Below, one piece after another: positions 1-56,561 of a stretch of 56,561 nucleotides of DNA. A program made the position numbers and the translations under genes. The notes under the pieces were generated by a model. The model had not been told where the DNA came from and did no database searches. It saw only the letters and a program-made list of their open reading frames with translations. The stretch's first letter is position 1. Every line of letters begins with the position of its first letter. This DNA comes from Betaproteobacteria bacterium (GTDB lineage Bacteria > Verrucomicrobiota > Verrucomicrobiia > Methylacidiphilales > UBA1321), in NCBI GenBank assembly GCA_903970275.1, contig CAJCIA010000034.1, forward strand, positions 1-56,561, written 5' to 3'.

Positions 1-69
1 GGGGTTCTCCTGCCGGATCTTTTCGGACCAGGCGCGGTTATTGCGCAGGAGCGGGTCGAGCGGGTGCAT
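1..69 (-). CDS. Beta-carbonic anhydrase, N-terminal 23 residues only (partial)
   Basis: The reverse strand opens with ATG at 69-67 and reads 23 codons off the window edge, containing LLRNNRAWSEKIRQENP. This closely matches the N-terminus of bacterial beta-class carbonic anhydrases, where a short helix of the form L-NN--W---I---P precedes the zinc-binding domain. Those enzymes interconvert CO2 and bicarbonate in the cytoplasm. The zinc ligands lie outside the window, so the call rests on the N-terminal motif alone. The gene follows pheT on the same strand with a gap of about 60 bases. Confidence 0.6.
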   Translation of the reverse strand, partial: MHPLDPLLRNNRAWSEKIRQENP

Positions 70-130
70 TGCGCCGCAGTCTGCCGAACGCGGCGCCGCC
101 CCGCCAGTCCGGAGTTAGCGCCGTAGCATC

Positions 131-2440
131 TCAATTATCCCGGAAGGTGCAGCCGAGCTCGGCTACCAGCTTCTTACGGACAAGTTCATGGGCTTGGTTG
201 ACCTCGCGCTCCACCAGCGTGCGATCGGCCGCACGATAAGTCAGCGCATACGCCAGCGATTTTTGCTCGGCGGAAATCTTCTCGCCGCTTTTGTCGCGGA
301 AGAGATCGAACAGTTGCACGCTCTCGAGATTCGGCGCCTGGGCCGCACGGATCGTCTCCTCCACCTTCGCTTGTGGCGTGGCCGCAGGAACGACGACCGC
401 AAGGTCGCGACGAACCGGCGGAAACGCGGCGACGGGCCGGTAGCGCTCCGGCTGCGGCGAGCGTTCAAGCCACGTCGCGAGCGAGAATTCCGCGTAGTAA
501 ATCGGCGTCTTGATGCCATGCAGCTTGGCATCCGCTTCGGCAATGCGCGTCACTTCGACCGTCTCGGCGTGTGTGACGCCGAGCCGATCCTGTAGCAACT
601 GCACCGTGCCGGTGAGGTCGAAATAATCGACGGCGCGTTCGGCATGATCCCACGCCGCGCTCTCCGCGAGGCCCGCCACGAGCAAGCCGAGATGCAGCGG
701 CTCGGCCGTCCGCGCGCCCTCCTTTCGGTACACCGGCCCGACCTCGAACAGGCGCAACTGCGGCACGCCCTTGGCCAGGTTGCGCGACGCCACCTGCAGG
801 AGAGACGCGCGCAGCGCAGGCCGCAAATGGGTGTGAACCTCGCTCAGCGGATTGGCCAGCGCGATTGTTGCCGGGTCGGTGGCAAAGCGGCGTTCCACCA
901 GCGCATCGGTCACGCATTCGTCCCACCCACGGTCAGCAAGGAGGCGGCGCAGGCTCGCGACGCGGTGATGTGCGCGGTCCGCCGCCGATTCGGGTTGCGG
1001 CGCCGTGACCAGATGCGACGGAATTCCTGCCAGTCCGTGCAGCCGCGCGAGTTCCTCGATCAAGTCAACTTCGCGCCCGAGATCATCGCGATAGGTGGGC
1101 GGCTGCCACACGGTCTGCGTTTCATCGCCCGACACCTCGGTGCAACCGAGCTGCGTCAGCTGACGGCGAATGGCCTGGGCCGGAATGGTAATTCCAAGCA
1201 ACCGCTCCACGCGGCTGGTGCGCACGACAATGGGCCCGCGCGGAATGGGCGGCGCCCCGGCGATCGCCGGCTGCGAAACGATCACCGCACCACAAAGCTC
1301 CTGCAACAGCGCCAGCGCACGATTGCGCGCAAGAAGGAGCCCACCGGGATCCACGCGACGCTCGTACCGGTAGGACGAATCGGAAATCAGCCCCAGACGC
1401 CGACTGGTGCGGCGTACCGTCGCGGGCAGGAACCAGGCCGCCTCCAGCACGATCTCCGTCGTCCCATCGCCTACGCCGGTCGGTTTTCCCCCCATCACGC
1501 CCGCGAGCGCCACCGGCCCCTGCCCATCGGCAATGACAAGGTCTCCACTTGCAAGTTCATAGGTCTTGTCGTCCAGCGCTTCCAGCTTTTCACCCGCGCG
1601 TGCGCGCCGCACGGCGATCTCACGTCCCGCCAATTTCGCCGCATCGAAGGCATGCAGCGGCTGGCCCAGCTCGAAAAGCACAAAGTTTGTGATGTCGACC
1701 ACGTTGTTGATCGGCCGGTGACCCGTGCTTGCGATCGCCTCCTGCAACCACGCCGGACTCGGCCCGACCTTCACTTGGGCGAGATGCGTCGCGGTGTAAT
1801 AAGGACCAAGATCAGGATCCAACAGCGTCACGCTCCACGCGGATTCACCCGGCGGGAAATCGATGGATGGATGATCCGCCGATTTGAGATGGCCCGCGCC
1901 CGTCGCGGCGATCTCTCGAGCGAGCCCGCGGTACGAGAGCAGGTCCGGGCGATTCGACGTGATCTCCACCTCGAAGATGGTGTCGCCCGGTTGATATTCC
2001 GAAAAAAGACGGCCCACAGGCGCGTCAGCCGGCAGGATTAACAGACCTTCCGCGTCCTCCGCCAGCGCGAGTTCCTTCGCCGAGCAAAGCATTCCCTGCG
2101 AAAGCTCGCCCCGCAGCTTCGATTCCTTGATCGTCAATCCACCCGGCAGCTTGGCGCCCGGCAACGCCAGGGGCACCTTGTCGCCATCCTTGTAGTTTTT
2201 CGCGCCGCAAACGATCTGCCGCGTACCCTTACCATCGTCCACCTGGCACACGCGCAACCGATCCGCATTCGGATGCGGCGTGGAGGATAGAATTTGCGCC
2301 ACGACAACATGCGGACTATCCACGCCCGTCGACGAAACGCCCTCTACTTCCGTGCCCGAAAGCGTGAGCCGATCCAGCATCTCCGCCAGCGGCACAGTCA
2401 ATTCCAGGTAGCGGTTCAGCCAGCGGAGCGAAAATTTCAT
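131..2440 (-). CDS. pheT: Phenylalanyl-tRNA synthetase beta subunit
   Basis: Cytoplasmic subunit of the alpha2-beta2 enzyme that charges tRNA-Phe. The 769 residues show the family order: an N-terminal core, an EMAP-II-like tRNA-binding domain at about 40-150 (VVVAQILSSTPHPNADRLRVCQVD), the B3/B4 editing domain at about 210-380, B5 at about 400-475, the catalytic-like core, and a C-terminal ferredoxin-fold anticodon-binding domain from about 675 (PVAAFPPVRRDLAVVV). Length is close to that of E. coli PheT (795). The start MKFSLRWLNRYLEL is the standard family N-terminus. pheS, usually just upstream, is not here; a divergent tRNA-Cys gene lies upstream instead. Confidence 0.97.
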   Translation of the reverse strand: MKFSLRWLNRYLELTVPLAEMLDRLTLSGTEVEGVSSTGVDSPHVVVAQILSSTPHPNADRLRVCQVDDGKGTRQIVCGAKNYKDGDKVPLALPGAKLPGGLTIKESKLRGELSQGMLCSAKELALAEDAEGLLILPADAPVGRLFSEYQPGDTIFEVEITSNRPDLLSYRGLAREIAATGAGHLKSADHPSIDFPPGESAWSVTLLDPDLGPYYTATHLAQVKVGPSPAWLQEAIASTGHRPINNVVDITNFVLFELGQPLHAFDAAKLAGREIAVRRARAGEKLEALDDKTYELASGDLVIADGQGPVALAGVMGGKPTGVGDGTTEIVLEAAWFLPATVRRTSRRLGLISDSSYRYERRVDPGGLLLARNRALALLQELCGAVIVSQPAIAGAPPIPRGPIVVRTSRVERLLGITIPAQAIRRQLTQLGCTEVSGDETQTVWQPPTYRDDLGREVDLIEELARLHGLAGIPSHLVTAPQPESAADRAHHRVASLRRLLADRGWDECVTDALVERRFATDPATIALANPLSEVHTHLRPALRASLLQVASRNLAKGVPQLRLFEVGPVYRKEGARTAEPLHLGLLVAGLAESAAWDHAERAVDYFDLTGTVQLLQDRLGVTHAETVEVTRIAEADAKLHGIKTPIYYAEFSLATWLERSPQPERYRPVAAFPPVRRDLAVVVPAATPQAKVEETIRAAQAPNLESVQLFDLFRDKSGEKISAEQKSLAYALTYRAADRTLVEREVNQAHELVRKKLVAELGCTFRDN

Positions 2441-2533
2441 GGCACCCGAAGATTAAGCAGCGCCACGCCGCGGCGTCAGGAACTTTTTCTTGGCGGGGGT
2501 CCAAGGCGGCGGTAGCGTACACGTTCCTTTCAC

Positions 2534-2605
2534 GGCGGGGTAGCCAAGTGGTAAGGCACGGCTCTGCAAAAGCTGTATGCGTCGGTTCGATTCCGACCCT
2601 CGCCT
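2534..2605 (+). tRNA. tRNA-Cys (anticodon GCA)
   Basis: A 72-base cloverleaf can be folded by hand. The acceptor stem is GGCGGGG/CCTCGCC with one G-T pair. The D arm is GCC/GGC, the anticodon stem is CGGCT/AGCTG around loop CTGCAAA (anticodon GCA), and the T arm is GTCGG/CCGAC with loop TTCGATT. The discriminator is T and CCA is not encoded. It sits alone between pheT (divergent) and an AT-richer patch. Confidence 0.95.
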
Positions 2606-2673
2606 TGTTTTCGTCATGCCGCCTGTCCTGCTTGGCTTTCGGCACCTTAGAGGTTGTAGTTAATTTGTCCGGT

Positions 2674-3189
2674 TTACTTCTTTGTAACCTGCAAATCCAG
2701 TGGATTGTCTGAAGACCCCACAATAATGGTGAATCGCCTTTCAACAAATGTATCCGTCCTTAATACCTTACCCCTGAAGACGCAGCGCGCTTTATCTCCA
2801 GAAATGGATTCAACCGCCAAGTCCATGCGATCCCATGGCTGAACAGGAAGTATTTTCCTTTGTTCTAAAGTCGTCTCAATGAGATGAAGGATATCCTGCA
2901 GAATGGCAACTTCTCCCCCTTTTGAGACGACTAAATCCACTCCGTTGTAGTCGCTGGTTTCATGGTAATTAATAGCCGCAATGGTGCGCTCTTTGTTAAT
3001 AACATGGCCCAGGTATAACGAGCGTACCGGCAACGCTATTTCACTTCCTGCTTTATTAAAAATGAAAGGAATGTCTCGACTTCCGTATCCGTCCGGAGGG
3101 TTTATCCATTCATTCTTGATTTCAAATGCCGGCGCCAAGATGCCGATAAACAAGCCGCATAAGATGCTTAGAACAACTGCTCTTTTCAT
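2674..3189 (-). CDS. Small secreted protein of unknown function
   Basis: I do not recognise this 171-residue protein. It begins with a clear signal sequence (MKRAVVLSILCGLFIGILAPAF) and is otherwise soluble, so it is probably periplasmic or exported. The rest is mixed alpha/beta with no Cys cluster or catalytic motif that I can name. It starts two bases after the end of the upstream double-psi beta-barrel reading frame, so the two may have been co-transcribed. Base composition is unusual: two 60-base lines I counted inside it are 43 per cent G+C, well below most of the window. This suggests recent acquisition. Confidence 0.6.
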   Translation of the reverse strand: MKRAVVLSILCGLFIGILAPAFEIKNEWINPPDGYGSRDIPFIFNKAGSEIALPVRSLYLGHVINKERTIAAINYHETSDYNGVDLVVSKGGEVAILQDILHLIETTLEQRKILPVQPWDRMDLAVESISGDKARCVFRGKVLRTDTFVERRFTIIVGSSDNPLDLQVTKK

Positions 3190-3191
3190 AT

Positions 3192-3578
3192 TTAAGGTCG
3201 TCGTGTAGGTGCCGACGCGTGAGGGAGAGGGATAACCTCGATGACCACCGGAGCCTGTCTGGTATTTTCCGCTCGATGGATGCCAATCGCGTTCATAGTG
3301 GCGGGAGTGAGATCAATCCCGGCGGGGTTTGCAGGGACGTGCCCGTTTTGGGCCGGAACTCCATTAGCATTCTGAGCTTCGGCGGCAGGACGTTGGCTAG
3401 GATGATTCCAGAAAGGGTCGTTCACATTATGTGGACCGATATCTCGCACAGGAGCTATAACACTTTGTCCTGTCGCGGGATTTGTGACGCGCACAGTTGT
3501 TCCCGGCGGTACTCGCGCGGGAAGTGCGACTCCAAGGGCATCAGGGTTCACTTGTGTCCCATCGTAGGCGCTTGGCAA
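3192..3578 (-). pseudogene. Double-psi beta-barrel (RlpA-like) C-terminal segment, probably a gene remnant
   Basis: This frame encodes about 128 residues beginning at a TTG, with a TAA two codons upstream. It contains VNPDALGVALPARVPPGTTV, RVTNPATGQSVIAPVRDIGP and GIDLTPATMNAIGI. These are typical of RlpA-like double-psi beta-barrel domains found in cell-wall proteins: an Asp-Ile-Gly-Pro core, then a Leu-Thr-Pro helix. There is no signal peptide or credible start. The sequence upstream reads as plausible protein in a different frame, so a one-base shift probably separates the two. I read this as the surviving 3' end of a broken gene, though translation from the TTG cannot be excluded. Confidence 0.5.
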
Positions 3579-4188
3579 AATTTAAGGAACGCTTCATAGC
3601 ATAGATTTCGGCTATGTCGTGGGTTTCTCCTAAGCTGTAGCACCAAGCGCGTTTGTCATTTGGCCCAACTTCATTGCGGAAGGGCTTGCCATATTCGCGG
3701 CAGCTTTCGGACGCCGCCTTGCGATGGAGTTGAGCTTCTTGCTGAAAATGATTTTCGGTGCCTCCCGCCATTGTAGCAAAATTCGCCATCGGAATCGCGC
3801 GGATGAAGGGCAGGTTCGCGAATACATAAGCTGGGTACCTAGGTGAGGACGATATCCGAATGCCGCCTTTTGCGGTACCACCCTAGTTTTGTGAACCTGC
3901 TCTGTTTGAGAAATCGTAGACGTCAATCGTATTCTGTTCCGGAGCGCGGTCACCATAAATTCCGAAGAATTGTCCGTTAACATAAACAGGTTTGTTTCGC
4001 ATCAATCCATTCGTCCGAGCCGCGTTATCGCTGATCGCTAGGGAATAACGCCTGCGGAGCACGAGGCGATTCTGGCCTCCAGCAAGTTAGCTCTTCGATT
4101 GGCTAAAGCGGGCCACTGGCCACCTTCTAACTGGATTGACGGGTGTGGAGCGCTTGCAGGCTCCCCGGCTCTGGTGTAAGACGCTCGC
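3579..4188 (-). pseudogene. Decayed coding region upstream of the double-psi beta-barrel segment
   Basis: No intact gene covers this stretch. On the minus strand one frame reads protein-like sequence from about 4085 (including NGQFFGIYGDRAPEQN and IDVYDFSNRAGSQN), is stopped by a TAG near 3885, and continues in the same frame (YPAYVFANLPFIRAIPMANF, then AEIYAMKRSLNFAKR) to a frame change at about 3578. One nonsense codon plus one frameshift suggest a decayed gene joined to the double-psi beta-barrel segment. I cannot name the parent family. From about 4090 to 4188 I see nothing except the leader of the next gene on the plus strand. Confidence 0.35.
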
Positions 4189-4566
4189 ATGCGACGGCTG
4201 ACTCACCTCGTGGTGCTTGTCGCATTCATTTTTTCGTGCGGTGGCCAATGGGCTGTCTTCCAAGCCCTGGCCTGGGGCAACATGATTCACGAGTATTCGC
4301 AGATGGTGCCGCTTACCCAGGCGGTCAAAATGACCTTCAGCGGCGAGTATCCCTGTAAAATTTGCAAGGCGCTGGCCGATCAAAAGACCTCCGACCAACA
4401 GAAGGCACTTTCACAGGAGAAATTCGACAAGAAATTTGTGCCCCTGCCCCAGGAGCGCGTGTTTGTCCTGGCCTCGGCACCCGTTCGCTATTCCAGCCGT
4501 CTGCCCCAGCTGCATTTTCGCAGCGAGCCTCCCGACAACCCTCCTCCTCGAAGCGCTCTCCTCTAG
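4189..4566 (+). CDS. Small membrane-anchored or exported protein with CxxC motif, TonB-locus companion
   Basis: A 125-residue protein with an N-terminal hydrophobic segment (about 6-29), then GNMIHEYSQMVPLTQAVKMT and a CKIC motif at C56/C59. From memory, short proteins with this layout (hydrophobic start, Ser-Gln-rich region, GE-PC--CKA motif) are common next to TonB-dependent receptors in planctomycetes and verrucomicrobia, often beside metal genes. The exact role is unknown. The C-terminus is Pro/Arg-rich and poorly structured. It precedes the receptor by about 110 bases on the same strand. Metal handling is inferred from the Cys pair and from the context. Confidence 0.65.
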   Translation: MRRLTHLVVLVAFIFSCGGQWAVFQALAWGNMIHEYSQMVPLTQAVKMTFSGEYPCKICKALADQKTSDQQKALSQEKFDKKFVPLPQERVFVLASAPVRYSSRLPQLHFRSEPPDNPPPRSALL

Positions 4567-4675
4567 CGCAGCCAGGCGATTCCTTTTGGAAACGCCTTCA
4601 CTCGACTAATTCGACGACTCGCCTGAGGCGATCTCGTCGCGAGACAAGCTCCGTCAGGGAGCTGAGGAGATCTGG

Positions 4676-7096
4676 ATGAAATTTAGAAGTTTGATACCCG
4701 GCTTTGCGGCGGTCGTACTGCTTGCGAGCAACCTGGCACTTAAGGCGCAGGAATTGAAACCAACTGAAACGCACGAAGCCCCCTCCGACGGCTCGTCCAC
4801 ATCGGATACGGCGGTCGGTGTAACCAGGACGAAATCGGGCAACAACATCACCACGCTGGCTCCCGTGGTGGTGACAGCGCAGGCACCGGACAACGGCTTT
4901 TCCTCGGTCGAGCAATCCACCCCGCCGCTCAAGACGAAGTACCAACTGCCCGTGACGACCCATAGCACGGACGCCGAACACATCCACGAGACGGTGAACA
5001 TCGTGGACACCGAGGATGCGGTGAAATACTTCCCCAGCCTCTTTCTGCGCAAACGCAATAACGGCGATCCGCAGGCGGTGTTGCAAACGCGCACGTGGGG
5101 CCTTAACTCCAGCGCACGCAGCCTGGTTTATGCCGATGACATCCTGCTCTCGGCCTTGATCGGGAATAACAACACCACCGCCGCTCCGCGCTGGGGCTTG
5201 GTCTCGCCCGAGGAGATCGATCGCATCGACTTCCTCTACGGCCCCTTCTCCGCCGGGTACCCCGGAAACTCCGAGGGTGGCGTGCTGTTGATCACGACGA
5301 AGATGCCAAGCAAGCTGGTGGTGGACGGCTCGCAAACGGAATCCTTCCAGACTTTCAGCCTCTATAAGACGAGGGACACCTTCCGCACGGACGAATCCAA
5401 CATCGAAATAGGTAACAAGATTGGGAGTGTGTCCTGGCTGGTGACGGGCAGCTACGAGAACACCTACTCGCAGCCGCTCTATATCATTACCAATGGTTCC
5501 GTACCGGCCGGCACCACCGGAACCATCCCAGCGGCGAACAAAACGGGAGCCACCGCGGATGTCGTGGGCGCCGGCGGAATCCAGCGCAGCCAGTACACGA
5601 ACATCAATGGCAAGGTCGCCTGGGACATCACGCCCACGTTGAAGGCGACTTTCACCACCGGCTTTTTCCTCAACGACACAAACGCCAGCGTGCAAAGCTA
5701 CCTCCAAAGCACCGCGACCAGTCAGCCAACCTTTGCCGGGGTAAGCGGATTCGCGAGTGACGAGTTCAACTTCTATGAGGAGCATCTCGCCAGTTCGTTC
5801 TCTTTGCGGACGGACACCCAGGACAACTTCGATTGGGATTTCTCCTTCTCGAATTACTACTACCTGGATGACGTCCAGAAGAACCCACTGACCGCCTCGG
5901 CCACCAATACCGGCTTCAGCCCTAACGGGACTATCACCAGCCTGACCGGGACCAACTGGCAGAATGGCGACTTGAAGGGCATCTATCGCCCAACGGGCGT
6001 TGGCGGCGAACATGAAATCTCCTTCGGCATCCATGCCGACCGCTACTTTCTGGATAACCCGACCTACGCCACACCCGACTGGACGAGCGGCGCCGATCAG
6101 AGCGGGACCGAATACAGCGATGGCGAGGGTATGACGGTGACGCAGGGTATTTGGATCCAGGATGCCTGGCGCTATGCCCGCGACTGGAAGCTAACGGTAG
6201 GTGGCCGCCTGGAAAATTGGGCCGCGGAAGATGGCTTCAACCTGGCTTCCATCCGGAGTGGGACGGGTGCGATCACCTCGTCCAGCGCTACCCACCAACC
6301 CGGCGTGGATGCGGTACGGTTCTCGCCCAAGGCTGCCTTCGACTGGACACCGTCCAAGGAATGGGAATACACCGCGTCGTTTGGCGAGGCCTACCGCTTC
6401 CCCACGGTCAGCGAGCTTTACCAGACGGTGACGAGCGGTCCGACCATCGTCGTGCCCAACCCGGATCTCGTGCCCGAGGATGACTTCAGCGCCGAAGTAG
6501 CCGCCGAGCGCCATTTCGATGACGGGACTATCAGCCTCTCGCTCTTTAACGATTACGTGAAGAACGCGCTGATCTCGCAGACGAACTTTGTCGGCGGCTC
6601 CACGCCGCTGACCTTCATCACGAACGTGAACCAGATTCGCAATACCGGCGTGGAGCTCGACGCGCAAAAGGACAACGTCCTGGTGCATGGACTCGATTTC
6701 TTCGGCAACGCGACCTACGTCAACTCGGAGATCCTCAGCGATCCGTCCTTTCAGAGCACGACCGGGGTGGCCGACGCGGCGGGCAAGCGGGTGCCCTATG
6801 TTCCCGTCTGGCGCACGACCTTCGGCGTAACGGAGCATCCCATCGATGCCCTCGCCCTCACGGCGGCCCTGCACTACAGCGGCAAGCAATACTCGACGCT
6901 GGACAACTCCGACACGACCAACGGCGTTTTCGGGGCCTTCGACAGCTTCCTCACTGTCGATCTTCACGCCCAGTACAAGATCAAGGACCAGTTCTTTGTC
7001 GATGTCGGCATCGACAACGTAAATAACGAAAAATACTTCCTCTACCATCCGTTCCCCCAGCGCACCTACGTCGCGTCGCTACGCATGCAGTTCTAA
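4676..7096 (+). CDS. TonB-dependent outer-membrane receptor
   Basis: An 806-residue outer-membrane beta-barrel that takes up a ligand using energy from TonB. It has a signal sequence (about 1-23), a TonB-box-like stretch (LAPVVVTAQAP, about 61-71), a plug domain to about 220 (DAVKYFPSLFLRKRNNGD, IDRIDFLYGPFSAGYPG, GGVLLITTK), a 22-strand-type barrel, and a C-terminus ending in Phe (YVASLRMQF). GAGGAGA sits five bases before the ATG, one of the few good ribosome sites here. A His-rich periplasmic protein and ExbB-ExbD-TonB follow immediately, so this receptor seems to have its own energy system. The ligand is not evident; a metal or metal complex is my guess from the neighbours. Confidence 0.93.
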   Translation: MKFRSLIPGFAAVVLLASNLALKAQELKPTETHEAPSDGSSTSDTAVGVTRTKSGNNITTLAPVVVTAQAPDNGFSSVEQSTPPLKTKYQLPVTTHSTDAEHIHETVNIVDTEDAVKYFPSLFLRKRNNGDPQAVLQTRTWGLNSSARSLVYADDILLSALIGNNNTTAAPRWGLVSPEEIDRIDFLYGPFSAGYPGNSEGGVLLITTKMPSKLVVDGSQTESFQTFSLYKTRDTFRTDESNIEIGNKIGSVSWLVTGSYENTYSQPLYIITNGSVPAGTTGTIPAANKTGATADVVGAGGIQRSQYTNINGKVAWDITPTLKATFTTGFFLNDTNASVQSYLQSTATSQPTFAGVSGFASDEFNFYEEHLASSFSLRTDTQDNFDWDFSFSNYYYLDDVQKNPLTASATNTGFSPNGTITSLTGTNWQNGDLKGIYRPTGVGGEHEISFGIHADRYFLDNPTYATPDWTSGADQSGTEYSDGEGMTVTQGIWIQDAWRYARDWKLTVGGRLENWAAEDGFNLASIRSGTGAITSSSATHQPGVDAVRFSPKAAFDWTPSKEWEYTASFGEAYRFPTVSELYQTVTSGPTIVVPNPDLVPEDDFSAEVAAERHFDDGTISLSLFNDYVKNALISQTNFVGGSTPLTFITNVNQIRNTGVELDAQKDNVLVHGLDFFGNATYVNSEILSDPSFQSTTGVADAAGKRVPYVPVWRTTFGVTEHPIDALALTAALHYSGKQYSTLDNSDTTNGVFGAFDSFLTVDLHAQYKIKDQFFVDVGIDNVNNEKYFLYHPFPQRTYVASLRMQF

Positions 7097-7109
7097 TCCA
7101 AATCCACCC

Positions 7110-7526
7110 ATGAAAAACAAGACTTCCCTCACCTTCGCTCTCTTCGTCTGCTCCGTCGCCGCCGGCGGCCTTCGCGCGGACGATATGTCGACCCTGCACA
7201 TGGCCGCCGCCGCGCCGGCGTCGTGGACGACGCTGGAAAAGCAGGCCGGCGATCTCGGCGCCGCCATCCAGGCGCGCAACATCCACCCAATTCACAAGAT
7301 CGACCATGCTGTGGCGGACGAAACGGCTGCGCTGCAAAAGAACGAACCGGCGCTGGCGGCCGATCAAAAGCAAAAGCTGGACGGGCTGCTCACCGATCTG
7401 AGCCGGCAGGCCCACCGCGTCCATCTGGATGGACACGCCGCCAAGTGGGACGACGCGATCGCGGCGCAAGAGCAGTTTGCCGCCGACCTCAAGGAAGCCG
7501 AGGCGATTGACCCGGCGCAGAAGTAA
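7110..7526 (+). CDS. Periplasmic His-containing helical protein, putative metal-related
   Basis: A 138-residue exported protein: signal peptide MKNKTSLTFALFVCSVAAGGLRA, then an all-helical mature part with spaced His residues (IHPIHKIDHAVADE, QAHRVHLDGHAAKW). The pattern (helix starting W--L-----L, His pairs, then D-----L) resembles small periplasmic proteins often found beside copper or heavy-metal efflux genes. That likeness is from memory and not proven. It begins 13 bases after the receptor stop and is followed 18 bases later by exbB. It could act as a ligand carrier or sensor for this TonB locus. No cofactor motif is definite. Confidence 0.6.
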   Translation: MKNKTSLTFALFVCSVAAGGLRADDMSTLHMAAAAPASWTTLEKQAGDLGAAIQARNIHPIHKIDHAVADETAALQKNEPALAADQKQKLDGLLTDLSRQAHRVHLDGHAAKWDDAIAAQEQFAADLKEAEAIDPAQK

Positions 7527-7544
7527 TCGCTTACCGAAACACCC

Positions 7545-8153
7545 ATGATCAATTTCTTTATTCGCGGCGGCCCCGTCATGTGGCCCCTGCTTGCCACGTC
7601 AGTGGTCACAATGGCCGTCGTCATCGAGCGCGTCCTCTTCCTGCTTTCGGAACGATCCCGCAGGGATGCCGCCTCGATCGAAAACGTCTTCCGCCTGGCC
7701 GAGCAAGGCCGCCTGGATGAGGCGGGTCAGGCCGCGGAACTCAGCCCCGATTACGTCGCGCGCGTTCTCGCATTTGGACTGCAGCATCGCGAGAGCTCGT
7801 TCTCCAACGCGTTGTTGCGGGCGGCCAGTCGCGAGCTCAAGCGCTTCAACCGCGGCCTTTCCACGCTCGACACCGCCATCACGCTGGCACCGTTGCTCGG
7901 TCTGCTTGGCACGGTCACCGGCATGATCCACGCCTTCGGCCTGCTGGGAGACAAGGATCTGAGCGCGCCGGCGGCCATCACCGGCGGCATCGCGCAGGCT
8001 CTGATTGCGACCGCCTTCGGCCTGGGCATTGCGATCGTGGCGCTCATTCCGTTCAACTATCTCAACAGCCGGCAGGAAGAGGCGCGGCTGGAAATTGAGG
8101 ATGCCGCCTCCCAACTGGAACTGCTTCTGGCCAGCGGGCCGCGCGAGGAATGA
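7545..8153 (+). CDS. exbB: ExbB/TolQ/MotA-family proton channel subunit
   Basis: A 202-residue inner-membrane protein that with ExbD converts proton motive force into work on TonB. Three membrane segments are visible: about 12-32, about 105-130 and about 150-172. The conserved core LAPLLGLLGTVTGMIHAF and the region ITGGIAQALIATAFGLGIAI match the family signature. It lacks the long N-terminal leader of E. coli ExbB. The gene lies between the His-rich periplasmic protein and exbD with four bases separating it from exbD, so it is part of the receptor operon and not a Tol system. Confidence 0.93.
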   Translation: MINFFIRGGPVMWPLLATSVVTMAVVIERVLFLLSERSRRDAASIENVFRLAEQGRLDEAGQAAELSPDYVARVLAFGLQHRESSFSNALLRAASRELKRFNRGLSTLDTAITLAPLLGLLGTVTGMIHAFGLLGDKDLSAPAAITGGIAQALIATAFGLGIAIVALIPFNYLNSRQEEARLEIEDAASQLELLLASGPREE

Positions 8154-8157
8154 CACC

Positions 8158-8571
8158 ATGCACGTCCCACCCCTGCGCTCCCGCCGCCGCGCCCGCATCG
8201 AGATCATCCCGCTGATCGACATCATCTTTTTCCTGCTGGCGACCTTCATGATGGTGTCGCTTTCGATGTTGCAGAATCATGCTCTGGAGGTGCACCTCCC
8301 AGTGGCCGCCAGCGGTGCGCCCGCGGATCGGGACGATGCGGTTTCGTTGACCGTGACCCAGCATGGCAACTACGCCTGGAACAAGGACAGCGTCACGCTT
8401 CCGGTGCTGATCGACCGCCTGCATCAACTCAAGGCAAGCGATCCCGATCCGAAGGTTTTCATCCATGGCGATGCCGACGCCCACTTCAAGACCGTGGTCG
8501 CCCTCCTGGATGAAGCGCGCAAGGCCGGCATCCGCAAGGTGGCGATTGAGACCCTGCCGAAGGAACAGTGA
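8158..8571 (+). CDS. exbD: ExbD/TolR-family biopolymer transport protein
   Basis: A 137-residue protein with a short cytoplasmic Arg-rich N-terminus, one membrane helix (about 17-38) and a periplasmic domain. The essential membrane Asp is D21 in IPLIDIIFFLLATFMM, equivalent to D25 of E. coli ExbD. The ATG at 8158, four bases after the exbB stop, gives the normal N-terminus; the reading frame is open further upstream but only antisense-like sequence is found there. The stop overlaps the GTG of the next gene. It works with ExbB to energise TonB. Confidence 0.93.
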   Translation: MHVPPLRSRRRARIEIIPLIDIIFFLLATFMMVSLSMLQNHALEVHLPVAASGAPADRDDAVSLTVTQHGNYAWNKDSVTLPVLIDRLHQLKASDPDPKVFIHGDADAHFKTVVALLDEARKAGIRKVAIETLPKEQ

Positions 8572-9209
8572 CACGGATGACCGGACCCGCTCAACAACGC
8601 TGGGGCTGGAGCCTGTCCGTTCTGCTGCACGCCGCGATCCTAACGTTGGGCAGCTACCTGATCATGCGCCCCGCTCAGTACGGCATCGCGGCCGCGCCCT
8701 CTTCAACCGAGGTGGACCTGGTTCAGGAAGCGCCGTCCGCTCCGGCCGTCCCGGTTCCGCAAATCAAACCGGCCGTGCCGGACATCGCTCCGCCGACGCC
8801 GCAGCTGGACGACGTCACGATACCCAAGCCGCTGCCGCTGTCGCGGGCCCCGGCTGCCGTCGTCGCCGAGCCGAAACCTGCCCGGCACCGCGCTGCGCGG
8901 ATCGAGCATCAGGTGAGCATCGCATCGCAGGGCAGCGCCTCCGTTCAGCCTGATTATCTGCGCAACCCGGCACCCCTTTATCCGGAGAGCTCCAGGCAGA
9001 CACGGGAGCAGGGCACCGTGCTGCTGGCCGTTAAGGTGGACCGTGACGGTACCGCCGAATCGGTTTCCCTGCGGCAGACTTCAGGTTATCCGCAGCTGGA
9101 TCGTGCGGCCCTCGATACAGTGCGAACCTGGAAATTTCATCCCGCGATGGTTGCGGGTATCCCGGTTGATTCCGACGTCATTGTGCCCGTCCTCTTCAAG
9201 CTGCAGTAG
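8568..9209 (+). CDS. tonB: TonB-family energy transducer
   Basis: A 213-residue protein with an N-terminal membrane anchor (SLSVLLHAAILTLGSYLI, about 14-33), a Pro-rich periplasm-spanning region (about 50-110, PAVPVPQIKPAVPDIAPP), and a C-terminal TonB domain (about 125-213) with YPESSRQTREQGTVLLAVKV, DGTAESVSL and TVRTWKFHPA. The first possible start is GTG at 8568, overlapping the exbD stop; ATG at 8577 is equally plausible and removes three residues. It would contact the TonB box of the receptor upstream. The order receptor, periplasmic protein, ExbB, ExbD, TonB makes a dedicated uptake unit. Confidence 0.92.
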   Translation: MTRMTGPAQQRWGWSLSVLLHAAILTLGSYLIMRPAQYGIAAAPSSTEVDLVQEAPSAPAVPVPQIKPAVPDIAPPTPQLDDVTIPKPLPLSRAPAAVVAEPKPARHRAARIEHQVSIASQGSASVQPDYLRNPAPLYPESSRQTREQGTVLLAVKVDRDGTAESVSLRQTSGYPQLDRAALDTVRTWKFHPAMVAGIPVDSDVIVPVLFKLQ

Positions 9210-9210
9210 T

Positions 9211-9348
9211 CCTACAGGGCCGTCCGGACGAGAGGATGAGGCCTCATCCATAATAGTCCGGATGGTTTGGAGCAACGTCCGGGCCCTATAGGGCTCAATG
9301 AGGAAGTGCTTGGGGCCAATGGCGGGGTTTGGTCGTCGTGCCATTGGC
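9211..9348 (+). repeat. Structured intergenic element with nested inverted repeats after tonB
   Basis: An outer inverted repeat pairs CCTACAGGGCC (9211-9221) with GGCCCTATAGG (9282-9292), with one mismatch. Between them lie GTCCGGAC (9222-9229), the perfect 16-base palindrome GGATGAGGCCTCATCC (9234-9249), and further GTCCGG copies at about 9256 and 9277. A second hairpin follows: GCCAATGGC (9315-9323) and GCCATTGGC (9340-9348). No T-run follows, so it is not a standard intrinsic terminator. It could be a REP/MITE-like repeat, an mRNA stabiliser or a protein-binding site. Confidence 0.55.
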
Positions 9349-9453
9349 GTTGAGACCGCTGGCGCCAATGATCTTCACGAGTGGATTGACCAGCGCCTGA
9401 ACGGCAACGCGCTTTTCCGTTTGCATTCACCTGGAGGTCGGCTCCCTTGAGAA

Positions 9454-9852
9454 ATGATCATCAGCCGCGTTGGTTCAAAGCCTTCCAACAAGGGACCCGC
9501 CGATTGGTTCACTGGCGCGGTTCGGATCGATCCACTTTTTCAGACGGACGCGCCGGCGCGTGTGGCGGGCGCAAGCGTCACCTTCGAGCCCGGAGCCCGC
9601 ACCGCGTGGCACACGCACCCGCTGGGCCAGACACTGGTCGTCTTGAGCGGCTGCGGCCGCGTGCAGCGTGAAGGCGGCTCCATCGAGGAGATTCGTCCGG
9701 GCGATGTGGTCTGGTTTCCGCCAGGCGAGAAACATTGGCACGGCGCCTCGCCTACGACCGCGATGAGCCATCTGGCGATACAGGAGCAACTGGACGGAAA
9801 GGTGGTCGACTGGATGGAGCACGTGACCGACAAGCAGTATCTCGGTGCATGA
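9454..9852 (+). CDS. Small cupin-domain protein ((R)-mandelonitrile lyase / ChrR-like cupin)
   Basis: A 132-residue single-domain cupin. Motif 1 gives metal ligands H53 and H55 in [10 protein letters not shown] plus Q59; motif 2 is [10 protein letters not shown] with H94/H96. The N-terminus [20 protein letters not shown] and the C-terminal [14 protein letters not shown] are typical of the small manganese cupins that include plant-type (R)-hydroxynitrile lyases of soil bacteria. Most relatives are uncharacterised and are better called cupin-domain proteins. It is probably cytoplasmic and binds a divalent metal. It stands alone, downstream of the structured element and 68 bases before a glycosyltransferase cluster, to which it may or may not belong. 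Confidence 0.88.
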
Positions 9853-9920
9853 ATTGCACCACGTCTGCTCTACCGCCATCTTGACCGCCTCGCCCGATGG
9901 CAGGAAAGTAGCGCGCCCGC

Positions 9921-11048
9921 ATGCGCATCTTGCTCTGGACCGACGCCTACTATCCGGAAATTGGCGGCCTCGAAGTTTTCTGCCTGCAGTTGGCGCGCGG
10001 ATTGGTGAAGCTCGGCCACGAAGTCGAAGTGATCACCGGCCGAAGCGGCGCCATCTCGCCACAAATGAGCCTGCACGACGGCATCCCCGTACACGGTTTT
10101 GGCTTCAGCCATGCCTTGATCAATCAAGATTTAGCCGCGCTGCGCGTTCAAAACCAGGCCTGCGCCGCGGTACTCGACCGGTTCGATCCGGACCTTATTC
10201 ATGTCAACGTGGTCAACGTCGGCATCTTTAATTTTGTGCTTCAGCAACGGCGGCGGCGGCGGCCGACTGTCCTCACCGTGCACGACACCGTCTTCTTTGT
10301 GAACAAGGCAGGCCTCGCCGGACAGGCGCTCACCTTGATCGATGGCGTGATCGCCATTTCCAACTACGTCTCGTCCGTAATAGTCGCCGCGCACCCGGAG
10401 ATTGCCGGCCGCACGCGCACGATTCTAAACGCGCTGCCGATGCCCGAAAGCTTCTCAATGCCTCCGAAGAGTGACCAGAGCATCCTGGCTTTTGGCCGGA
10501 TCGCGAAGGAGAAAGGATTTGATCTCGCAATCCAGGCCTTTGCCCAGATCGCACGCCGCTTTCCCGAGGCCACGCTGACCATCGCCGGGGATGGCGTCGA
10601 GCGCGCGAACCTACAGGCTCTTGCCCAGTCCACCGGCTTGGCGGATCGGATCCACTTTCCCGGCTGGATTCACCCCGATGCCATGAACGACGTCATCTCG
10701 CGCCACGCCTTCGTTGTCATGCCGCCCCGCTGGCAGGAGCCTTTTGGATTGGTGGCCTTGCAGACGGCCCAGTGTGGCCGCGCCATTGTTGCCACGCACA
10801 GCGGGGCTATTCCGGAGATCGTGGTCGATGGAGTCACGGGCCGGATCGTGCCGATCAACGACACCGGCGCGCTCGCGCAGGGGATGGAGGAGCTCCTGTC
10901 GCAACCGAAGCTCGGGCACACGTGGGGCCAGGCCGCACGGGTCCGCGCCCGGGAGCAGTTCTCTTTCGACGTTTTTCTCCAGCAGTATGAGGAGACCTTT
11001 CTACACTGTGCCGTGGTGGACCGGAATCGTGCGGCGAGCCCTGCCTAG
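9921..11048 (+). CDS. Glycosyltransferase family 4
   Basis: A 375-residue GT-B glycosyltransferase. The N-terminal domain has the GG loop (PEIGGLEVFCLQLARGLVKL) and LTVHDTVFFVNKAG. The C-terminal nucleotide-sugar domain has SILAFGRIAKEKGFDLAIQA, TIAGDGVERANL and WQEPFGLVALQTAQCGRAIV. In the usual EX7E signature the second Glu is Gln here (EPFGLVALQ), while the first Glu is kept. No membrane helix is obvious. It opens a compact five-gene cluster and would transfer a sugar to a lipid-linked, peptide or polysaccharide acceptor that cannot be identified from sequence. Confidence 0.88.
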   Translation: MRILLWTDAYYPEIGGLEVFCLQLARGLVKLGHEVEVITGRSGAISPQMSLHDGIPVHGFGFSHALINQDLAALRVQNQACAAVLDRFDPDLIHVNVVNVGIFNFVLQQRRRRRPTVLTVHDTVFFVNKAGLAGQALTLIDGVIAISNYVSSVIVAAHPEIAGRTRTILNALPMPESFSMPPKSDQSILAFGRIAKEKGFDLAIQAFAQIARRFPEATLTIAGDGVERANLQALAQSTGLADRIHFPGWIHPDAMNDVISRHAFVVMPPRWQEPFGLVALQTAQCGRAIVATHSGAIPEIVVDGVTGRIVPINDTGALAQGMEELLSQPKLGHTWGQAARVRAREQFSFDVFLQQYEETFLHCAVVDRNRAASPA

Positions 11049-11102
11049 TTTGCTTTCCAAACATTCACTTTTGCATCCACACCGGAGCCCTAAGATCGTT
11101 CC

Positions 11103-11510
11103 ATGCCTGACGAGTTTTATATCATCCCGGCGGACAAGGTGGCCCACGAGTTGATGGAGGAAGAGGTCATTGTCATTCACTTTGCTTCCGGCTGCTATTT
11201 TAGCCTGCACAAAGCGGCGGCGTTGATCTGGCAATGGATCGGCGCGGGCGCCAGCCACTCGCAGATCGTCGCATCTTTTACCTCGCTCTCCCCGGCTCAG
11301 GAGCGCGAAGTGGATGCCTTCCTCGATCAACTGGTGGCGGAAGGCATTGTGGAAAAGAGCGATCAGCCGGCTGCGGGTAGCTTTTCCATCGTGCAGGTGC
11401 CGTACGAAAAGCCGGTCCTGGAAATCTACAAGGACATGCAAGATCTCATGCTGGTTGATCCCATCCACGAGGTTGACGCCACGGGCTGGCCGAAGCCGCT
11501 GGCCGAGTGA
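11103..11510 (+). CDS. PqqD-family protein (RiPP recognition element)
   Basis: A 135-residue protein of the PqqD fold, a winged-helix domain that binds leader peptides of ribosomal peptides for a partner enzyme. Visible features are MEEEVIVIHFASGCYFSLHKAAALIWQWI, a helical middle with A-SHSQIVASF, then the last helix LDQLVAEGIVE. A 45-residue tail after that (VQVPYEKPVLEIYKDMQDLM and beyond) is longer than in PqqD itself (about 90 residues). It is followed four bases later by an HprK-like kinase. In known lasso-peptide clusters this domain (B1) works with a protease B2 and a cyclase C; neither is present here. Confidence 0.85.
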   Translation: MPDEFYIIPADKVAHELMEEEVIVIHFASGCYFSLHKAAALIWQWIGAGASHSQIVASFTSLSPAQEREVDAFLDQLVAEGIVEKSDQPAAGSFSIVQVPYEKPVLEIYKDMQDLMLVDPIHEVDATGWPKPLAE

Positions 11511-11514
11511 TCAC

Positions 11515-12627
11515 GTGACCCAGCCCGCTTCCCTTCCCGCCAGCCCGACCCGGATCGGCGGCTATTTGCCGGCCGCTTATTTCGGAGAGATGGAGGAAGC
11601 CTTCCGCCGCGCGGAGAAAAATGCGGGTTCCGCGCGCGACGTCTTCCTCGATTTCGACGGCTTGATTCTTCGCCTGCACTGGATCGGCGACTCGCTCCCC
11701 GCCCAGTTACTTCCGACTCTTGCGCATCTGCAGGTCCCGGATCAGCCGGCGGCCGATTACACCATCTGCTGCTGGGACGATCAGGCCACGGGTTCGGTCC
11801 TGCCACCGCCGACCGAGTGGATGATGCACGGAGCCCAGCGTTCCATCCTGCCCATCCTGACCAACGAACGCTTCCAGACCTTCTACGTTGGCTGGCTCCC
11901 CTCCATCTCGGCCATCGATCTAGAATCGCGGACGGCGTACTGCTGCTACGTCAATGCCTCGAGCCTGCTGATGTACGAGGTGTCGGGTCCCTTGCGTGGA
12001 ATCCTCAACGCCATCCTCAACCGGCGCGGCATGCAGATCACCCACGCCTCTGCGGTGGGCAACGCCAAGGGCAGTCTGATCTTCGCCGGCGCGCCCTTTT
12101 CCGGGAAGTCGACGCTTTCCGTACTGGCCTTGCAGGATGGGCTCAACTATCAGGCGGACGATCTCTGTGTGGTCACCGAAGAGCCGCAGCCCCGTTCACT
12201 TTGTCTCTACAATATCGCCAAGGTGCGGCAGGACATGCGGCCCGCGTTTCCAGAACTCGATCCCGTTTTTCAGACCGTGCAGGAGGAGGGCGAAAGCAAG
12301 AGCTTCTTCTACGTTCACCAGCAGGCTCCGGAGCGGCTGATGAAAAGCGCGCCGATCCGGGCGGTCATCCTGCCTCGCATTGTGGACGCGGAAACCAGCC
12401 ACCTCGAGCCAGCCGCGCTGATCGACACCGTCCGGGCCCTCGTCTCCTATACCGTCAGCGAGATTCCCATGGCACCCGGTCGCGGCGAGCAGATTCTCAT
12501 TCGCGCCTTGGGACGGTTGCCCGCCTGGCATCTGCATGTCGGCCGCGACAATCGCCAGACGCTGCGGCTGATTCGCAGTCTTCTGGATGGCGATGATCGA
12601 AACCACCCGGCAACTTCCCACGTCTAA
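11515..12627 (+). CDS. HPr kinase-like protein (HprK-related P-loop kinase)
   Basis: About 370 residues from the GTG at 11515, four bases after the PqqD-like stop; the open frame runs further up but there it is antisense-like. The C-terminal half has the HprK-type core: HASAVGN, the P-loop GAPFSGKST (192-200, Lys198), and YQADDLCVV, a Walker-B-like Asp pair. The N-terminal half (about 1-170) is not recognised and does not resemble HPr kinase. Relatives beside PqqD-like proteins in lasso clusters phosphorylate a Ser on the peptide; others sit in polysaccharide clusters with unknown substrates. No HPr or PTS gene is here, so carbon-catabolite control is unlikely. Confidence 0.8.
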   Translation: MTQPASLPASPTRIGGYLPAAYFGEMEEAFRRAEKNAGSARDVFLDFDGLILRLHWIGDSLPAQLLPTLAHLQVPDQPAADYTICCWDDQATGSVLPPPTEWMMHGAQRSILPILTNERFQTFYVGWLPSISAIDLESRTAYCCYVNASSLLMYEVSGPLRGILNAILNRRGMQITHASAVGNAKGSLIFAGAPFSGKSTLSVLALQDGLNYQADDLCVVTEEPQPRSLCLYNIAKVRQDMRPAFPELDPVFQTVQEEGESKSFFYVHQQAPERLMKSAPIRAVILPRIVDAETSHLEPAALIDTVRALVSYTVSEIPMAPGRGEQILIRALGRLPAWHLHVGRDNRQTLRLIRSLLDGDDRNHPATSHV

Positions 12628-12644
12628 TTCGCGGAACCTCTGCC

Positions 12645-13331
12645 GTGTCCACCATGCTTCGCGTTTCCGTCGTCATTCCCGCGTTCAACCGTGAGGCCTA
12701 TCTCGCAGAAGCGATTGAAAGTGCGCAGAGCCAGCTTGCTCCCGGCGACGAGATCATCGTCATTGATGACGGATCAATCGACCATACCCGCGATGTGGCG
12801 AATCAGTTTCCCCGGGCGCTATGCGTCTCGCAGGCCAACGCCGGCATCGCTGCCGCACGAAACGCCGGCATCGAATTGGCGCAAGGCGAACTGATTGCCT
12901 TTCTCGACAGCGACGATCTTTGGTTGCCGGGGAAGCTCGCGCGGCAACGGCAGGTTCTCGAGGAACAGCCGGAAATCGATTTGGTGTTTTGCCTGGTCGA
13001 AGCGTTCTGGAGCCCAGAACTCGACCAAGACGCTGCCATTTCCTTTGACACGGAAACGCGCCCGGGATTTCTTCCCTCCTGCCTGCTCGCACGGCGCGAT
13101 GCATTCCGCCGGGTCGGAAAATTCGATCCGTCACTGCGTGCCGGGGAATTCATCGCCTGGTATGGACGCGCCCGGGAAGTGGGCCTCCGCCACAGCATGA
13201 TCCCCGAGTTGCTCGTCCATCGCCGCGTGCACCGGGGCAACAGCGTTCATGACCGGGCCAGCCTTGAGCAAAGTTACCTCTCGCTAATCCGTTCCCAGCT
13301 CGCCCGTCGCCGCGCCGGCCTGACACCCTGA
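12645..13331 (+). CDS. Glycosyltransferase family 2
   Basis: A 228-residue GT-A glycosyltransferase. Typical motifs in order: VSVVIPAFNREAYLAEAIES at the nucleotide site, EIIVIDDGSIDHT, ANAGIAAARNAGIELAQG, and the metal-binding FLDSDDLWLPGKL. It starts at GTG 12645 or, equally well, at ATG 12654. At 228 residues it is shorter than most GT2 proteins (about 280-320) and has no membrane helix, so it is a compact soluble form. Eighteen bases separate it from the kinase gene, and one base from the nucleotidyltransferase gene that follows, so it is translationally linked to the cluster. Confidence 0.9.
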   Translation: MSTMLRVSVVIPAFNREAYLAEAIESAQSQLAPGDEIIVIDDGSIDHTRDVANQFPRALCVSQANAGIAAARNAGIELAQGELIAFLDSDDLWLPGKLARQRQVLEEQPEIDLVFCLVEAFWSPELDQDAAISFDTETRPGFLPSCLLARRDAFRRVGKFDPSLRAGEFIAWYGRAREVGLRHSMIPELLVHRRVHRGNSVHDRASLEQSYLSLIRSQLARRRAGLTP

Positions 13332-13332
13332 T

Positions 13333-14901
13333 ATGTTTCGACGACGCTTCTGGCCGGATCGCAACCAACTCCTGCTCCTGCAGGTCTGCTTGCTGACCGA
13401 CAAGGAAGCGGCGCGTTCCGCGTGGAAGGAATGGTCCGGGCGCGTGAATCTTGACGATCTCGATCCCTCGTCGTTCCGCATCATGAGCCTGGTCTATCGA
13501 CGGCTCGTAGAGCTGGGAATCAACAGTCCCGACCTGGCGCGAATCAAGGGAATCTACCGCTATCACTGGACGCGAAATCAAGTGGCGTGGCGCGGCAAGG
13601 CGGATCTGCTTCGGGCGCTGCAAGGCAAAGGCATCGAGGTGCTGCTGCTCAAGGGTGCGGCGCTCGGCCCTACCGTTTACCCGGAACCAACCGCGCGCGG
13701 CATGCACGATCTTGATTTCCTCGTGCCGACGGCCGATGCAGCGCGCGCCGTGGGATTGCTGCGCGAGCGCGGCTGGATTGAGCAGCACTTCGACGTCCTG
13801 AACACGATTCAGTATTTTCACGGCTGCTCCTTCCTCCATCCCGATTTCGGCGAGGCCGATCTGCACTGGCACGTCATGCGTTCCCATTGCGACGCCGACC
13901 GCGACGCCGAGCTGTGGGCGGCAGCGCGGCCTTTTTCGTACGCGGGACTAAATGCAAAGATGCTTTGTCCGGCCGATCAATTCCTGCACGCCTGCGAGCA
14001 TGGTCAGCACCACTCGCTCGCCTCGGCGCTCCAGTGGCTGGTGGATGCCACGCTCATTCTTCTGCATGATCCGGCGACCTTCGACTGGCCCCGGCTGATC
14101 GATCAGGCGCGCAAATTTCGGCTCGTCCTTTGCGTCCGGCAGACGCTTCGCTACGTGCAACGCCACTTCAATATCGCCGTGCCGGAAGAGGTGACGCGCG
14201 AGCTGGCGCTCAGCCCTGTCCCCTGGCTCGAGCGGCTTGAGCTCGTTCTGGCCAACCGCCCCAGCACCCTGCAGCACGGGCTGGTTCGCCGGGTGGCGCT
14301 GGCCGCCTGCCACCATCTGAAGGCCGCGCCTCATCTTAGCTGGCACAAAGCGATGACAAGTTTTTCGCTCTACTATCGACTAATCACGCACGAACGGCGC
14401 GAGTGGGCCGTGGTCTATAGCGACTGGAAACTCACCATGGCGCGTCGCCTGATGGATGGGGCTGCTGGCATCGCGTTCCGTGCCTGGACCCTGGTCCGAC
14501 GGGGATCGTGGCCGCGTGGCGGGCTGATTACACGCCTGCCAGCCGATGCGCTCACCGGCTTTCATCGGGTCGAGACAGAGCGAGGCAGCTTGTTTCGCTG
14601 GAGCCAGCCGGAAGCTTCGCTGCGGCTGACTCTTCCTCCATCGCACAAAACGATCCGCCTCGGCCTGCGTCCGTTTCGGGACCTTGCACTCCTGCAGGAA
14701 GATGGGCTTCAGTTCGCGCTGGATGGCCAGACGCTGCCTGCGACCCAGGTTGTCCGGAACGGGGATTTCCTCACGATCCGTCCCGATCCACAGCAACTCG
14801 CCGTCCATGAACCGCACACTTTGAGCTGGAAGGTTGCCGCATGGCCGGCGGACGATCCGCGCGAGTTGGGCTTGCCGGTATCGCGGATCTGGACGTTCTA
14901 G
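13333..14901 (+). CDS. NTP_transf_5-family nucleotidyltransferase with extra C-terminal beta module
   Basis: A 522-residue protein whose first about 330 residues belong to the nucleotidyltransferase family seen beside lasso-peptide and polysaccharide genes: LLLKGAALGPTVYPEPTARG, then MHDLDFLVPTADAA with the catalytic Asp pair, and the helical LHWHVMRSHCDADRD and LCPADQFLHACEHGQHHSLA. From about 415 a separate module follows (SLFRWSQPEASLRLTLPPSH and a tail with DPRELGLPVSRI). That tail motif recurs at the ends of many glycosyltransferases and is probably carbohydrate-binding; this likeness is from memory. The substrate is unknown. It closes the five-gene cluster and is convergent with the sugar-porter gene, one base away. 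Confidence 0.8.
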   Translation: MFRRRFWPDRNQLLLLQVCLLTDKEAARSAWKEWSGRVNLDDLDPSSFRIMSLVYRRLVELGINSPDLARIKGIYRYHWTRNQVAWRGKADLLRALQGKGIEVLLLKGAALGPTVYPEPTARGMHDLDFLVPTADAARAVGLLRERGWIEQHFDVLNTIQYFHGCSFLHPDFGEADLHWHVMRSHCDADRDAELWAAARPFSYAGLNAKMLCPADQFLHACEHGQHHSLASALQWLVDATLILLHDPATFDWPRLIDQARKFRLVLCVRQTLRYVQRHFNIAVPEEVTRELALSPVPWLERLELVLANRPSTLQHGLVRRVALAACHHLKAAPHLSWHKAMTSFSLYYRLITHERREWAVVYSDWKLTMARRLMDGAAGIAFRAWTLVRRGSWPRGGLITRLPADALTGFHRVETERGSLFRWSQPEASLRLTLPPSHKTIRLGLRPFRDLALLQEDGLQFALDGQTLPATQVVRNGDFLTIRPDPQQLAVHEPHTLSWKVAAWPADDPRELGLPVSRIWTF

Positions 14902-14902
14902 A

Positions 14903-16288
14903 TTACGTCGGGAGGCTGAGCCGCTTTTGCAGCTCTTCCAAACTGATGCCCTTGGTCTCGGGCAGGAACTTGGCCACGAGCACGAACTGCAGGACCATCA
15001 TTAGCGCGAAGAAACCAAAGGCATACGCGCCCGAAGCGTGCGCCACGACGGGGAAAACCCAGCCGATCACGGCGCACAGCGTCCACATGAGGAAGCACGC
15101 CACCGCCGAGCCGGAGGCGCGGACAGCAGTCGGCAGCAGCTCGTTGATCACCACCCAGACCACCGCCCCCTGCGAGTAGGCATGCGAGCCCACCACGCCC
15201 ATGAGCGCGAGAATGACGATCCATCCCTGCGCGTGCGTGGCGAAAACCCAGGCGGCGAGCAGATGCGAGATGACCAGGGTCACGGAACCCACGAGGAGAA
15301 GCGCCTTCCGCCCGACACGATCGATCAAGGCCATGCCGACGAAGGTCATCAACAGATTGGTGAATCCGACAATAACCGATTCCTCCAAGGCGCCCGCCTT
15401 GTCGGCGCCGGCCATGCGGAAGATATCGGCGGTGTAGTAGATGACCGCGTTGATACCGTCGAGCTGGTTGAAGACCGCGATCATGCAGGCGAGCAGCAGG
15501 GGCTTGAGATATTTGCGCTGGAACAGGTGCTCGCGCACCCCGGTGGACTCGGAGGCGAGCGACTCCTGTATTTCCCGGCCTTCCCGCGCCGGGTCCTCGT
15601 GACCGAAGCGGGTGAGAACCGCGGTGGCGTCGGCAAATCGGTTTTGCTTCACCAGCCAGCGCGGACTTTCCGGAATGACGAGCGCCGCGGCGAGAAAGGC
15701 AAACGAGGGCAGCGCCATGACGCCGAACATCCAGCGCCACGACTCGGGGTTGTCGTTGCCCAGGATGGCCGCGACCAAATAATTCGAGAAATAGGCCACC
15801 AGGATGCCAATCACGATGTTCAATTGGCTGACACAGACCAAGAACCCGCGCACCTTGGCCGGCGCGATCTCGGTGATGTACATGGGGCAAACCACAGAAG
15901 CTCCGCCCACGGCGATGCCGCCGATGAAGCGAAAGCCCAGCAGCGCGTACCAGTCCCACGCCAGCGCACAGCCCCCGGCGGAAATAAGAAAGAACACGGC
16001 GAGGATGGTCAGGACCCATTGGCGTCCCCACCAATCGGCGGGCCGGCCGGCCGTCAGCGCGCCGAACATCGTGCCGAGTAGCGCACTGGTGACGGTGAAT
16101 CCGAGCAGGCTGTCGCTAAGGGAGAAAGCACGACGCAGCTGCTCCGTGGCTCCGGAAATGACCGCTGTGTCGAAGCCGAAAAGGAGCGATCCCAGCGCGG
16201 CAATCAGCGCGCTGAGAAAAAGCAGGCGTCCACCCGCGAGCGCATTTGAGTCGCGCCCCGGCGCGCCGGAGTGAAAATCCACATGCAT
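14903..16288 (-). CDS. Sugar porter, major facilitator superfamily
   Basis: A 461-residue protein from ATG 16288 (a GTG six bases earlier is possible). Twelve membrane segments are visible with sugar-porter signatures: FGFDTAVISGA in helix 1, the loop GRPADWWGRQWV, IPESPRWLVKQ after helix 6, LDGINAVIYYTADIF in helix 7, DRVGRKALLL, and PETKGISLEELQKRL at the end. It probably imports a hexose or pentose with protons. It is the third gene behind glgE and treS on the minus strand with a gap of about 70 bases, which suggests a link to trehalose or alpha-glucan metabolism. Confidence 0.92.
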   Translation of the reverse strand: MHVDFHSGAPGRDSNALAGGRLLFLSALIAALGSLLFGFDTAVISGATEQLRRAFSLSDSLLGFTVTSALLGTMFGALTAGRPADWWGRQWVLTILAVFFLISAGGCALAWDWYALLGFRFIGGIAVGGASVVCPMYITEIAPAKVRGFLVCVSQLNIVIGILVAYFSNYLVAAILGNDNPESWRWMFGVMALPSFAFLAAALVIPESPRWLVKQNRFADATAVLTRFGHEDPAREGREIQESLASESTGVREHLFQRKYLKPLLLACMIAVFNQLDGINAVIYYTADIFRMAGADKAGALEESVIVGFTNLLMTFVGMALIDRVGRKALLLVGSVTLVISHLLAAWVFATHAQGWIVILALMGVVGSHAYSQGAVVWVVINELLPTAVRASGSAVACFLMWTLCAVIGWVFPVVAHASGAYAFGFFALMMVLQFVLVAKFLPETKGISLEELQKRLSLPT

Positions 16289-16359
16289 CGCCACTGTTTA
16301 GGTCGCAGGCAACTCTCCGACAAGAACCTTCCCTGCCGTTGCCAGGGAGCGGACAGCAC

Positions 16360-19300
16360 TTACTTCACGCTCGTCAGCTGGAGGATTCCCTGAAGTGGCA
16401 CGCTCAGCCACGCGGGGCGGTTGTTCAATTCGTAGCCCAGCTCGTAAAGAGCCTTGTTCATCAGCGTCGCGTCTAGAAGCACGTGAAGCTCCTCGTTCGT
16501 CTTGGGCAGGAAATCTCCCGTCCGCGCCGATTCCAGGTAAGCCTTCAGGAAGATGAGGCTGGCCCAGTAAGTCCAGAATCGGGCCCACGGCTCGATCCAG
16601 GTCATTGTCTCCGGAGTAATAATCCCGCGTTCCGCCTGCGCGGTCAGGGCGATGCGCGCCACATAGTCGAAGGACCGCAACATGCCGGCGACGTCGGTAA
16701 CCGGCGAGCGCTTGAAGCGACGCTCACCCAGTGAGCGCGCCGGCTCGCCTTCAAAATCAATGATCAGGAAATCTTTCCCCGTATGCAGGACCTGTCCAAG
16801 GTGGTAATCGCCATGAATGCGGGTGCGCATGCCGGTCAGCCGCACATCCGCGACGGCACGGAGCCGTTTCACAATGTCGGGCTGGAGTGCGATCACCTTC
16901 TCCGCGTCGGACCGCGCGGCCTCTGGGACCATCTTCATCTTGCTGCGAAGCAGACCCAGGTTTTGCACGGCCAGGTTACGCATGGATTGGAAAAGCGACC
17001 GCTGATAGAAGGGATTAAACGGCTCGGGGGCGAAGTCCTTGCTGTCGCGGTCGCTCGCCAGGCAGAGATGAAGTGCGGCGGTGCGCTCGCCCAGCAGTCG
17101 CGCCGCTTCGGCATACGTGCCAAGTCGCTCGGTGACCAAAACGGGGATTTCCTGAGGCAGCGCGGCCAGAAGCGAGCCCTCGATCCTCGGCGGGACTCGC
17201 TGCTCATCGGCGAGGGATCCGATGCGTTGGTAATAGCGGCTCAGGCTATCCAAGGTGAATTCGGAGCCGTCTCGACAATTGGCGGCGAAGCCACTGAGGA
17301 TGCCGAGGCTGGTTTCCTGTCCGTCGCGCGCCCGATAGACCAAACCTCCGGCCAAGGGAGGCGCGAAAGGGAATTCATGCTTCGCGAGAAACCGGTTGAT
17401 TTCGACATCCGGATTCACACCAGCTTCCAAACGGCGAAACGTCTTGAGGATGAATTTGTCGCCGAAGTGAATGGCGGAGTTGCTTTGCTCGGCCTTGCCC
17501 ACGTGCGGGTCCGTGTTTTCCGCACCGTCCCCCTGCAGCTGACGCAACGCATCGAGCGAAAAGCCGCGCAATTCGCCGTCGACACCCTTCAAGGCGCGCC
17601 GACGGCTCATGGTGTCGAGGAGCGTGAGCGCCAGATCGCGGTTGCCGATGCCGTCATAGATGACGCCTTCAACACCACTCTTTTTCAGACGCAGCCGCGA
17701 GATGACTAAGTGGGGCCGCTCGAGTTGAAGCTTGGCGGCCTCCTCCGCGGAGGCGAAGGCAAGTGGCAGCAGGTAACGCTCCGGATCGCCCTGCACATAA
17801 TCGAGATCAACGAAGAGGAGAAAAGACAGGCCGTCCGTGGACGGAACTGTGATCCTCTCGCCTACGTGCACGCTTTTCAGGACATGGGTCTTGCCGCCAA
17901 ACCAGCGGCGCGGCGGGATGTAATCCAGCAACTGCGTCTCGAGTTCCCGCACGCTCTGGTCTTCCAGCAACTCCTGCCAATCCTGCTCCACCTCGAGCAG
18001 CGGCCACTCGGGCGTCTTGGCGGGAGTGGCCGCAGGAGCGGCACCCGCCTCCGCCGGTCGGGTTTCCAGCGAAAACCAGTAGAAGGCGTGCGGCCCGATC
18101 GTCAGCCGATAGGGCTGATCGGAGATGGCGGGAAAGACATTCCGGCTGAAGATCTCCACCGGCACCATCTGCTGAAAGGCAGTCAGGTTTAGCTCCACCA
18201 TTTCCACGAAGCGGGAGAGATTACAGACCACCAGGACGCATTGCTCACCCTCGCGGCGCAGGAAGGCTAGAATGCGCCGGTTCTCCGGCTGCAGGAACTC
18301 GATGGACCCGGTACCGAAGACCGGCCAGCGCTTGCGCATGGCGAGCAGCCGCTTGGTCCACCAAAGCAGGGAGTCGGAATTCCGCTGCTGATTCTCCACG
18401 TTGATCGCCTCGTAGTGATATTCCGGATCGAGGATGATGGGGAGAAATAGGCTCTGCGGATTCGCCCGGGAAAAACCGGCGTTCTTATCCGAGCTCCATT
18501 GCATTGGCGTGCGCACGCCGTTGCGGTCGCCAAGAAAGACGTTGTCGCCCATGCCGATCTCGTCGCCGTAATAAAGCACCGGCGTGCCGGGCATGGAGAG
18601 CAGCAGGGCATTGAGTAACTCGATGCGTCGCCGGTCATTGCCGAGCAGCGGCGCCAGCCGGCGCCGGATGCCCAGGTTGATGCGTGCGCGCGAATCCTGC
18701 GCGTAGACGCGGTACATGTAGTCGCGCTCCTCATCCGTTACCATCTCGAGCGTCAGCTCGTCGTGGTTGCGCAGGAAGATCGCCCACTGGCTTGTGTCAG
18801 GGATGGTCGGCGTCTGTTGAAGAATGTCGACGATGGGCGTCCGATCCTCCATGCGCACCGACATGAAAAGCCGCGGCATGAGCGGAAAGTGAAACGCCAC
18901 GTGGCATTCGTCGCCCTTGCCCTGACCGAAGTAAGCCGCTGCGTCCTCCGGCCATTGGTTCGCCTCCGCAAGGAGCATGCGGTCGCCGTACTTCACGTCA
19001 ACGTGCGCGCGCAGCTTCTTCAGGAACTTGTGCGTCTCGTCGAGATTTTCGCAGTTGGTGCCTTCGCGCTCGTAGAGGTACGGCACTGCGTCGAGCCGCA
19101 GCCCGTCCACGCCCATATCGAGCCAGAAATCGAGGACCTTGAAGAGTTCCGTGTGGACCTCCGGGTTTTCGAAATTCAGGTCGGGCTGGTGCGAGTAAAA
19201 GCGGTGCCAGTAATTCGATTGTGCGACCGCGTCCCAGCTCCAGTTTGAGAGTTCGAAATCCTTGAAGATGATGCGCGCGTCCTTGTACTTCTCCTGGTTG

Positions 19301-19728
19301 TCGCTCCACACATAGAAATCGCGCCACTTGGTGCCCGGCTTGGCGCGGCGCGAGCGCTGAAACCAATCGTGCTGGTCAGACGTGTGGTTGATGACGAGCT
19401 CCGTGATCACGCGCAGCCCGCGCAGATGCGCCTCGTTCAGAAATTCCTTGAAATCCGACAGCTCGCCATACATCGGATTGACGTCCGTGTAGTCGGCGAT
19501 GTCGTAGCCATCGTCCCGCAGCGGTGATGGATAAAACGGCAGCAGCCAAAGCGCCGTGACGCCCAGGTCCTGCAGGTAATCCAGCTTCGAGGTCAGTCCG
19601 CGGAAGTCGCCGATGCCGTTCGCATCCGAGTCGCAAAACGAGCGGACGTGCGCCTGGTAAATGACGGCCTTTTTGTACCACATGGGGTCTTTCGTCCCGT
19701 TCCCGGCCGTGCTTTTCTGCTGTGCCAT
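16360..19728 (-). CDS. treS: Trehalose synthase fused to maltokinase (TreS-Mak)
   Basis: A 1122-residue fusion. The N-terminal GH13 part (about 1-550) interconverts trehalose and maltose: WYKKAVIYQAHVRSF, DGYDIADYTDVNPMYGELSD, nucleophile Asp in GVDGLRLDAVPYLYE, acid Glu in LLAEANQWPEDAAAYF, and FLRNHDELTLEM. The C-terminal part (about 600-1122) is a maltokinase making maltose-1-phosphate from ATP: IHGDYHLGQVLHT near 970 and IIDFEGEPARSLGERR. ATG 19728 is chosen because MAQQKS precedes the family start and an AAGGAG overlapping the glgE stop serves it; the frame is open 34 codons further up. With glgE just upstream this supplies the donor for alpha-glucan synthesis. Confidence 0.95.
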   Translation of the reverse strand: MAQQKSTAGNGTKDPMWYKKAVIYQAHVRSFCDSDANGIGDFRGLTSKLDYLQDLGVTALWLLPFYPSPLRDDGYDIADYTDVNPMYGELSDFKEFLNEAHLRGLRVITELVINHTSDQHDWFQRSRRAKPGTKWRDFYVWSDNQEKYKDARIIFKDFELSNWSWDAVAQSNYWHRFYSHQPDLNFENPEVHTELFKVLDFWLDMGVDGLRLDAVPYLYEREGTNCENLDETHKFLKKLRAHVDVKYGDRMLLAEANQWPEDAAAYFGQGKGDECHVAFHFPLMPRLFMSVRMEDRTPIVDILQQTPTIPDTSQWAIFLRNHDELTLEMVTDEERDYMYRVYAQDSRARINLGIRRRLAPLLGNDRRRIELLNALLLSMPGTPVLYYGDEIGMGDNVFLGDRNGVRTPMQWSSDKNAGFSRANPQSLFLPIILDPEYHYEAINVENQQRNSDSLLWWTKRLLAMRKRWPVFGTGSIEFLQPENRRILAFLRREGEQCVLVVCNLSRFVEMVELNLTAFQQMVPVEIFSRNVFPAISDQPYRLTIGPHAFYWFSLETRPAEAGAAPAATPAKTPEWPLLEVEQDWQELLEDQSVRELETQLLDYIPPRRWFGGKTHVLKSVHVGERITVPSTDGLSFLLFVDLDYVQGDPERYLLPLAFASAEEAAKLQLERPHLVISRLRLKKSGVEGVIYDGIGNRDLALTLLDTMSRRRALKGVDGELRGFSLDALRQLQGDGAENTDPHVGKAEQSNSAIHFGDKFILKTFRRLEAGVNPDVEINRFLAKHEFPFAPPLAGGLVYRARDGQETSLGILSGFAANCRDGSEFTLDSLSRYYQRIGSLADEQRVPPRIEGSLLAALPQEIPVLVTERLGTYAEAARLLGERTAALHLCLASDRDSKDFAPEPFNPFYQRSLFQSMRNLAVQNLGLLRSKMKMVPEAARSDAEKVIALQPDIVKRLRAVADVRLTGMRTRIHGDYHLGQVLHTGKDFLIIDFEGEPARSLGERRFKRSPVTDVAGMLRSFDYVARIALTAQAERGIITPETMTWIEPWARFWTYWASLIFLKAYLESARTGDFLPKTNEELHVLLDATLMNKALYELGYELNNRPAWLSVPLQGILQLTSVK

Positions 19729-19742
19729 TTTCCTATTCTCCT

Positions 19743-21776
19743 TCAGGGCGTAAGTGGATTGACGTGGAAGACGTGGGCGGAAGCTCCGGCAAAGGGATTC
19801 AGCTCCACGTAATTGTGGCTGCCATGCCACAGGTATTTCGCGTCCGTCAAAAGATCATGCACCTCGTACTCGGTGCCGGGCTCGATCGCGAGCGCGTCCA
19901 GATCCAACTCGATCCAGCCGCTCTGCACGCGATGCGGATCAAGGTTGACCACCACCAGCATGATGTCGCCGCCATCATCGGTCGCCTTGCTATAGGCCAG
20001 CAACGCATCGCTGTCGGTCGGGTGGAAATGGAGATTGTGCAGGTAATGCAGCGCGGGATGAGCACGGCGGATTCCGTTAATCGCCGTCACCAGGCTGGAC
20101 AAATTGTCCGGGCTGCTCAGGTCCCAATCTCGAATCTCGTATTTCTCGGAGTCCAGATACTCCTCGCTGCCGGGTTCGCGCGGCTTGCTCTCCATTAGCT
20201 CGAACGCGGGGCCGTAGATGCCGTAACTCGCGCCAAGCGTCGCGGCCAAAATGAGTCGAATGACGAAGGCCGGCCGGCCGCCTTCCTGAAGAAAATCAGT
20301 GAGGATGTCCGGGGTATTGGGCCACAGGTTTGGCCGAAAATATTCGATCAGCGGGGCCTCCGAGAGCTCCGTCAGATACTCGGTGAGTTCCTCCTTGTTG
20401 TTGCGCCAAGGAAAGTAATTGTACGACTGGTTAAAGCCGAGCTTCGATAGCCCCTCCATCACCCGGGGGCGCGTAAAGGCCTCCGCCAGGAAAATGACAT
20501 CCGGCCGCGCCAATCGAATTCCGCCGATGGCCCACTCCCAAAAAGGAAAGGCCTTGGTGTGTGGATTATCGACGCGGAAGACGCGCACGCCCTGATCGAC
20601 CCAATACTGGATCACGCTCCGCAGCTCCTGCCACAGGCCCTGCCAATCGTCCGTCTCGAAATTGATCGGGTAGATATCCTGGTATTTTTTCGGCGGGTTT
20701 TCCGCGTATTGGATGGTGCCGTCCGGACGATGCCTGAACCAGGACGGGTGTTCCCGCACCCACGGATGATCCGGCGAGCACTGCCAGGCGATGTCCAAAG
20801 CGATCTCGACGCCCAGGTTCCGCGCCGTATCTACCATCCTGTGGAAATCCTCCAGCGTCCCAAGTTCCGGATGGATCGACTTGTGGCCGCCCTCCTCCGC
20901 GCCGATGCCCCACGGGCTGCCGGGCTCGTCAGGTTCGCAGACCGGCTTGTTGTTTTTGCCTTTGCGAAAGGCGCGCCCGATCGGATGAATCGGCGGCAGG
21001 TACAGGACATCGAACCCCATTCCCGCGACGTGCGGCAGATGAGCCTCCACATCGCGGAACGTCCCGTGCGGCCCGGTCTTGCCCGGGCACGAGCGCGGAA
21101 AAAGTTCATACCACGCTCCGGTCTGCGCCAGCACCGGATCAACCGCGACCTGCAGTTCCCGAGCATATTCGGTCGAGTGCGCGCGCTGCGGATACTTCAT
21201 GGTCAACGCGGCCATCTCCTCATCGAGCGCCAGGTGAGCACGGTCTTCCAGCGTATCGCGGTCCCCCGCACTGAACTCCTTAGCCCAATGGCGCAGCTGC
21301 TCCGCTTCCACCTCCGGCGCCCGCTGCGCCGCGGCTTCGACCAGCTCCGCACCAATGAGCAGATCGACCGTGACATCCTGATCCGCGTGCACGCGCTTCA
21401 CCAAGTCCGTGCGCCACGACTTGTAGTGATCAATCCAGCCTTCCACGGTGTATTGATAGATCCCCAGCTCCGACACGCTGAACTCGCCTCGCCAGCGATC
21501 GTTGCCGATCGGCTCCATCGGCGTCTCGCACCAGCCCGTCTCCGCGGAGAATCGATATTTGAGGACGGCTGATAGTTGATCGTGACCGTCGGCAAAGATA
21601 TCGGCCTCGACTAAGACGCGTTCCCCCGGCACTCGCTTGACCGGAAATCGGCCCGCATCAATCTCGGGGGTTACTGCCTCGATCATCACGCGACGCTTGC
21701 CGTCGCCGACAATCTGCCCTGCGGTGGAGGGATCGGGTGGCAGCGCGCCTGCGCTCATCGGCTGATTAAAATCCAT
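19743..21776 (-). CDS. glgE: Alpha-1,4-glucan:maltose-1-phosphate maltosyltransferase
   Basis: A GH13_3 enzyme of 677 residues from ATG 21776 (ATG 21758 is also possible) that adds maltose from maltose-1-phosphate to alpha-1,4-glucans in the cytoplasm. In order: an N-terminal beta domain (about 30-120), a helical domain, then the catalytic barrel with GFDVLYLPPIHPIGRAFRKG, nucleophile Asp in FRVDNPHTKAFPFWEW (about residue 403) and acid/base Glu in FLAEAFTRPRVM (about 432). The C-terminal beta sandwich ends HVFHVNPLTP. It is the first gene of glgE-treS/mak-sugar porter. The branching enzyme GlgB, normally the last step, is not in the window. Confidence 0.95.
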   Translation of the reverse strand: MDFNQPMSAGALPPDPSTAGQIVGDGKRRVMIEAVTPEIDAGRFPVKRVPGERVLVEADIFADGHDQLSAVLKYRFSAETGWCETPMEPIGNDRWRGEFSVSELGIYQYTVEGWIDHYKSWRTDLVKRVHADQDVTVDLLIGAELVEAAAQRAPEVEAEQLRHWAKEFSAGDRDTLEDRAHLALDEEMAALTMKYPQRAHSTEYARELQVAVDPVLAQTGAWYELFPRSCPGKTGPHGTFRDVEAHLPHVAGMGFDVLYLPPIHPIGRAFRKGKNNKPVCEPDEPGSPWGIGAEEGGHKSIHPELGTLEDFHRMVDTARNLGVEIALDIAWQCSPDHPWVREHPSWFRHRPDGTIQYAENPPKKYQDIYPINFETDDWQGLWQELRSVIQYWVDQGVRVFRVDNPHTKAFPFWEWAIGGIRLARPDVIFLAEAFTRPRVMEGLSKLGFNQSYNYFPWRNNKEELTEYLTELSEAPLIEYFRPNLWPNTPDILTDFLQEGGRPAFVIRLILAATLGASYGIYGPAFELMESKPREPGSEEYLDSEKYEIRDWDLSSPDNLSSLVTAINGIRRAHPALHYLHNLHFHPTDSDALLAYSKATDDGGDIMLVVVNLDPHRVQSGWIELDLDALAIEPGTEYEVHDLLTDAKYLWHGSHNYVELNPFAGASAHVFHVNPLTP

Positions 21777-22044
21777 GTGGTACTTTGGTCGGACTCTTTT
21801 CCAGGACAATCTCGAAGGCCTTGTCTTCGCCGACATCCCTCTGAGGCCGCAATCTAACTCGCTGCCCGGGCGGTAGCTCCCCTATTGCAACCTCGGGGCG
21901 CGTCCTGCCGTCGTGAGTGATCGATCAATTTCCACACTGCCGCGTCGCAATCACCTTTCCATTGCGTTGCCTTTGGTCTAATCGAACTACAAGGGACCGA
22001 AGCGCAATCATCCTCACAAGCGCGGCGGTTCAAGCCATCTTTCT

Positions 22045-23478
22045 ATGTCCCAACTCAAACCCTACATTGTTCTCATCACCCTGATCGCCACGCTCGGCGG
22101 CCTTCTTTTCGGTTACGACACGGCGGTGATCTCCGGGACAGTCAGCAGCCTCCGCGTGGTCTTCATCGATCCGCAGCATCTCGGGCCTGACGCGGCGAAC
22201 TCGCTGCTCGGCTTCGTCGTTTCCAGCGCGCTGATTGGCTGCATCATTGGCGGCGTCATTGGCGGCTGGGTTAGCACGCACATCGGCCGGAAGCGGGGGC
22301 TCGTCATCGCAGCTTTTCTCTTTTTGCTTTCCGCGCTCGGTTCGGCGGCGCCCGAGATTTTCTTCGCCCCAATCGGCACGGGTGGCGCGGCCTACATCTG
22401 GCACCTCGTCTTCTATCGCATCATTGGTGGCGTGGGGGTGGGCTTGGCTTCGATGCTCTCGCCGATGTACATCGCGGAAATCGCTCCCGCGAAGATCCGG
22501 GGGAATCTCGTGGCTTGGAATCAAATGGCCATCGTGACCGGCATGCTGCTGGTTTACTTCGTCAACTACGGCATAGCCGAGGCGGGCGGCGGATCGAACG
22601 ACGCGTGGCTCAATGCCGTGGGCTGGCGGTGGATGTTCGCCTCGGGCGCCATTCCGTCGGCCCTCTTCCTGGCCCTGCTTTTCCTCGTCCCGGAAACGCC
22701 GCGCTTCCTCATGCTGAAAGGCCGCGAGAAGGAAGCCCGCGCTGTGCTGACCAGCCTGGTCACCCCGGCGGAGACGGAATCGGAGCTCACGGAAATCCGC
22801 GCCTCGCTGGCCGAGCATCACTCCGGCAAGCTCCTTTCCTTCGGCGTGCTCGTCGTGTTTATCGGCATCATGCTCTCGGTTTTCCAGCAATTCGTGGGCA
22901 TCAACGTCGTGCTTTATTATGCGCCGGAAATCTTCAAGGGCATGGGCCTGAGCACGAACGCCTCCCTGCTGCAGACCATCCTGGTCGGCGGAGTCAACCT
23001 GGCCTTCACGGCCGTGGCCATCGTCACCGTTGACCGGCTCGGCCGCAAGCCGCTGCAAATCATCGGGGCGCTCGTCATGGCCGCGAGCATGATCGCGCTC
23101 GGCACTGACCTAACCCTGCATGACAAGGGCACGCTGGCCCTGATCTGCATGCTGGTTTATATCGCGGGGTTCGCCGTTTCTTGGGGTCCGGTCACCTGGG
23201 TGCTGCTCAGCGAGATCTATCCCAACCAGATTCGCGGCAAGGCGATGGCCGTGGCCGTCGCGGCCCAGTGGATCGCCAATTACGGCGTAAGCTCCACCTT
23301 TCCCATCCTCAAGGACAGTCCCTATCTCAAGGCGCAGTTCGACGGCGGCTTTCCCTACTTCGTGTACGGCATCATGGGTATCGCCGCGGCGTTGTTCATG
23401 TGGAAGCTCGTGCCCGAGACGAAGGGCCGCACGCTCGAACAAATGGGAGCGCTCTGGGACAAATCCGGCTCGCGTTGA
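22045..23478 (+). CDS. Sugar porter, major facilitator superfamily (XylE-like)
   Basis: A 477-residue 12-helix proton/sugar symporter. Signatures: LLFGYDTAVISGTVSSL in helix 1, GGWVSTHIGRKRGLV, PETPRFLMLKGREKEA after helix 6, QQFVGINVVLYYAPEIFKGM in helix 7 (the QQ-GIN-V-YY sugar-site motif), DRLGRKPLQII, and PETKGRTLEQMGALW at the end. It resembles the E. coli D-xylose symporter XylE; the exact sugar (xylose, glucose or arabinose) is not settled. It is divergent from glgE across about 270 bases that must hold both promoters, and keeps the complete sugar-site motif that its neighbour at 14903-16288 has only partly. Confidence 0.93.
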   Translation: MSQLKPYIVLITLIATLGGLLFGYDTAVISGTVSSLRVVFIDPQHLGPDAANSLLGFVVSSALIGCIIGGVIGGWVSTHIGRKRGLVIAAFLFLLSALGSAAPEIFFAPIGTGGAAYIWHLVFYRIIGGVGVGLASMLSPMYIAEIAPAKIRGNLVAWNQMAIVTGMLLVYFVNYGIAEAGGGSNDAWLNAVGWRWMFASGAIPSALFLALLFLVPETPRFLMLKGREKEARAVLTSLVTPAETESELTEIRASLAEHHSGKLLSFGVLVVFIGIMLSVFQQFVGINVVLYYAPEIFKGMGLSTNASLLQTILVGGVNLAFTAVAIVTVDRLGRKPLQIIGALVMAASMIALGTDLTLHDKGTLALICMLVYIAGFAVSWGPVTWVLLSEIYPNQIRGKAMAVAVAAQWIANYGVSSTFPILKDSPYLKAQFDGGFPYFVYGIMGIAAALFMWKLVPETKGRTLEQMGALWDKSGSR

Positions 23479-23573
23479 CAACAACACGGCCGTCCATCCG
23501 CACAGCGCTTGACCATGGGCGCCCGATTTCCTAGCCTCCCCTTCCCGCCATTCACCACCATGGCGCACGTTCC

Positions 23574-23645
23574 GCGCGGTTAGCTCAGTGGTAGAGCACT
23601 ACACTGACACTGTAGGGGTCACAGGTTCGAAACCTGTACCGCGCA
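23574..23645 (+). tRNA. tRNA-Val (anticodon GAC)
   Basis: A 72-base cloverleaf. The acceptor stem is GCGCGGT/ACCGCGC, the D arm GCTC/GAGC, the anticodon stem CTACA/TGTAG around loop CTGACAC (anticodon GAC), and the T arm ACAGG/CCTGT with loop TTCGAAA. The discriminator is A, and C rather than CCA follows. It lies on the plus strand between the XylE-like porter and a sodium/solute symporter. Confidence 0.95.
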
Positions 23646-23738
23646 CGCTTTCACAGAACCTTGGCTCCGCGACTAATGCGGGCTCGTATTTGCATTGCCG
23701 CTGCGCCGCCTGCATTGCCATGATCACCGCCCTCGATC

Positions 23739-25451
23739 ATGACCAGGATTCATCTCACCGCCGTCGATTATCTCATCCTCGGTATCTACTTCTGCTTCGT
23801 GCTCGGCATCGGGTACTTCCTCAAGCGCGGGATGAAGGGCGCCACCGCGTTTCTCTCCGCAGGGCGCTCGATTCCGGCATGGGTCACCGGCCTGGCCTTT
23901 CTTTCTGCGAACCTGGGCGCGCAGGAAGTCATCGGTATGTCTGCTTCTGGTGCGAAGTACGGCATCATGACCAGCCACTTTTATTGGCTGGGCGCGATTC
24001 CCGCGATGGTCTTCCTGGCCGTGTTCATGATGCCGTTTTATTATGGCTCCAAGGCGCGCTCCGTCCCCGAATATCTCAAGCTGCGCTTTGACGAAAAGAC
24101 GCGCGGCCTGAACGCGATCACCTTCGCGGTCATGACCATCTTTTCCTCGGGCATCTCGCTTCATGCGCTGGCGCGGCTGCTCGAGACGCTGGTGGGCTGG
24201 AACTACTGGGCCTGCATTCTCATCTCGGCGTTCATCGTGCTGGTTTACATCTTCCTCGGCGGCCTGACCTCGGCGATTTACAACGAGGTGCTCCAGTTTT
24301 TCATGATCGTGCTGGGCTTCTCGCCGCTTGTGTATCTGGCGCTGCGTGACATCGGCGGCTGGCACGCGCTGGTGGAGAAACTCAAGCCGGTCGCCACCTC
24401 CCAGGGCTTCGCGCCCGGCACGTGGACACACTCATGGACGAACATGGCCGCCCCGGCGGATAATCCGATGGGTGTGAGCTGGTTTGGCATGGTGGCCGGG
24501 CTTGGCTTCGTCCTTTCCTTCGGTTACTGGTGCACCGACTTCCTCGTCGTGCAGCGCGCCATGGCGGCGAATTCGATGGGCGCCGCGCGCCGCACGCCGC
24601 TGGTCGCTGCCGTGCCCAAGATGCTCTTCCCCGCCTTGGTCATCCTGCCCGGGATGATCGCCATCGCGATGGATCACCAGACCGGCGGCGCCTTCCTGCC
24701 GCGCCTGGCCGATGGTACGCCAGACTACAACATGACCGTCCCCGCGCTCATGGCCCATTATCTCCCCACTGGGCTGATCGGCATCGGCTTCACCGCGCTC
24801 ATGGCCTCGTTCATGTCGGGCATGGCGGGCAACGTCACCGCCTTCAACACCGTCTGGACCTACGATCTTTACCAGAGCTACGTAGCGCCCAATCGCAGCG
24901 ACGAGCATTATCTTTGGATGGGCCGTAGCGCGACGGTCGCCGGCATTCTTCTCAGCATTGGTGCCGCGTTCCTTGCCTCGCAATTTAACAACATCATGGA
25001 CCTGCTGCAGCTGGTGTTCGGCTTCGTCAATGCGCCTCTCTTTGCCACCTTCCTGCTGGGCATGTTCTGGACGCGCGCTACGGGTCACGGCGCCTTCTTC
25101 GGTCTGCTCGGCGGCACGGTGGCCGCCGCCGTTTTCCACGGGCTCTCCTTGGCCGATGGAAACGTGGTGGGCATCAAGGGCGGCTGGATCAGCCCCATGA
25201 TCCATCTCCCACACAGCGACATGGTGCAGAATTTTTGGATCGCGATCACGGCGTGGACCACCTGCCTCCTCCTCACCATCGCCATCTCATTGGTGACCCG
25301 GCCTACGAAAAGCACCGATCAACTCCGCGGCCTCGTCTACGCGCTAACGCCGCGAACGGTGGACGCCAACGAGCCGTGGTACCAGCGCCCCGCCTTCCTG
25401 GGCGGAGCGGTTCTGCTTGCCGCCGTCGCCCTCAACCTCATCTTCATGTAA
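23739..25451 (+). CDS. Sodium/solute symporter (SSS family)
   Basis: A 570-residue protein with about 13-14 membrane segments, of the SSS family that takes up sugars, carboxylates or other small solutes with sodium. Typical elements: an extracellular N-terminus before helix 1 (LTAVDYLILGIYFCFVLGIG), LSAGRSIPAWVTGLAFLSAN with the unwound-helix region, YGSKARSVPEYLKLRF, LGGLTSAIYNEVLQFF, and GFTALMASFMSGMAGNVTAF, whose Ser/Thr-rich helix resembles the Na2 site. The substrate cannot be told. It is followed four bases later by a 65-residue two-helix protein, probably a partner, and then a strong terminator. Confidence 0.92.
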   Translation: MTRIHLTAVDYLILGIYFCFVLGIGYFLKRGMKGATAFLSAGRSIPAWVTGLAFLSANLGAQEVIGMSASGAKYGIMTSHFYWLGAIPAMVFLAVFMMPFYYGSKARSVPEYLKLRFDEKTRGLNAITFAVMTIFSSGISLHALARLLETLVGWNYWACILISAFIVLVYIFLGGLTSAIYNEVLQFFMIVLGFSPLVYLALRDIGGWHALVEKLKPVATSQGFAPGTWTHSWTNMAAPADNPMGVSWFGMVAGLGFVLSFGYWCTDFLVVQRAMAANSMGAARRTPLVAAVPKMLFPALVILPGMIAIAMDHQTGGAFLPRLADGTPDYNMTVPALMAHYLPTGLIGIGFTALMASFMSGMAGNVTAFNTVWTYDLYQSYVAPNRSDEHYLWMGRSATVAGILLSIGAAFLASQFNNIMDLLQLVFGFVNAPLFATFLLGMFWTRATGHGAFFGLLGGTVAAAVFHGLSLADGNVVGIKGGWISPMIHLPHSDMVQNFWIAITAWTTCLLLTIAISLVTRPTKSTDQLRGLVYALTPRTVDANEPWYQRPAFLGGAVLLAAVALNLIFM

Positions 25452-25455
25452 CGCC

Positions 25456-25653
25456 ATGCCCTTCGACCTGCGACTTCCCATCGGCCTCATGTTCGGGCTC
25501 TACGGCCTCATCCTCGTGGCCACCGGCCTGCTGGGGGGCCCGCAACTCACGCAAGTCTCGCTCGGCCTGAACATGAACCTGTGGTGGGGTCTCGTGCTGC
25601 TCGTCTTCGCGCTGGCCATGCTCGCCTCGTGGAAGTTTCAAGGCCGCAAGTGA
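25456..25653 (+). CDS. Small two-helix membrane protein downstream of SSS symporter
   Basis: A 65-residue protein with two predicted membrane helices (LPIGLMFGLYGLILVATGLL at about 7-26 and LWWGLVLLVFALAMLASWKF at about 43-62) and a basic C-terminal tail. ATG 25456 is four bases after the symporter stop, so the two are co-translated. I know no function for it. Its position and size suggest a small accessory subunit or stabiliser for the symporter. Confidence 0.75.
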   Translation: MPFDLRLPIGLMFGLYGLILVATGLLGGPQLTQVSLGLNMNLWWGLVLLVFALAMLASWKFQGRK

Positions 25654-25700
25654 GCCCCGCTTCGTTCTTGCTTCCGATGCCGGTTCTGGCAACCTGACTT

Positions 25701-25732
25701 CTCCCTTCTTTCCGCAAAGGAGGAGCTTTTTT
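25701..25732 (+). terminator. Intrinsic terminator of the symporter operon, abutting tRNA-Pro
   Basis: CTCCCTTCTTT (25701-25711) pairs with AAAGGAGGAG (25716-25725) with one bulged C and one G-T pair; the loop is CCGC. Six T residues (25727-25732) follow immediately. The T-run ends one base before the tRNA-Pro acceptor stem. Confidence 0.75.
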
Positions 25733-25806
25733 CGGGTTGTGGCTCAGCTTGGTAGAGCGCGCCGTTCGGGTCGGCGAGGTCCAGGGTTCAAATCCCTGCA
25801 GCCCGA
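25733..25806 (+). tRNA. tRNA-Pro (anticodon CGG)
   Basis: A 74-base cloverleaf. The acceptor stem is CGGGTTG/CAGCCCG with one T-G pair, the D arm GCTC/GAGC, the anticodon stem CGCCG/CGGCG around loop TTCGGGT (anticodon CGG), and the T arm CAGGG/CCCTG. The discriminator is A and CCA is not encoded. It starts directly after the T-run of the symporter terminator, leaving no room for a separate core promoter after that terminator. Confidence 0.95.
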
Positions 25807-25858
25807 TTAATCCCGGTCCTTTCTTAACGTCTTCGTTCAGCTTGGATCGCTCTGCTAC

Positions 25859-25960
25859 TTAAGCTCGACGAAGAAATCCTTTCTCTTCCCACTTGTTGGC
25901 GGCGGGCCCGTTGAAGGTGAACCCGTGCTTGAAGCCGGCAGGAAACTTCTCAGGGTTCTT
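25859..25960 (-). pseudogene. Possible remnant of a very small protein gene
   Basis: On the minus strand one frame reads protein-like sequence (KNPEKFPAGFKHGFTFNGPA followed by ANKWEEKGF) with no start codon: a TAG directly precedes it. The end (LRRA, then TAA) could be a frame-shifted version of a natural terminus. This may be a decayed small gene or chance. It lies in the 220-base gap between tRNA-Pro and the SDR gene, where I see nothing else. Confidence 0.2.
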
Positions 25961-26029
25961 CTACTTCGACTTCAATGTATCGAGCAACGGAGAAAGAAAC
26001 ATGGCCGTGGGCTGGTTCTATTTCGCTTC

Positions 26030-27046
26030 CTAACGACTGCTCCGCTTCGCCAGGAGGAATCCGCTCACGGCGGCAAGCGCGCCGAGGAGAAGGCCGCCCG
26101 CGATCCAGTCACGATGCATGTCGGTCCACAACTGCGGACTGAAGCTGTGAGCACGGTCATCAAACCGGCCGTGCGCGCCGGGATCGCCGCCCACGGGCTC
26201 ATAAAGATTGTCGGGCCGGTCGAGATCCGCTTTCTCTTTGGTTTGCTGGCCCTTGACGCCCGTCCGGCCGAGATACCAGTCGCCGAGACGCGGGAAAAGC
26301 TTGTTGCCAACAATGGCGATGACCGTCGGCAGCCCAACGTAGATTTCGCGTCGTGTGTTCTTGGACGCGAAGACGATGGCCTGGGCCGCGATTTCCGGCT
26401 GGTAAATGGGAGGCACGGGCTGCGCCTTGTTTGGCAGCTTGCTCCGGCACCAATCGAATTGCGGCGTGTTGAGCGCCGGCATTTGCACCATCACCGGCAC
26501 GATGGCGCTGTTATCGTGAATCAGTTCCGCGCGCAACGAATCCATGAAGCCCTGGATGGCATGCTTGCTCGCGCAGTAGGCTGCCTGCAACGGAATGCCC
26601 CGGTAGGCCAGTGCGCTGCCCACCTGGATGATGTGCCCGCGATTGCGCGGGAGCAGCCGCTTGAGTGCGGCCAGCGTGCCGTTGACATAGCCGAGGTAGC
26701 AAACCTCCGTCACGCGCTTGAACTCGGCCGCGGTCATGTCCTTGATGAAGGAAAAGACGCTGGTCATGGCCACATTCACCCAGACGTCGATCGGTCCCAA
26801 CTCCTGCTCGACCCGTTCCGCTGCGGCCTCCATGCCTTCCGCATCCGTCACGTCGCATTGGATGATGATCGCCTTCCCGCCCCGCGCCTCGACGTCGCGC
26901 TTCGCGCCTTCGAGCGCCTCCCTGCCCCGCGCAATCAGCCCGATGTGTGCCCCCTCGGTTTCGGCAAACATCTGGGCGGTGGCGCGACCGACTCCCGCGG
27001 CGGCTCCGGTAATGACAATAACGCGTGGCTTGGTGGTGGTGTTCAT
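26030..27046 (-). CDS. Short-chain dehydrogenase/reductase with C-terminal membrane anchor
   Basis: A 338-residue NAD(P)-dependent oxidoreductase from ATG 27046, which overlaps the upstream pgl stop as ATGA. It shows the Rossmann motif TGAAAGVGRA, the acidic CDVTDAEGME, VNVAMTSVFSF where NNAG is usual, and the catalytic set VGSALAYRGIPLQAAYCASK with Tyr and Lys in YCASK. The length exceeds the classical 250 residues, and the last about 30 residues form a hydrophobic helix (WIAGGLLLGALAAVSGFLLA) followed by KRSSR, so the enzyme is probably membrane-tethered. It is the last gene of the seven-gene oxidation operon. The substrate is unknown. Confidence 0.9.
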   Translation of the reverse strand: MNTTTKPRVIVITGAAAGVGRATAQMFAETEGAHIGLIARGREALEGAKRDVEARGGKAIIIQCDVTDAEGMEAAAERVEQELGPIDVWVNVAMTSVFSFIKDMTAAEFKRVTEVCYLGYVNGTLAALKRLLPRNRGHIIQVGSALAYRGIPLQAAYCASKHAIQGFMDSLRAELIHDNSAIVPVMVQMPALNTPQFDWCRSKLPNKAQPVPPIYQPEIAAQAIVFASKNTRREIYVGLPTVIAIVGNKLFPRLGDWYLGRTGVKGQQTKEKADLDRPDNLYEPVGGDPGAHGRFDDRAHSFSPQLWTDMHRDWIAGGLLLGALAAVSGFLLAKRSSR

Positions 27047-27810
27047 GATGAAAGTTCCTGGCGCAGCCATTCAGGGGCGGTTTCCCGCGTGAGAAACCAG
27101 CAATATGTTCCTGAGACCGGCGCGATCTGCTGCACCGGGAACGGAGAAAAATCCTTCCGCTCGGCCTCAAGGACGTAGTGTATAATCTCGCTCTTTCGGG
27201 GATCGATTGCCTCGAGATAGATTTCCCGCGCTGCATTGAGCACCGGAAAGGTCAGCGTCAGGCGGTGCTTGTCGAGCTCGGGAACCTTGTTAGCCACCGC
27301 CCAGCGCTGGTTTTCGTGAAGCGCTTTCGTGCAGGGGAAAAGCGACGCGGTATGGCCGTTCGCGCCCAACCCCAACAGGAGAACATCGAAGCGAGGAAAA
27401 CCGTGAAGGCATTCATGAGGTGGGAACAGCTCGCGTAGCGTGCCTTCGTAATCGGCTGCCACTTTGTCGGGATCGTCCATCTCCGCATGAAAGCGGTGGA
27501 TGTTTTCCTCCGGCACAAGGCCGGTGTGAAACAGGGTTTGGTGCGCTTGATGATAATTGCTTTCCGGATCGTCCGGCGGAACGTGGCGCTCATCGCCGAA
27601 GAAACAGAGCGTCTTTCTCCAAGGAAAGTCGCGGTAAGCGGGATCTTTCGCCAAAAGACGGTAAAGGGGTACGGGCGAATCACCGCCTGTGAGCACGAGC
27701 GTGAACCGCCCGCGCGCTTTTACCCCGGCCCAAGCTTGTTCCAACACTCGATTGGCCACCCGCCGGGCCAGTTCCTTTTCGTCTTCGCTAATATCGATTT
27801 CAGGTTTCAT
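27043..27810 (-). CDS. pgl: 6-phosphogluconolactonase (or sugar-lactonase)
   Basis: A 255-residue SugarP_isomerase-fold lactonase. Motifs: FTLVLTGGDSPVPLYRLLA, FFGDERHVPPDDPESNYHQA, LLGLGANGHTASLFPCTKAL and NAAREIYLEAIDP. The family hydrolyses 6-phosphogluconolactone in the oxidative pentose-phosphate and Entner-Doudoroff routes. Here it lies between a GMC oxidoreductase (4-base ATGA overlap) and an SDR (4-base overlap) and not beside zwf or gnd. It may therefore hydrolyse the lactone made by the GMC enzyme. That change of substrate is my inference. Confidence 0.93.
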   Translation of the reverse strand: MKPEIDISEDEKELARRVANRVLEQAWAGVKARGRFTLVLTGGDSPVPLYRLLAKDPAYRDFPWRKTLCFFGDERHVPPDDPESNYHQAHQTLFHTGLVPEENIHRFHAEMDDPDKVAADYEGTLRELFPPHECLHGFPRFDVLLLGLGANGHTASLFPCTKALHENQRWAVANKVPELDKHRLTLTFPVLNAAREIYLEAIDPRKSEIIHYVLEAERKDFSPFPVQQIAPVSGTYCWFLTRETAPEWLRQELSS

Positions 27811-29561
27811 CGGCTTGCCAGGTTGGCCACGCGAGGCACGCCGACGCCGTGCGTGCCCGGGGGAGAAAGCTCGGGGCGGACTGGCGGTGGCGTCATGTCT
27901 CGCCGGTCGGAGTTGAAAATCACAGTGCCTTGCGAGATGAGATAATCGGCGGTGCGCGCCGCCAGCGCCTGGATGGTCAGCCCGGGATTGGCCGAGCCCT
28001 GCGTGGGCAGGATGCTGCCGTCGCAGACGAAAAGATTGGCGATGTCATGCGTGCGCCCATAGCAGTCGACCACGCTGCTGGTCGGATCGCTGCCCATGCG
28101 CGCCGCGCCCACCAAGTGCGCGAACCGCGCCTCCTGCACCACTTCCTTCGCTCCGGCGGCGCGCATCACCTCCTCTGTTTTGTTCCTGCCGAACTCGCGC
28201 AGCTTTTCGTCATTTTCGTGGAGGTTGAAACTCACATCCGCCACCTTGAGGCCGAACTGATCGGTCTCATGCGAAAGCGTCACGCGATTGTCCGCCCAAG
28301 GAAGAATCTCGCCGAGGAGGCCGAAGGAGGACCAATGGTTGTAATCCATCATAATTCGCCGCATGCCCCAGCCCCAGTTTCCGCGCGCAACCATCATCTG
28401 CTTCGCAAAGGCGATGGGCAGCGGTCCCACCGTCTGGATGGCGAAGCCGCGGGCAAAGTCGCGCTTGGGATCGGTCTCATAAAATTCCTCGGTCAGCGCG
28501 TGTGCGGGCGGCGCCTTGTACATCCGCACCGGCTCGTCGAAACGGCCGAGGATCACGTTGCCAATTTGCGCCATGAGGTACTTGCCCACCGTCCCGCTTG
28601 AGTTGGCCAGCCCGTTTTCATAACCCGCGCAGGCCGAGTTGAGCAGCAACCGCGGCGTCTCGATCGCATAGCCGGAGACGATGACGGCTTTCGCCTTCTG
28701 GAAGCATTCCTTGCCATCCCGATCGATGTAGCTGATCCCGGTGACGCGGTTGGATCTCGTGTCGTGATGAATGCGCGACACCATGCAGCGATCACGAATC
28801 TCCGCGCCGTTCTCCAGCGCATCCGGAACATGCGTGACCAGAGTGCTGGCCTTCGCTCCGACCTTGCATCCCTGGATGCAGAAGCCGCGGTAGATGCAGT
28901 GTGGACGGTTGCCGCGCGATCCGCTCAGGATCGCCACCGGCCCGCCGATGCTCACGCCAATGCCCAGATTCGTGCAACCCCGCACAAGCGTGTTGCCCAC
29001 GCCGCCCATGGGATGCGGACCGAACGCATAGCCGTGCGGGTCGCCCCACGGATAATACGCCGGCCCCGCGACCGGCATCTCGAGCTCGAGCAGTTCGTAG
29101 TAGGGCTTCAGGTCCCAGTACGACATCGGCCAGTCCACGCCCACGCCGTCGCGCGTGTAGACTTCAAAATCGGAGGGGTGAAAACGTGGCGTGAACGCGG
29201 CCCAGTGCACCGAACCACCGCCCACGCCCTTGCCGCAATTATTCGCACCGAGTGCCAGCGGATTTTTGCCGCCGGTGACGCGCTTGTCCTCCCAGTAAAG
29301 CTGGTGCGAACCGGCCTCGTCGCTCACCCAATCACGTTCTGTATCCCAAAATGGGCCGGCTTCCATCCCCAGCACCTTGAAGCCAGCGCGCGCCAGCCGC
29401 TGAAGCAGCACGCCCCCGGCTGAGCCCACCCCGATGATCACGTAATCGACTTCCTCGCCCGGCGCATGCCGGTGCATCGGAAAATCGATGGACTGCATCG
29501 GCCCGAGACGATGAACCCCGTCCGTCGGCGCGCCGAAAGAGCCTCCCAGAGGCGACTTCAA
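27807..29561 (-). CDS. GMC-family FAD oxidoreductase, large subunit
   Basis: A 584-residue flavoenzyme of the gluconate/glucose dehydrogenase branch of the glucose-methanol-choline family. It has the FAD-binding VIIGVGSAGGVLLQRLA (about 41-57), NCGKGVGGGSVHWAAFTPRF, the GMC C-terminal domain with HLVGAARMGSDPTSSVV (active-site His), and TQGSANPGLTIQALAARTA with the conserved Asn. There is no Tat signal, unlike periplasmic relatives, so it is probably cytoplasmic-faced. The ATG overlaps the stop of the subunit 3 gene. With that subunit and the duplicated membrane protein upstream it could pass electrons to the membrane. The substrate is likely an aldose or sugar acid. Confidence 0.93.
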   Translation of the reverse strand: MKSPLGGSFGAPTDGVHRLGPMQSIDFPMHRHAPGEEVDYVIIGVGSAGGVLLQRLARAGFKVLGMEAGPFWDTERDWVSDEAGSHQLYWEDKRVTGGKNPLALGANNCGKGVGGGSVHWAAFTPRFHPSDFEVYTRDGVGVDWPMSYWDLKPYYELLELEMPVAGPAYYPWGDPHGYAFGPHPMGGVGNTLVRGCTNLGIGVSIGGPVAILSGSRGNRPHCIYRGFCIQGCKVGAKASTLVTHVPDALENGAEIRDRCMVSRIHHDTRSNRVTGISYIDRDGKECFQKAKAVIVSGYAIETPRLLLNSACAGYENGLANSSGTVGKYLMAQIGNVILGRFDEPVRMYKAPPAHALTEEFYETDPKRDFARGFAIQTVGPLPIAFAKQMMVARGNWGWGMRRIMMDYNHWSSFGLLGEILPWADNRVTLSHETDQFGLKVADVSFNLHENDEKLREFGRNKTEEVMRAAGAKEVVQEARFAHLVGAARMGSDPTSSVVDCYGRTHDIANLFVCDGSILPTQGSANPGLTIQALAARTADYLISQGTVIFNSDRRDMTPPPVRPELSPPGTHGVGVPRVANLASR

Positions 29562-30343
29562 TGGGTGCCCCCCTGCCCTGCGGGCGGATGCCCATCATGC
29601 GAGGCAATCTCGTTCTCGCTCGGGTCCGAGACGCTGTCGCGGGATGCTTCCCATTCGTACCGCCGCTCGTCGACTTCCCACGGTTCGGGCTCGCCGTGCT
29701 CCAGACGCATGTAGCCGCGCGGATAAGCTGGACCACCAAACCCGATCTCGTCCCACGCCCACGGGTGCGCGTAATAAACTTCGACGCAGTCCTGCATGAG
29801 CAGCGCCCAAAAGCGATGAATCGGCATCTTCTCCCACACCGACTCCGCGCCCGGCTTGGGCTTCGCATCGTGAATGGATTTCAAAAGCTCATCCTGCTCC
29901 CGCCAGGTCAATTCCCCGAAGGCCCGCCCATACGATTTCTTTGCCATGTGCTCGATGGCCGACAAACCGATGCGGTAGGCGTCGCCGTCCGGTGGCATCT
30001 TGGCGAATCGATAACCCGGCGTGCGGCCCTCGTGCAGGCGCTTGTCGATGGTCGGCACGATCGGGATGCGACGCGAAGGCATGCGGTCGTCCTGGGGCAG
30101 CAAGTGGGCAACCACCGTCTCCAAAAGGGCCACCTCCGCCGGGAGGAAAAAACGGATGGGCGGGACGTTGTGCACGCGATCGAGCACCTTCTGGCGCGTC
30201 GCCTCGTCCCAGAATCTTTTTTGGCCGAGCGTGCTGAAGCCAGGATAGTAACCGGGTTGTTCGCGCTGCGGCAGCGGCGCTCCCGATTTCGCATCGTATG
30301 GCCGGCGGTCCACGGAATCACGGCCGCTCGAGGTCGAGCTCAT
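29558..30343 (-). CDS. Gluconate 2-dehydrogenase subunit 3 family protein
   Basis: A 261-residue partner subunit of membrane-linked GMC dehydrogenases, from ATG 30343, which overlaps the upstream stop as ATGA. The family core is visible at about 60-205: FFLPAEVALLETVVAHLLPQ, IVPTIDKRLHEG, YRIGLSAIEHMA, FGELTWREQDELLKSI and HRFWALLMQDCVEVYYAHPW. Classical members carry a Tat signal; this one has instead a hydrophilic N-terminal extension (about 1-50) with no signal. Subunit 3 is thought to stabilise the large subunit and help it assemble. The 4-base overlaps on both sides imply coupled translation with the GMC enzyme. Confidence 0.9.
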   Translation of the reverse strand: MSSTSSGRDSVDRRPYDAKSGAPLPQREQPGYYPGFSTLGQKRFWDEATRQKVLDRVHNVPPIRFFLPAEVALLETVVAHLLPQDDRMPSRRIPIVPTIDKRLHEGRTPGYRFAKMPPDGDAYRIGLSAIEHMAKKSYGRAFGELTWREQDELLKSIHDAKPKPGAESVWEKMPIHRFWALLMQDCVEVYYAHPWAWDEIGFGGPAYPRGYMRLEHGEPEPWEVDERRYEWEASRDSVSDPSENEIASHDGHPPAGQGGTH

Positions 30344-31383
30344 CGGCGCTCCCTCCTCATCAGGCAGGCGAGCAGCCCAAGCACACCGCACGCGGCGAAG
30401 AGCAGCGGCGCGAAGAGCGGGGGCCCGTAGAGCACGTTATAAAGCAGCGTCTTCGATCCTCCCGGACGACGACTGACGCCGCGGGCGTGATAGAAGAACC
30501 CCACGCCGCCGTCGACAATGGCCGCGAGGGACATGATGGGCAGAACCGTCCGAGCGGCGCGTGGACTACGTATCGAAAGTGCGGCAGCCAGCATGAGCAG
30601 CGGCGCGATGATCACCGGTGACCACTGCGCCTTGTACCGGAAGTTGTTTTTATAATGCGAATAGAGCGCCTCAAACCCGCTGAAGAACGCGCTCAGGATC
30701 GTGGCCACGGCGAGGTGTTTCTGGAACCGGCCCTCGCGGATATCCTGCGTCCAGCGCACGCGACGACCGAAGAAAAAACGGCGGATGCCACGCAGGCGGC
30801 CGGGCGTGATGTCGATGTATTCCGGCGCCTCCTCGGGCCGGAGGAAGGAGGCAATAAGACCCAAGTACGCGCTGACGCCGAAGAGCAGCGGCGCGAAGAT
30901 CGGCGGCCCCATCACGATGTTCGCCACCGGCAGCCGCCAGCCACCGGGCTTGCGCGCGATCCCGCGTACGTGGAAGAGAAATCCGACCAGGCTATCGATG
31001 AGCGTGAGGACCGAGACCCACCGTAGCACCGTCTTGGCCGCCCACTTGTTGAAGAACCCCCAGACACCCGCGCCGGTCATCGCGCCGCTCAGCACGACCG
31101 GCGTCCACATCACCTTTTGTCCGTAGCTGCCCTTGTAGTGCTCGTAGGAAACCTCCAACCCGGCCAGCACGCTCGAGGCCCCGGCCATGAGTGAAAGGCT
31201 GCGCTGAAAGCGGCCCTCCCGCACATGAACGTCGGCCTCGGCCACTTCCTTGCCCAGCGGCGTTGGCAGGTGTTTCTCGAGGAAGGTGTCCCACCGGCTG
31301 CCGAGATCGTCGGCTGGTCGAACAATGGTGGCCGGCCGTTTTGCCACTCCGGCGATGCCGCGGATCATCTGCCTCAGGTTCAT
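30340..31383 (-). CDS. Internally duplicated polytopic membrane protein in GMC dehydrogenase operon
   Basis: A 347-residue protein I cannot assign to a named family. It consists of two homologous halves, about 55-182 and 216-343, offset by 161 residues. Each starts REGRFQ, then has Y-HYK, a W-PV segment, FHVRGIARKPGG / YHARGVSRRPGG, and GPPIFAPLLF / GPPLFAPLLF. Each half has about four membrane helices. Four His fall at equal positions in the two copies (82 and 243, 138 and 299) near helix ends. The usual cytochrome subunit of gluconate dehydrogenases is absent, so this protein may be the membrane anchor or electron acceptor. That is inference. Confidence 0.7.
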   Translation of the reverse strand: MNLRQMIRGIAGVAKRPATIVRPADDLGSRWDTFLEKHLPTPLGKEVAEADVHVREGRFQRSLSLMAGASSVLAGLEVSYEHYKGSYGQKVMWTPVVLSGAMTGAGVWGFFNKWAAKTVLRWVSVLTLIDSLVGFLFHVRGIARKPGGWRLPVANIVMGPPIFAPLLFGVSAYLGLIASFLRPEEAPEYIDITPGRLRGIRRFFFGRRVRWTQDIREGRFQKHLAVATILSAFFSGFEALYSHYKNNFRYKAQWSPVIIAPLLMLAAALSIRSPRAARTVLPIMSLAAIVDGGVGFFYHARGVSRRPGGSKTLLYNVLYGPPLFAPLLFAACGVLGLLACLMRRERR

Positions 31384-31391
31384 GGTGAGTC

Positions 31392-32498
31392 CTAGATCGC
31401 GAAGGGCGCGGCGTCCTTGTGTTTGAATTCGAGCCCGAAGCCGGGCCGCGCGCGATCGGGCTGCAACGCGCCTCCGATTGGTTGAGGCGCTCCGTCAAAA
31501 AGCATTCGTTCGATCCGCGCGTGATCGAAAAAGTATTCCCCGATCAGGAACGAAGGCGCCGCGCAGGCGGGAATGGCGTGGAGCGCGGGCGCGCAGTGAA
31601 AAGAAAACGGCAGCTGAGACGTGCGGCACAGGGTGGCCGCTTCCAAGAAGCCTGTGACGCCCGCGCAGCGCGTCGCATCGGCCTGAAGCACGTCGACCGC
31701 CCCGGCGGCCAGCATGCGCTGAAAGTAAAACGAGTCGTAGCCATACTCCCCTGCGGCGATCATCATGCCCGCCGGCGCGCGATCTCGCAGCAGCCGCAAT
31801 CCCCCCAGGTCGTCGGAGGAAACCGGCTCCTCGAACCAGCGCACATCGAGTTCCGCAAAGCGTTCCGCCTGCGCGAGCGCCTGCTTGCGCGAGTAGGCGC
31901 CATTCGCATCGACGAAGAGTTCGACGTCAGGTCCGACCGCTTTGCGCGCGGCACGCACACGATCCAGATCGTCCGCAGGCTCGCGCCCAATCTTCATCTT
32001 TACGCTTTGAATGCCCTCTTCCACCCAGCCGCCCAGTTGCTCCTGCAGTTTCTCGATGCTGTAGGAGGTGAATCCACCGCTGCCATAAATCGGCGCACGC
32101 TCACGTGCGGCGCCGAGCAGGTCGAGCAGGGAAACCTCCAGCAACTTCGCCTTCAGATCCCAAAGAGCATTGTCCACCGCGGAAATGGCCATGGAGACGA
32201 TGCCCGGCCGCCCCAAGTTCCGGATCTGGTGGATCATCGCCGCGTGGCATCCGGGCACGTCGAAGGCACTCCTGCCCTCCACCACGTCGGCCAGGAGCGA
32301 CTCGATCAACTTCCCCGTCGAGACGTCGGCGTAAGAAAACCCTATTCCCTCGTGCCCTCCAGCAGACACCTCTACCAGCACCAATGTCGTCTTCTCCCAC
32401 TGCAAGGTCCCATCGGATTCCGGCGTCTCCGTCGGTACCGCATAGCACGAGACCCGGACCGACTGGATGATTGGATTTGAAGAACGCAGATCGGACAT
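31392..32498 (-). CDS. Enolase-superfamily enzyme (mandelate racemase/sugar acid dehydratase-like)
   Basis: A 368-residue enzyme with an N-terminal capping domain (about 1-125) and a modified TIM barrel. Active-site features follow the mandelate racemase pattern: the K-x-K in SVKMKIGREP, metal ligands in LFVDANGAYS, RWFEEPVSSDDLGG and IAAGEYGYDSF, an Asp in LQADATRCAGVTGF, and a catalytic His in FHCAPALHAIPACA. The Lys/His pair fits proton abstraction from a sugar acid, and several such enzymes are gluconate, galactonate or galactarate dehydratases. The substrate is not decided by sequence. It lies 13 bases after the TPP enzyme and 8 before the duplicated membrane protein. Confidence 0.88.
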   Translation of the reverse strand: MSDLRSSNPIIQSVRVSCYAVPTETPESDGTLQWEKTTLVLVEVSAGGHEGIGFSYADVSTGKLIESLLADVVEGRSAFDVPGCHAAMIHQIRNLGRPGIVSMAISAVDNALWDLKAKLLEVSLLDLLGAARERAPIYGSGGFTSYSIEKLQEQLGGWVEEGIQSVKMKIGREPADDLDRVRAARKAVGPDVELFVDANGAYSRKQALAQAERFAELDVRWFEEPVSSDDLGGLRLLRDRAPAGMMIAAGEYGYDSFYFQRMLAAGAVDVLQADATRCAGVTGFLEAATLCRTSQLPFSFHCAPALHAIPACAAPSFLIGEYFFDHARIERMLFDGAPQPIGGALQPDRARPGFGLEFKHKDAAPFAI

Positions 32499-32511
32499 GA
32501 TCGGTTCGTCG

Positions 32512-34296
32512 CTAAGACCGATGCGGAATGAAGCTTTCGATCATGTCTTTCATCGCTCCGCGCAACATCCCTTTGCGGGCCGGATCATAGAAGAGGGCCT
32601 CAGCAAAATGTTTGGCCTGCTCGAAGCTGATATGGGGCGGCAGCGTCGGCACCTCCGGATCCGTCACGGCTTCGATGACGACAGGACGCGTGGCGGTGAG
32701 GGCCTCGTCCCATGCCGCCCCGATGTCCTCCGGCTTGTCCACGCGGATGCCGCGCAGGCCGATGAGCTCCGCATAGCGCGCAAAGCCGAAGTCGGGCACG
32801 TCCTGGCTTGGATTGAACTTGGGATTGCCCTCCATTACTCGCTGCTCCCACGTCACCTGGTTCAGGTCGTGATTGGCCAGCACCATGACGATCAGGCGCG
32901 GGTCGCTCCATTCCTTCCAATACTTGGCGATCGTCACCAGTTCGTTGATGCCATTCATCAGCATGGCGCCATCACCCACGAGGGCTATCGCCACCCGGTC
33001 CGGCCAGGCGAACTTGGCCGCCAGCGCGTAGGGGACGCCCGGCCCCATCGTGGCCAGGTTGCCGGACAGCGTGGCCATCATCCCGCGCCGCACCTTTAAA
33101 TCCCGGGCAAACCAGTTGGCTGCACTGCCACTGTCGGAGGTCAGGATGCATTTGTCCGGCAGGCGCGGAGAGAGTTCCCAGAACATGCGCTCCGGATTGA
33201 TCGGGTCGGCGGAGTTCATCGCCCGCGCCTCGATCACCTTCCACCAGTCCTCGACATTTTTTTCGATCGTCTCGCGCCAGGATCGGTCCGTCTTGCGGTG
33301 CAGCAGCGGAACAAGCGCCTGCAGCGTCTCCTTGCTGTCGCCGATGAGGGGGACTTCCATCGGATAGCGAATGGAGACCATCTTCGCATCGATCTCGATC
33401 TGCACGCCACGCGCCTGGCCTTCCTTGGGCAGGAACTCGGAATAGGGAAACGAACTGCCGACCATGAGCAGCGTGTCGCAGTCCATCATCATGTCCCAGC
33501 TTGGCTTCGTCCCGAGCAGGCCAATGGAGCCGCAACAATAGGGAAGCTCGTCCGGAATGACCGCTTTCCCGAGCAGTGCCTTGGAAATACCTGCGCCCAG
33601 CAACTCCGCCACTTGGAGCACCTCGTCCGTTGCCCCAAGCGCACCCGCGCCCACCAGCATGGCGACCTTCTTCCCGGCATTGAGAACGTCCGCCGCTCTT
33701 TGCAGATCGGCCTGGGTTGGTATGACCCGCGGCTCGCATAGGCCCACGCCGCTGAAAACAGCTCCGTGCTTGCGGGGCGGCTCCTCGTAGGCGAGTTCCT
33801 GCAGGTCATTGGGAATGATGAGGCACGTCACCGTGCGCTCGGCCTTCGCGATGCGGACGGCGCGATCGACCAATTGACGGATTTGAGGCGCGACCGTGGC
33901 CATGTGGACATAATCGCCCGCCACGTCCTTAAACAAACTTACCAGGTCGATCTCCTGCTGATAGCTGCCGCCCATTGCCATGCGCGCTTGCTGGCCGACA
34001 ATCGCCACCACGCTTTGATGATCCATCTTCGCGTCGTAAAGCCCGTTGAGCAGATGGACCGCGCCGGGTCCGCTCGTTGCCAGGCAGACGCCCACCTCAC
34101 CGGTAAACTTCGAGTGAGCACACGCCATGAACGCGGCCATCTCCTCGTGCCGAACCTCCACGTAATCGACATTGTCTCCGGCGCGGTCGATCGCTCCGAT
34201 GATCCCGTTAATGCCATCGCCGGGAAAACCGAAGATGCGCTTGATGCCCCACTCGTTCAGCCGCTTGATCAGGAAATCGCTCACCGTCGTGCTCAT
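32512..34296 (-). CDS. Thiamine diphosphate-dependent enzyme, pyruvate oxidase / pyruvate:quinone oxidoreductase-like
   Basis: A 594-residue enzyme from ATG 34296, preceded by AAAGGA at good spacing (an in-frame ATG at 34323 has no such site). It has the three-domain ThDP layout: the Pyr domain with catalytic Glu in YVEVRHEEMAAFMACA and SGPGAVHLLNGLYDAKMDHQ, the central Rossmann domain (VLNAGKKVAMLVGAGALGAT), and the PP domain with VGDGAMLMNGINELVTIA ending NHDLN. It is closest to PoxB-like and unnamed TPP-requiring proteins. PoxB decarboxylates pyruvate to acetate and reduces quinone; whether the C-terminal membrane helix of PoxB exists here is unclear. It is the first gene of the operon. 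Confidence 0.85.
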   Translation of the reverse strand: MSTTVSDFLIKRLNEWGIKRIFGFPGDGINGIIGAIDRAGDNVDYVEVRHEEMAAFMACAHSKFTGEVGVCLATSGPGAVHLLNGLYDAKMDHQSVVAIVGQQARMAMGGSYQQEIDLVSLFKDVAGDYVHMATVAPQIRQLVDRAVRIAKAERTVTCLIIPNDLQELAYEEPPRKHGAVFSGVGLCEPRVIPTQADLQRAADVLNAGKKVAMLVGAGALGATDEVLQVAELLGAGISKALLGKAVIPDELPYCCGSIGLLGTKPSWDMMMDCDTLLMVGSSFPYSEFLPKEGQARGVQIEIDAKMVSIRYPMEVPLIGDSKETLQALVPLLHRKTDRSWRETIEKNVEDWWKVIEARAMNSADPINPERMFWELSPRLPDKCILTSDSGSAANWFARDLKVRRGMMATLSGNLATMGPGVPYALAAKFAWPDRVAIALVGDGAMLMNGINELVTIAKYWKEWSDPRLIVMVLANHDLNQVTWEQRVMEGNPKFNPSQDVPDFGFARYAELIGLRGIRVDKPEDIGAAWDEALTATRPVVIEAVTDPEVPTLPPHISFEQAKHFAEALFYDPARKGMLRGAMKDMIESFIPHRS

Positions 34297-34605
34297 CGCG
34301 TCCTTTCTTGCGGTTTCCCGCATGGCCCTGCTTCTTACCGGCAACTCGAAGATCCGAGACCAGTCATCCGAACGGTCGGATCGAACTTAGGGCTCCATCA
34401 CTTTGCAGCGGGCGTGCCATGCACTCCCTGGCTGCGGTTGTTCGGTGGCAGAACGCAACTACCTTGCCGGGTTGAAAGGCTGAGCTGGGGGCAAAGTGCA
34501 CGTTGATTGCAGGGTTATGGGGAAATGCGCAAGATTCCGAAAACCGATGCGTGACCAATCCCGAATATTCGCGCGGAACGATTCGGTCATACGTTCTCCA
34601 CTTTG

Positions 34606-36084
34606 ATGAAACCTTTCCCTGCTCTCCTTTTCGTCCTTGCCAGCCTTACGGCTGTCCACGCGGATTCGTCACTGACGATTTACAATCAGAACTTCGCGGT
34701 GGTGCGGGATACCGTCCCGCTCGATTTAAAGGCAGGTGAGAACGACGTGAGCTTTGCCGACACGACGGCCCACTTGGAGCCCGACTCCGTTATCCTGCGT
34801 GATCCCGCTGGGAAGGTGGATCTCCATATCCTTGAGCAAAACTATCGGAACGACCCGATCACGCAGGATCTTCTGCTCTCGCTGAACGAGGGCAAAACCA
34901 TCGACTTCCTCATTCGCCAGCAGGACAAGCCGGACCAAACCGTGCAGGGACGCATCGTCCGCAGCGGCTACGTCCCGCCCACGCTGGTTACCGACGACAA
35001 CGGCAACATCATCCAGCAGACGCCGGCCTCCAGCCAGCCAATCATCGACATCGACGGGAAGATGCAATTCGGGTTGCCGGGCACACCGCTGTTCCCATCC
35101 TTGGGAGACGACACCGTGCTCAAGCCCACGCTCAGCTGGAAGCTGCAGGCGTCAGCAGCCGCGAAGTTGAGCGCGGAATTGGCCTACCTGACGGAGGGCC
35201 TCTCCTGGCATGCCGACTACAACATCGTCGCAGCCGAGGACAGCGATGTGCTCGACATCGTCGGCTGGATCACCATGAGCAATCTGAGCGGAAAGGACTT
35301 TCATCAAGCCACCATCCGGCTGATGGCGGGGGACGTGAACAAGATTCAGCCACGCCAGGCCATGTTCCGCATGGCCGATGCGGTCAGCGCGATGGCCGCG
35401 CCAGCAGCTTCGGCCGTGACCGAAAAAGCCTTCGAGGATTTTCATCTCTACTCGCTGCCCCGCCCGACCGATCTGAAGGATCAGGAAACCAAGCAGGTCG
35501 AGTTCATCCACGCCAGCGGCGTGCAATCCCAGCGGATCTACGTTTATGACGGCGCGGAAATCAATCTCGACCAGTGGAGGGGCAACCCGGAAGGCCTGCG
35601 CGGGAATTCCGAGTTCGGCACGGAAAGCTCGACCAAGGTGGCGATCATGCGGGAGTTCAAGAATTCCCAGGCCAACCAACTGGGGCTGCCGCTGCCAAAG
35701 GGCCGGCTCCGCTTCTACAAGCGGGATGGCACCGCGCTGGAGTTCACGGGCGAGAACACGATCGATCACACGCCGCAGGACGAGACAGTCAAGGTTTACA
35801 CCGGAAATGCCTTCGACCTTGTCGGGCAAAGAACGCGGGTCAATTTTAACGTCGACAGCGACAACCATTGGGCGGACGAATCCTTCGCCATCAAGGTCAC
35901 CAACCACAAGAAGACGCCGGTTGAGATTCGTGTCGTCGAGCACCTGTACCGCTGGACGAATTGGGAGATTACTGCGAAGTCCGATCCGTTCCTCAAGACC
36001 AACGCGCAGGAAATCGAGTTCCGCATTCCGCTTAAGCCAGACGAGACACACACGGTCACCTACCAGGTGCACTACTCCTGGTAA
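34606..36084 (+). CDS. Exported DUF4139-domain protein
   Basis: A 492-residue protein with signal peptide MKPFPALLFVLASLTAVHA (ATG 34606; a TTG one codon before is unlikely). The mature part begins SLTIYNQNFAVVRDTVPLDL, contains a middle region with LSAELAYLTEGLSWHADYNI, and ends in the DUF4139 beta domain (FKNSQANQLGLPLPKGRLRF, DLVGQRTRVNFNVDSDNHWA, TVTYQVHYSW). The family is widespread and of unknown function, probably periplasmic or surface-associated. It is divergent from the TPP enzyme across about 310 bases and has no obvious operon partner. Confidence 0.88.
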   Translation: MKPFPALLFVLASLTAVHADSSLTIYNQNFAVVRDTVPLDLKAGENDVSFADTTAHLEPDSVILRDPAGKVDLHILEQNYRNDPITQDLLLSLNEGKTIDFLIRQQDKPDQTVQGRIVRSGYVPPTLVTDDNGNIIQQTPASSQPIIDIDGKMQFGLPGTPLFPSLGDDTVLKPTLSWKLQASAAAKLSAELAYLTEGLSWHADYNIVAAEDSDVLDIVGWITMSNLSGKDFHQATIRLMAGDVNKIQPRQAMFRMADAVSAMAAPAASAVTEKAFEDFHLYSLPRPTDLKDQETKQVEFIHASGVQSQRIYVYDGAEINLDQWRGNPEGLRGNSEFGTESSTKVAIMREFKNSQANQLGLPLPKGRLRFYKRDGTALEFTGENTIDHTPQDETVKVYTGNAFDLVGQRTRVNFNVDSDNHWADESFAIKVTNHKKTPVEIRVVEHLYRWTNWEITAKSDPFLKTNAQEIEFRIPLKPDETHTVTYQVHYSW

Positions 36085-36109
36085 TGCCTGCCCCTGGCAG
36101 GCACGACCG

Positions 36110-36778
36110 TTACGGCAGGGCCGCGCGTATGCGCTTGGCCGTCTCCGTCGCCTGCCGTGCCAGCGCCGTGATCTTCTCCCACTGCTCCGCGGCGATCAGT
36201 TCAGGCGTGGCGATCCACGAACCGCCGATGGCGGCGGTGGAACGCCGTTCCAGGTAGGACACCATCGACTGCTCAGTCATGCCGCCGAGCGGGATGTACT
36301 CGACGCCCAAGTGCTCAAAGGGCGCACTGACGGCTTTCAGGTAGGAGAGTCCGCCCAGCGGCTCGGCCGGGAAAAACTTCACCAGCCGACAGCCATGCTC
36401 CAGGGCCGACTCGATATCGGACGGCGTCGCGATGCCCGGCGCAAAGGAGAAACCGCCCTTCGCCGCCTCTTCCAGCACACGCACATTGACGCCGGGCGAG
36501 ACGGCGAAATCCGCGCCCGCTTCCCGCACCGCGTGCAGGTCTCTCGGGGACAGCACCGTGCCCGCGCCCATGAGCAACTGCGGCACTTCCTTTTTCATCC
36601 GGGTCAGGGCCTGAAGCGCCGCGGGTGTACGCAAGGTGAGCTCCACCGCGGTGATGCCGCCTTCGACCAGCGCGCGGCCAAGCGGCACCGCGTGCTCCAC
36701 GTCGCGAAGGATAAGGACGGCAACGACGCCGGAGGCGCGAATGCGCTGGGCGATCTCGGCACTGAAGGCGATGGGCAT
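36110..36778 (-). CDS. eda: 2-dehydro-3-deoxy-phosphogluconate aldolase (KDPG/KHG aldolase)
   Basis: A 222-residue class I aldolase splitting KDPG into pyruvate and glyceraldehyde-3-phosphate, the last step of the Entner-Doudoroff pathway. Motifs: GVVAVLILRDVEHAVPLGRA, catalytic Glu in GITAVELTLRTPAAL, MGAGTVLSPRDLHAVREAGA, the Schiff-base Lys in CRLVKFFPAEPLGG, and IPLGGMTEQSM. ATG 36778 gives the usual N-terminus; a GTG six codons earlier is possible. It is convergent with the DUF4139 gene. No 6-phosphogluconate dehydratase is nearby, but the enolase-family dehydratase at 31392 could feed a 2-keto-3-deoxy acid to it or to a kinase first. Confidence 0.93.
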   Translation of the reverse strand: MPIAFSAEIAQRIRASGVVAVLILRDVEHAVPLGRALVEGGITAVELTLRTPAALQALTRMKKEVPQLLMGAGTVLSPRDLHAVREAGADFAVSPGVNVRVLEEAAKGGFSFAPGIATPSDIESALEHGCRLVKFFPAEPLGGLSYLKAVSAPFEHLGVEYIPLGGMTEQSMVSYLERRSTAAIGGSWIATPELIAAEQWEKITALARQATETAKRIRAALP

Positions 36779-36894
36779 AAGTTCTCTATTTAGCACCGTG
36801 ACGCCCGCGCCTCAAGCATCCGGCGGTGCTTCCGGAATGGCGGCTCGGCAACTCGCTCTCGACCACGCGCCCACGCCTCGCTAAGCACAACGGC

Positions 36895-38493
36895 ATGTGG
36901 TCCGCCGCCGCCCAACCGTCGCATAGGCCCGCGGGCTGGTTCGTGCCGAACGACATCGACGGCTTCTTCGGCCTTTTCGTCGACAATCTCTGCCAGTTGA
37001 TCGTCATCGCCGGCCTTTGCCCGGTGGTGGCGGGGTTGCCGGTTTCGCTCGTCGTCGGGCGCATCCTGCCCGGCATCGCGTTCTCGCTGGTGGCGGGAAA
37101 TCTTTTTTACGCCTGGCAAGCCCGGCGTCTGGCGCAGCGGACGGGGCAGCCCGTCACCGCCCTCCCCTTCGGTGTCAACACCGTCAGCCTTTTCGCCTTC
37201 ATCTTCCTCATCCTGGCGCCGGTCTGGCGCGAGACGCACGACGCCACCCTCGCCTGGCGCGTCTCGCTGGTGGCGGGATTTCTTGGCGGCGTGATTGAGC
37301 TGGCTGCGTCGTTCTGCGGAGGCTGGCTGCGCCGGCACACACCCCGCGCCGCGCTGCTCTCCGCCCTCGCCGGTGTGGCCATCACGTTCATCTCGATGGG
37401 ATTCATCTTCCAGATTTTCAACGCCCCGCTGCTGGCGCTCTTTCCCGCCCTGCTGGTGCTCATCGGGTATGCCGGCCGGGTGCGCTGGCCGCTGGGAGTG
37501 CCCACCGGCTTTATCGCCGTGGTGGCGGGCGTCGCTGGCGCGTGGTTGCTGCGCGGGTTACACCTTGCGCCGATGCCTGTTTGGCCCACCTCCTCATTGA
37601 GCTTCTACCCGCCGCTGCCCATTGTGGGCGGATTCCTTGGCCTGCTCGGGGATCCGCACGTCTGGCGCTACGCCCATATCTTTGTGCCCATGGCGGTGCT
37701 CAATGTCGTGGGCTCGATCCAGAACCTGGAAAGCGCGGAGGCGGCGGGCGATTCTTTTGACACCCGCTCCTCACTGCTGGCCAATGGCGCCAGCGCCGTG
37801 GTGGGTGTGTTCTTTGGCAATCCCTTCGCGCCCACGATCTACATCGGTCATCCCGGCTGGAAGGCTCTGGGTGCCCGCGCCGGTTACTCGGTGCTCAATG
37901 CGATCGCCGTGACGATCATCTGCCTCACCGGCGCGATCCCCTATCTGACCTGGTTCATGCCCATCGAGGTAACGCTCGGCATTCTGCTCTGGATTGGCCT
38001 GATCATCACCGCGCAGGCCTACCAGGAGGTGCCCAAGGCCCACGCGCTCGCCGTTGCCATCGGCTTCATTCCCACGCTGGCGGAATGGGGCGACTGGGTG
38101 CTGGAAACCACGCTCGGCAAGGCGGGCGGCCAAAGCGTCAAGGACGTCGCGGCATCCTTCAGCCCGGACCTCTTCATTTACGGCATGCTGGCCCTGGCCC
38201 AAGGCTTCCTCTTCATCTCCATCTTCTTCAGTGCGATCCTCGCACGAATCATTGATCGCCGGTGGCTGGCCGCTGCGATCTGGTGCCTGATCGCCGCCGC
38301 CTGCTCGGCCTGCGGGATCATTCATGGTTTTCTCTGGAACGGACCGGGTATCGAGCCGGACCTGACGTTCTTCCATTCCAAGGGTCCAGGCGGCGGCGTG
38401 CCGTCCGGCTTGGACTTTGCCTACGTCTACCTGTTGGCGGCAGCGACACTGGCTGGCCTGCACTTCCTCAAGCCGGCGGAAGTTCAGCACTAG
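36895..38493 (+). CDS. AzgA/NCS2-like permease (putative nucleobase transporter)
   Basis: A 532-residue membrane protein from ATG 36895 (the frame is open 23 codons further up, with a GTG at 36826). It starts WFVPNDIDGFFGLFVDNLCQ and has 12-14 helices, with AGNLFYAWQARRLAQRTGQP, TALPFGVNTVSLFAF, VLNVVGSIQNLESAEAAGDS and GNPFAPTIYIGHPGWKALGA. That last motif and the Asn-rich segment are typical of the AzgA purine permease branch of NCS2. The hydrophobic core is longer than in UraA, and a Gly/Pro-rich C-terminal insertion is present. Transport of a purine is likely but the substrate is unproven. It is divergent from eda. Confidence 0.85.
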   Translation: MWSAAAQPSHRPAGWFVPNDIDGFFGLFVDNLCQLIVIAGLCPVVAGLPVSLVVGRILPGIAFSLVAGNLFYAWQARRLAQRTGQPVTALPFGVNTVSLFAFIFLILAPVWRETHDATLAWRVSLVAGFLGGVIELAASFCGGWLRRHTPRAALLSALAGVAITFISMGFIFQIFNAPLLALFPALLVLIGYAGRVRWPLGVPTGFIAVVAGVAGAWLLRGLHLAPMPVWPTSSLSFYPPLPIVGGFLGLLGDPHVWRYAHIFVPMAVLNVVGSIQNLESAEAAGDSFDTRSSLLANGASAVVGVFFGNPFAPTIYIGHPGWKALGARAGYSVLNAIAVTIICLTGAIPYLTWFMPIEVTLGILLWIGLIITAQAYQEVPKAHALAVAIGFIPTLAEWGDWVLETTLGKAGGQSVKDVAASFSPDLFIYGMLALAQGFLFISIFFSAILARIIDRRWLAAAIWCLIAAACSACGIIHGFLWNGPGIEPDLTFFHSKGPGGGVPSGLDFAYVYLLAAATLAGLHFLKPAEVQH

Positions 38494-38659
38494 AGGCGGT
38501 CTAACGGCCCCGGCCTTAACCGGCTTTGATTAAATCACTTAACCAAAGGCGGGATAGTGGTTTTTGCGACAAAAGGCTTGCGTCGCGTCGCCTTGGAGCC
38601 ATCTTGGCCAACTACTCGCACGGGCGGGTTTAGCCCAAACCTCCACCATCCTATACCTC

Positions 38660-38950
38660 ATGAAATCCTTCTCCATTCTTCCTTTTTGCCTCGCCGCTGT
38701 GACACTTCCGGTTGTGCTGACCGGTTGCAACAAGGGCTCTGACGCCAGCTCGACCGCCGCTCCCGACACCAACACCGCTCCCGCCATGGCGGACACGAAT
38801 GCGGCACCCGCCCCGGCCTCTGCGCCTGCCACCGCCCCGGCGACCGATACCAGCACGACGACGGCCCCGGCGGCCGCCCCTGCAACCATGGATACGAATG
38901 CTCCTGCCAGCACCACGGCGCCCGCGACGAGCACGAACTCCGGAATGTAG
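38660..38950 (+). CDS. Small Ala/Thr/Pro-rich lipoprotein
   Basis: A 96-residue protein with a lipoprotein signal (MKSFSILPFCLAAVTLPVVL, then TGC: Cys is the lipid-bearing residue). The mature chain has no fold that I recognise: it is an Ala-Pro-Thr-rich stretch with repeats of DTN-AP and PATAPATDT. Such chains often serve as flexible envelope linkers. Its own strong terminator follows 25 bases after the stop. It is convergent with the MMPL gene. ATG 38660 is chosen because the signal peptide begins there; the frame is open further up. Confidence 0.7.
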   Translation: MKSFSILPFCLAAVTLPVVLTGCNKGSDASSTAAPDTNTAPAMADTNAAPAPASAPATAPATDTSTTTAPAAAPATMDTNAPASTTAPATSTNSGM

Positions 38951-38971
38951 TCCCCGCCCGGGGATTCTTCG

Positions 38972-39005
38972 AAAAGCCCGGCTCCTCGTGGAACCGGGCT
39001 TTTTC
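38972..39005 (+). terminator. Intrinsic terminator of the small lipoprotein gene
   Basis: AGCCCGG (38975-38981) pairs with CCGGGCT (38994-39000). The stem can extend through one mismatch with TCC/GGA around loop TCGT. An A-run precedes and a T-run follows, so it may also terminate the convergent MMPL transcript. Confidence 0.9.
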
Positions 39006-39019
39006 GTGCCCGCAGCCGG

Positions 39020-41392
39020 TTAATCCGGGATGTGAGGATGAATCCGCGCGGTCTCGCGGCGGATTTGCTGCTGGGCGTGATGGAAATGCTTTTCCGCCAA
39101 CGGCGCGGGCTGCCCCGGCAGCCAAAAGGCCCACCGGCCCATCAGCAGCATGATGCAAGGCACCAGGAAAAGCCGGATCAGGGTGGCATCAAGGAGAACG
39201 GCAAAGGAAAGACCGACGCCCAACTGCTCGATCTCCACCACATCGCCAAAGGCGAATGAGAGAAAGACGGAGACCATGATCAGGGCCGCCGAAGTGATGA
39301 TCCCGGCCACGCGCAGGAAACCGTCCTGCACCGCGAGTCGCATGTTGTGCTGGTCGAGCCAGCTTTCCCGCACGGCGCTGAGGATGAAGACCTCGTAGTC
39401 CATCGAGAGGCCAAAGAGCGCGCAGAAGCAGATGACCAGCACCACGGTGTTCAGGCCATCGGTGGGAAATAGGCCGAAAAGGCGCGAGCCCCACCCTTCC
39501 TGGAAACAAAGAACCTGGAAACCATAGGCGGCCAGCACGCAGAGCAGGTTGAGCAGGATCGCCTTGATCGCCACCAGCAGCGACCGCATGAAGATGAGCA
39601 GCAACACAAACGTGCTGCAGAGCGTGACCAGGATGACCTTCGGCAGCGTGCCGATGATGACGTTATCCGCCGAGAGCGTGACCGCCGGTAGACCACCCAG
39701 AAAATACTTTGGTCCACCGGCCGTGCCGATCTGGGCAGTCGAAATGATGTCATTGATCTTAGCCAGCCAGTCGCGGGCGGTGGGCGACTGTGGATCGGCC
39801 TTGCTCAACAGCAGGATGACGCTCTGCGTGGGATCAGCGAAGCTGGTCAGCATGCCCATGCGCGCCTGCTGCGCGCGGCGGGTGCCCGTCGTGTCGGTCA
39901 CCGTCAGCGTCTTTTGGGTGTTCCCCAGTTCATTGAACTGCTTGACCAAGCCGGTCTCGGAAGTCATCCCGTCACCTGCGATCCAATCGGCCGAAGAATG
40001 CTCCACCAGCACGATGGCCGGCATCATCCAGCCGCCGCCCAGGTTCTGGGTCAGGCTATCGTAGCCTTGGCGGGCGTCAGAAAGCTTGGGCAGGTTCCGG
40101 GCTTCCGGCGCGCCGATGTGCAGTTGCAGGGATGGCAGGGCCAGGAACCCGAGCAGCACCAACCCGGCCACCAGACAAACCCGCGGTCGCCGCAGCAGCA
40201 TCTGGATCCAGCGTTCGCCAAAGTTGGCTTTCACCCGCAACCCGTGCAGCGCGGACATGGAAAGCCGGCCCCATTCCAGCCGCGGCCCAACGAGGAAGAT
40301 CATGGCCGGCAACAGCGTCAGCGTGGCCAACATGACCACGATAACCACCAGCATGCCGCCGAGCGCAATGGAGGTGAAAAAGTCCAGCGGGATGAAAAGC
40401 AGGGTCAGAAATCCGCTCACCACCAGCACCGCGGAAGCCAGCACGGTCCGGCCTGCCGTCGCACGCGTGACCTGCAGGGCCTCCTGCGTGGTGAGATGGA
40501 CGGAACGCTCGCGGCGATAACGAGCCAGATAAATCAGGCAGTAGTCGATGCCCACGCCAAGGCCGATCATCGTGACCAGGTTCGGCACGAAAAAGGTCAC
40601 CGACATGCCCGGCCAATGCAGGCCGAACAGCTCATGGTCCGTGGCCAGGAAACTCATGATCCCCAGCGTGGAGACCACCCCAATCGTCGCCACGATCACC
40701 GGCAGCAGCGCGGCGACGATAGAGCGGAACACCAGCAGAAGGATAATGAACGTGACCGGGAGCGCGATCAGCTCGCCGCTGCGCAAGGCCTCGGTGGAGG
40801 CGATGTTGAGGTCGAGGAAAAGGGCGGGTCCGCCGGTCACCCAGGGAAAGCGGTGGTTGGGGAAGCTCAGCGTGCGAACGTCGGCGCGCAGCTTCGGGAT
40901 GGCCTTTTGCGCCTCACCGTATGTGGTGGCGTCCACGGCGATGAAGGCGGCATACCAGTCCGGTCGGGGCCAGGTGTCGACCATGGTGTGGCCGTCGGTC
41001 ACGTCTTTGACGACCGGGTCGTTCTTCACTGTGCTCATCAGGCTGGCCCAGGCGGCGTCGGCCTGGGCCTGCGGCACGCCCTTGGCATCCCAGACCAGCG
41101 CGGTGGGGAAGGCGAGCGCGGTGGAAAAGTTCTTCACCAGGTTCTCTTTCACCACTTCGGGCGACGAGCCGGCCATGCCGCTGAGCGTGCTTTGGATGCG
41201 ATTGGAAAACTGGTAGGCCAGCGGGGTGAAAATCGCGGCGAGAAAAAGCCAGAGAACCAGATGGCACCAGGCGCGCCGCCGCGAGTAATGCCGGGCGATG
41301 GGAAGCGAGCGCGAGGCGCCGGCACCATGGCGCGTTCCGGGGGAGGGAGAGCTTATTTTTGTATCCAAGATCCGTCTTCTTTCTCCACCCAC
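39020..41392 (-). CDS. MMPL/RND-family transporter
   Basis: A 790-residue inner-membrane transporter with two repeats, each having a large periplasmic loop and a helix bundle. Visible elements: helix 1 (VLWLFLAAIFTPLAYQF), the loop with NLVKNFSTALAFPTALVWDA, the helix block with IGLGVGIDYCLIYLARYRRE, and in the second half FGLSMDYEVFILSAVRE. The GIDY and SMDYEVF motifs hold the proton-relay Asp residues of the MMPL/HpnN type. The GTG start at 41392 overlaps the upstream lipoprotein gene by 40 bases; a TTG at 41368 is an alternative. Substrates of the family include lipids, hopanoids and glycolipids. Context suggests envelope lipid transport. Confidence 0.87.
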   Translation of the reverse strand: MGGERRRILDTKISSPSPGTRHGAGASRSLPIARHYSRRRAWCHLVLWLFLAAIFTPLAYQFSNRIQSTLSGMAGSSPEVVKENLVKNFSTALAFPTALVWDAKGVPQAQADAAWASLMSTVKNDPVVKDVTDGHTMVDTWPRPDWYAAFIAVDATTYGEAQKAIPKLRADVRTLSFPNHRFPWVTGGPALFLDLNIASTEALRSGELIALPVTFIILLLVFRSIVAALLPVIVATIGVVSTLGIMSFLATDHELFGLHWPGMSVTFFVPNLVTMIGLGVGIDYCLIYLARYRRERSVHLTTQEALQVTRATAGRTVLASAVLVVSGFLTLLFIPLDFFTSIALGGMLVVIVVMLATLTLLPAMIFLVGPRLEWGRLSMSALHGLRVKANFGERWIQMLLRRPRVCLVAGLVLLGFLALPSLQLHIGAPEARNLPKLSDARQGYDSLTQNLGGGWMMPAIVLVEHSSADWIAGDGMTSETGLVKQFNELGNTQKTLTVTDTTGTRRAQQARMGMLTSFADPTQSVILLLSKADPQSPTARDWLAKINDIISTAQIGTAGGPKYFLGGLPAVTLSADNVIIGTLPKVILVTLCSTFVLLLIFMRSLLVAIKAILLNLLCVLAAYGFQVLCFQEGWGSRLFGLFPTDGLNTVVLVICFCALFGLSMDYEVFILSAVRESWLDQHNMRLAVQDGFLRVAGIITSAALIMVSVFLSFAFGDVVEIEQLGVGLSFAVLLDATLIRLFLVPCIMLLMGRWAFWLPGQPAPLAEKHFHHAQQQIRRETARIHPHIPD

Positions 41393-41850
41393 TCACCTGG
41401 AAAGGCTCGATCGTACCAAAGCTTGGCGTAGTCCGATTCGACCATCTCCAGAGGCCGGCTCTGGTTTTGCGCGTTCGCTAAATAAAGCACAGTTCGGTCA
41501 GCGTTCTCGGAATTGATGACATCCTTGGCATAGGCCAGATACTTTGGATCATCCGGCGTGCGCCTCAGGTCGAGATAGCCGTCCCTGTCCTCGCCCACCA
41601 CCCGGTCGTTCTTGAGTTGCTGGATTTCCCCGGAACGGAGGCGGCGGTTGTAGGCGATCTGGAGGGCGGATTCTTCATTCTTCGGCTTCGGCGGTGTCTT
41701 CTGATAGACGTCGAGCCGGACGCCGAGGTCAAATTTCATTGGCTGCGGCGTGGCCAGATTCACCGTGGGCGCGCAGCCCGGAAGCGCCAGGACCCCCAAC
41801 CCGAGCGTAGCCAGCGAAAGCAATCGGCTCAGGTGTCGTCGTTCGGCCAT
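41353..41850 (-). CDS. Lipoprotein resembling YnbE fused to YdbL (DUF1318)
   Basis: A 165-residue protein. The lipobox LPGC places the lipidated Cys at 26, followed by APTVNLATPQPMKFDLGVRL and DVYQ, which resembles the whole of E. coli YnbE. After about 55 a second part follows, RRLRSGEIQQLKNDRVVGED then DGYLDL, and later DRTVLYLANAQNQSRPLEMV, ending DRAFPGEWVEKEDGSWIQK; this matches YdbL/DUF1318. In E. coli, ynbE and ydbL are separate genes beside ydbH, and YnbE is thought to complete a YdbH lipid bridge at the outer membrane. Here the YdbH-like gene lies just upstream, so the fusion preserves the same three-part unit. Confidence 0.8.
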   Translation of the reverse strand: MAERRHLSRLLSLATLGLGVLALPGCAPTVNLATPQPMKFDLGVRLDVYQKTPPKPKNEESALQIAYNRRLRSGEIQQLKNDRVVGEDRDGYLDLRRTPDDPKYLAYAKDVINSENADRTVLYLANAQNQSRPLEMVESDYAKLWYDRAFPGEWVEKEDGSWIQK

Positions 41851-41922
41851 GTCGAGGAATGCCTGGAGGTTCGGGGAAAATCGTCGAGCGGGAGAAGGCA
41901 GACGCCTTCGAGGATCACGACC

Positions 41923-43572
41923 TTAATGAGTATCTGAGTCCTTGGCAACCTCCGACCCGGCAAAGGGATGCCAATAGACTTCGAAGTTTCGCTTTCCCAT
42001 CGGCCCGTCGAGCTTCAGCTTCGCGTCGCCTTCCGCCGGCGTGTAGTTCACCAGGAACTGGCCGGTGTTGTAAGGATAATAGGAGAGGGCCTGAATCGCG
42101 ATCTTGACCGCGGCCTTTTTGTACGCACTCGAGTTTCCCGGCAGGTCGTTCATCAACCGGTCCGCGGACTGGATCTTCAGTTCGCCCGGCCGGTCGAGCG
42201 AGAGCAGGCCGCTGCACTGCTGGATGGCAGTCCCCTTCCCGGCGATGGCGATCTTGCCGTTGAGAATGCCCGTCAGGCTACCGTACTTCCCGGCCAGCTT
42301 TTGAGCGATCGGCGCGCAATCGATCTTGTGCGCGAACAAATCCGCGTTCCAGAGGAAGCCCTTGGTGTAGTAGACCTCCAGGTTGCCTTCGAGCAGACCC
42401 TTCTCGCAATTGCCGCCCAGCCTCACATAGATGCCCGTCGGATCGAAGGTTGCGCTGACGAACGCGTTGGTGACCTCGATATTGTTCCACGCGATGGAGG
42501 CGATCTGCACCGTCGGCACGACGTTGTTCGCATGCGCGTCGGTGGGAGGCACGCTGAACTCCAGCTTGCCGTGCAGGTCGTCCACCTTGATTTTGTATTC
42601 CGGGTAATCCTTCGAGAAATGGCGGATGGCGATGACGTTCTTGGCCGTGATCCTGTCGAGCTGGTCCAGCCGCACATCGTCGACCTGGGTGTCAAAAAAG
42701 AACGGAAAGGTCAGCCGTGGCTGGCCAAAGGTGTTGACGGAAAGCCGGCCGTACTCCACGCCAAAATGACCGACTTGCCAGGGGGTGGAAGGACCATTCG
42801 GGGCTGCCGTGGCGCGTTCCTTCTTCATCTCCTCCGTAAACCAGAAAAGGTCCTGCCCGAGGTAAAGATCGGGCCGTACCAGGTCGATCCGGCGGATGTG
42901 GTGATGCCACAGTTCCGCATAGCTGAACCTGATCCGCACCAGCGGCAGCGACAGCACCGGCGCGAGCGGATCGAAAGGCGAGGAGAAATGGATGTTCTCG
43001 AGCTCCACCACCCGCTCCTCGGTCATGGGCAGGCTTTCATCGGGCGTGCCGAGATGGACGTGGTTGAGAATCACCGGCCGCCGCGCCCCGACGTTCACCG
43101 GCACCGGCGGGATCTGCGGCCCGAAATCGAGCATGATCAAGCCCCGCGTGATGATGAGATGACGGATCGTCCAATCCAGCGTCGTGCCGCCCTTCGACTG
43201 GCCCAGCGTTTTGTTAACCTCCGACATGAATACGTCAGCGTCGGCGATGGTGACGGTGTCGACGTGATGGCGGATCAGATCGTGAATGCCGGCCGAGATG
43301 GTGATCGAGTCGGCGTAGAAGAAGTCACCGAACTTGACGTAGCGCAGGACCAGGGTGTTGGCGTCGGTCCATTCGACCTGGCCTGCCGAGGCCGGATAAG
43401 GAAATTGGGCAAAAGCCTGGTCAATGAAGCTCTTGGGATGAAAGCGCAGCATGTACGCGCCCCCTAGGGGCCACAACGCCAAGGCGAGCAGGACCGCCCA
43501 GAAGTAGCAGCGCGCCCGGGACCACTTAACCGTGGGCGCGGGCGGAGGGGTAGGTGCTTCGGGCTCGCTCAT
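41923..43572 (-). CDS. YdbH-like AsmA-family intermembrane lipid-transport protein
   Basis: A 549-residue protein with a Pro-rich cytoplasmic N-terminus, one membrane helix (CYFWAVLLALALWPLGGAYM, about 22-41) and a long periplasmic beta-rich part with repeating VEYGRLSVN- and LHGKLEFSV-type strands, ending KRNFEVYWHPFAGSE. The C-terminal half (LAGKYGSLTGILNGKIAIAG, SLDRPGELKI, MNDLPGNSSAYKKAAVKIAI) is the YdbH/dicarboxylate-like domain. E. coli YdbH has 879 residues, so this is a shorter bridge. YdbH-type proteins span the periplasm and move phospholipids to the outer membrane. It is followed by the YnbE-YdbL-like lipoprotein (72-base gap) and the MMPL gene. Confidence 0.8.
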   Translation of the reverse strand: MSEPEAPTPPPAPTVKWSRARCYFWAVLLALALWPLGGAYMLRFHPKSFIDQAFAQFPYPASAGQVEWTDANTLVLRYVKFGDFFYADSITISAGIHDLIRHHVDTVTIADADVFMSEVNKTLGQSKGGTTLDWTIRHLIITRGLIMLDFGPQIPPVPVNVGARRPVILNHVHLGTPDESLPMTEERVVELENIHFSSPFDPLAPVLSLPLVRIRFSYAELWHHHIRRIDLVRPDLYLGQDLFWFTEEMKKERATAAPNGPSTPWQVGHFGVEYGRLSVNTFGQPRLTFPFFFDTQVDDVRLDQLDRITAKNVIAIRHFSKDYPEYKIKVDDLHGKLEFSVPPTDAHANNVVPTVQIASIAWNNIEVTNAFVSATFDPTGIYVRLGGNCEKGLLEGNLEVYYTKGFLWNADLFAHKIDCAPIAQKLAGKYGSLTGILNGKIAIAGKGTAIQQCSGLLSLDRPGELKIQSADRLMNDLPGNSSAYKKAAVKIAIQALSYYPYNTGQFLVNYTPAEGDAKLKLDGPMGKRNFEVYWHPFAGSEVAKDSDTH

Positions 43573-44063
43573 GAGCCCACGCTACGGGTCGGAGTCCTTC
43601 GGGACAAGGCTCACGGGGCCCGGCAGCCGCCCTCCATATCGCGGGAGAAACCGTCTCCGCGTAAGGCGGCCTAAGCCGCCGCGAGCGCGGTCGAGGTTTT
43701 CTCTTCTGCCGTCGGCTGGATGCGGTGACGGGGGCGGGCGCCGCCAATGGACTTTTCGGCCTGACGGCGGCGGGCCAAATCCGCTGCAACTGCTAAAGGG
43801 TTAAGTTCGGTAGTCAGCGGAACGGGCGCAAAGGTAAAGACGGTTGACAACATGATGACTGTATTCCTTCTGGGTAAGCCATCTATTTGCAGTTAGTTTA
43901 CCAAAAGGTCAAGTAATGACTTTTTGTAAAACATACTATTTGTGTTTATTAACATTGCCATTTCGTTAGGCACTCGTTCTGATAATGACTCGATGTTGAG
44001 TCCCGAACGGGCTGTTGCAGAAGAACCTTCTCGACTTTTTACGGCAATCGCTAAAATGGCGTA
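43573..44063. promoter_or_regulatory. Gap between YdbH-like and response-regulator genes; AT-rich divergent regulatory region
   Basis: Apart from the possible 60-residue gene, no coding sequence is supported. From about 43860 to 44060 the sequence is much more AT-rich than the genes beside it. It contains an inverted repeat, CAAAAGGTCA (43902-43911) and TGACTTTTTG (43917-43926), with one G-T pair and loop AGTAA. The arms with A and T tails could act as a bidirectional terminator-like hairpin or a dimeric operator. The region must hold promoters for the response regulator on one side and probably the small gene and YdbH on the other. Confidence 0.4.
43671..43853 (-). CDS. Possible small protein of 60 residues
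   Basis: A 60-residue open frame (MLSTVFTFAPVPLTTELNPL at its start, ending STALAAA) with AGAAGGAA about nine bases before the ATG, a better ribosome site than most neighbours have. It has no membrane helix or known motif, and is Ala/Arg-rich. It lies upstream of the YdbH-like gene on the same strand. It may be a real small gene or a chance frame with a good leader. Confidence 0.35.
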   Translation of the reverse strand: MLSTVFTFAPVPLTTELNPLAVAADLARRRQAEKSIGGARPRHRIQPTAEEKTSTALAAA

Positions 44064-44696
44064 ATGAATGTTCTGGTGGCCGATGATGATGCCGCGAGCC
44101 GCCATTTGCTGCATTCCATTCTGGTCGCCGAACATTACACAGTGACCGAAGCGGACAACGGCAACCAAGCCCTCGCCATTCTAAGAGAGGCCCGCGATCC
44201 GTTCGTGGCGCTCATCGATTGGGAGATGCCGGAAATGGAAGGCACGGATGTGTGCCGCCGGACCCGTGAACTTCCCAATATCCAGCCGATTCACCTCATC
44301 CTGCTGACGGCACGCGATTCGAAGTCGGACATTGTTGCCGGGCTGCGCACCGGCGCGAACGACTATATCGTCAAGCCGTTCAACCGGACCGAGCTTCTGG
44401 CGCGCGTCGGTATCGGTGCCCAGATGGTCGGCCTGCAGAGTTCGCTGACGCAGCATATTCGCGAGTTGGAGGACGCGCTCAAGCGGGTGAAGCAGCTGAG
44501 CGGCCTTCTGCCAATCTGCAGCTACTGCAAGAAGGTGCGCGACGACAGCAATTACTGGCAGCAGGTCGAGTCCTACGTGATGCACCATTCCGAGGCGCAG
44601 TTCAGCCACTCCATCTGTCCCTCGTGCTACGAGACGATCGTGAAGCCGGAAATGGCTCGGCTCGGCGTGCAGGAAAAGAAGTTTGAGGCGCAGTAA
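44064..44696 (+). CDS. Response regulator with C-terminal four-Cys (zinc-ribbon-like) module
   Basis: A 210-residue protein. The receiver domain (1-120) has the acidic pocket D7-D9, phospho-acceptor D52 in ALIDWEMPEMEG, and K104 in YIVKPF. A coiled-coil linker (about 122-147, LTQHIRELEDALKRVKQLSG) leads to a short module: LLPICSYCKKVRDDSNYWQQ, then SHSICPSCYE, with Cys152, 155, 185 and 188 and His182. This module, common at the ends of PAS sensor kinases, has no DNA-binding fold, so output is probably through protein contact. No sensor kinase is adjacent. The stop overlaps the open frame of ftsK but not its likely start. Confidence 0.88.
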   Translation: MNVLVADDDAASRHLLHSILVAEHYTVTEADNGNQALAILREARDPFVALIDWEMPEMEGTDVCRRTRELPNIQPIHLILLTARDSKSDIVAGLRTGANDYIVKPFNRTELLARVGIGAQMVGLQSSLTQHIRELEDALKRVKQLSGLLPICSYCKKVRDDSNYWQQVESYVMHHSEAQFSHSICPSCYETIVKPEMARLGVQEKKFEAQ

Positions 44697-44775
44697 GATG
44701 GCTGCTGTGCGACTCGCCTCCCTCGGTTTTTCAGCACGTTCTTGTTCTCCGAAGGCTCGGCCCCTATTCTCCCGC

Positions 44776-47250
44776 ATGCCGGTCAGCGCCCTGTCGCACA
44801 CGTCGTCCCGCGCGAAAGGCACGGCCCACCTTACGCTCGCGCGCCAGGTCATCGGGATGCTGCTCTTCGCGCTCGACGTCCTGACGACGTTCTCGCTCAT
44901 CTCCTACGACCCGGCGGACCTGGGCTTCAACGTCAACCCTCCCAATTCGGCTCCGACCAACGCCATCGGTTACTTCGGCGCGGGGCTTGCGTGGTTTCTC
45001 TACGTCGGATTCGGTTTTGGCGCGTATCTCTTCAGCATCATCTTCGCGTGGGCCTGTATGATCAACCTCTTCGGGTTGCAGATCCGCTGGCGCTGGAAGC
45101 CGCTTTGGGCGCTGCTCTTCATCGTCAGCGCGTGCTGCCTGCTCGACCTCCAGCATACCGTCGGCGTGCATTGGATCCAGCAGCGGGCCAACATTGACAG
45201 CCCGGGCGGATTGGTCGGCAGTCTTCTCATCGGCGTCATCTCGCCCTACGCCGTGGGGAGCATGGGCGCGGCGGTGGTGTTCGGGACCATCTTCATCATC
45301 TCGGGAATTTATCTCTTCAACTTCAACCCAATCCTGACCGCGCTGGGCGCCTTCTCTTGGTACCGCGCCTGGACGGAGGAGCGCGAGGAACGGCGGCTGG
45401 CCACCGCGCCGCCGCAGGAACGGCTGGCGCTGGAGAGCCAGCGCATCCGCAAAAAGATGGAGGAGCTTCATCGGAAGGCGGCGCTTGAGCCGCTGCTGGA
45501 ACCCCTGCCCGCCGCGCCGGCCAAGATTCGCCGGCCGGAGGATGAAGAGGAAGCGATCGCGCCGCAGGTTGAAGCCGATCTCGAACCGCCCACGATCAAC
45601 CGGGAACCGGAGCCCGAGCCGATCGAGGAGCCGCTCCCGAAGCCGGCACGGATTTCGCGTCCGCGCGCCGCGGCCCGGACCATTCAGCCTGCCGATCCTG
45701 CCACGCATGACGACTACGTTCTTCCCGGCCTGGCGCTGCTCAGCGCGCCGTCGGGCAAGGCTCGCGAAGCGGGGCTGAGCGATGCGCAGTTGCGCAAGAA
45801 TCTGGAAACGATCGTGGAAACGCTGCGCGTCTTCGGCGTGCTGGTGACCGCGGGCGAGATCACGCCCGGCGCGACCATCACGCGCTACGAGGTTTATCCC
45901 GGCTCCGGCGTGCGCGTGGACAAGGTGAAGTCACTGAGCAAGGACCTTGCCCGCGTGCTATGCGCGGAACGCATCAACATCCTGGCCCCGATTCCCGGCC
46001 GCGACAGCGTGGGCATCGAGGTGCCGAATTCCAACAAGGTCTCGGTCTTCCTGCGCGAGCTGCTGGAGAGCCGTGACTGGCTCGGCACAGCGGCGCGCAT
46101 TCCCATCGCGCTGGGCAAGGATGTCTATGGCAAGACGCTGGTGGCCGATCTCGCCGCCATGCCGCACCTGCTTATCGGCGGCACGACGGGCTCCGGCAAA
46201 TCGGTCTGCATCAACTGCATCCTGATGAGTTTCCTCTACCGCTTCAGCCCGGACGATCTGCGGCTCATTCTCATCGATCCCAAGCAGGTGGAAATGCAGG
46301 TCTACAATTCGATTCCGCACCTGGTTGTACCTGTGGTGACCGATCCCAAAAAGGTGATGCTCGCGCTGCGCTGGGTGATCAACGAGATGGAGCTGCGCTA
46401 CCGCATCCTGGCCAAGGTGGGCGTGCGCAACATTGCCAGCTTCAACGCGCGTGGTCCTGCGCCCACGCCCGAGAAGCCTGCGCAGATGGAGCTCGGCGTA
46501 CCCGAGTCCGACGAGGAGGCCGAGGACGAGACGCCCGACCCGCCCATCCGCGTGCCGCGCGAGGACGACCTCGTCATTCCGGCCAAGCTGCCCTACATCG
46601 TGGTGATCGTCGACGAGCTGGCGGACCTGATGCAGACCGCACCGGCGGACGTCGAGGCAGCCGTGGCGCGGATCACGGCCAAGGCGCGCGCCGCCGGCAT
46701 CCATCTCATCGTCGCCACGCAGACCCCACGGCGCGAGGTGGTCACCGGCGTGATCAAGACCAATATCCCCGCGCGCGTCGCCTTCCAGGTGCCTAGCGGG
46801 CTCGACTCGCGCGTCATCCTCGACGAGAACGGCGCGGAAAATCTGCTCGGTCGCGGTGATCTCCTGTACCGTCCGCCCGGCGTGGGCCGGCTCACGCGCG
46901 GCCAGGGCGCGTTCGTCTCGGATGAGGAGGTGCAGGACGTTGTCTCCTACTGCGCGAAGCAGGGCGAGGCGCAGTTCGTCGAGGAAATCCACAACAAGCT
47001 AACCGGCAAGGCGCCGTCGGACATCGAGCTGAGCGAGGCGGACCGCGAGCTGATCATCGAGGCGTTCGAGGTCATCCGCCAGGAGAAGCGCGCCAGCACA
47101 AGCAACCTGCAGCGCCGCATGCGCCTCGGCTACAACCGCGCCGCCTACGTGATCGATTACCTCGAGCGAGTCGGTGTCCTAGCCCCCGGCGACGGCGCCA
47201 AGCCGCGAGAAATTCTCGTCGATCTCGAGAGCTACGAGCTCAACTTTTAG
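44776..47250 (+). CDS. ftsK: DNA translocase FtsK
   Basis: An 824-residue septal DNA pump that moves chromosome ends during division. From ATG 44776 it has four membrane helices (to about 200), a short charged Pro/Glu-rich linker (about 210-320, EPEPIEEPLPKPARISRPRA), the alpha-beta motor with Walker A GGTTGSGKS (about 467-475) and Walker B VVIVDELADLMQT, and a gamma winged helix at the end (STSNLQRRMRLGYNRAAYVI) that reads KOPS-like sites. An insert of about 50 acidic residues (EVPESDEEAEDETPDPPIR type, about 570-600) lies inside the motor. The frame opens 31 codons earlier, but the first ATG with a usual N-terminus is used. Confidence 0.95.
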   Translation: MPVSALSHTSSRAKGTAHLTLARQVIGMLLFALDVLTTFSLISYDPADLGFNVNPPNSAPTNAIGYFGAGLAWFLYVGFGFGAYLFSIIFAWACMINLFGLQIRWRWKPLWALLFIVSACCLLDLQHTVGVHWIQQRANIDSPGGLVGSLLIGVISPYAVGSMGAAVVFGTIFIISGIYLFNFNPILTALGAFSWYRAWTEEREERRLATAPPQERLALESQRIRKKMEELHRKAALEPLLEPLPAAPAKIRRPEDEEEAIAPQVEADLEPPTINREPEPEPIEEPLPKPARISRPRAAARTIQPADPATHDDYVLPGLALLSAPSGKAREAGLSDAQLRKNLETIVETLRVFGVLVTAGEITPGATITRYEVYPGSGVRVDKVKSLSKDLARVLCAERINILAPIPGRDSVGIEVPNSNKVSVFLRELLESRDWLGTAARIPIALGKDVYGKTLVADLAAMPHLLIGGTTGSGKSVCINCILMSFLYRFSPDDLRLILIDPKQVEMQVYNSIPHLVVPVVTDPKKVMLALRWVINEMELRYRILAKVGVRNIASFNARGPAPTPEKPAQMELGVPESDEEAEDETPDPPIRVPREDDLVIPAKLPYIVVIVDELADLMQTAPADVEAAVARITAKARAAGIHLIVATQTPRREVVTGVIKTNIPARVAFQVPSGLDSRVILDENGAENLLGRGDLLYRPPGVGRLTRGQGAFVSDEEVQDVVSYCAKQGEAQFVEEIHNKLTGKAPSDIELSEADRELIIEAFEVIRQEKRASTSNLQRRMRLGYNRAAYVIDYLERVGVLAPGDGAKPREILVDLESYELNF

Positions 47251-47262
47251 AGCGAACGCGGT

Positions 47263-47742
47263 TCACGGCCGAGTGGGCGGATAGATGATGATGGCCGCAT
47301 CGATCACGCCGTTGCGGCGATGGGCACTGACCGCGACGTTGCGATCCAGCACCACGCGGCGGCCGAAGAAGGAGGGCTCAACCGAGCCGATAAAGGTTCG
47401 CCTGCCCGGCGCGCTGGCAAAATAAAGCTGGCGGCTAGCCGGATCCAAATGGACGGCGGGAAAATGAACGGTGAAGCCTTGGTAGAGGTCCGGGTCGTCG
47501 TGCAGCGGCCACTCGCCCTGAAGTGTGTAGGTGATGTCGAGCGAGAGAATCTGGTCTCGCGAACTCCAGCGCAACGACTGATCCAACTTGTCGAAACTTG
47601 CGGACACGTACCACGTGGGCGGATGATCCGGACTGGGAATGGTGTAGAACGGAGCCTCCTTGGCGTCCGCCACGCCGAGGCTCCCTATCCCGGCGATGAT
47701 CATTCCGCCGAGAAACCTAAGGGGCCTCAATCTGGTTTTCAT
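47263..47742 (-). CDS. Small exported protein of unknown function
   Basis: A 159-residue protein with a signal peptide (MKTRLRPLRFLGGMIIAGIG, cleavage near SLGVADAKEA) and a soluble beta-rich mature part (WYVSASFDKLDQSLRWSSRD, GFTVHFPAVHLDPASRQLYF, FFGRRVVLDRNVAVSAHRRN). I do not recognise a family. There is no Cys, so it has no disulfide or lipid anchor. It is convergent with ftsK (12 bases between the stops). The next minus-strand gene upstream, an esterase, is about 45 bases away, so they may share a transcript. Confidence 0.7.
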   Translation of the reverse strand: MKTRLRPLRFLGGMIIAGIGSLGVADAKEAPFYTIPSPDHPPTWYVSASFDKLDQSLRWSSRDQILSLDITYTLQGEWPLHDDPDLYQGFTVHFPAVHLDPASRQLYFASAPGRRTFIGSVEPSFFGRRVVLDRNVAVSAHRRNGVIDAAIIIYPPTRP

Positions 47743-47788
47743 CTCGCAACATAACCTAAATCCACCGGTTCCCGATTAAGGCGACAAG

Positions 47789-48643
47789 TTAGAGGACACC
47801 GATTTGGTGCAGCCATTCCTGGCACTGCCCGGGCCAAGCTTTGGCCTCCTTCTGGGAGCGCAGGCCGAAGCCGTGGCCTCCGGTGGCGAAAAGAACCATT
47901 TTGCTGGGGACACCCGCGGCCTGCAGGGCGGCGAAGTAAATCTTGGTGCCAGGGACATAGGCATGATCGTCCTCGGCCTGGGTAAGGTAGATAGGCGGCA
48001 TGCGGGTGGTGATCGGCAGTTCTGGAGCCGGCGAGCCCTTGACCGCCAGGTAGGCGGGATAAACGAGCACCGCGAAATCTGGGCGACAGGTCAGGTCGTC
48101 AGCGGCGTCAAGGCGCGGATAGGCGGCCGAGTCAAAGTTCGTGGAGGCGCGGGCGGCGAGATGACCGCCGGCGGAAAAACCGATCACGCCGATTTTCTTT
48201 GGGTCGATGTTCCACTCGCCGACATGCTGGCGGACGAGGCGCAGGGAGCGCTGGATATCCTGCAGAGCGCCGTCGCGATTGTTGGGGATGCGGTACTTCA
48301 GGACTGCGGCGGTGATTCCCAGCGAGTTCAGCCAGGCGGCGACTTCGGTGCCTTCCAAATCGTAGGTGAGATGGCCGTAGGCACCGCCGGGGCAGACGAT
48401 CATCGCCGGGGCCAGCTTCGTCCCGGGCGCTTGGTAAACTGCCAGCATGGGCGTGCTGACGTTGGAGATCCTCTGGATATTGTTTGTTGTCGCGCTCTCT
48501 TCGGGTTGCGGCGCACCGTGGCCGGGCATTTTTCCATCGGGCCAGACGTTGAGCAGGATGGGGGCGACCGCAGGCGGCGTCTGCGCCGGGACGGCCGTGA
48601 CCAGGGCGAAGAGCAGCGCCGTTGCGCACCAGGGGAGGTTCAT
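47789..48643 (-). CDS. Secreted alpha/beta-hydrolase, acetyl-xylan-esterase-like
   Basis: A 284-residue enzyme from ATG 48643, with a signal peptide (MNLPWCATALLFALVTAVPA). The alpha/beta-hydrolase core shows an oxyanion-loop CPGGAYGHLTYDLEG, the nucleophile Ser in GVIGFSAGGHLAARA, an acid Asp in LTQAEDDHAYVPG, and a catalytic His in ATGGHGFGLRSQ. This arrangement fits the BD-FAE/carbohydrate-esterase group that removes acetyl groups from plant polysaccharides, but other small esters are possible. It is probably periplasmic. The start nine codons upstream (MQGSPRPHP) is not used because the signal peptide begins at MNLPW. Confidence 0.88.
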   Translation of the reverse strand: MNLPWCATALLFALVTAVPAQTPPAVAPILLNVWPDGKMPGHGAPQPEESATTNNIQRISNVSTPMLAVYQAPGTKLAPAMIVCPGGAYGHLTYDLEGTEVAAWLNSLGITAAVLKYRIPNNRDGALQDIQRSLRLVRQHVGEWNIDPKKIGVIGFSAGGHLAARASTNFDSAAYPRLDAADDLTCRPDFAVLVYPAYLAVKGSPAPELPITTRMPPIYLTQAEDDHAYVPGTKIYFAALQAAGVPSKMVLFATGGHGFGLRSQKEAKAWPGQCQEWLHQIGVL

Positions 48644-48683
48644 CGGATGAGGGCGTGGACTGCCTTGCAAGCGGTAAAACGTT

Positions 48684-50000
48684 TCAGAGCAGGAGCAGCG
48701 CGGGCTTCTCGATCAACTCGCGGAGTTCCTTGAGGTAGGCGGCGCCGACCGCGCCGTCGACGACGCGGTGGTCGCAGGACAGCGTGAAGATCTGGCGATG
48801 GCCGACTACGATATTGTCGTTCGCATCCACCACCGGCTTCTTGACGATGTTACCGACGGCGAGAATGGCGGCCTGCGGCGGGTTGATGATGGCGTAGAAG
48901 CTGTCAATGCCGAGCATACCGAGGTTCGAGACGGTGAACGTGCCGCCCTGGAATTCCTCCGGCTTGAGCTTGCCGTCCTTGGCCTTGGCGGCGAGCGCCT
49001 TGGCCTCGCCGCTGATCTGGATGAGCGACTTGTTCTGTGCCTCGCGCACGATGGGCGTGATGAGGCCTTCCGCGATAGCGACGGCGAAGGACAGCTGCAC
49101 ATCGGGGAACTGCTTGATGCCGTCACCATCGAACGAGGCGTTGACCGCCGGGACACGGCGCACCGCCTCGGCCGCGGCCTTGAGGACGAAGTCGTTGAGC
49201 GAAAGCTTCACCGGCGGCTTCTGCTTGCCGAGCGTATCGTTGAGCTGAACGCGCAGGTCGAGCATGGGCTTGGCGTCGACGTCGATCTCGAGATAGAAAT
49301 GGGGAATCGTCGTCTTGCTTTCGAGCAGGCGCTTGGCGATGACCGAACGCATGGTGGACAGCTTCTGCCGACCCTCCGCCGCGACCGGACCGCGGCCGAA
49401 GATGGAAGCGGCGGAACCGCCGTTGGACGAGCCGTTTGCCGGCGCGTTGAGCACGTCAGCCTTGACGATGCGGCCGCCGGGACCGGTGCCGACGAGCGCG
49501 GAGAGCTCAACATGCTTCTCGACGGCGATCTTCCTGGCGAGCGGCGAGGCTTTGATGCGGCCGCCCCTGGCTGCCGGCGCGGATACGCTGGCGGCGCGCG
49601 TCGAGGCCGGAGCGACGCTAAGCGCTTCGTCCTTGGAAATTGTCGGCAGCTCCTTGCTTTGCGGGGCAGGCTTCTCGTCCTTCGCCTCACCTTCGGCGGG
49701 AGCGGGCGGGGCATCCTTTGTCTCGGCCTTGGGCGCGGGGGCGCTGGCGTCGATCTTCTCGTCCTTGCTGCCGATGATGCCGATGCGCGAGTTGACCGCG
49801 ACCTTGTCGCCTTCACCGGCCAGAATCTTGCGCAGGATGCCCGAGTCGAAGGCCTCGAGGTCCATGGTGGCCTTGTCGGTCTCGACCTCGGCCAGCACAT
49901 CGCCGGATTTGACGGCGTCGCCCTCCTTCTTGAGCCAGCGAACGAGGGTGCCCTCGGTCATGGAGGGGCTGAGCAGGGGCATGAGGATGTCTTTGGCCAT
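48684..50000 (-). CDS. pdhC: Dihydrolipoamide acetyltransferase (E2) of pyruvate dehydrogenase
   Basis: A 438-residue E2 subunit that passes acetyl groups to CoA. It has one lipoyl domain (1-80) with the modified Lys in VETDKATMDLEAF, an Ala/Pro-rich linker (about 85-150), the E1/E3-binding domain (KASPLARKIAVEKHVELSAL to RIVKAD, about 150-185), and the catalytic domain (about 215-438), whose active site is the DHRVVDGA motif near 410. It is the last gene of pdhA-pdhB-MBL-pdhC. An E3 (dihydrolipoamide dehydrogenase) gene is not in the window. Confidence 0.95.
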   Translation of the reverse strand: MAKDILMPLLSPSMTEGTLVRWLKKEGDAVKSGDVLAEVETDKATMDLEAFDSGILRKILAGEGDKVAVNSRIGIIGSKDEKIDASAPAPKAETKDAPPAPAEGEAKDEKPAPQSKELPTISKDEALSVAPASTRAASVSAPAARGGRIKASPLARKIAVEKHVELSALVGTGPGGRIVKADVLNAPANGSSNGGSAASIFGRGPVAAEGRQKLSTMRSVIAKRLLESKTTIPHFYLEIDVDAKPMLDLRVQLNDTLGKQKPPVKLSLNDFVLKAAAEAVRRVPAVNASFDGDGIKQFPDVQLSFAVAIAEGLITPIVREAQNKSLIQISGEAKALAAKAKDGKLKPEEFQGGTFTVSNLGMLGIDSFYAIINPPQAAILAVGNIVKKPVVDANDNIVVGHRQIFTLSCDHRVVDGAVGAAYLKELRELIEKPALLLL

Positions 50001-50012
50001 GGCGGTGGAAAG

Positions 50013-50762
50013 TTAGACGAGCGTGTCGCCGGGTTGAAGTTTAATCAATTTTGTGGGGAGCGAAAGCCGCGCGATCTCCCTTTCGAGATCCTCCGGCGAG
50101 CCGGGCGGCATTCCGTCCCAAGTCTGCCAGTGGCCGCCGATGGCGTATTGCGGCTGGAGCAGCTTGAGCGCGTAGGCGGCCTGCTCCGCGCCCATGGTGA
50201 AGAAATCGCCGATGGGAAGGATGACCAAATTCGGCTGATAAAGATCGCGGACGATCTGCATGTCCATCGTCGCAGCCGTGTCACCGGTATTGTAGATGGT
50301 GAAGCCGTTGGCGAAGCGCAGGACAAAGCCAACCGGCAGGCCGACCATCAGCGGTGCACCGTGCCTGGTTACCGAACTGGTGTGGATCGCCACCGTTTGG
50401 GTGATTCGCAGGCCGGCGAAGGGAAAGGTGCCGCCGGGATTGAACGGCACCACCTGGTCCTCCGGGATTCCCTCGGACATAATGAAGTTGCCGACTTCAA
50501 ACTGCGCAAGCGCCTTGAGGTTTTTGTCGGCCTTCAACATCGGCACCACCTCGTCGAAGTGATCGAAATGGGCGTGCGTGACCAGGAGCGCATCGAAGGC
50601 GCCAGGTCGGCGGACCGCCTCCTCCGCTTCCTTGGGGAAGCGGGGATTCTTGGCGATGAAGGGATCAAAGAGAAACTTTTGTCCGGCGTCCGGCCCGGTG
50701 ACGGAGAAGGTGGCGTGCCCGAACCAGCGGACCGACATGCCGTCCGGCAGCACCTTGCTCAT
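50013..50762 (-). CDS. Metallo-beta-lactamase-fold hydrolase (UPF0173) inside the pdh operon
   Basis: A 249-residue metal-dependent hydrolase. It has MSVRWFGHATFSVTG at the start, the MBL signature THAHFDHFDEVVPM, FIMSEGIPEDQVV, NTGDTAATMDMQIVRD, and GGHWQTWDG near the end. These ligands fit the UPF0173 group, distantly related to beta-lactamases and L-ascorbate-6-phosphate lactonase. ATG 50762 overlaps the TGA of pdhB by one base (TGATG), so translation is coupled. It lies between pdhB and pdhC, separating subunits of one complex. A repair or hydrolase role for an acyl or thioester by-product is conceivable but only speculation. Confidence 0.9.
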   Translation of the reverse strand: MSKVLPDGMSVRWFGHATFSVTGPDAGQKFLFDPFIAKNPRFPKEAEEAVRRPGAFDALLVTHAHFDHFDEVVPMLKADKNLKALAQFEVGNFIMSEGIPEDQVVPFNPGGTFPFAGLRITQTVAIHTSSVTRHGAPLMVGLPVGFVLRFANGFTIYNTGDTAATMDMQIVRDLYQPNLVILPIGDFFTMGAEQAAYALKLLQPQYAIGGHWQTWDGMPPGSPEDLEREIARLSLPTKLIKLQPGDTLV

Positions 50763-51736
50763 CAAGCCAGCAGTTCCTTGACCGTTGCGAGGATGCGCTC
50801 CTCGTTCGGCAGGACGGCCTGCTCAAGCCGGCCGTTGTAAGGCTGCGGGACGTCAAGCGAGGTGACGCGATGCACCGGGGCGTCGAGGTCGTCGAAAAGT
50901 TCCTTCTGCACTTCGTAGGCGACCTGCGCGCCCCAGCCGGCGAACGGCTTGTTCTCCTCGACGATGAGCAGGCGATTGGTCTTCGACACGGAAGCGGCGA
51001 TGGTCTCGAAATCGAGCGGCTTGATCGTGCGCAGGTCGATCAGTTCGGCGCGAATGCCTTGCGCTTCCAGCGTCTTGACGACATTGAGCGCGCGATGGAC
51101 CGATCCGCTGTTGCTCACGATGGTGAAGTCGCTGCCTTCCGTCACGACACGCGCCTTGCCAATGGGCGTGAGATGCTCGCCCTCGGGGACCTCGTCCTTG
51201 TAGCCGTAGAGCTTCTCGTTCTCGATGAAGCAGACGGGATTGTTGCTGCGGATGGCGCTCTTGAGGAGGCCCTTGGCGTCAGCGGGGAAGGCCGGCGTGA
51301 TGACGGTGAGCGCCGGGACATTGGCATACCAGTTTTCCGGCGTGTGCGAGTGGGTGGCGCCCACCTGCAGCCCGCCGCCGGAGGAGCCGCGGAGCACAAG
51401 GGGAATGGAAAACTGGCCGCCCGACATGTAGCGCACCTGCGCCGCGTTGTTGATGATCTGGTCGTAGGCGACGAGCGAGAAGCTCCACGTCATGTACTCA
51501 ATGACGGGTCGGAGGCCGTACATCGCCGCGCCGATGCCGAGGCCGGTGAACCCGGTTTCACTGATCGGAGAATCGATCACGCGCTTGGGGCCAAACTTTT
51601 CCAGCAGGCCCTTGCTGACCTTGTAGGCGCCGTTGTACTCGCCGACTTCCTCGCCCATGAGGAAGACCTTGTCGTCGCGTTCCATTTCCTCGGCGAGCGC
51701 TTCGTTGAGGGCTTCGCGATATGTAAGTGTGGGCAT
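50762..51736 (-). CDS. pdhB: Pyruvate dehydrogenase E1 component beta subunit
   Basis: A 324-residue E1-beta. It begins LTYREALNEALAEEMERDDK with the family motif VFLMGEEVGEYNGAYKVSKG, has the catalytic region DSPISETGFTGLGIGAAMYG, and the transketolase C-terminal domain with AELIDLRTIKPLDFETIAAS and RLLIVEENKPFAGWGAQVAY. GGAG six bases before the ATG is a good ribosome site. It pairs with the E1-alpha subunit encoded 38 bases upstream, and the alpha2-beta2 enzyme decarboxylates pyruvate and loads E2 lipoyl groups. Confidence 0.96.
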   Translation of the reverse strand: MPTLTYREALNEALAEEMERDDKVFLMGEEVGEYNGAYKVSKGLLEKFGPKRVIDSPISETGFTGLGIGAAMYGLRPVIEYMTWSFSLVAYDQIINNAAQVRYMSGGQFSIPLVLRGSSGGGLQVGATHSHTPENWYANVPALTVITPAFPADAKGLLKSAIRSNNPVCFIENEKLYGYKDEVPEGEHLTPIGKARVVTEGSDFTIVSNSGSVHRALNVVKTLEAQGIRAELIDLRTIKPLDFETIAASVSKTNRLLIVEENKPFAGWGAQVAYEVQKELFDDLDAPVHRVTSLDVPQPYNGRLEQAVLPNEERILATVKELLA

Positions 51737-51774
51737 GAAAATCTCCAGTCGGAAAACGAGAGGCCGAACCGGGC

Positions 51775-52833
51775 CTAGTAGCGGGGCTCCGGACGGAACT
51801 CGAAAATCTGATCTTCCGGCGCGAAGATGTCCTCGAAGACAGTCTCGATTTCCGGCTCCGCGCTCTTCTCTGCGAAGTCGTAGGACTCCTGCGCAATCTC
51901 CGTCACTTCCGCGTCAATCGCTTCCAGGCTTTCCGCCGTCGCGATCTTGCCTTCGATGAGGCGCGCTTTGTAGAGCTCGATGGGATCGCCCTTGCGGCGC
52001 TCCTCGATCTCCTCCTTCTTGCGGTAGTTGCCCGGATCGGACATGGAGTGGCCGAAGTAGCGGTAGGTCTTGATCTCCATCAAGGTCGGCTGGCTCTCCG
52101 TTCGGGCCAGTGACACGGCCTCGAACGTCTTGGCGCGGACATCGTCGAGGTCCATGCCGTTCGCCTGGATGGCCGCCATGTCAAAGGCACCGGCGCGCTT
52201 GGTCAGCGGATCGCCAGCGGACGAGCGGCTGATGGAGGTGCCCATCGACCACTCGTTGTTCTCGATAATATAGATGATGGGCAGCTTCCACAGCGCAGCG
52301 AGGTTCATGGCCTCATGCACGGCGCCCTGGTTGATCGCGCCGTCGCCCATGTAGGCGAGCGTAACGCGGTTGGTGTCGAGATACTTTTGCGCAAAGGCGA
52401 TGCCGGTCCCGAGCGGAATCTGGCCGCCGACGATGCCGTGGCCGCCGTAAAAATGCTTCTTGGCGTCGAAGAAATGCATCGAGCCGCCCTTGCCGCGGGA
52501 GCAACCGGTGATCTTGCCGAAAAGCTCGGCCATGCAGGCGTTTGGATCAACCCCGCGGGCGAGAGCGTGGCCGTGATCGCGGTACGCGGTGATGACCGCA
52601 TCATCTTCGTTAAGCACCGAGATGGTGCCGACCGCGACCGCTTCCTGCCCGTTATAGAGATGGCAAAATCCCTTGATCTTTCCCTGGGTGAAGGCCTGCT
52701 TCGATTTTTCCTCGAACCGGCGGATGAGAAGCATCGTCCGGTAGAGCGCGATTTTTTCCTGCGGCGTTTGCTCGGGCAGACGTGGAATTTGTTGATTCTT
52801 CGAGCTTTTAACGTCGGGATCGGCGGCGCGCAT
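51775..52833 (-). CDS. pdhA: Pyruvate dehydrogenase E1 component alpha subunit
   Basis: A 352-residue E1-alpha, ThDP-binding. Features: YRTMLLIRRFEEKSKQAFTQ, GKIKGFCHLYNGQEAVAVGT, RDHGHALARGVDPNACMAEL, GKGGSMHFFDAKKHFYGGHG, the ThDP motif GDGAINQGAVHEAMNLAALW leading to IENNEWSMGTSISRS, and RYFGHSMSDPGNYRKKEEIE with the usual phosphorylation-loop residues. It is first in the operon; about 200 bases upstream hold its promoter, and I see no recognisable operator there. It works with PdhB. Confidence 0.96.
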   Translation of the reverse strand: MRAADPDVKSSKNQQIPRLPEQTPQEKIALYRTMLLIRRFEEKSKQAFTQGKIKGFCHLYNGQEAVAVGTISVLNEDDAVITAYRDHGHALARGVDPNACMAELFGKITGCSRGKGGSMHFFDAKKHFYGGHGIVGGQIPLGTGIAFAQKYLDTNRVTLAYMGDGAINQGAVHEAMNLAALWKLPIIYIIENNEWSMGTSISRSSAGDPLTKRAGAFDMAAIQANGMDLDDVRAKTFEAVSLARTESQPTLMEIKTYRYFGHSMSDPGNYRKKEEIEERRKGDPIELYKARLIEGKIATAESLEAIDAEVTEIAQESYDFAEKSAEPEIETVFEDIFAPEDQIFEFRPEPRY

Positions 52834-53036
52834 GACGCGTAGAAAATAGCTACGCGCAAGAGGGAAATCAAGCGGGTTCGGCGAGAATCCGCGCGGGAAC
52901 CCACTCGCGCGCGCGATTCGTTGCGCCGCGCCAAAGCATCGTGAAAATTGCGATGCCGCTTCCGCGTCGAAACAACGCGACAGGCGGCCGTTCGCCGAAG
53001 GTTTACAGCTTGCGAAAAGCTCTTACCATCGCGCCC

Positions 53037-53267
53037 ATGTCCTATCTGCGTTTTCTCTTCGCTTTCGCGGTGATCGCTCCGCTGGCCGGCTGTGCCTCCT
53101 ATCAGGTGGGCAATGACCATGCCAACGACAACGGCAGCTACGAAGGCTCAACCCTGAACAGCTCGGTGACGGACCAGAACCCGCACGTGGGCGGCGATCA
53201 GAATTACCCGGCCTCCGTCAGTGACCAGGGCCGCCAGCAGGTGCCTCCCGGGCAGACGGATTACTGA
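53037..53267 (+). CDS. Small lipoprotein of unknown function
   Basis: A 76-residue protein with a lipoprotein signal (MSYLRFLFAFAVIAPLAGC, Cys 19 lipidated). The mature part is short, polar and Asn/Gly/Gln-rich (YQVGNDHANDNGSYEGSTLN, DYPASVSDQGRQQ-like), with no fold visible. ATG 53037 is the start of the signal peptide; the frame is open 32 codons further up. Its stop overlaps the stop of queG on the other strand by seven bases, so the two transcripts are convergent. Confidence 0.75.
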   Translation: MSYLRFLFAFAVIAPLAGCASYQVGNDHANDNGSYEGSTLNSSVTDQNPHVGGDQNYPASVSDQGRQQVPPGQTDY

Positions 53268-54304
53268 GGCGTGGCAGCGAGCCGCCCGACAATTTGCCGC
53301 GCAGCCCAGGCGGCATGCTCGCGGACGAGCGGCTCCTCGTGGTTCTCCGCGCGCTGCAAGGCGGGCAGATCCTCCATGGTGCCGATATTTCCGAGCACGA
53401 CGCAGATGTTGCGCAGCAGGCCACGACGCTTGACGCGGAGGATGGGGCTGCGCGCAAAGCGGCGCTTGAACTCCGTGTTGGTCATTTCAAGCATCGCGCG
53501 CAAATCGAGCGCGGTCTCCGGCCCGGCGAGAAAGCGGGCTTCGCGGGTGGTCTCGGCAAAGCGGTTCCAGGGGCAGACGTCCAGGCACTCGTCGCAACCG
53601 TAAACACGGTCACCGATGAGGGGCCGCAGCTCTTCCGGAATGGAGCCCTTGAGCTCGATGGTCAGGTAGGCGATGCAGCGGCGCGCATCGAGTTGGTAGG
53701 GCGCGGTGATGGCGCGCGTCGGACAAGCATCCAGGCAGCGCGAGCACGAGCCGCAGTGATCGGTTTCCGGCGCGTCGGGATCAAGGTCGAGCGTGGTGAT
53801 GATCTCGCCGAGCAGGAGCCACGGGCCGCGTGAGCGGTTGATCAGCATCGTGCTCTTGCCCTGCCAGCCGAGACCGGCGCGCTGGGCGAGCGGCTTTTCC
53901 AGGACGGGGCCGGTATCGACGTAGACCTTGGCCGCGGCGCCCTGCGCTGAAATTTCGTCCGCGAGAGTGCGCAGCTTTTCCAGCAGGACCTCGTGATAAT
54001 CCTCACCCAGCGCATAGCGGGCGATGCGGCCTCGACCCCCTGGCGTTGGCTGCCAGTAATTGAGGCCGCCCACGATGAGGCTGCGGGCGCCGGGCAGGAC
54101 GAGGCGCGGATCGCCGCGGCGATCCGGATCGCGGGTTAGCCATGCCATCTCGCCGGCTTGGTCGCGCGCGGCCCAGTCGCGGAAAAAGTCGGCGTGCCGG
54201 GTGGGATAAGCCGCCGTGATCCCACAGGCGTCGAGGCCTAGTTCCGCCGCACGGCGCTTGATGGCCGCGGCGGTTGGGGCCTGCGGTGGCATGACATCAA
54301 TCAT
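53261..54304 (-). CDS. queG: Epoxyqueuosine reductase
   Basis: A 347-residue enzyme that removes the epoxide in the last step of queuosine tRNA modification. It has a cobalamin-binding N-terminal domain (LIVGGLNYWQPTPGGRGRIA, KVYVDTGPVLEKPLAQRAG, GWQGKSTMLINRSRG), then two [4Fe-4S] clusters in CGSCSRCLDACPTRAI and GCDECLDVCPWNRFAE, then a HEAT-like helical tail (RNICVVLGNIGTMEDLPALQ). ATG 54304 overlaps the aroK stop by eight bases; ATG 54292 is an alternative. No other queuosine gene is here. Confidence 0.95.
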   Translation of the reverse strand: MIDVMPPQAPTAAAIKRRAAELGLDACGITAAYPTRHADFFRDWAARDQAGEMAWLTRDPDRRGDPRLVLPGARSLIVGGLNYWQPTPGGRGRIARYALGEDYHEVLLEKLRTLADEISAQGAAAKVYVDTGPVLEKPLAQRAGLGWQGKSTMLINRSRGPWLLLGEIITTLDLDPDAPETDHCGSCSRCLDACPTRAITAPYQLDARRCIAYLTIELKGSIPEELRPLIGDRVYGCDECLDVCPWNRFAETTREARFLAGPETALDLRAMLEMTNTEFKRRFARSPILRVKRRGLLRNICVVLGNIGTMEDLPALQRAENHEEPLVREHAAWAARQIVGRLAATPQ

Positions 54305-54821
54305 AGGCCTCGCGCAGCGTGACAATGGAACGCGCCACATCGTCCGGCGACGACAGGTTCGTCTCCACGCGATAATGGGCCATGCCGTAGTAGTTGCCGC
54401 GCCGTTCCAGCATCTCGCGCACGATCAGCTCGAGGTCCATGCCGGGCACGTTGAGCAGCGGCCGGGTCGCCGCCTCGGTTGTCCTCAGGCGCGAAACGAG
54501 GATCTCCACGTTGGCAGAAAGGTAAACGACGACGGTCTCCTTCAGGAGCAATTCGCGGGTGGCTTCCCACAGAAACGCGCCGCCGCCAAGCGAGAGCACG
54601 GCGGGGGGTTGCTTGATCAGCTCACCGATGAGCGTGCATTCCGTGCGCCGGAAATAAGCCTCGCCCTTGGCAATGAAGATTTCGCTGATCGGCATGCCCT
54701 CAGCCGTCTCGATCAGCGCGTCCACCTCGATTACGGGCCGACCCAGGCGCGAGGCCAGCAGGGGCGCGACGCTGCTCTTGCCCGCGCCCATCATGCCAAT
54801 GAGGGTGACGTGTTTGGGCAT
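54297..54821 (-). CDS. aroK: Shikimate kinase
   Basis: A 174-residue P-loop kinase that phosphorylates shikimate in aromatic amino acid synthesis. Walker A is GMMGAGKSS; substrate-binding residues lie in EVDALIETAEGMPISEIFIA (Asp) and AKGEAYFRRTECTLIGEL (Arg), and the GGG loop in VLSLGGGAFL. The LID contains RLRTTEAATRPLLN with its Arg. The start is ATG 54821; an in-frame TTG lies three codons earlier. A chorismate synthase gene on the other strand, 575 bases away, belongs to the same pathway. Confidence 0.95.
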   Translation of the reverse strand: MPKHVTLIGMMGAGKSSVAPLLASRLGRPVIEVDALIETAEGMPISEIFIAKGEAYFRRTECTLIGELIKQPPAVLSLGGGAFLWEATRELLLKETVVVYLSANVEILVSRLRTTEAATRPLLNVPGMDLELIVREMLERRGNYYGMAHYRVETNLSSPDDVARSIVTLREAYD

Positions 54822-54874
54822 GACGAACAATGCCCAACCGAGGCGCGATTGACAATCTGGCGGTCGGCCGGCGG

Positions 54875-55297
54875 CTAATCCTGACCCTCAAAAATAAACT
54901 GCCCGCTGCTTTTGCGAAGCAGACCGAACTGGGTCGAGTTATAGCCAATGGCGATAAATTCGTTGCGTTTCCCGTACTGCGTTTTCCGCTGCCACCATTT
55001 CTGCTCAGGCACGGCAAAATAAAGAATGACTGGACGATCGTATCGGTAAGCGGAGCAATGGGCTTCATCCAAAGGATCCACGCGCCAGAGCAACTTGCCT
55101 GCAGGGCTCACCGCCGATACATGGCGACCGTCAGAATCGAGAAAATAGGAAACGCCCGTATCGCGGTCGTTCAATACCCGCGGCGTGACGAAGTCCTGGT
55201 TGAGAACCGGAACAGACATATGCGCCGACTGGGTGTTTGCCGAAGCCCAGAGCACGGCGGGCCAACTCAATGCGAGCAGGACGAGCGAAAGCCTCAT
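54875..55297 (-). CDS. Small exported protein of unknown function
   Basis: A 140-residue protein with signal peptide MRLSLVLLALSWPAVLWASA (ATG 55297; the frame opens 12 codons earlier without a signal). The mature part is beta-rich with repeated motifs like GVSYFLDSDGRHVSAVSPAG and KLLWRVDPLDEAH, which resemble one or two blades of a PQQ/propeller-type repeat (sequence containing D-DG--V-A, then G-LLW). It could be a small fragment of a beta-propeller, but I cannot assign a family. It is about 50 bases upstream of aroK on the same strand. Confidence 0.7.
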   Translation of the reverse strand: MRLSLVLLALSWPAVLWASANTQSAHMSVPVLNQDFVTPRVLNDRDTGVSYFLDSDGRHVSAVSPAGKLLWRVDPLDEAHCSAYRYDRPVILYFAVPEQKWWQRKTQYGKRNEFIAIGYNSTQFGLLRKSSGQFIFEGQD

Positions 55298-55396
55298 CGG
55301 GTTTAGTCTGAGCTTTTGGCGAAAAACCCACAACGCCTGCGTGAATCCACCCGAGTTTGCAGTGTTCGCGAGTCATGTCATTTGTTAGCCTTATTT

Positions 55397-56479
55397 ATGC
55401 CGAACAGCCTGGGCCATCTTTTCCGCATCACGACCTTTGGCGAGTCGCATGGTGGCGGCGTGGGTGTCATCGTGGATGGCTGTCCGCCGCGCATTCCCCT
55501 CGCCGCGGCCGACATTCAGGTTGATCTTGATCGGCGCCGGCCGGGGCAGAGCAAGATCGTCACGCCGCGCAAGGAGAGCGATACCTGCGAGATTCTTTCC
55601 GGCGTGAGCGACGGCCAGACGCTCGGGACGCCGATCGCCATTTTGGTGCGCAATGAGGATCAGCGGCCGGAGGCGTACAAGGAGATGGAGACGCTCTACC
55701 GGCCCTCGCACGCGGATTATACCTACCAGGCGAAATACGGCGTTCGCGCCGTGCAGGGCGGAGGTCGCGCCTCGGCGCGGGAAACGATCGGACGCGTGGC
55801 GGCAGGCGCCGTGGCGCAGCAGGTTTTTCGAAAGCTGGTGCCCGGCCTGGAAATCCTGGCCTACGTCTCGCAGGTGCATCACCTGATCGCGCCCACGCAG
55901 GTGGAAAACATCACCTTCAAGGAGATCGAGAGCAACATCGTCCGCTGGCCGGACTCGCACGACGCGGAGCGAGTGATCGCGTTGATCGAGCAGGTGCGGT
56001 CGGAGGGCGACTCGGTGGGCGGAGTCGTTTCCGTCATCGTGCGCGGCGCGCCGGTGGGCCTAGGCGAGCCGGTCTTCGACAAGCTGGAGGCCGATCTGGC
56101 CAAGGCGATGCTGAGCCTGCCCGCGAGCAAGGGCTTCGAAATCGGGTCGGGCTTTGCCGGCACGCGCCTGCGCGGTTCGGAGCACAACGACGCCTTCATC
56201 AACGTTGGCGGTCGCGTGCGCACGGCAACGAATCGCAGCGGCGGCATTCAGGGCGGCATCTCCAACGGCGAGGAGATCGTCTTTCGCGTTGCCTTCAAGC
56301 CGACGGCGACGATTGCGCAGGCCCAGCAAACGGTCAGCATCAGCGGCGAACCGGCCGAGCTCAAGGCACGCGGTCGACACGATCCGTGCGTGCTGCCGCG
56401 CGCCGTGCCGATGGTCGAGGCGATGACGCGCCTGGTGCTGGTTGATCACTGGCTGCGGCAGCGGGCGATCGCGGACTAA
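55397..56479 (+). CDS. aroC: Chorismate synthase
   Basis: A 360-residue enzyme making chorismate from EPSP with reduced FMN. Signatures: [20 protein letters not shown] at the start, [40 protein letters not shown], the [20 protein letters not shown] region with [35 protein letters not shown], and [20 protein letters not shown] at the end. ATG 55397 begins the usual [10 protein letters not shown] start; the frame is open 27 codons further up, with no family match. No ribosome site is visible upstream. Confidence 0.96.
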
Positions 56480-56561
56480 GGTAAGTTTCGATCGCCGAAC
56501 GGTTCGGGATCGGATGGGCCGCCTTCCTGCGCGCGACGCGCGCCCGGGCCAACGGGCGGTT
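56476..56561 (-). CDS. Possible C-terminal end of a convergent gene (partial)
   Basis: The last 86 bases read on the minus strand as an open frame entering from outside the window (Pro/Gly-rich, ending [11 protein letters not shown]) to a TAG at 56478-56476, which lies inside the aroC stop. It may be the end of a convergent gene. Length is too short to decide, and the other frames are open too. Confidence 0.2.

Follow-up and report, generated by a model that had tools for sequence, protein, structure and literature searches.

Organization of the five-gene cluster

The window analysed here is a 56,561-nucleotide stretch of DNA that contains five compact genes, all on the plus strand. In order, they encode a GT4-family glycosyltransferase (375 aa; 9921–11048; Pfam Glycos_transf_1, E 2.3e-35, and Glyco_transf_4, E 3e-17), a PqqD-family protein (135 aa; 11103–11510; PF05402, E 1.1e-7) made up of an RRE and a conserved C-terminal tail, an HprK-like kinase (370 aa; 11515–12627) for which a GTG start is the best reading, a GT2-family glycosyltransferase (228 aa; 12645–13331; Glycos_transf_2, E 3.7e-31) and an NTP_transf_5 nucleotidyltransferase-like protein with a KG...DxD motif (522 aa; 13333–14901; PF14907, E 3.7e-40). 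Pfam profiles and coordinates confirm that these genes are real and lie where a first-pass annotation had placed them. Because the gaps between them are only 54, 4, 17 and 1 bases, there is no room for an intergenic precursor gene, as that annotation had also stated. Upstream of the cluster are cupin and TonB-system genes, and downstream are an MFS transporter, TreS/maltokinase and GlgE; no polysaccharide assembly genes adjoin it. A defence-system identity was dropped, since PADLOC returned no match.

The kinase carries the P-loop GAPFSGKST at positions 12088–12114. Taken alone, the window copy matched no Pfam family at E 0.001; Hpr_kinase_C was matched by 23 of 53 aligned relatives. The best solved structures for the kinase profile are HprK (1jb1 and 2qmh), and the fold matches PEPCK and HprK. 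H177, G197, K198, D215 and D216 are invariant in all 53 relatives. With its P-loop and the predicted catalytic His-Lys-Asp-Asp set (H177, K198, D215-D216) aligned to HprK 1jb1, the protein is assigned by sequence to the HprK-like kinases. The NTP_transf_5 protein scores 138.5 bits against PF14907 (cut-off 31.2), and K107, G108, R122, D126 and D128 are nearly invariant; the score together with the acidic dyad D126/D128 establishes its membership in that family.

The PqqD protein is an RRE with a leader-like tail

The PqqD protein exceeds the PF05402 cut-off (32.5 versus 23.4 bits), and its residues 5–82 (11115–11348, plus strand) form a winged-helix RRE domain modelled by AlphaFold2 at a pLDDT of about 96. 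Lasso RREs were the best matches of the family profile: TbiB1 (5v1u, E 1e-18), PbaB1 (9x90), TfuB1 (6jx3) and LppB (9x8z). The pocket residues are E69, F73, L77 and I82, and the F/+4/+9 spacing of the last three is that of F74-M78-L83 in LppB and F83-L87-L92 in PbaB1. Thus, the protein belongs to the RiPP recognition elements of the PqqD/lasso B1 type and has a leader pocket.

Within the same gene, at positions 11400–11507, we found a conserved leader-like C-terminal tail that had previously been overlooked. Its consensus is [F/Y]xxPxLxxYxDMQ(D/E)LLLxDPIH(D/E)V..GWP. The first part is a lasso/LPP-type leader motif, here YEKPVL followed by the modelled strand LEIY (residues 101–109; 11403–11429, plus strand), and an aromatic-xxP is present at this place in 87 of 100 relatives. 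The distal part, DMQDLMLVDPIHEVDATGWP (residues 111–130; 11433–11492, plus strand), is modelled as flexible (pLDDT 58–67). The tail search pattern imposes conservation in its own columns, so these were not used alone as evidence; we relied on columns outside the pattern and on loci found by the kinase alone. In the distal motif, D and DPIH are invariant; conservation is about 98% for L, 90% for V, 94% for G, 96% for W and 87% for P. The motif was recognizable in all nine loci found without the tail as query. The distal tail has no conserved Ser or Thr position. From DMQ onward, neither residue occurs in 18 of 116 tails, indicating that an LPP-like Ser/Thr self-phosphorylation of the tail is not general.

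Thus, the leader peptide "missing" from the cluster forms part of the C-terminal tail of the PqqD/RRE protein. The first proposal, that the cluster is simply precursor-less, is not supported. The accompanying suggestion, that the set might modify a protein carrying a leader-like segment, was right in spirit, except that the protein is the PqqD protein itself.

The tail is predicted to occupy the leader groove of its own RRE

Three results, from modelling and sequence comparison, place the tail in the leader groove of the RRE. In the AlphaFold2 model, a monomer built from an alignment that the search pattern had enriched for the tail, the [F/Y]xxPxL part has a pLDDT of ~96, this value holds through residue 110, and residues 106–109 form a strand. 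Additionally, the top Foldseek matches of the model are the RRE-leader complexes of TbiB1 and TfuB1. Lastly, residues 69 and 101 covary (p=9e-9), with the runner-up among 86 positions at p=0.011: Tyr101 occurs with an acidic residue 69 in 24 of 27 cases, and Phe101 with a non-acidic residue 69 in 44 of 57. Mutual-information peaks at G92 and P2 were taken as gap artefacts. Position 69 is the equivalent of LppB D70, which hydrogen-bonds the leader residue Tyr-16 (Popov et al. 2026, PMC13381572).

The covariation was also examined against a tree. Because the starred branches yielded only three usable pairs, a number without power, we also took pairs from all branches of the best, weakly supported tree; 13.5 pairs were in agreement and none in conflict. 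The RRE model is consistent with a peptide groove occupied by a leader. Computationally, the RRE would bind a [Y/W]xxPx[L/V/I/F/A] leader that is fused in cis, as judged from the modelled docked strand and the covariation. We have high confidence in this anatomy and in the occupancy of the groove.

Distribution and gene company of the tail

Scanning public genomes with the tail pattern identified 113 family loci. They come from some two dozen or more bacterial phyla, of which at least 24 are named. The tail lies at the C terminus of an RRE in 112 of the 113 loci; the remaining one is interrupted by a contig end. None of the 113 loci has a free-standing tail. Two candidates for one were rejected: at L108 the contig stops 14 codons upstream, and the L074 hit falls in an unrelated frame and is due to chance. 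Cultured hosts of the family include Verrucomicrobium, Oscillatoria, Novosphingobium, Chamaesiphon and Methylovulum.

The gene directly downstream of the PqqD gene encodes HprK in 60 of 116 loci and otherwise mostly GT2 (22) or NTP5 (14). The PqqD and HprK genes overlap by a median of 4 bases, adjacent and translationally coupled across many phyla. Among full-length kinase relatives from this phylum, found without the tail, the kinase adjoins a tail-bearing PqqD gene in nine of nine. Where at least 3 kb was available on each side (28 loci), HprK was present in 23, GT2 in 23, NTP5 in 18 and GT4 in 10; loci lacking the kinase or NTP5 do exist. Other neighbours in relatives include sugar-nucleotide epimerases/dehydratases, GT8, sulfotransferases and MsbA-like ABC transporters. 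One family of 20 such neighbours has an ABC exporter as its representative; it has no member in the window cluster. No leader peptidase was recognized among the commonest neighbour families of relatives. Two Gastranaerophilales-type loci encode the kinase as a fusion with a tail-less RRE, next to a separate RRE that bears the tail; this is consistent with separated enzyme and substrate roles.

Search for a separate precursor or a lasso cluster

Near 118 loci, small ORFs with [YW]xxPx[LVIF] showed no enrichment: the same strand gave 1 of 485 and the opposite strand 14 of 502. In its own genome (87% complete), the tail was found once, in the PqqD gene, and a single RRE scored above the cut-off. 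Neither search supports a precursor acting in trans, a leader encoded elsewhere being the other option raised initially. The B2 peptidase profile PF13471 stayed below its cut-off throughout the same 87%-complete genome, and no asparagine-synthetase-like macrolactam synthase was found among the annotated window genes around the cluster or in the 25 Pfam families that are most common in 113 neighbours. Thus, the cluster lacks both the B2 peptidase and the separate precursor gene of a lasso cluster.

Of 20 tail-bearing genomes, no more than 5 have a PF13471 hit above the cut-off. One of these, Oscillatoria PCC 10802, was examined: there the hit is part of a divergent lasso cluster that is distinct from the tail locus, lies about 9.6 kb from it and has its own tail-less B1; lasso precursors with a related leader, YKKPTLTPYGSIQNIT, lie about 10 kb from the tail locus. 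The first-pass annotation's stand-alone module is therefore upheld as a widespread arrangement without an adjacent lasso precursor or B2, rather than one always embedded in a complete lasso cluster, and no polysaccharide locus of known chemistry was recognized here.

Discussion

Onto the computed features of this locus (the genes themselves, a conserved tail fused to the RRE, and the signs that this tail fills the groove) we would build the following mechanism. The PqqD protein would be an RRE with its own leader-type recognition sequence fused at the C terminus. The [F/Y]xxPxL part would sit in the leader groove, either of the same molecule or of a second copy, and from there project the flexible conserved segment DMQ(D/E)LLLxDPIH(D/E)V..GWP. 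In the mechanism we prefer, this distal segment is a built-in substrate. Presented by the RRE, it would receive phosphate and sugar from the HprK-like kinase, whose gene is translationally coupled, together with the NTP_transf_5 enzyme and the glycosyltransferases; in some relatives the product would be exported through an MsbA-type transporter. From these features we infer a phosphorylating and glycosylating system with a built-in leader, and the inference extends to modification of the tail and to the chemistry, step order and product.

Precedent for the enzymes counts in favour of a built-in substrate: HprK-like kinases phosphorylate peptides of the RRE-dependent LPP (PMC13381572) and paeninodin/pseudomycoidin (PMC9266682) pathways, and PsmN, an NTP-transferase homologue, is required for hexose addition (PMC9266682). 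However, the characterized HprK-like peptide kinases use Ser and none is conserved in the tail, so another acceptor or another substrate would be needed. A core peptide this conserved would also be unusual for a RiPP, no leader peptidase was recognized among the commonest neighbour families, and the kinase or NTP5 is missing from some loci. As a whole, a fused leader in the groove with a distal segment serving as substrate is in our judgement evenly balanced; the substrate role of the tail, taken by itself, is slightly more doubtful than probable. More tentatively still, the protein may be a natural RRE-precursor fusion, acting at once as recognition element and substrate; phosphorylation of its near-invariant core on an unusual acceptor, together with glycosylation, would then yield a conserved conjugate, resembling a carrier or cofactor, across some two dozen or more bacterial phyla.

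The fused leader could instead be a permanent activator or docking handle, with the PqqD protein as a scaffold whose RRE always has its leader bound and whose DMQ...GWP segment recruits the kinase, NTP5 and glycosyltransferases to a glycan, a lipid or an unlinked protein. Near-invariance of the distal motif across phyla would be expected of a protein-protein interface more than of a natural-product core, and the missing conserved Ser/Thr, the sugar-nucleotide, GT8, sulfotransferase and transporter genes nearby, and the LPP leader residues past the RRE contact, which are thought to touch the modifying enzymes (PMC13381572), all agree with it. We consider it somewhat less likely than a built-in substrate; against it, no common trans substrate gene was recognized, and the RRE already fused to the Gastranaerophilales-type kinase would make a scaffold RRE partly redundant. 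A conventional LPP- or lasso-like pathway with an unlinked precursor, in which the fused leader is an autoinhibitory gate displaced by that precursor, appears improbable. The RRE, kinase, NTP transferase and MsbA-like pump are part of the LPP core set (PMC13381572), LPP precursors carry a YxxPxV motif (PMC13381572) and, in Oscillatoria PCC 10802, lasso precursors with a related leader occur separately. However, that lasso cluster uses its own B1, the ORF and own-genome searches described above argue against a precursor in trans, and the conservation of the distal motif would need another reason. Most improbable is an ordinary surface-polysaccharide locus with the PqqD and HprK genes as incidental passengers. 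The two glycosyltransferases in the window and the many GT2/GT4 genes in relatives would suit such a locus, but the adjacency and coupling of PqqD and HprK already disfavour it, as does the lack of adjoining assembly genes.

A literature search found no description of the tail or of an RRE-tail fusion, and the arrangement is apparently undescribed. RREs are regarded as domains for capturing a precursor peptide encoded apart from them; a leader that is covalently attached and lies in the RRE's own groove shows that the recognition step can be hard-wired, and a built-in leader would explain why genome miners take such clusters to be precursor-less. A 2025 RRE survey reported that 21% of PF05402 proteins exceed discrete-RRE size with no other annotated domain (PMC12710340), an oversized class into which tail-bearing PqqD proteins fit.

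Comparison with known systems

One close likeness is to the linear polyphosphorylated peptides, LPP (Popov et al. 2026, PMC13381572), whose pathway has a discrete RRE, an HprK-like kinase, an NTP transferase and an MsbA-like pump, no lasso cyclase, GT-rich loci, [Y/W]xxPx[L/V] recognition and the same pocket residues. Of that core set, the window has the first three, and a candidate for the pump is seen in relatives but not in the window cluster. LPP differs in its separate precursor genes, SipW-like leader peptidase, modified Ser and restriction to Bacillota, whereas here the leader is fused to the RRE, the family spans many phyla and there is no fixed Ser in the tails; neither a SipW-like peptidase among the commonest neighbour families nor a separate precursor with a conserved Ser among ORFs near the 118 loci was recognized. 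The tailoring of paeninodin and pseudomycoidin (PadeK, ThcoK, PsmN; PMC9266682) likewise combines an HprK-like kinase bearing His-Lys-Asp-Asp, an NTP-transferase homologue and a B1-type RRE, but the present cluster has no B2 protease or separate precursor, no macrolactam synthase was seen among the annotated genes around it, and the Ser acceptor is not conserved.

An HprK-related kinase is also paired with a PqqD-family protein in the NCBIfam HPr-rel-A system (TIGR04352 kinase, TIGR04353 PqqD protein) and the SynChlorMet cassette (ScmC, ScmD). Matches to these profiles are weak across the family: the window kinase reaches 20–23 bits against a cut-off of 200, with 20.6 bits for TIGR04352, few family PqqD proteins match TIGR04353 and the window PqqD protein is not among them. 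The cluster therefore falls outside HPr-rel-A, and it contains no radical SAM enzymes. Borosin precursors are fused to their methyltransferase, and engineered leader-enzyme fusions exist; in both, as here, a leader or precursor is covalently joined to the protein that handles it. In the present family, however, the leader is joined to a discrete RRE rather than to a protein with catalytic activity, and the accompanying enzymes are a kinase, an NTP transferase and glycosyltransferases.

Gene content and surroundings of the cluster

The five compact plus-strand genes described by the first-pass annotation were confirmed at 9921-14901 (+), encoding, in order, a GT4 glycosyltransferase, a PqqD protein, an HprK-like kinase, a GT2 glycosyltransferase and an NTP_transf_5 protein (NTP5), with successive gaps of 54, 4, 17 and 1 bases. 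The kinase start is best read as the GTG at 11515. On the 5' side lie TonB-system genes and a cupin gene (9454-9852, +), which adjoins the GT4 gene and scores 208 bits against the (R)-mandelonitrile lyase NCBIfam model (cut-off 140). On the 3' side, and on the opposite strand, an MFS sugar transporter gene adjoins a TreS-maltokinase fusion and a GlgE-like gene of the alpha-glucan pathway (16360-21836, -).

The source genome, probably a MAG, is a draft of 271 contigs estimated at 87% completeness. Because none of the seven same-genus genomes searched contains a relative of the kinase, the cluster is patchy in distribution. Additionally, another contig of the source genome (C209, 16356-16859, -) carries a canonical HPr kinase C-terminal domain (205 bits) outside the cluster; thus, the cluster kinase is not the HprK of this genome.

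The PqqD protein carries a conserved C-terminal tail

The PqqD protein extends beyond its RRE domain and ends in the 36 residues PYEKPVLEIYKDMQDLMLVDPIHEVDATGWPKPLAE, comprising a leader-like part, [F/Y]xxPxL, and a distal part, DMQ...GWP. A kinase-only query recovered nine full-length relatives in the phylum (window counted), and each of the nine lies next to a PqqD gene whose product has a comparable tail; more distant HprK matches from this query had no tail-bearing PqqD protein. We then scanned 84,980 genomes with a degenerate nucleotide pattern encoding Dx[QE]xL[L/M/I]LxDPIH, in which the second-position x was restricted to VYG codons, and found at least 114 stretches. Of the 113 tail stretches listed, 112 come from ORFs that carry an RRE and have the motif at their C terminus, and the remaining one (locus L108) is interrupted by a contig end. 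One further locus, L074, was rejected as a chance match. The listed loci come from 24 or more named phyla, with some further records unranked. One record with the cluster (L034) is titled as a Klebsiella pneumoniae MAG, an organism name that may be wrong.

In the numbering of the window's PqqD protein, conservation extends to columns outside the scan pattern: an aromatic residue at 101, P104 (about 90%) and Y/F109 (98%), and in the distal part V124 (90%), G128 (94%), W129 (96%) and P130 (87%). The literature searched held no description of the tail, and the one plasmid copy found of a tail-bearing protein is annotated merely as 'PqqD family protein'.

The tail as a probable leader for its own RRE

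There is good evidence, from sequence comparison and modelling, that the tail is a leader bound by its own RRE, either in cis or swapped between two copies. This reading draws on profile matches, an AlphaFold2 model, Foldseek matches and residue covariation. The best matches of the family profile are lasso RREs (TbiB1, E 1e-18; PbaB1; TfuB1), together with LppB, the RRE of linear polyphosphorylated peptides (LPP). AlphaFold2, run without templates on a tail-enriched alignment, gave a pLDDT of about 96 over residues 1-110, including a strand at 106-109, and of 58-67 past residue 110. The Leu of PxL is the exact start of this modelled strand; in the PbaB1-leader crystal, the residues following the PxL Leu extend the RRE sheet (PMC13381572). 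The top Foldseek matches of the model, TbiB1 and TfuB1, are both leader complexes.

Tyr and Phe predominate at tail residue 101. Of 27 proteins with Tyr, 24 have an acidic RRE residue 69; of 57 with Phe, 44 have a non-acidic one (Fisher p 9e-9; the runner-up among 86 RRE positions reached p 0.011), and the covariation survives redundancy filtering at 45% identity. On the best tree, which is weakly supported, disjoint-path pairs favour the association at position 69 by 13.5 to 0, and ten other positions gave no comparable paired signal on that tree; well-supported branches alone leave just 3 pairs, too small a number for statistical power. Residue 69 aligns with D70 of LppB, which hydrogen-bonds through its side chain to Tyr-16 in the YxxP motif of the precursor LppA, and with Q79 of PbaB1, to which the leader Trp binds (PMC13381572). 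Spacing between the pocket residues F73, L77 and I82 matches that in LppB and PbaB1.

Oscillatoria sp. PCC 10802 has a tail-bearing cluster. Roughly 10 kb from it, on the opposite strand, lies a separate, divergent lasso-type cluster (L160, 2-4565). The latter encodes two precursors of 47-50 aa (YKKPTLTPYGSIQNITQ...), a tail-less RRE (B1) of 107 aa and an HprK-like protein, gave matches to the leader peptidase B2 family when searched with PF13471, and contains a 488-aa gene whose N terminus looks like that of a cyclase. From a visual alignment of its leader and the fused tail (PTLTPYGSIQNIT / PKLDKYTDMEDLL), we infer that the tail consists of a leader, up to LL or LLL, followed by a conserved core-like stretch, DPIHEVDETGWP.

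Neighbours of tail-bearing genes

The loci gathered by the tail pattern are mostly MAG fragments no longer than 8 kb. In the 28 with at least 3 kb on each side, HprK and GT2 each occur in 23, NTP5 in 18 and GT4 in 10. In 60/116 loci the first gene 3' of PqqD is HprK; the two overlap by a median of 4 bases, which is what translational coupling predicts. One neighbour family comprises 20 proteins, mostly of 535-620 aa, and its annotated representative is an MsbA-type ABC exporter; a wider Pfam scan, covering 113 neighbours, found matches to ABC domains in 8. The same scan found sugar-nucleotide dehydratases/epimerases, GT8, methyltransferases and sulfotransferases, with neither a leader peptidase nor a macrolactam synthase among the commonest families. 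A Bacillota MAG has a second, tail-less PqqD-family protein near the tail-bearing one (L033, 6513-7094, -), and in an Acidimicrobiales MAG a type I phosphodiesterase/nucleotide pyrophosphatase gene (L036, 6122-7846, +) overlaps the frame of the adjacent tail-bearing PqqD gene.

A proposed role for the distal tail

The cluster kinase, of the PEPCK/HprK fold type, keeps the full catalytic set (H177, K198, D215, D216), and NTP5 keeps its acidic dyad. HprK-like kinases of LPP and of paeninodin/pseudomycoidin phosphorylate a precursor-peptide Ser, and the pseudomycoidin NTP-transferase homologue PsmN is required for hexose addition onto the phosphorylated Ser. Based on these retained residues and this precedent, we propose that the kinase, NTP5 and the glycosyltransferases would be presented with the distal tail by the RRE that carries it. 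The weakness of this proposal is that the distal tail has no conserved Ser/Thr, and 18 of 116 tails have neither residue from DMQ onward; therefore, either the tail offers an unusual acceptor or it is a docking handle with the real substrate elsewhere. That the distal motif hardly varies points to an unchanging molecular partner or product rather than a variable antibiotic. In two gut-type loci the roles are divided between two RREs: one, divergent and tail-less, is fused to the HprK-like kinase (L030, 7033-7998, -; L134, 1357-2844, +), and the other, a separate protein encoded alongside, bears the tail.

Comparison with known systems

The cluster scores far under the HPr-rel-A model cut-offs. 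It is also not a lasso cluster, since B2 is nowhere over cut-off in the 87% complete genome and neither a separate precursor nor an adjacent cyclase is seen at the locus. The nearest known system is LPP (PMC13381572). RRE, kinase and NTP transferase are common to both, as is a pump in some relatives of the cluster, but LPP occurs only in Bacillota, encodes its precursors separately, includes a SipW-like peptidase and targets a Ser.
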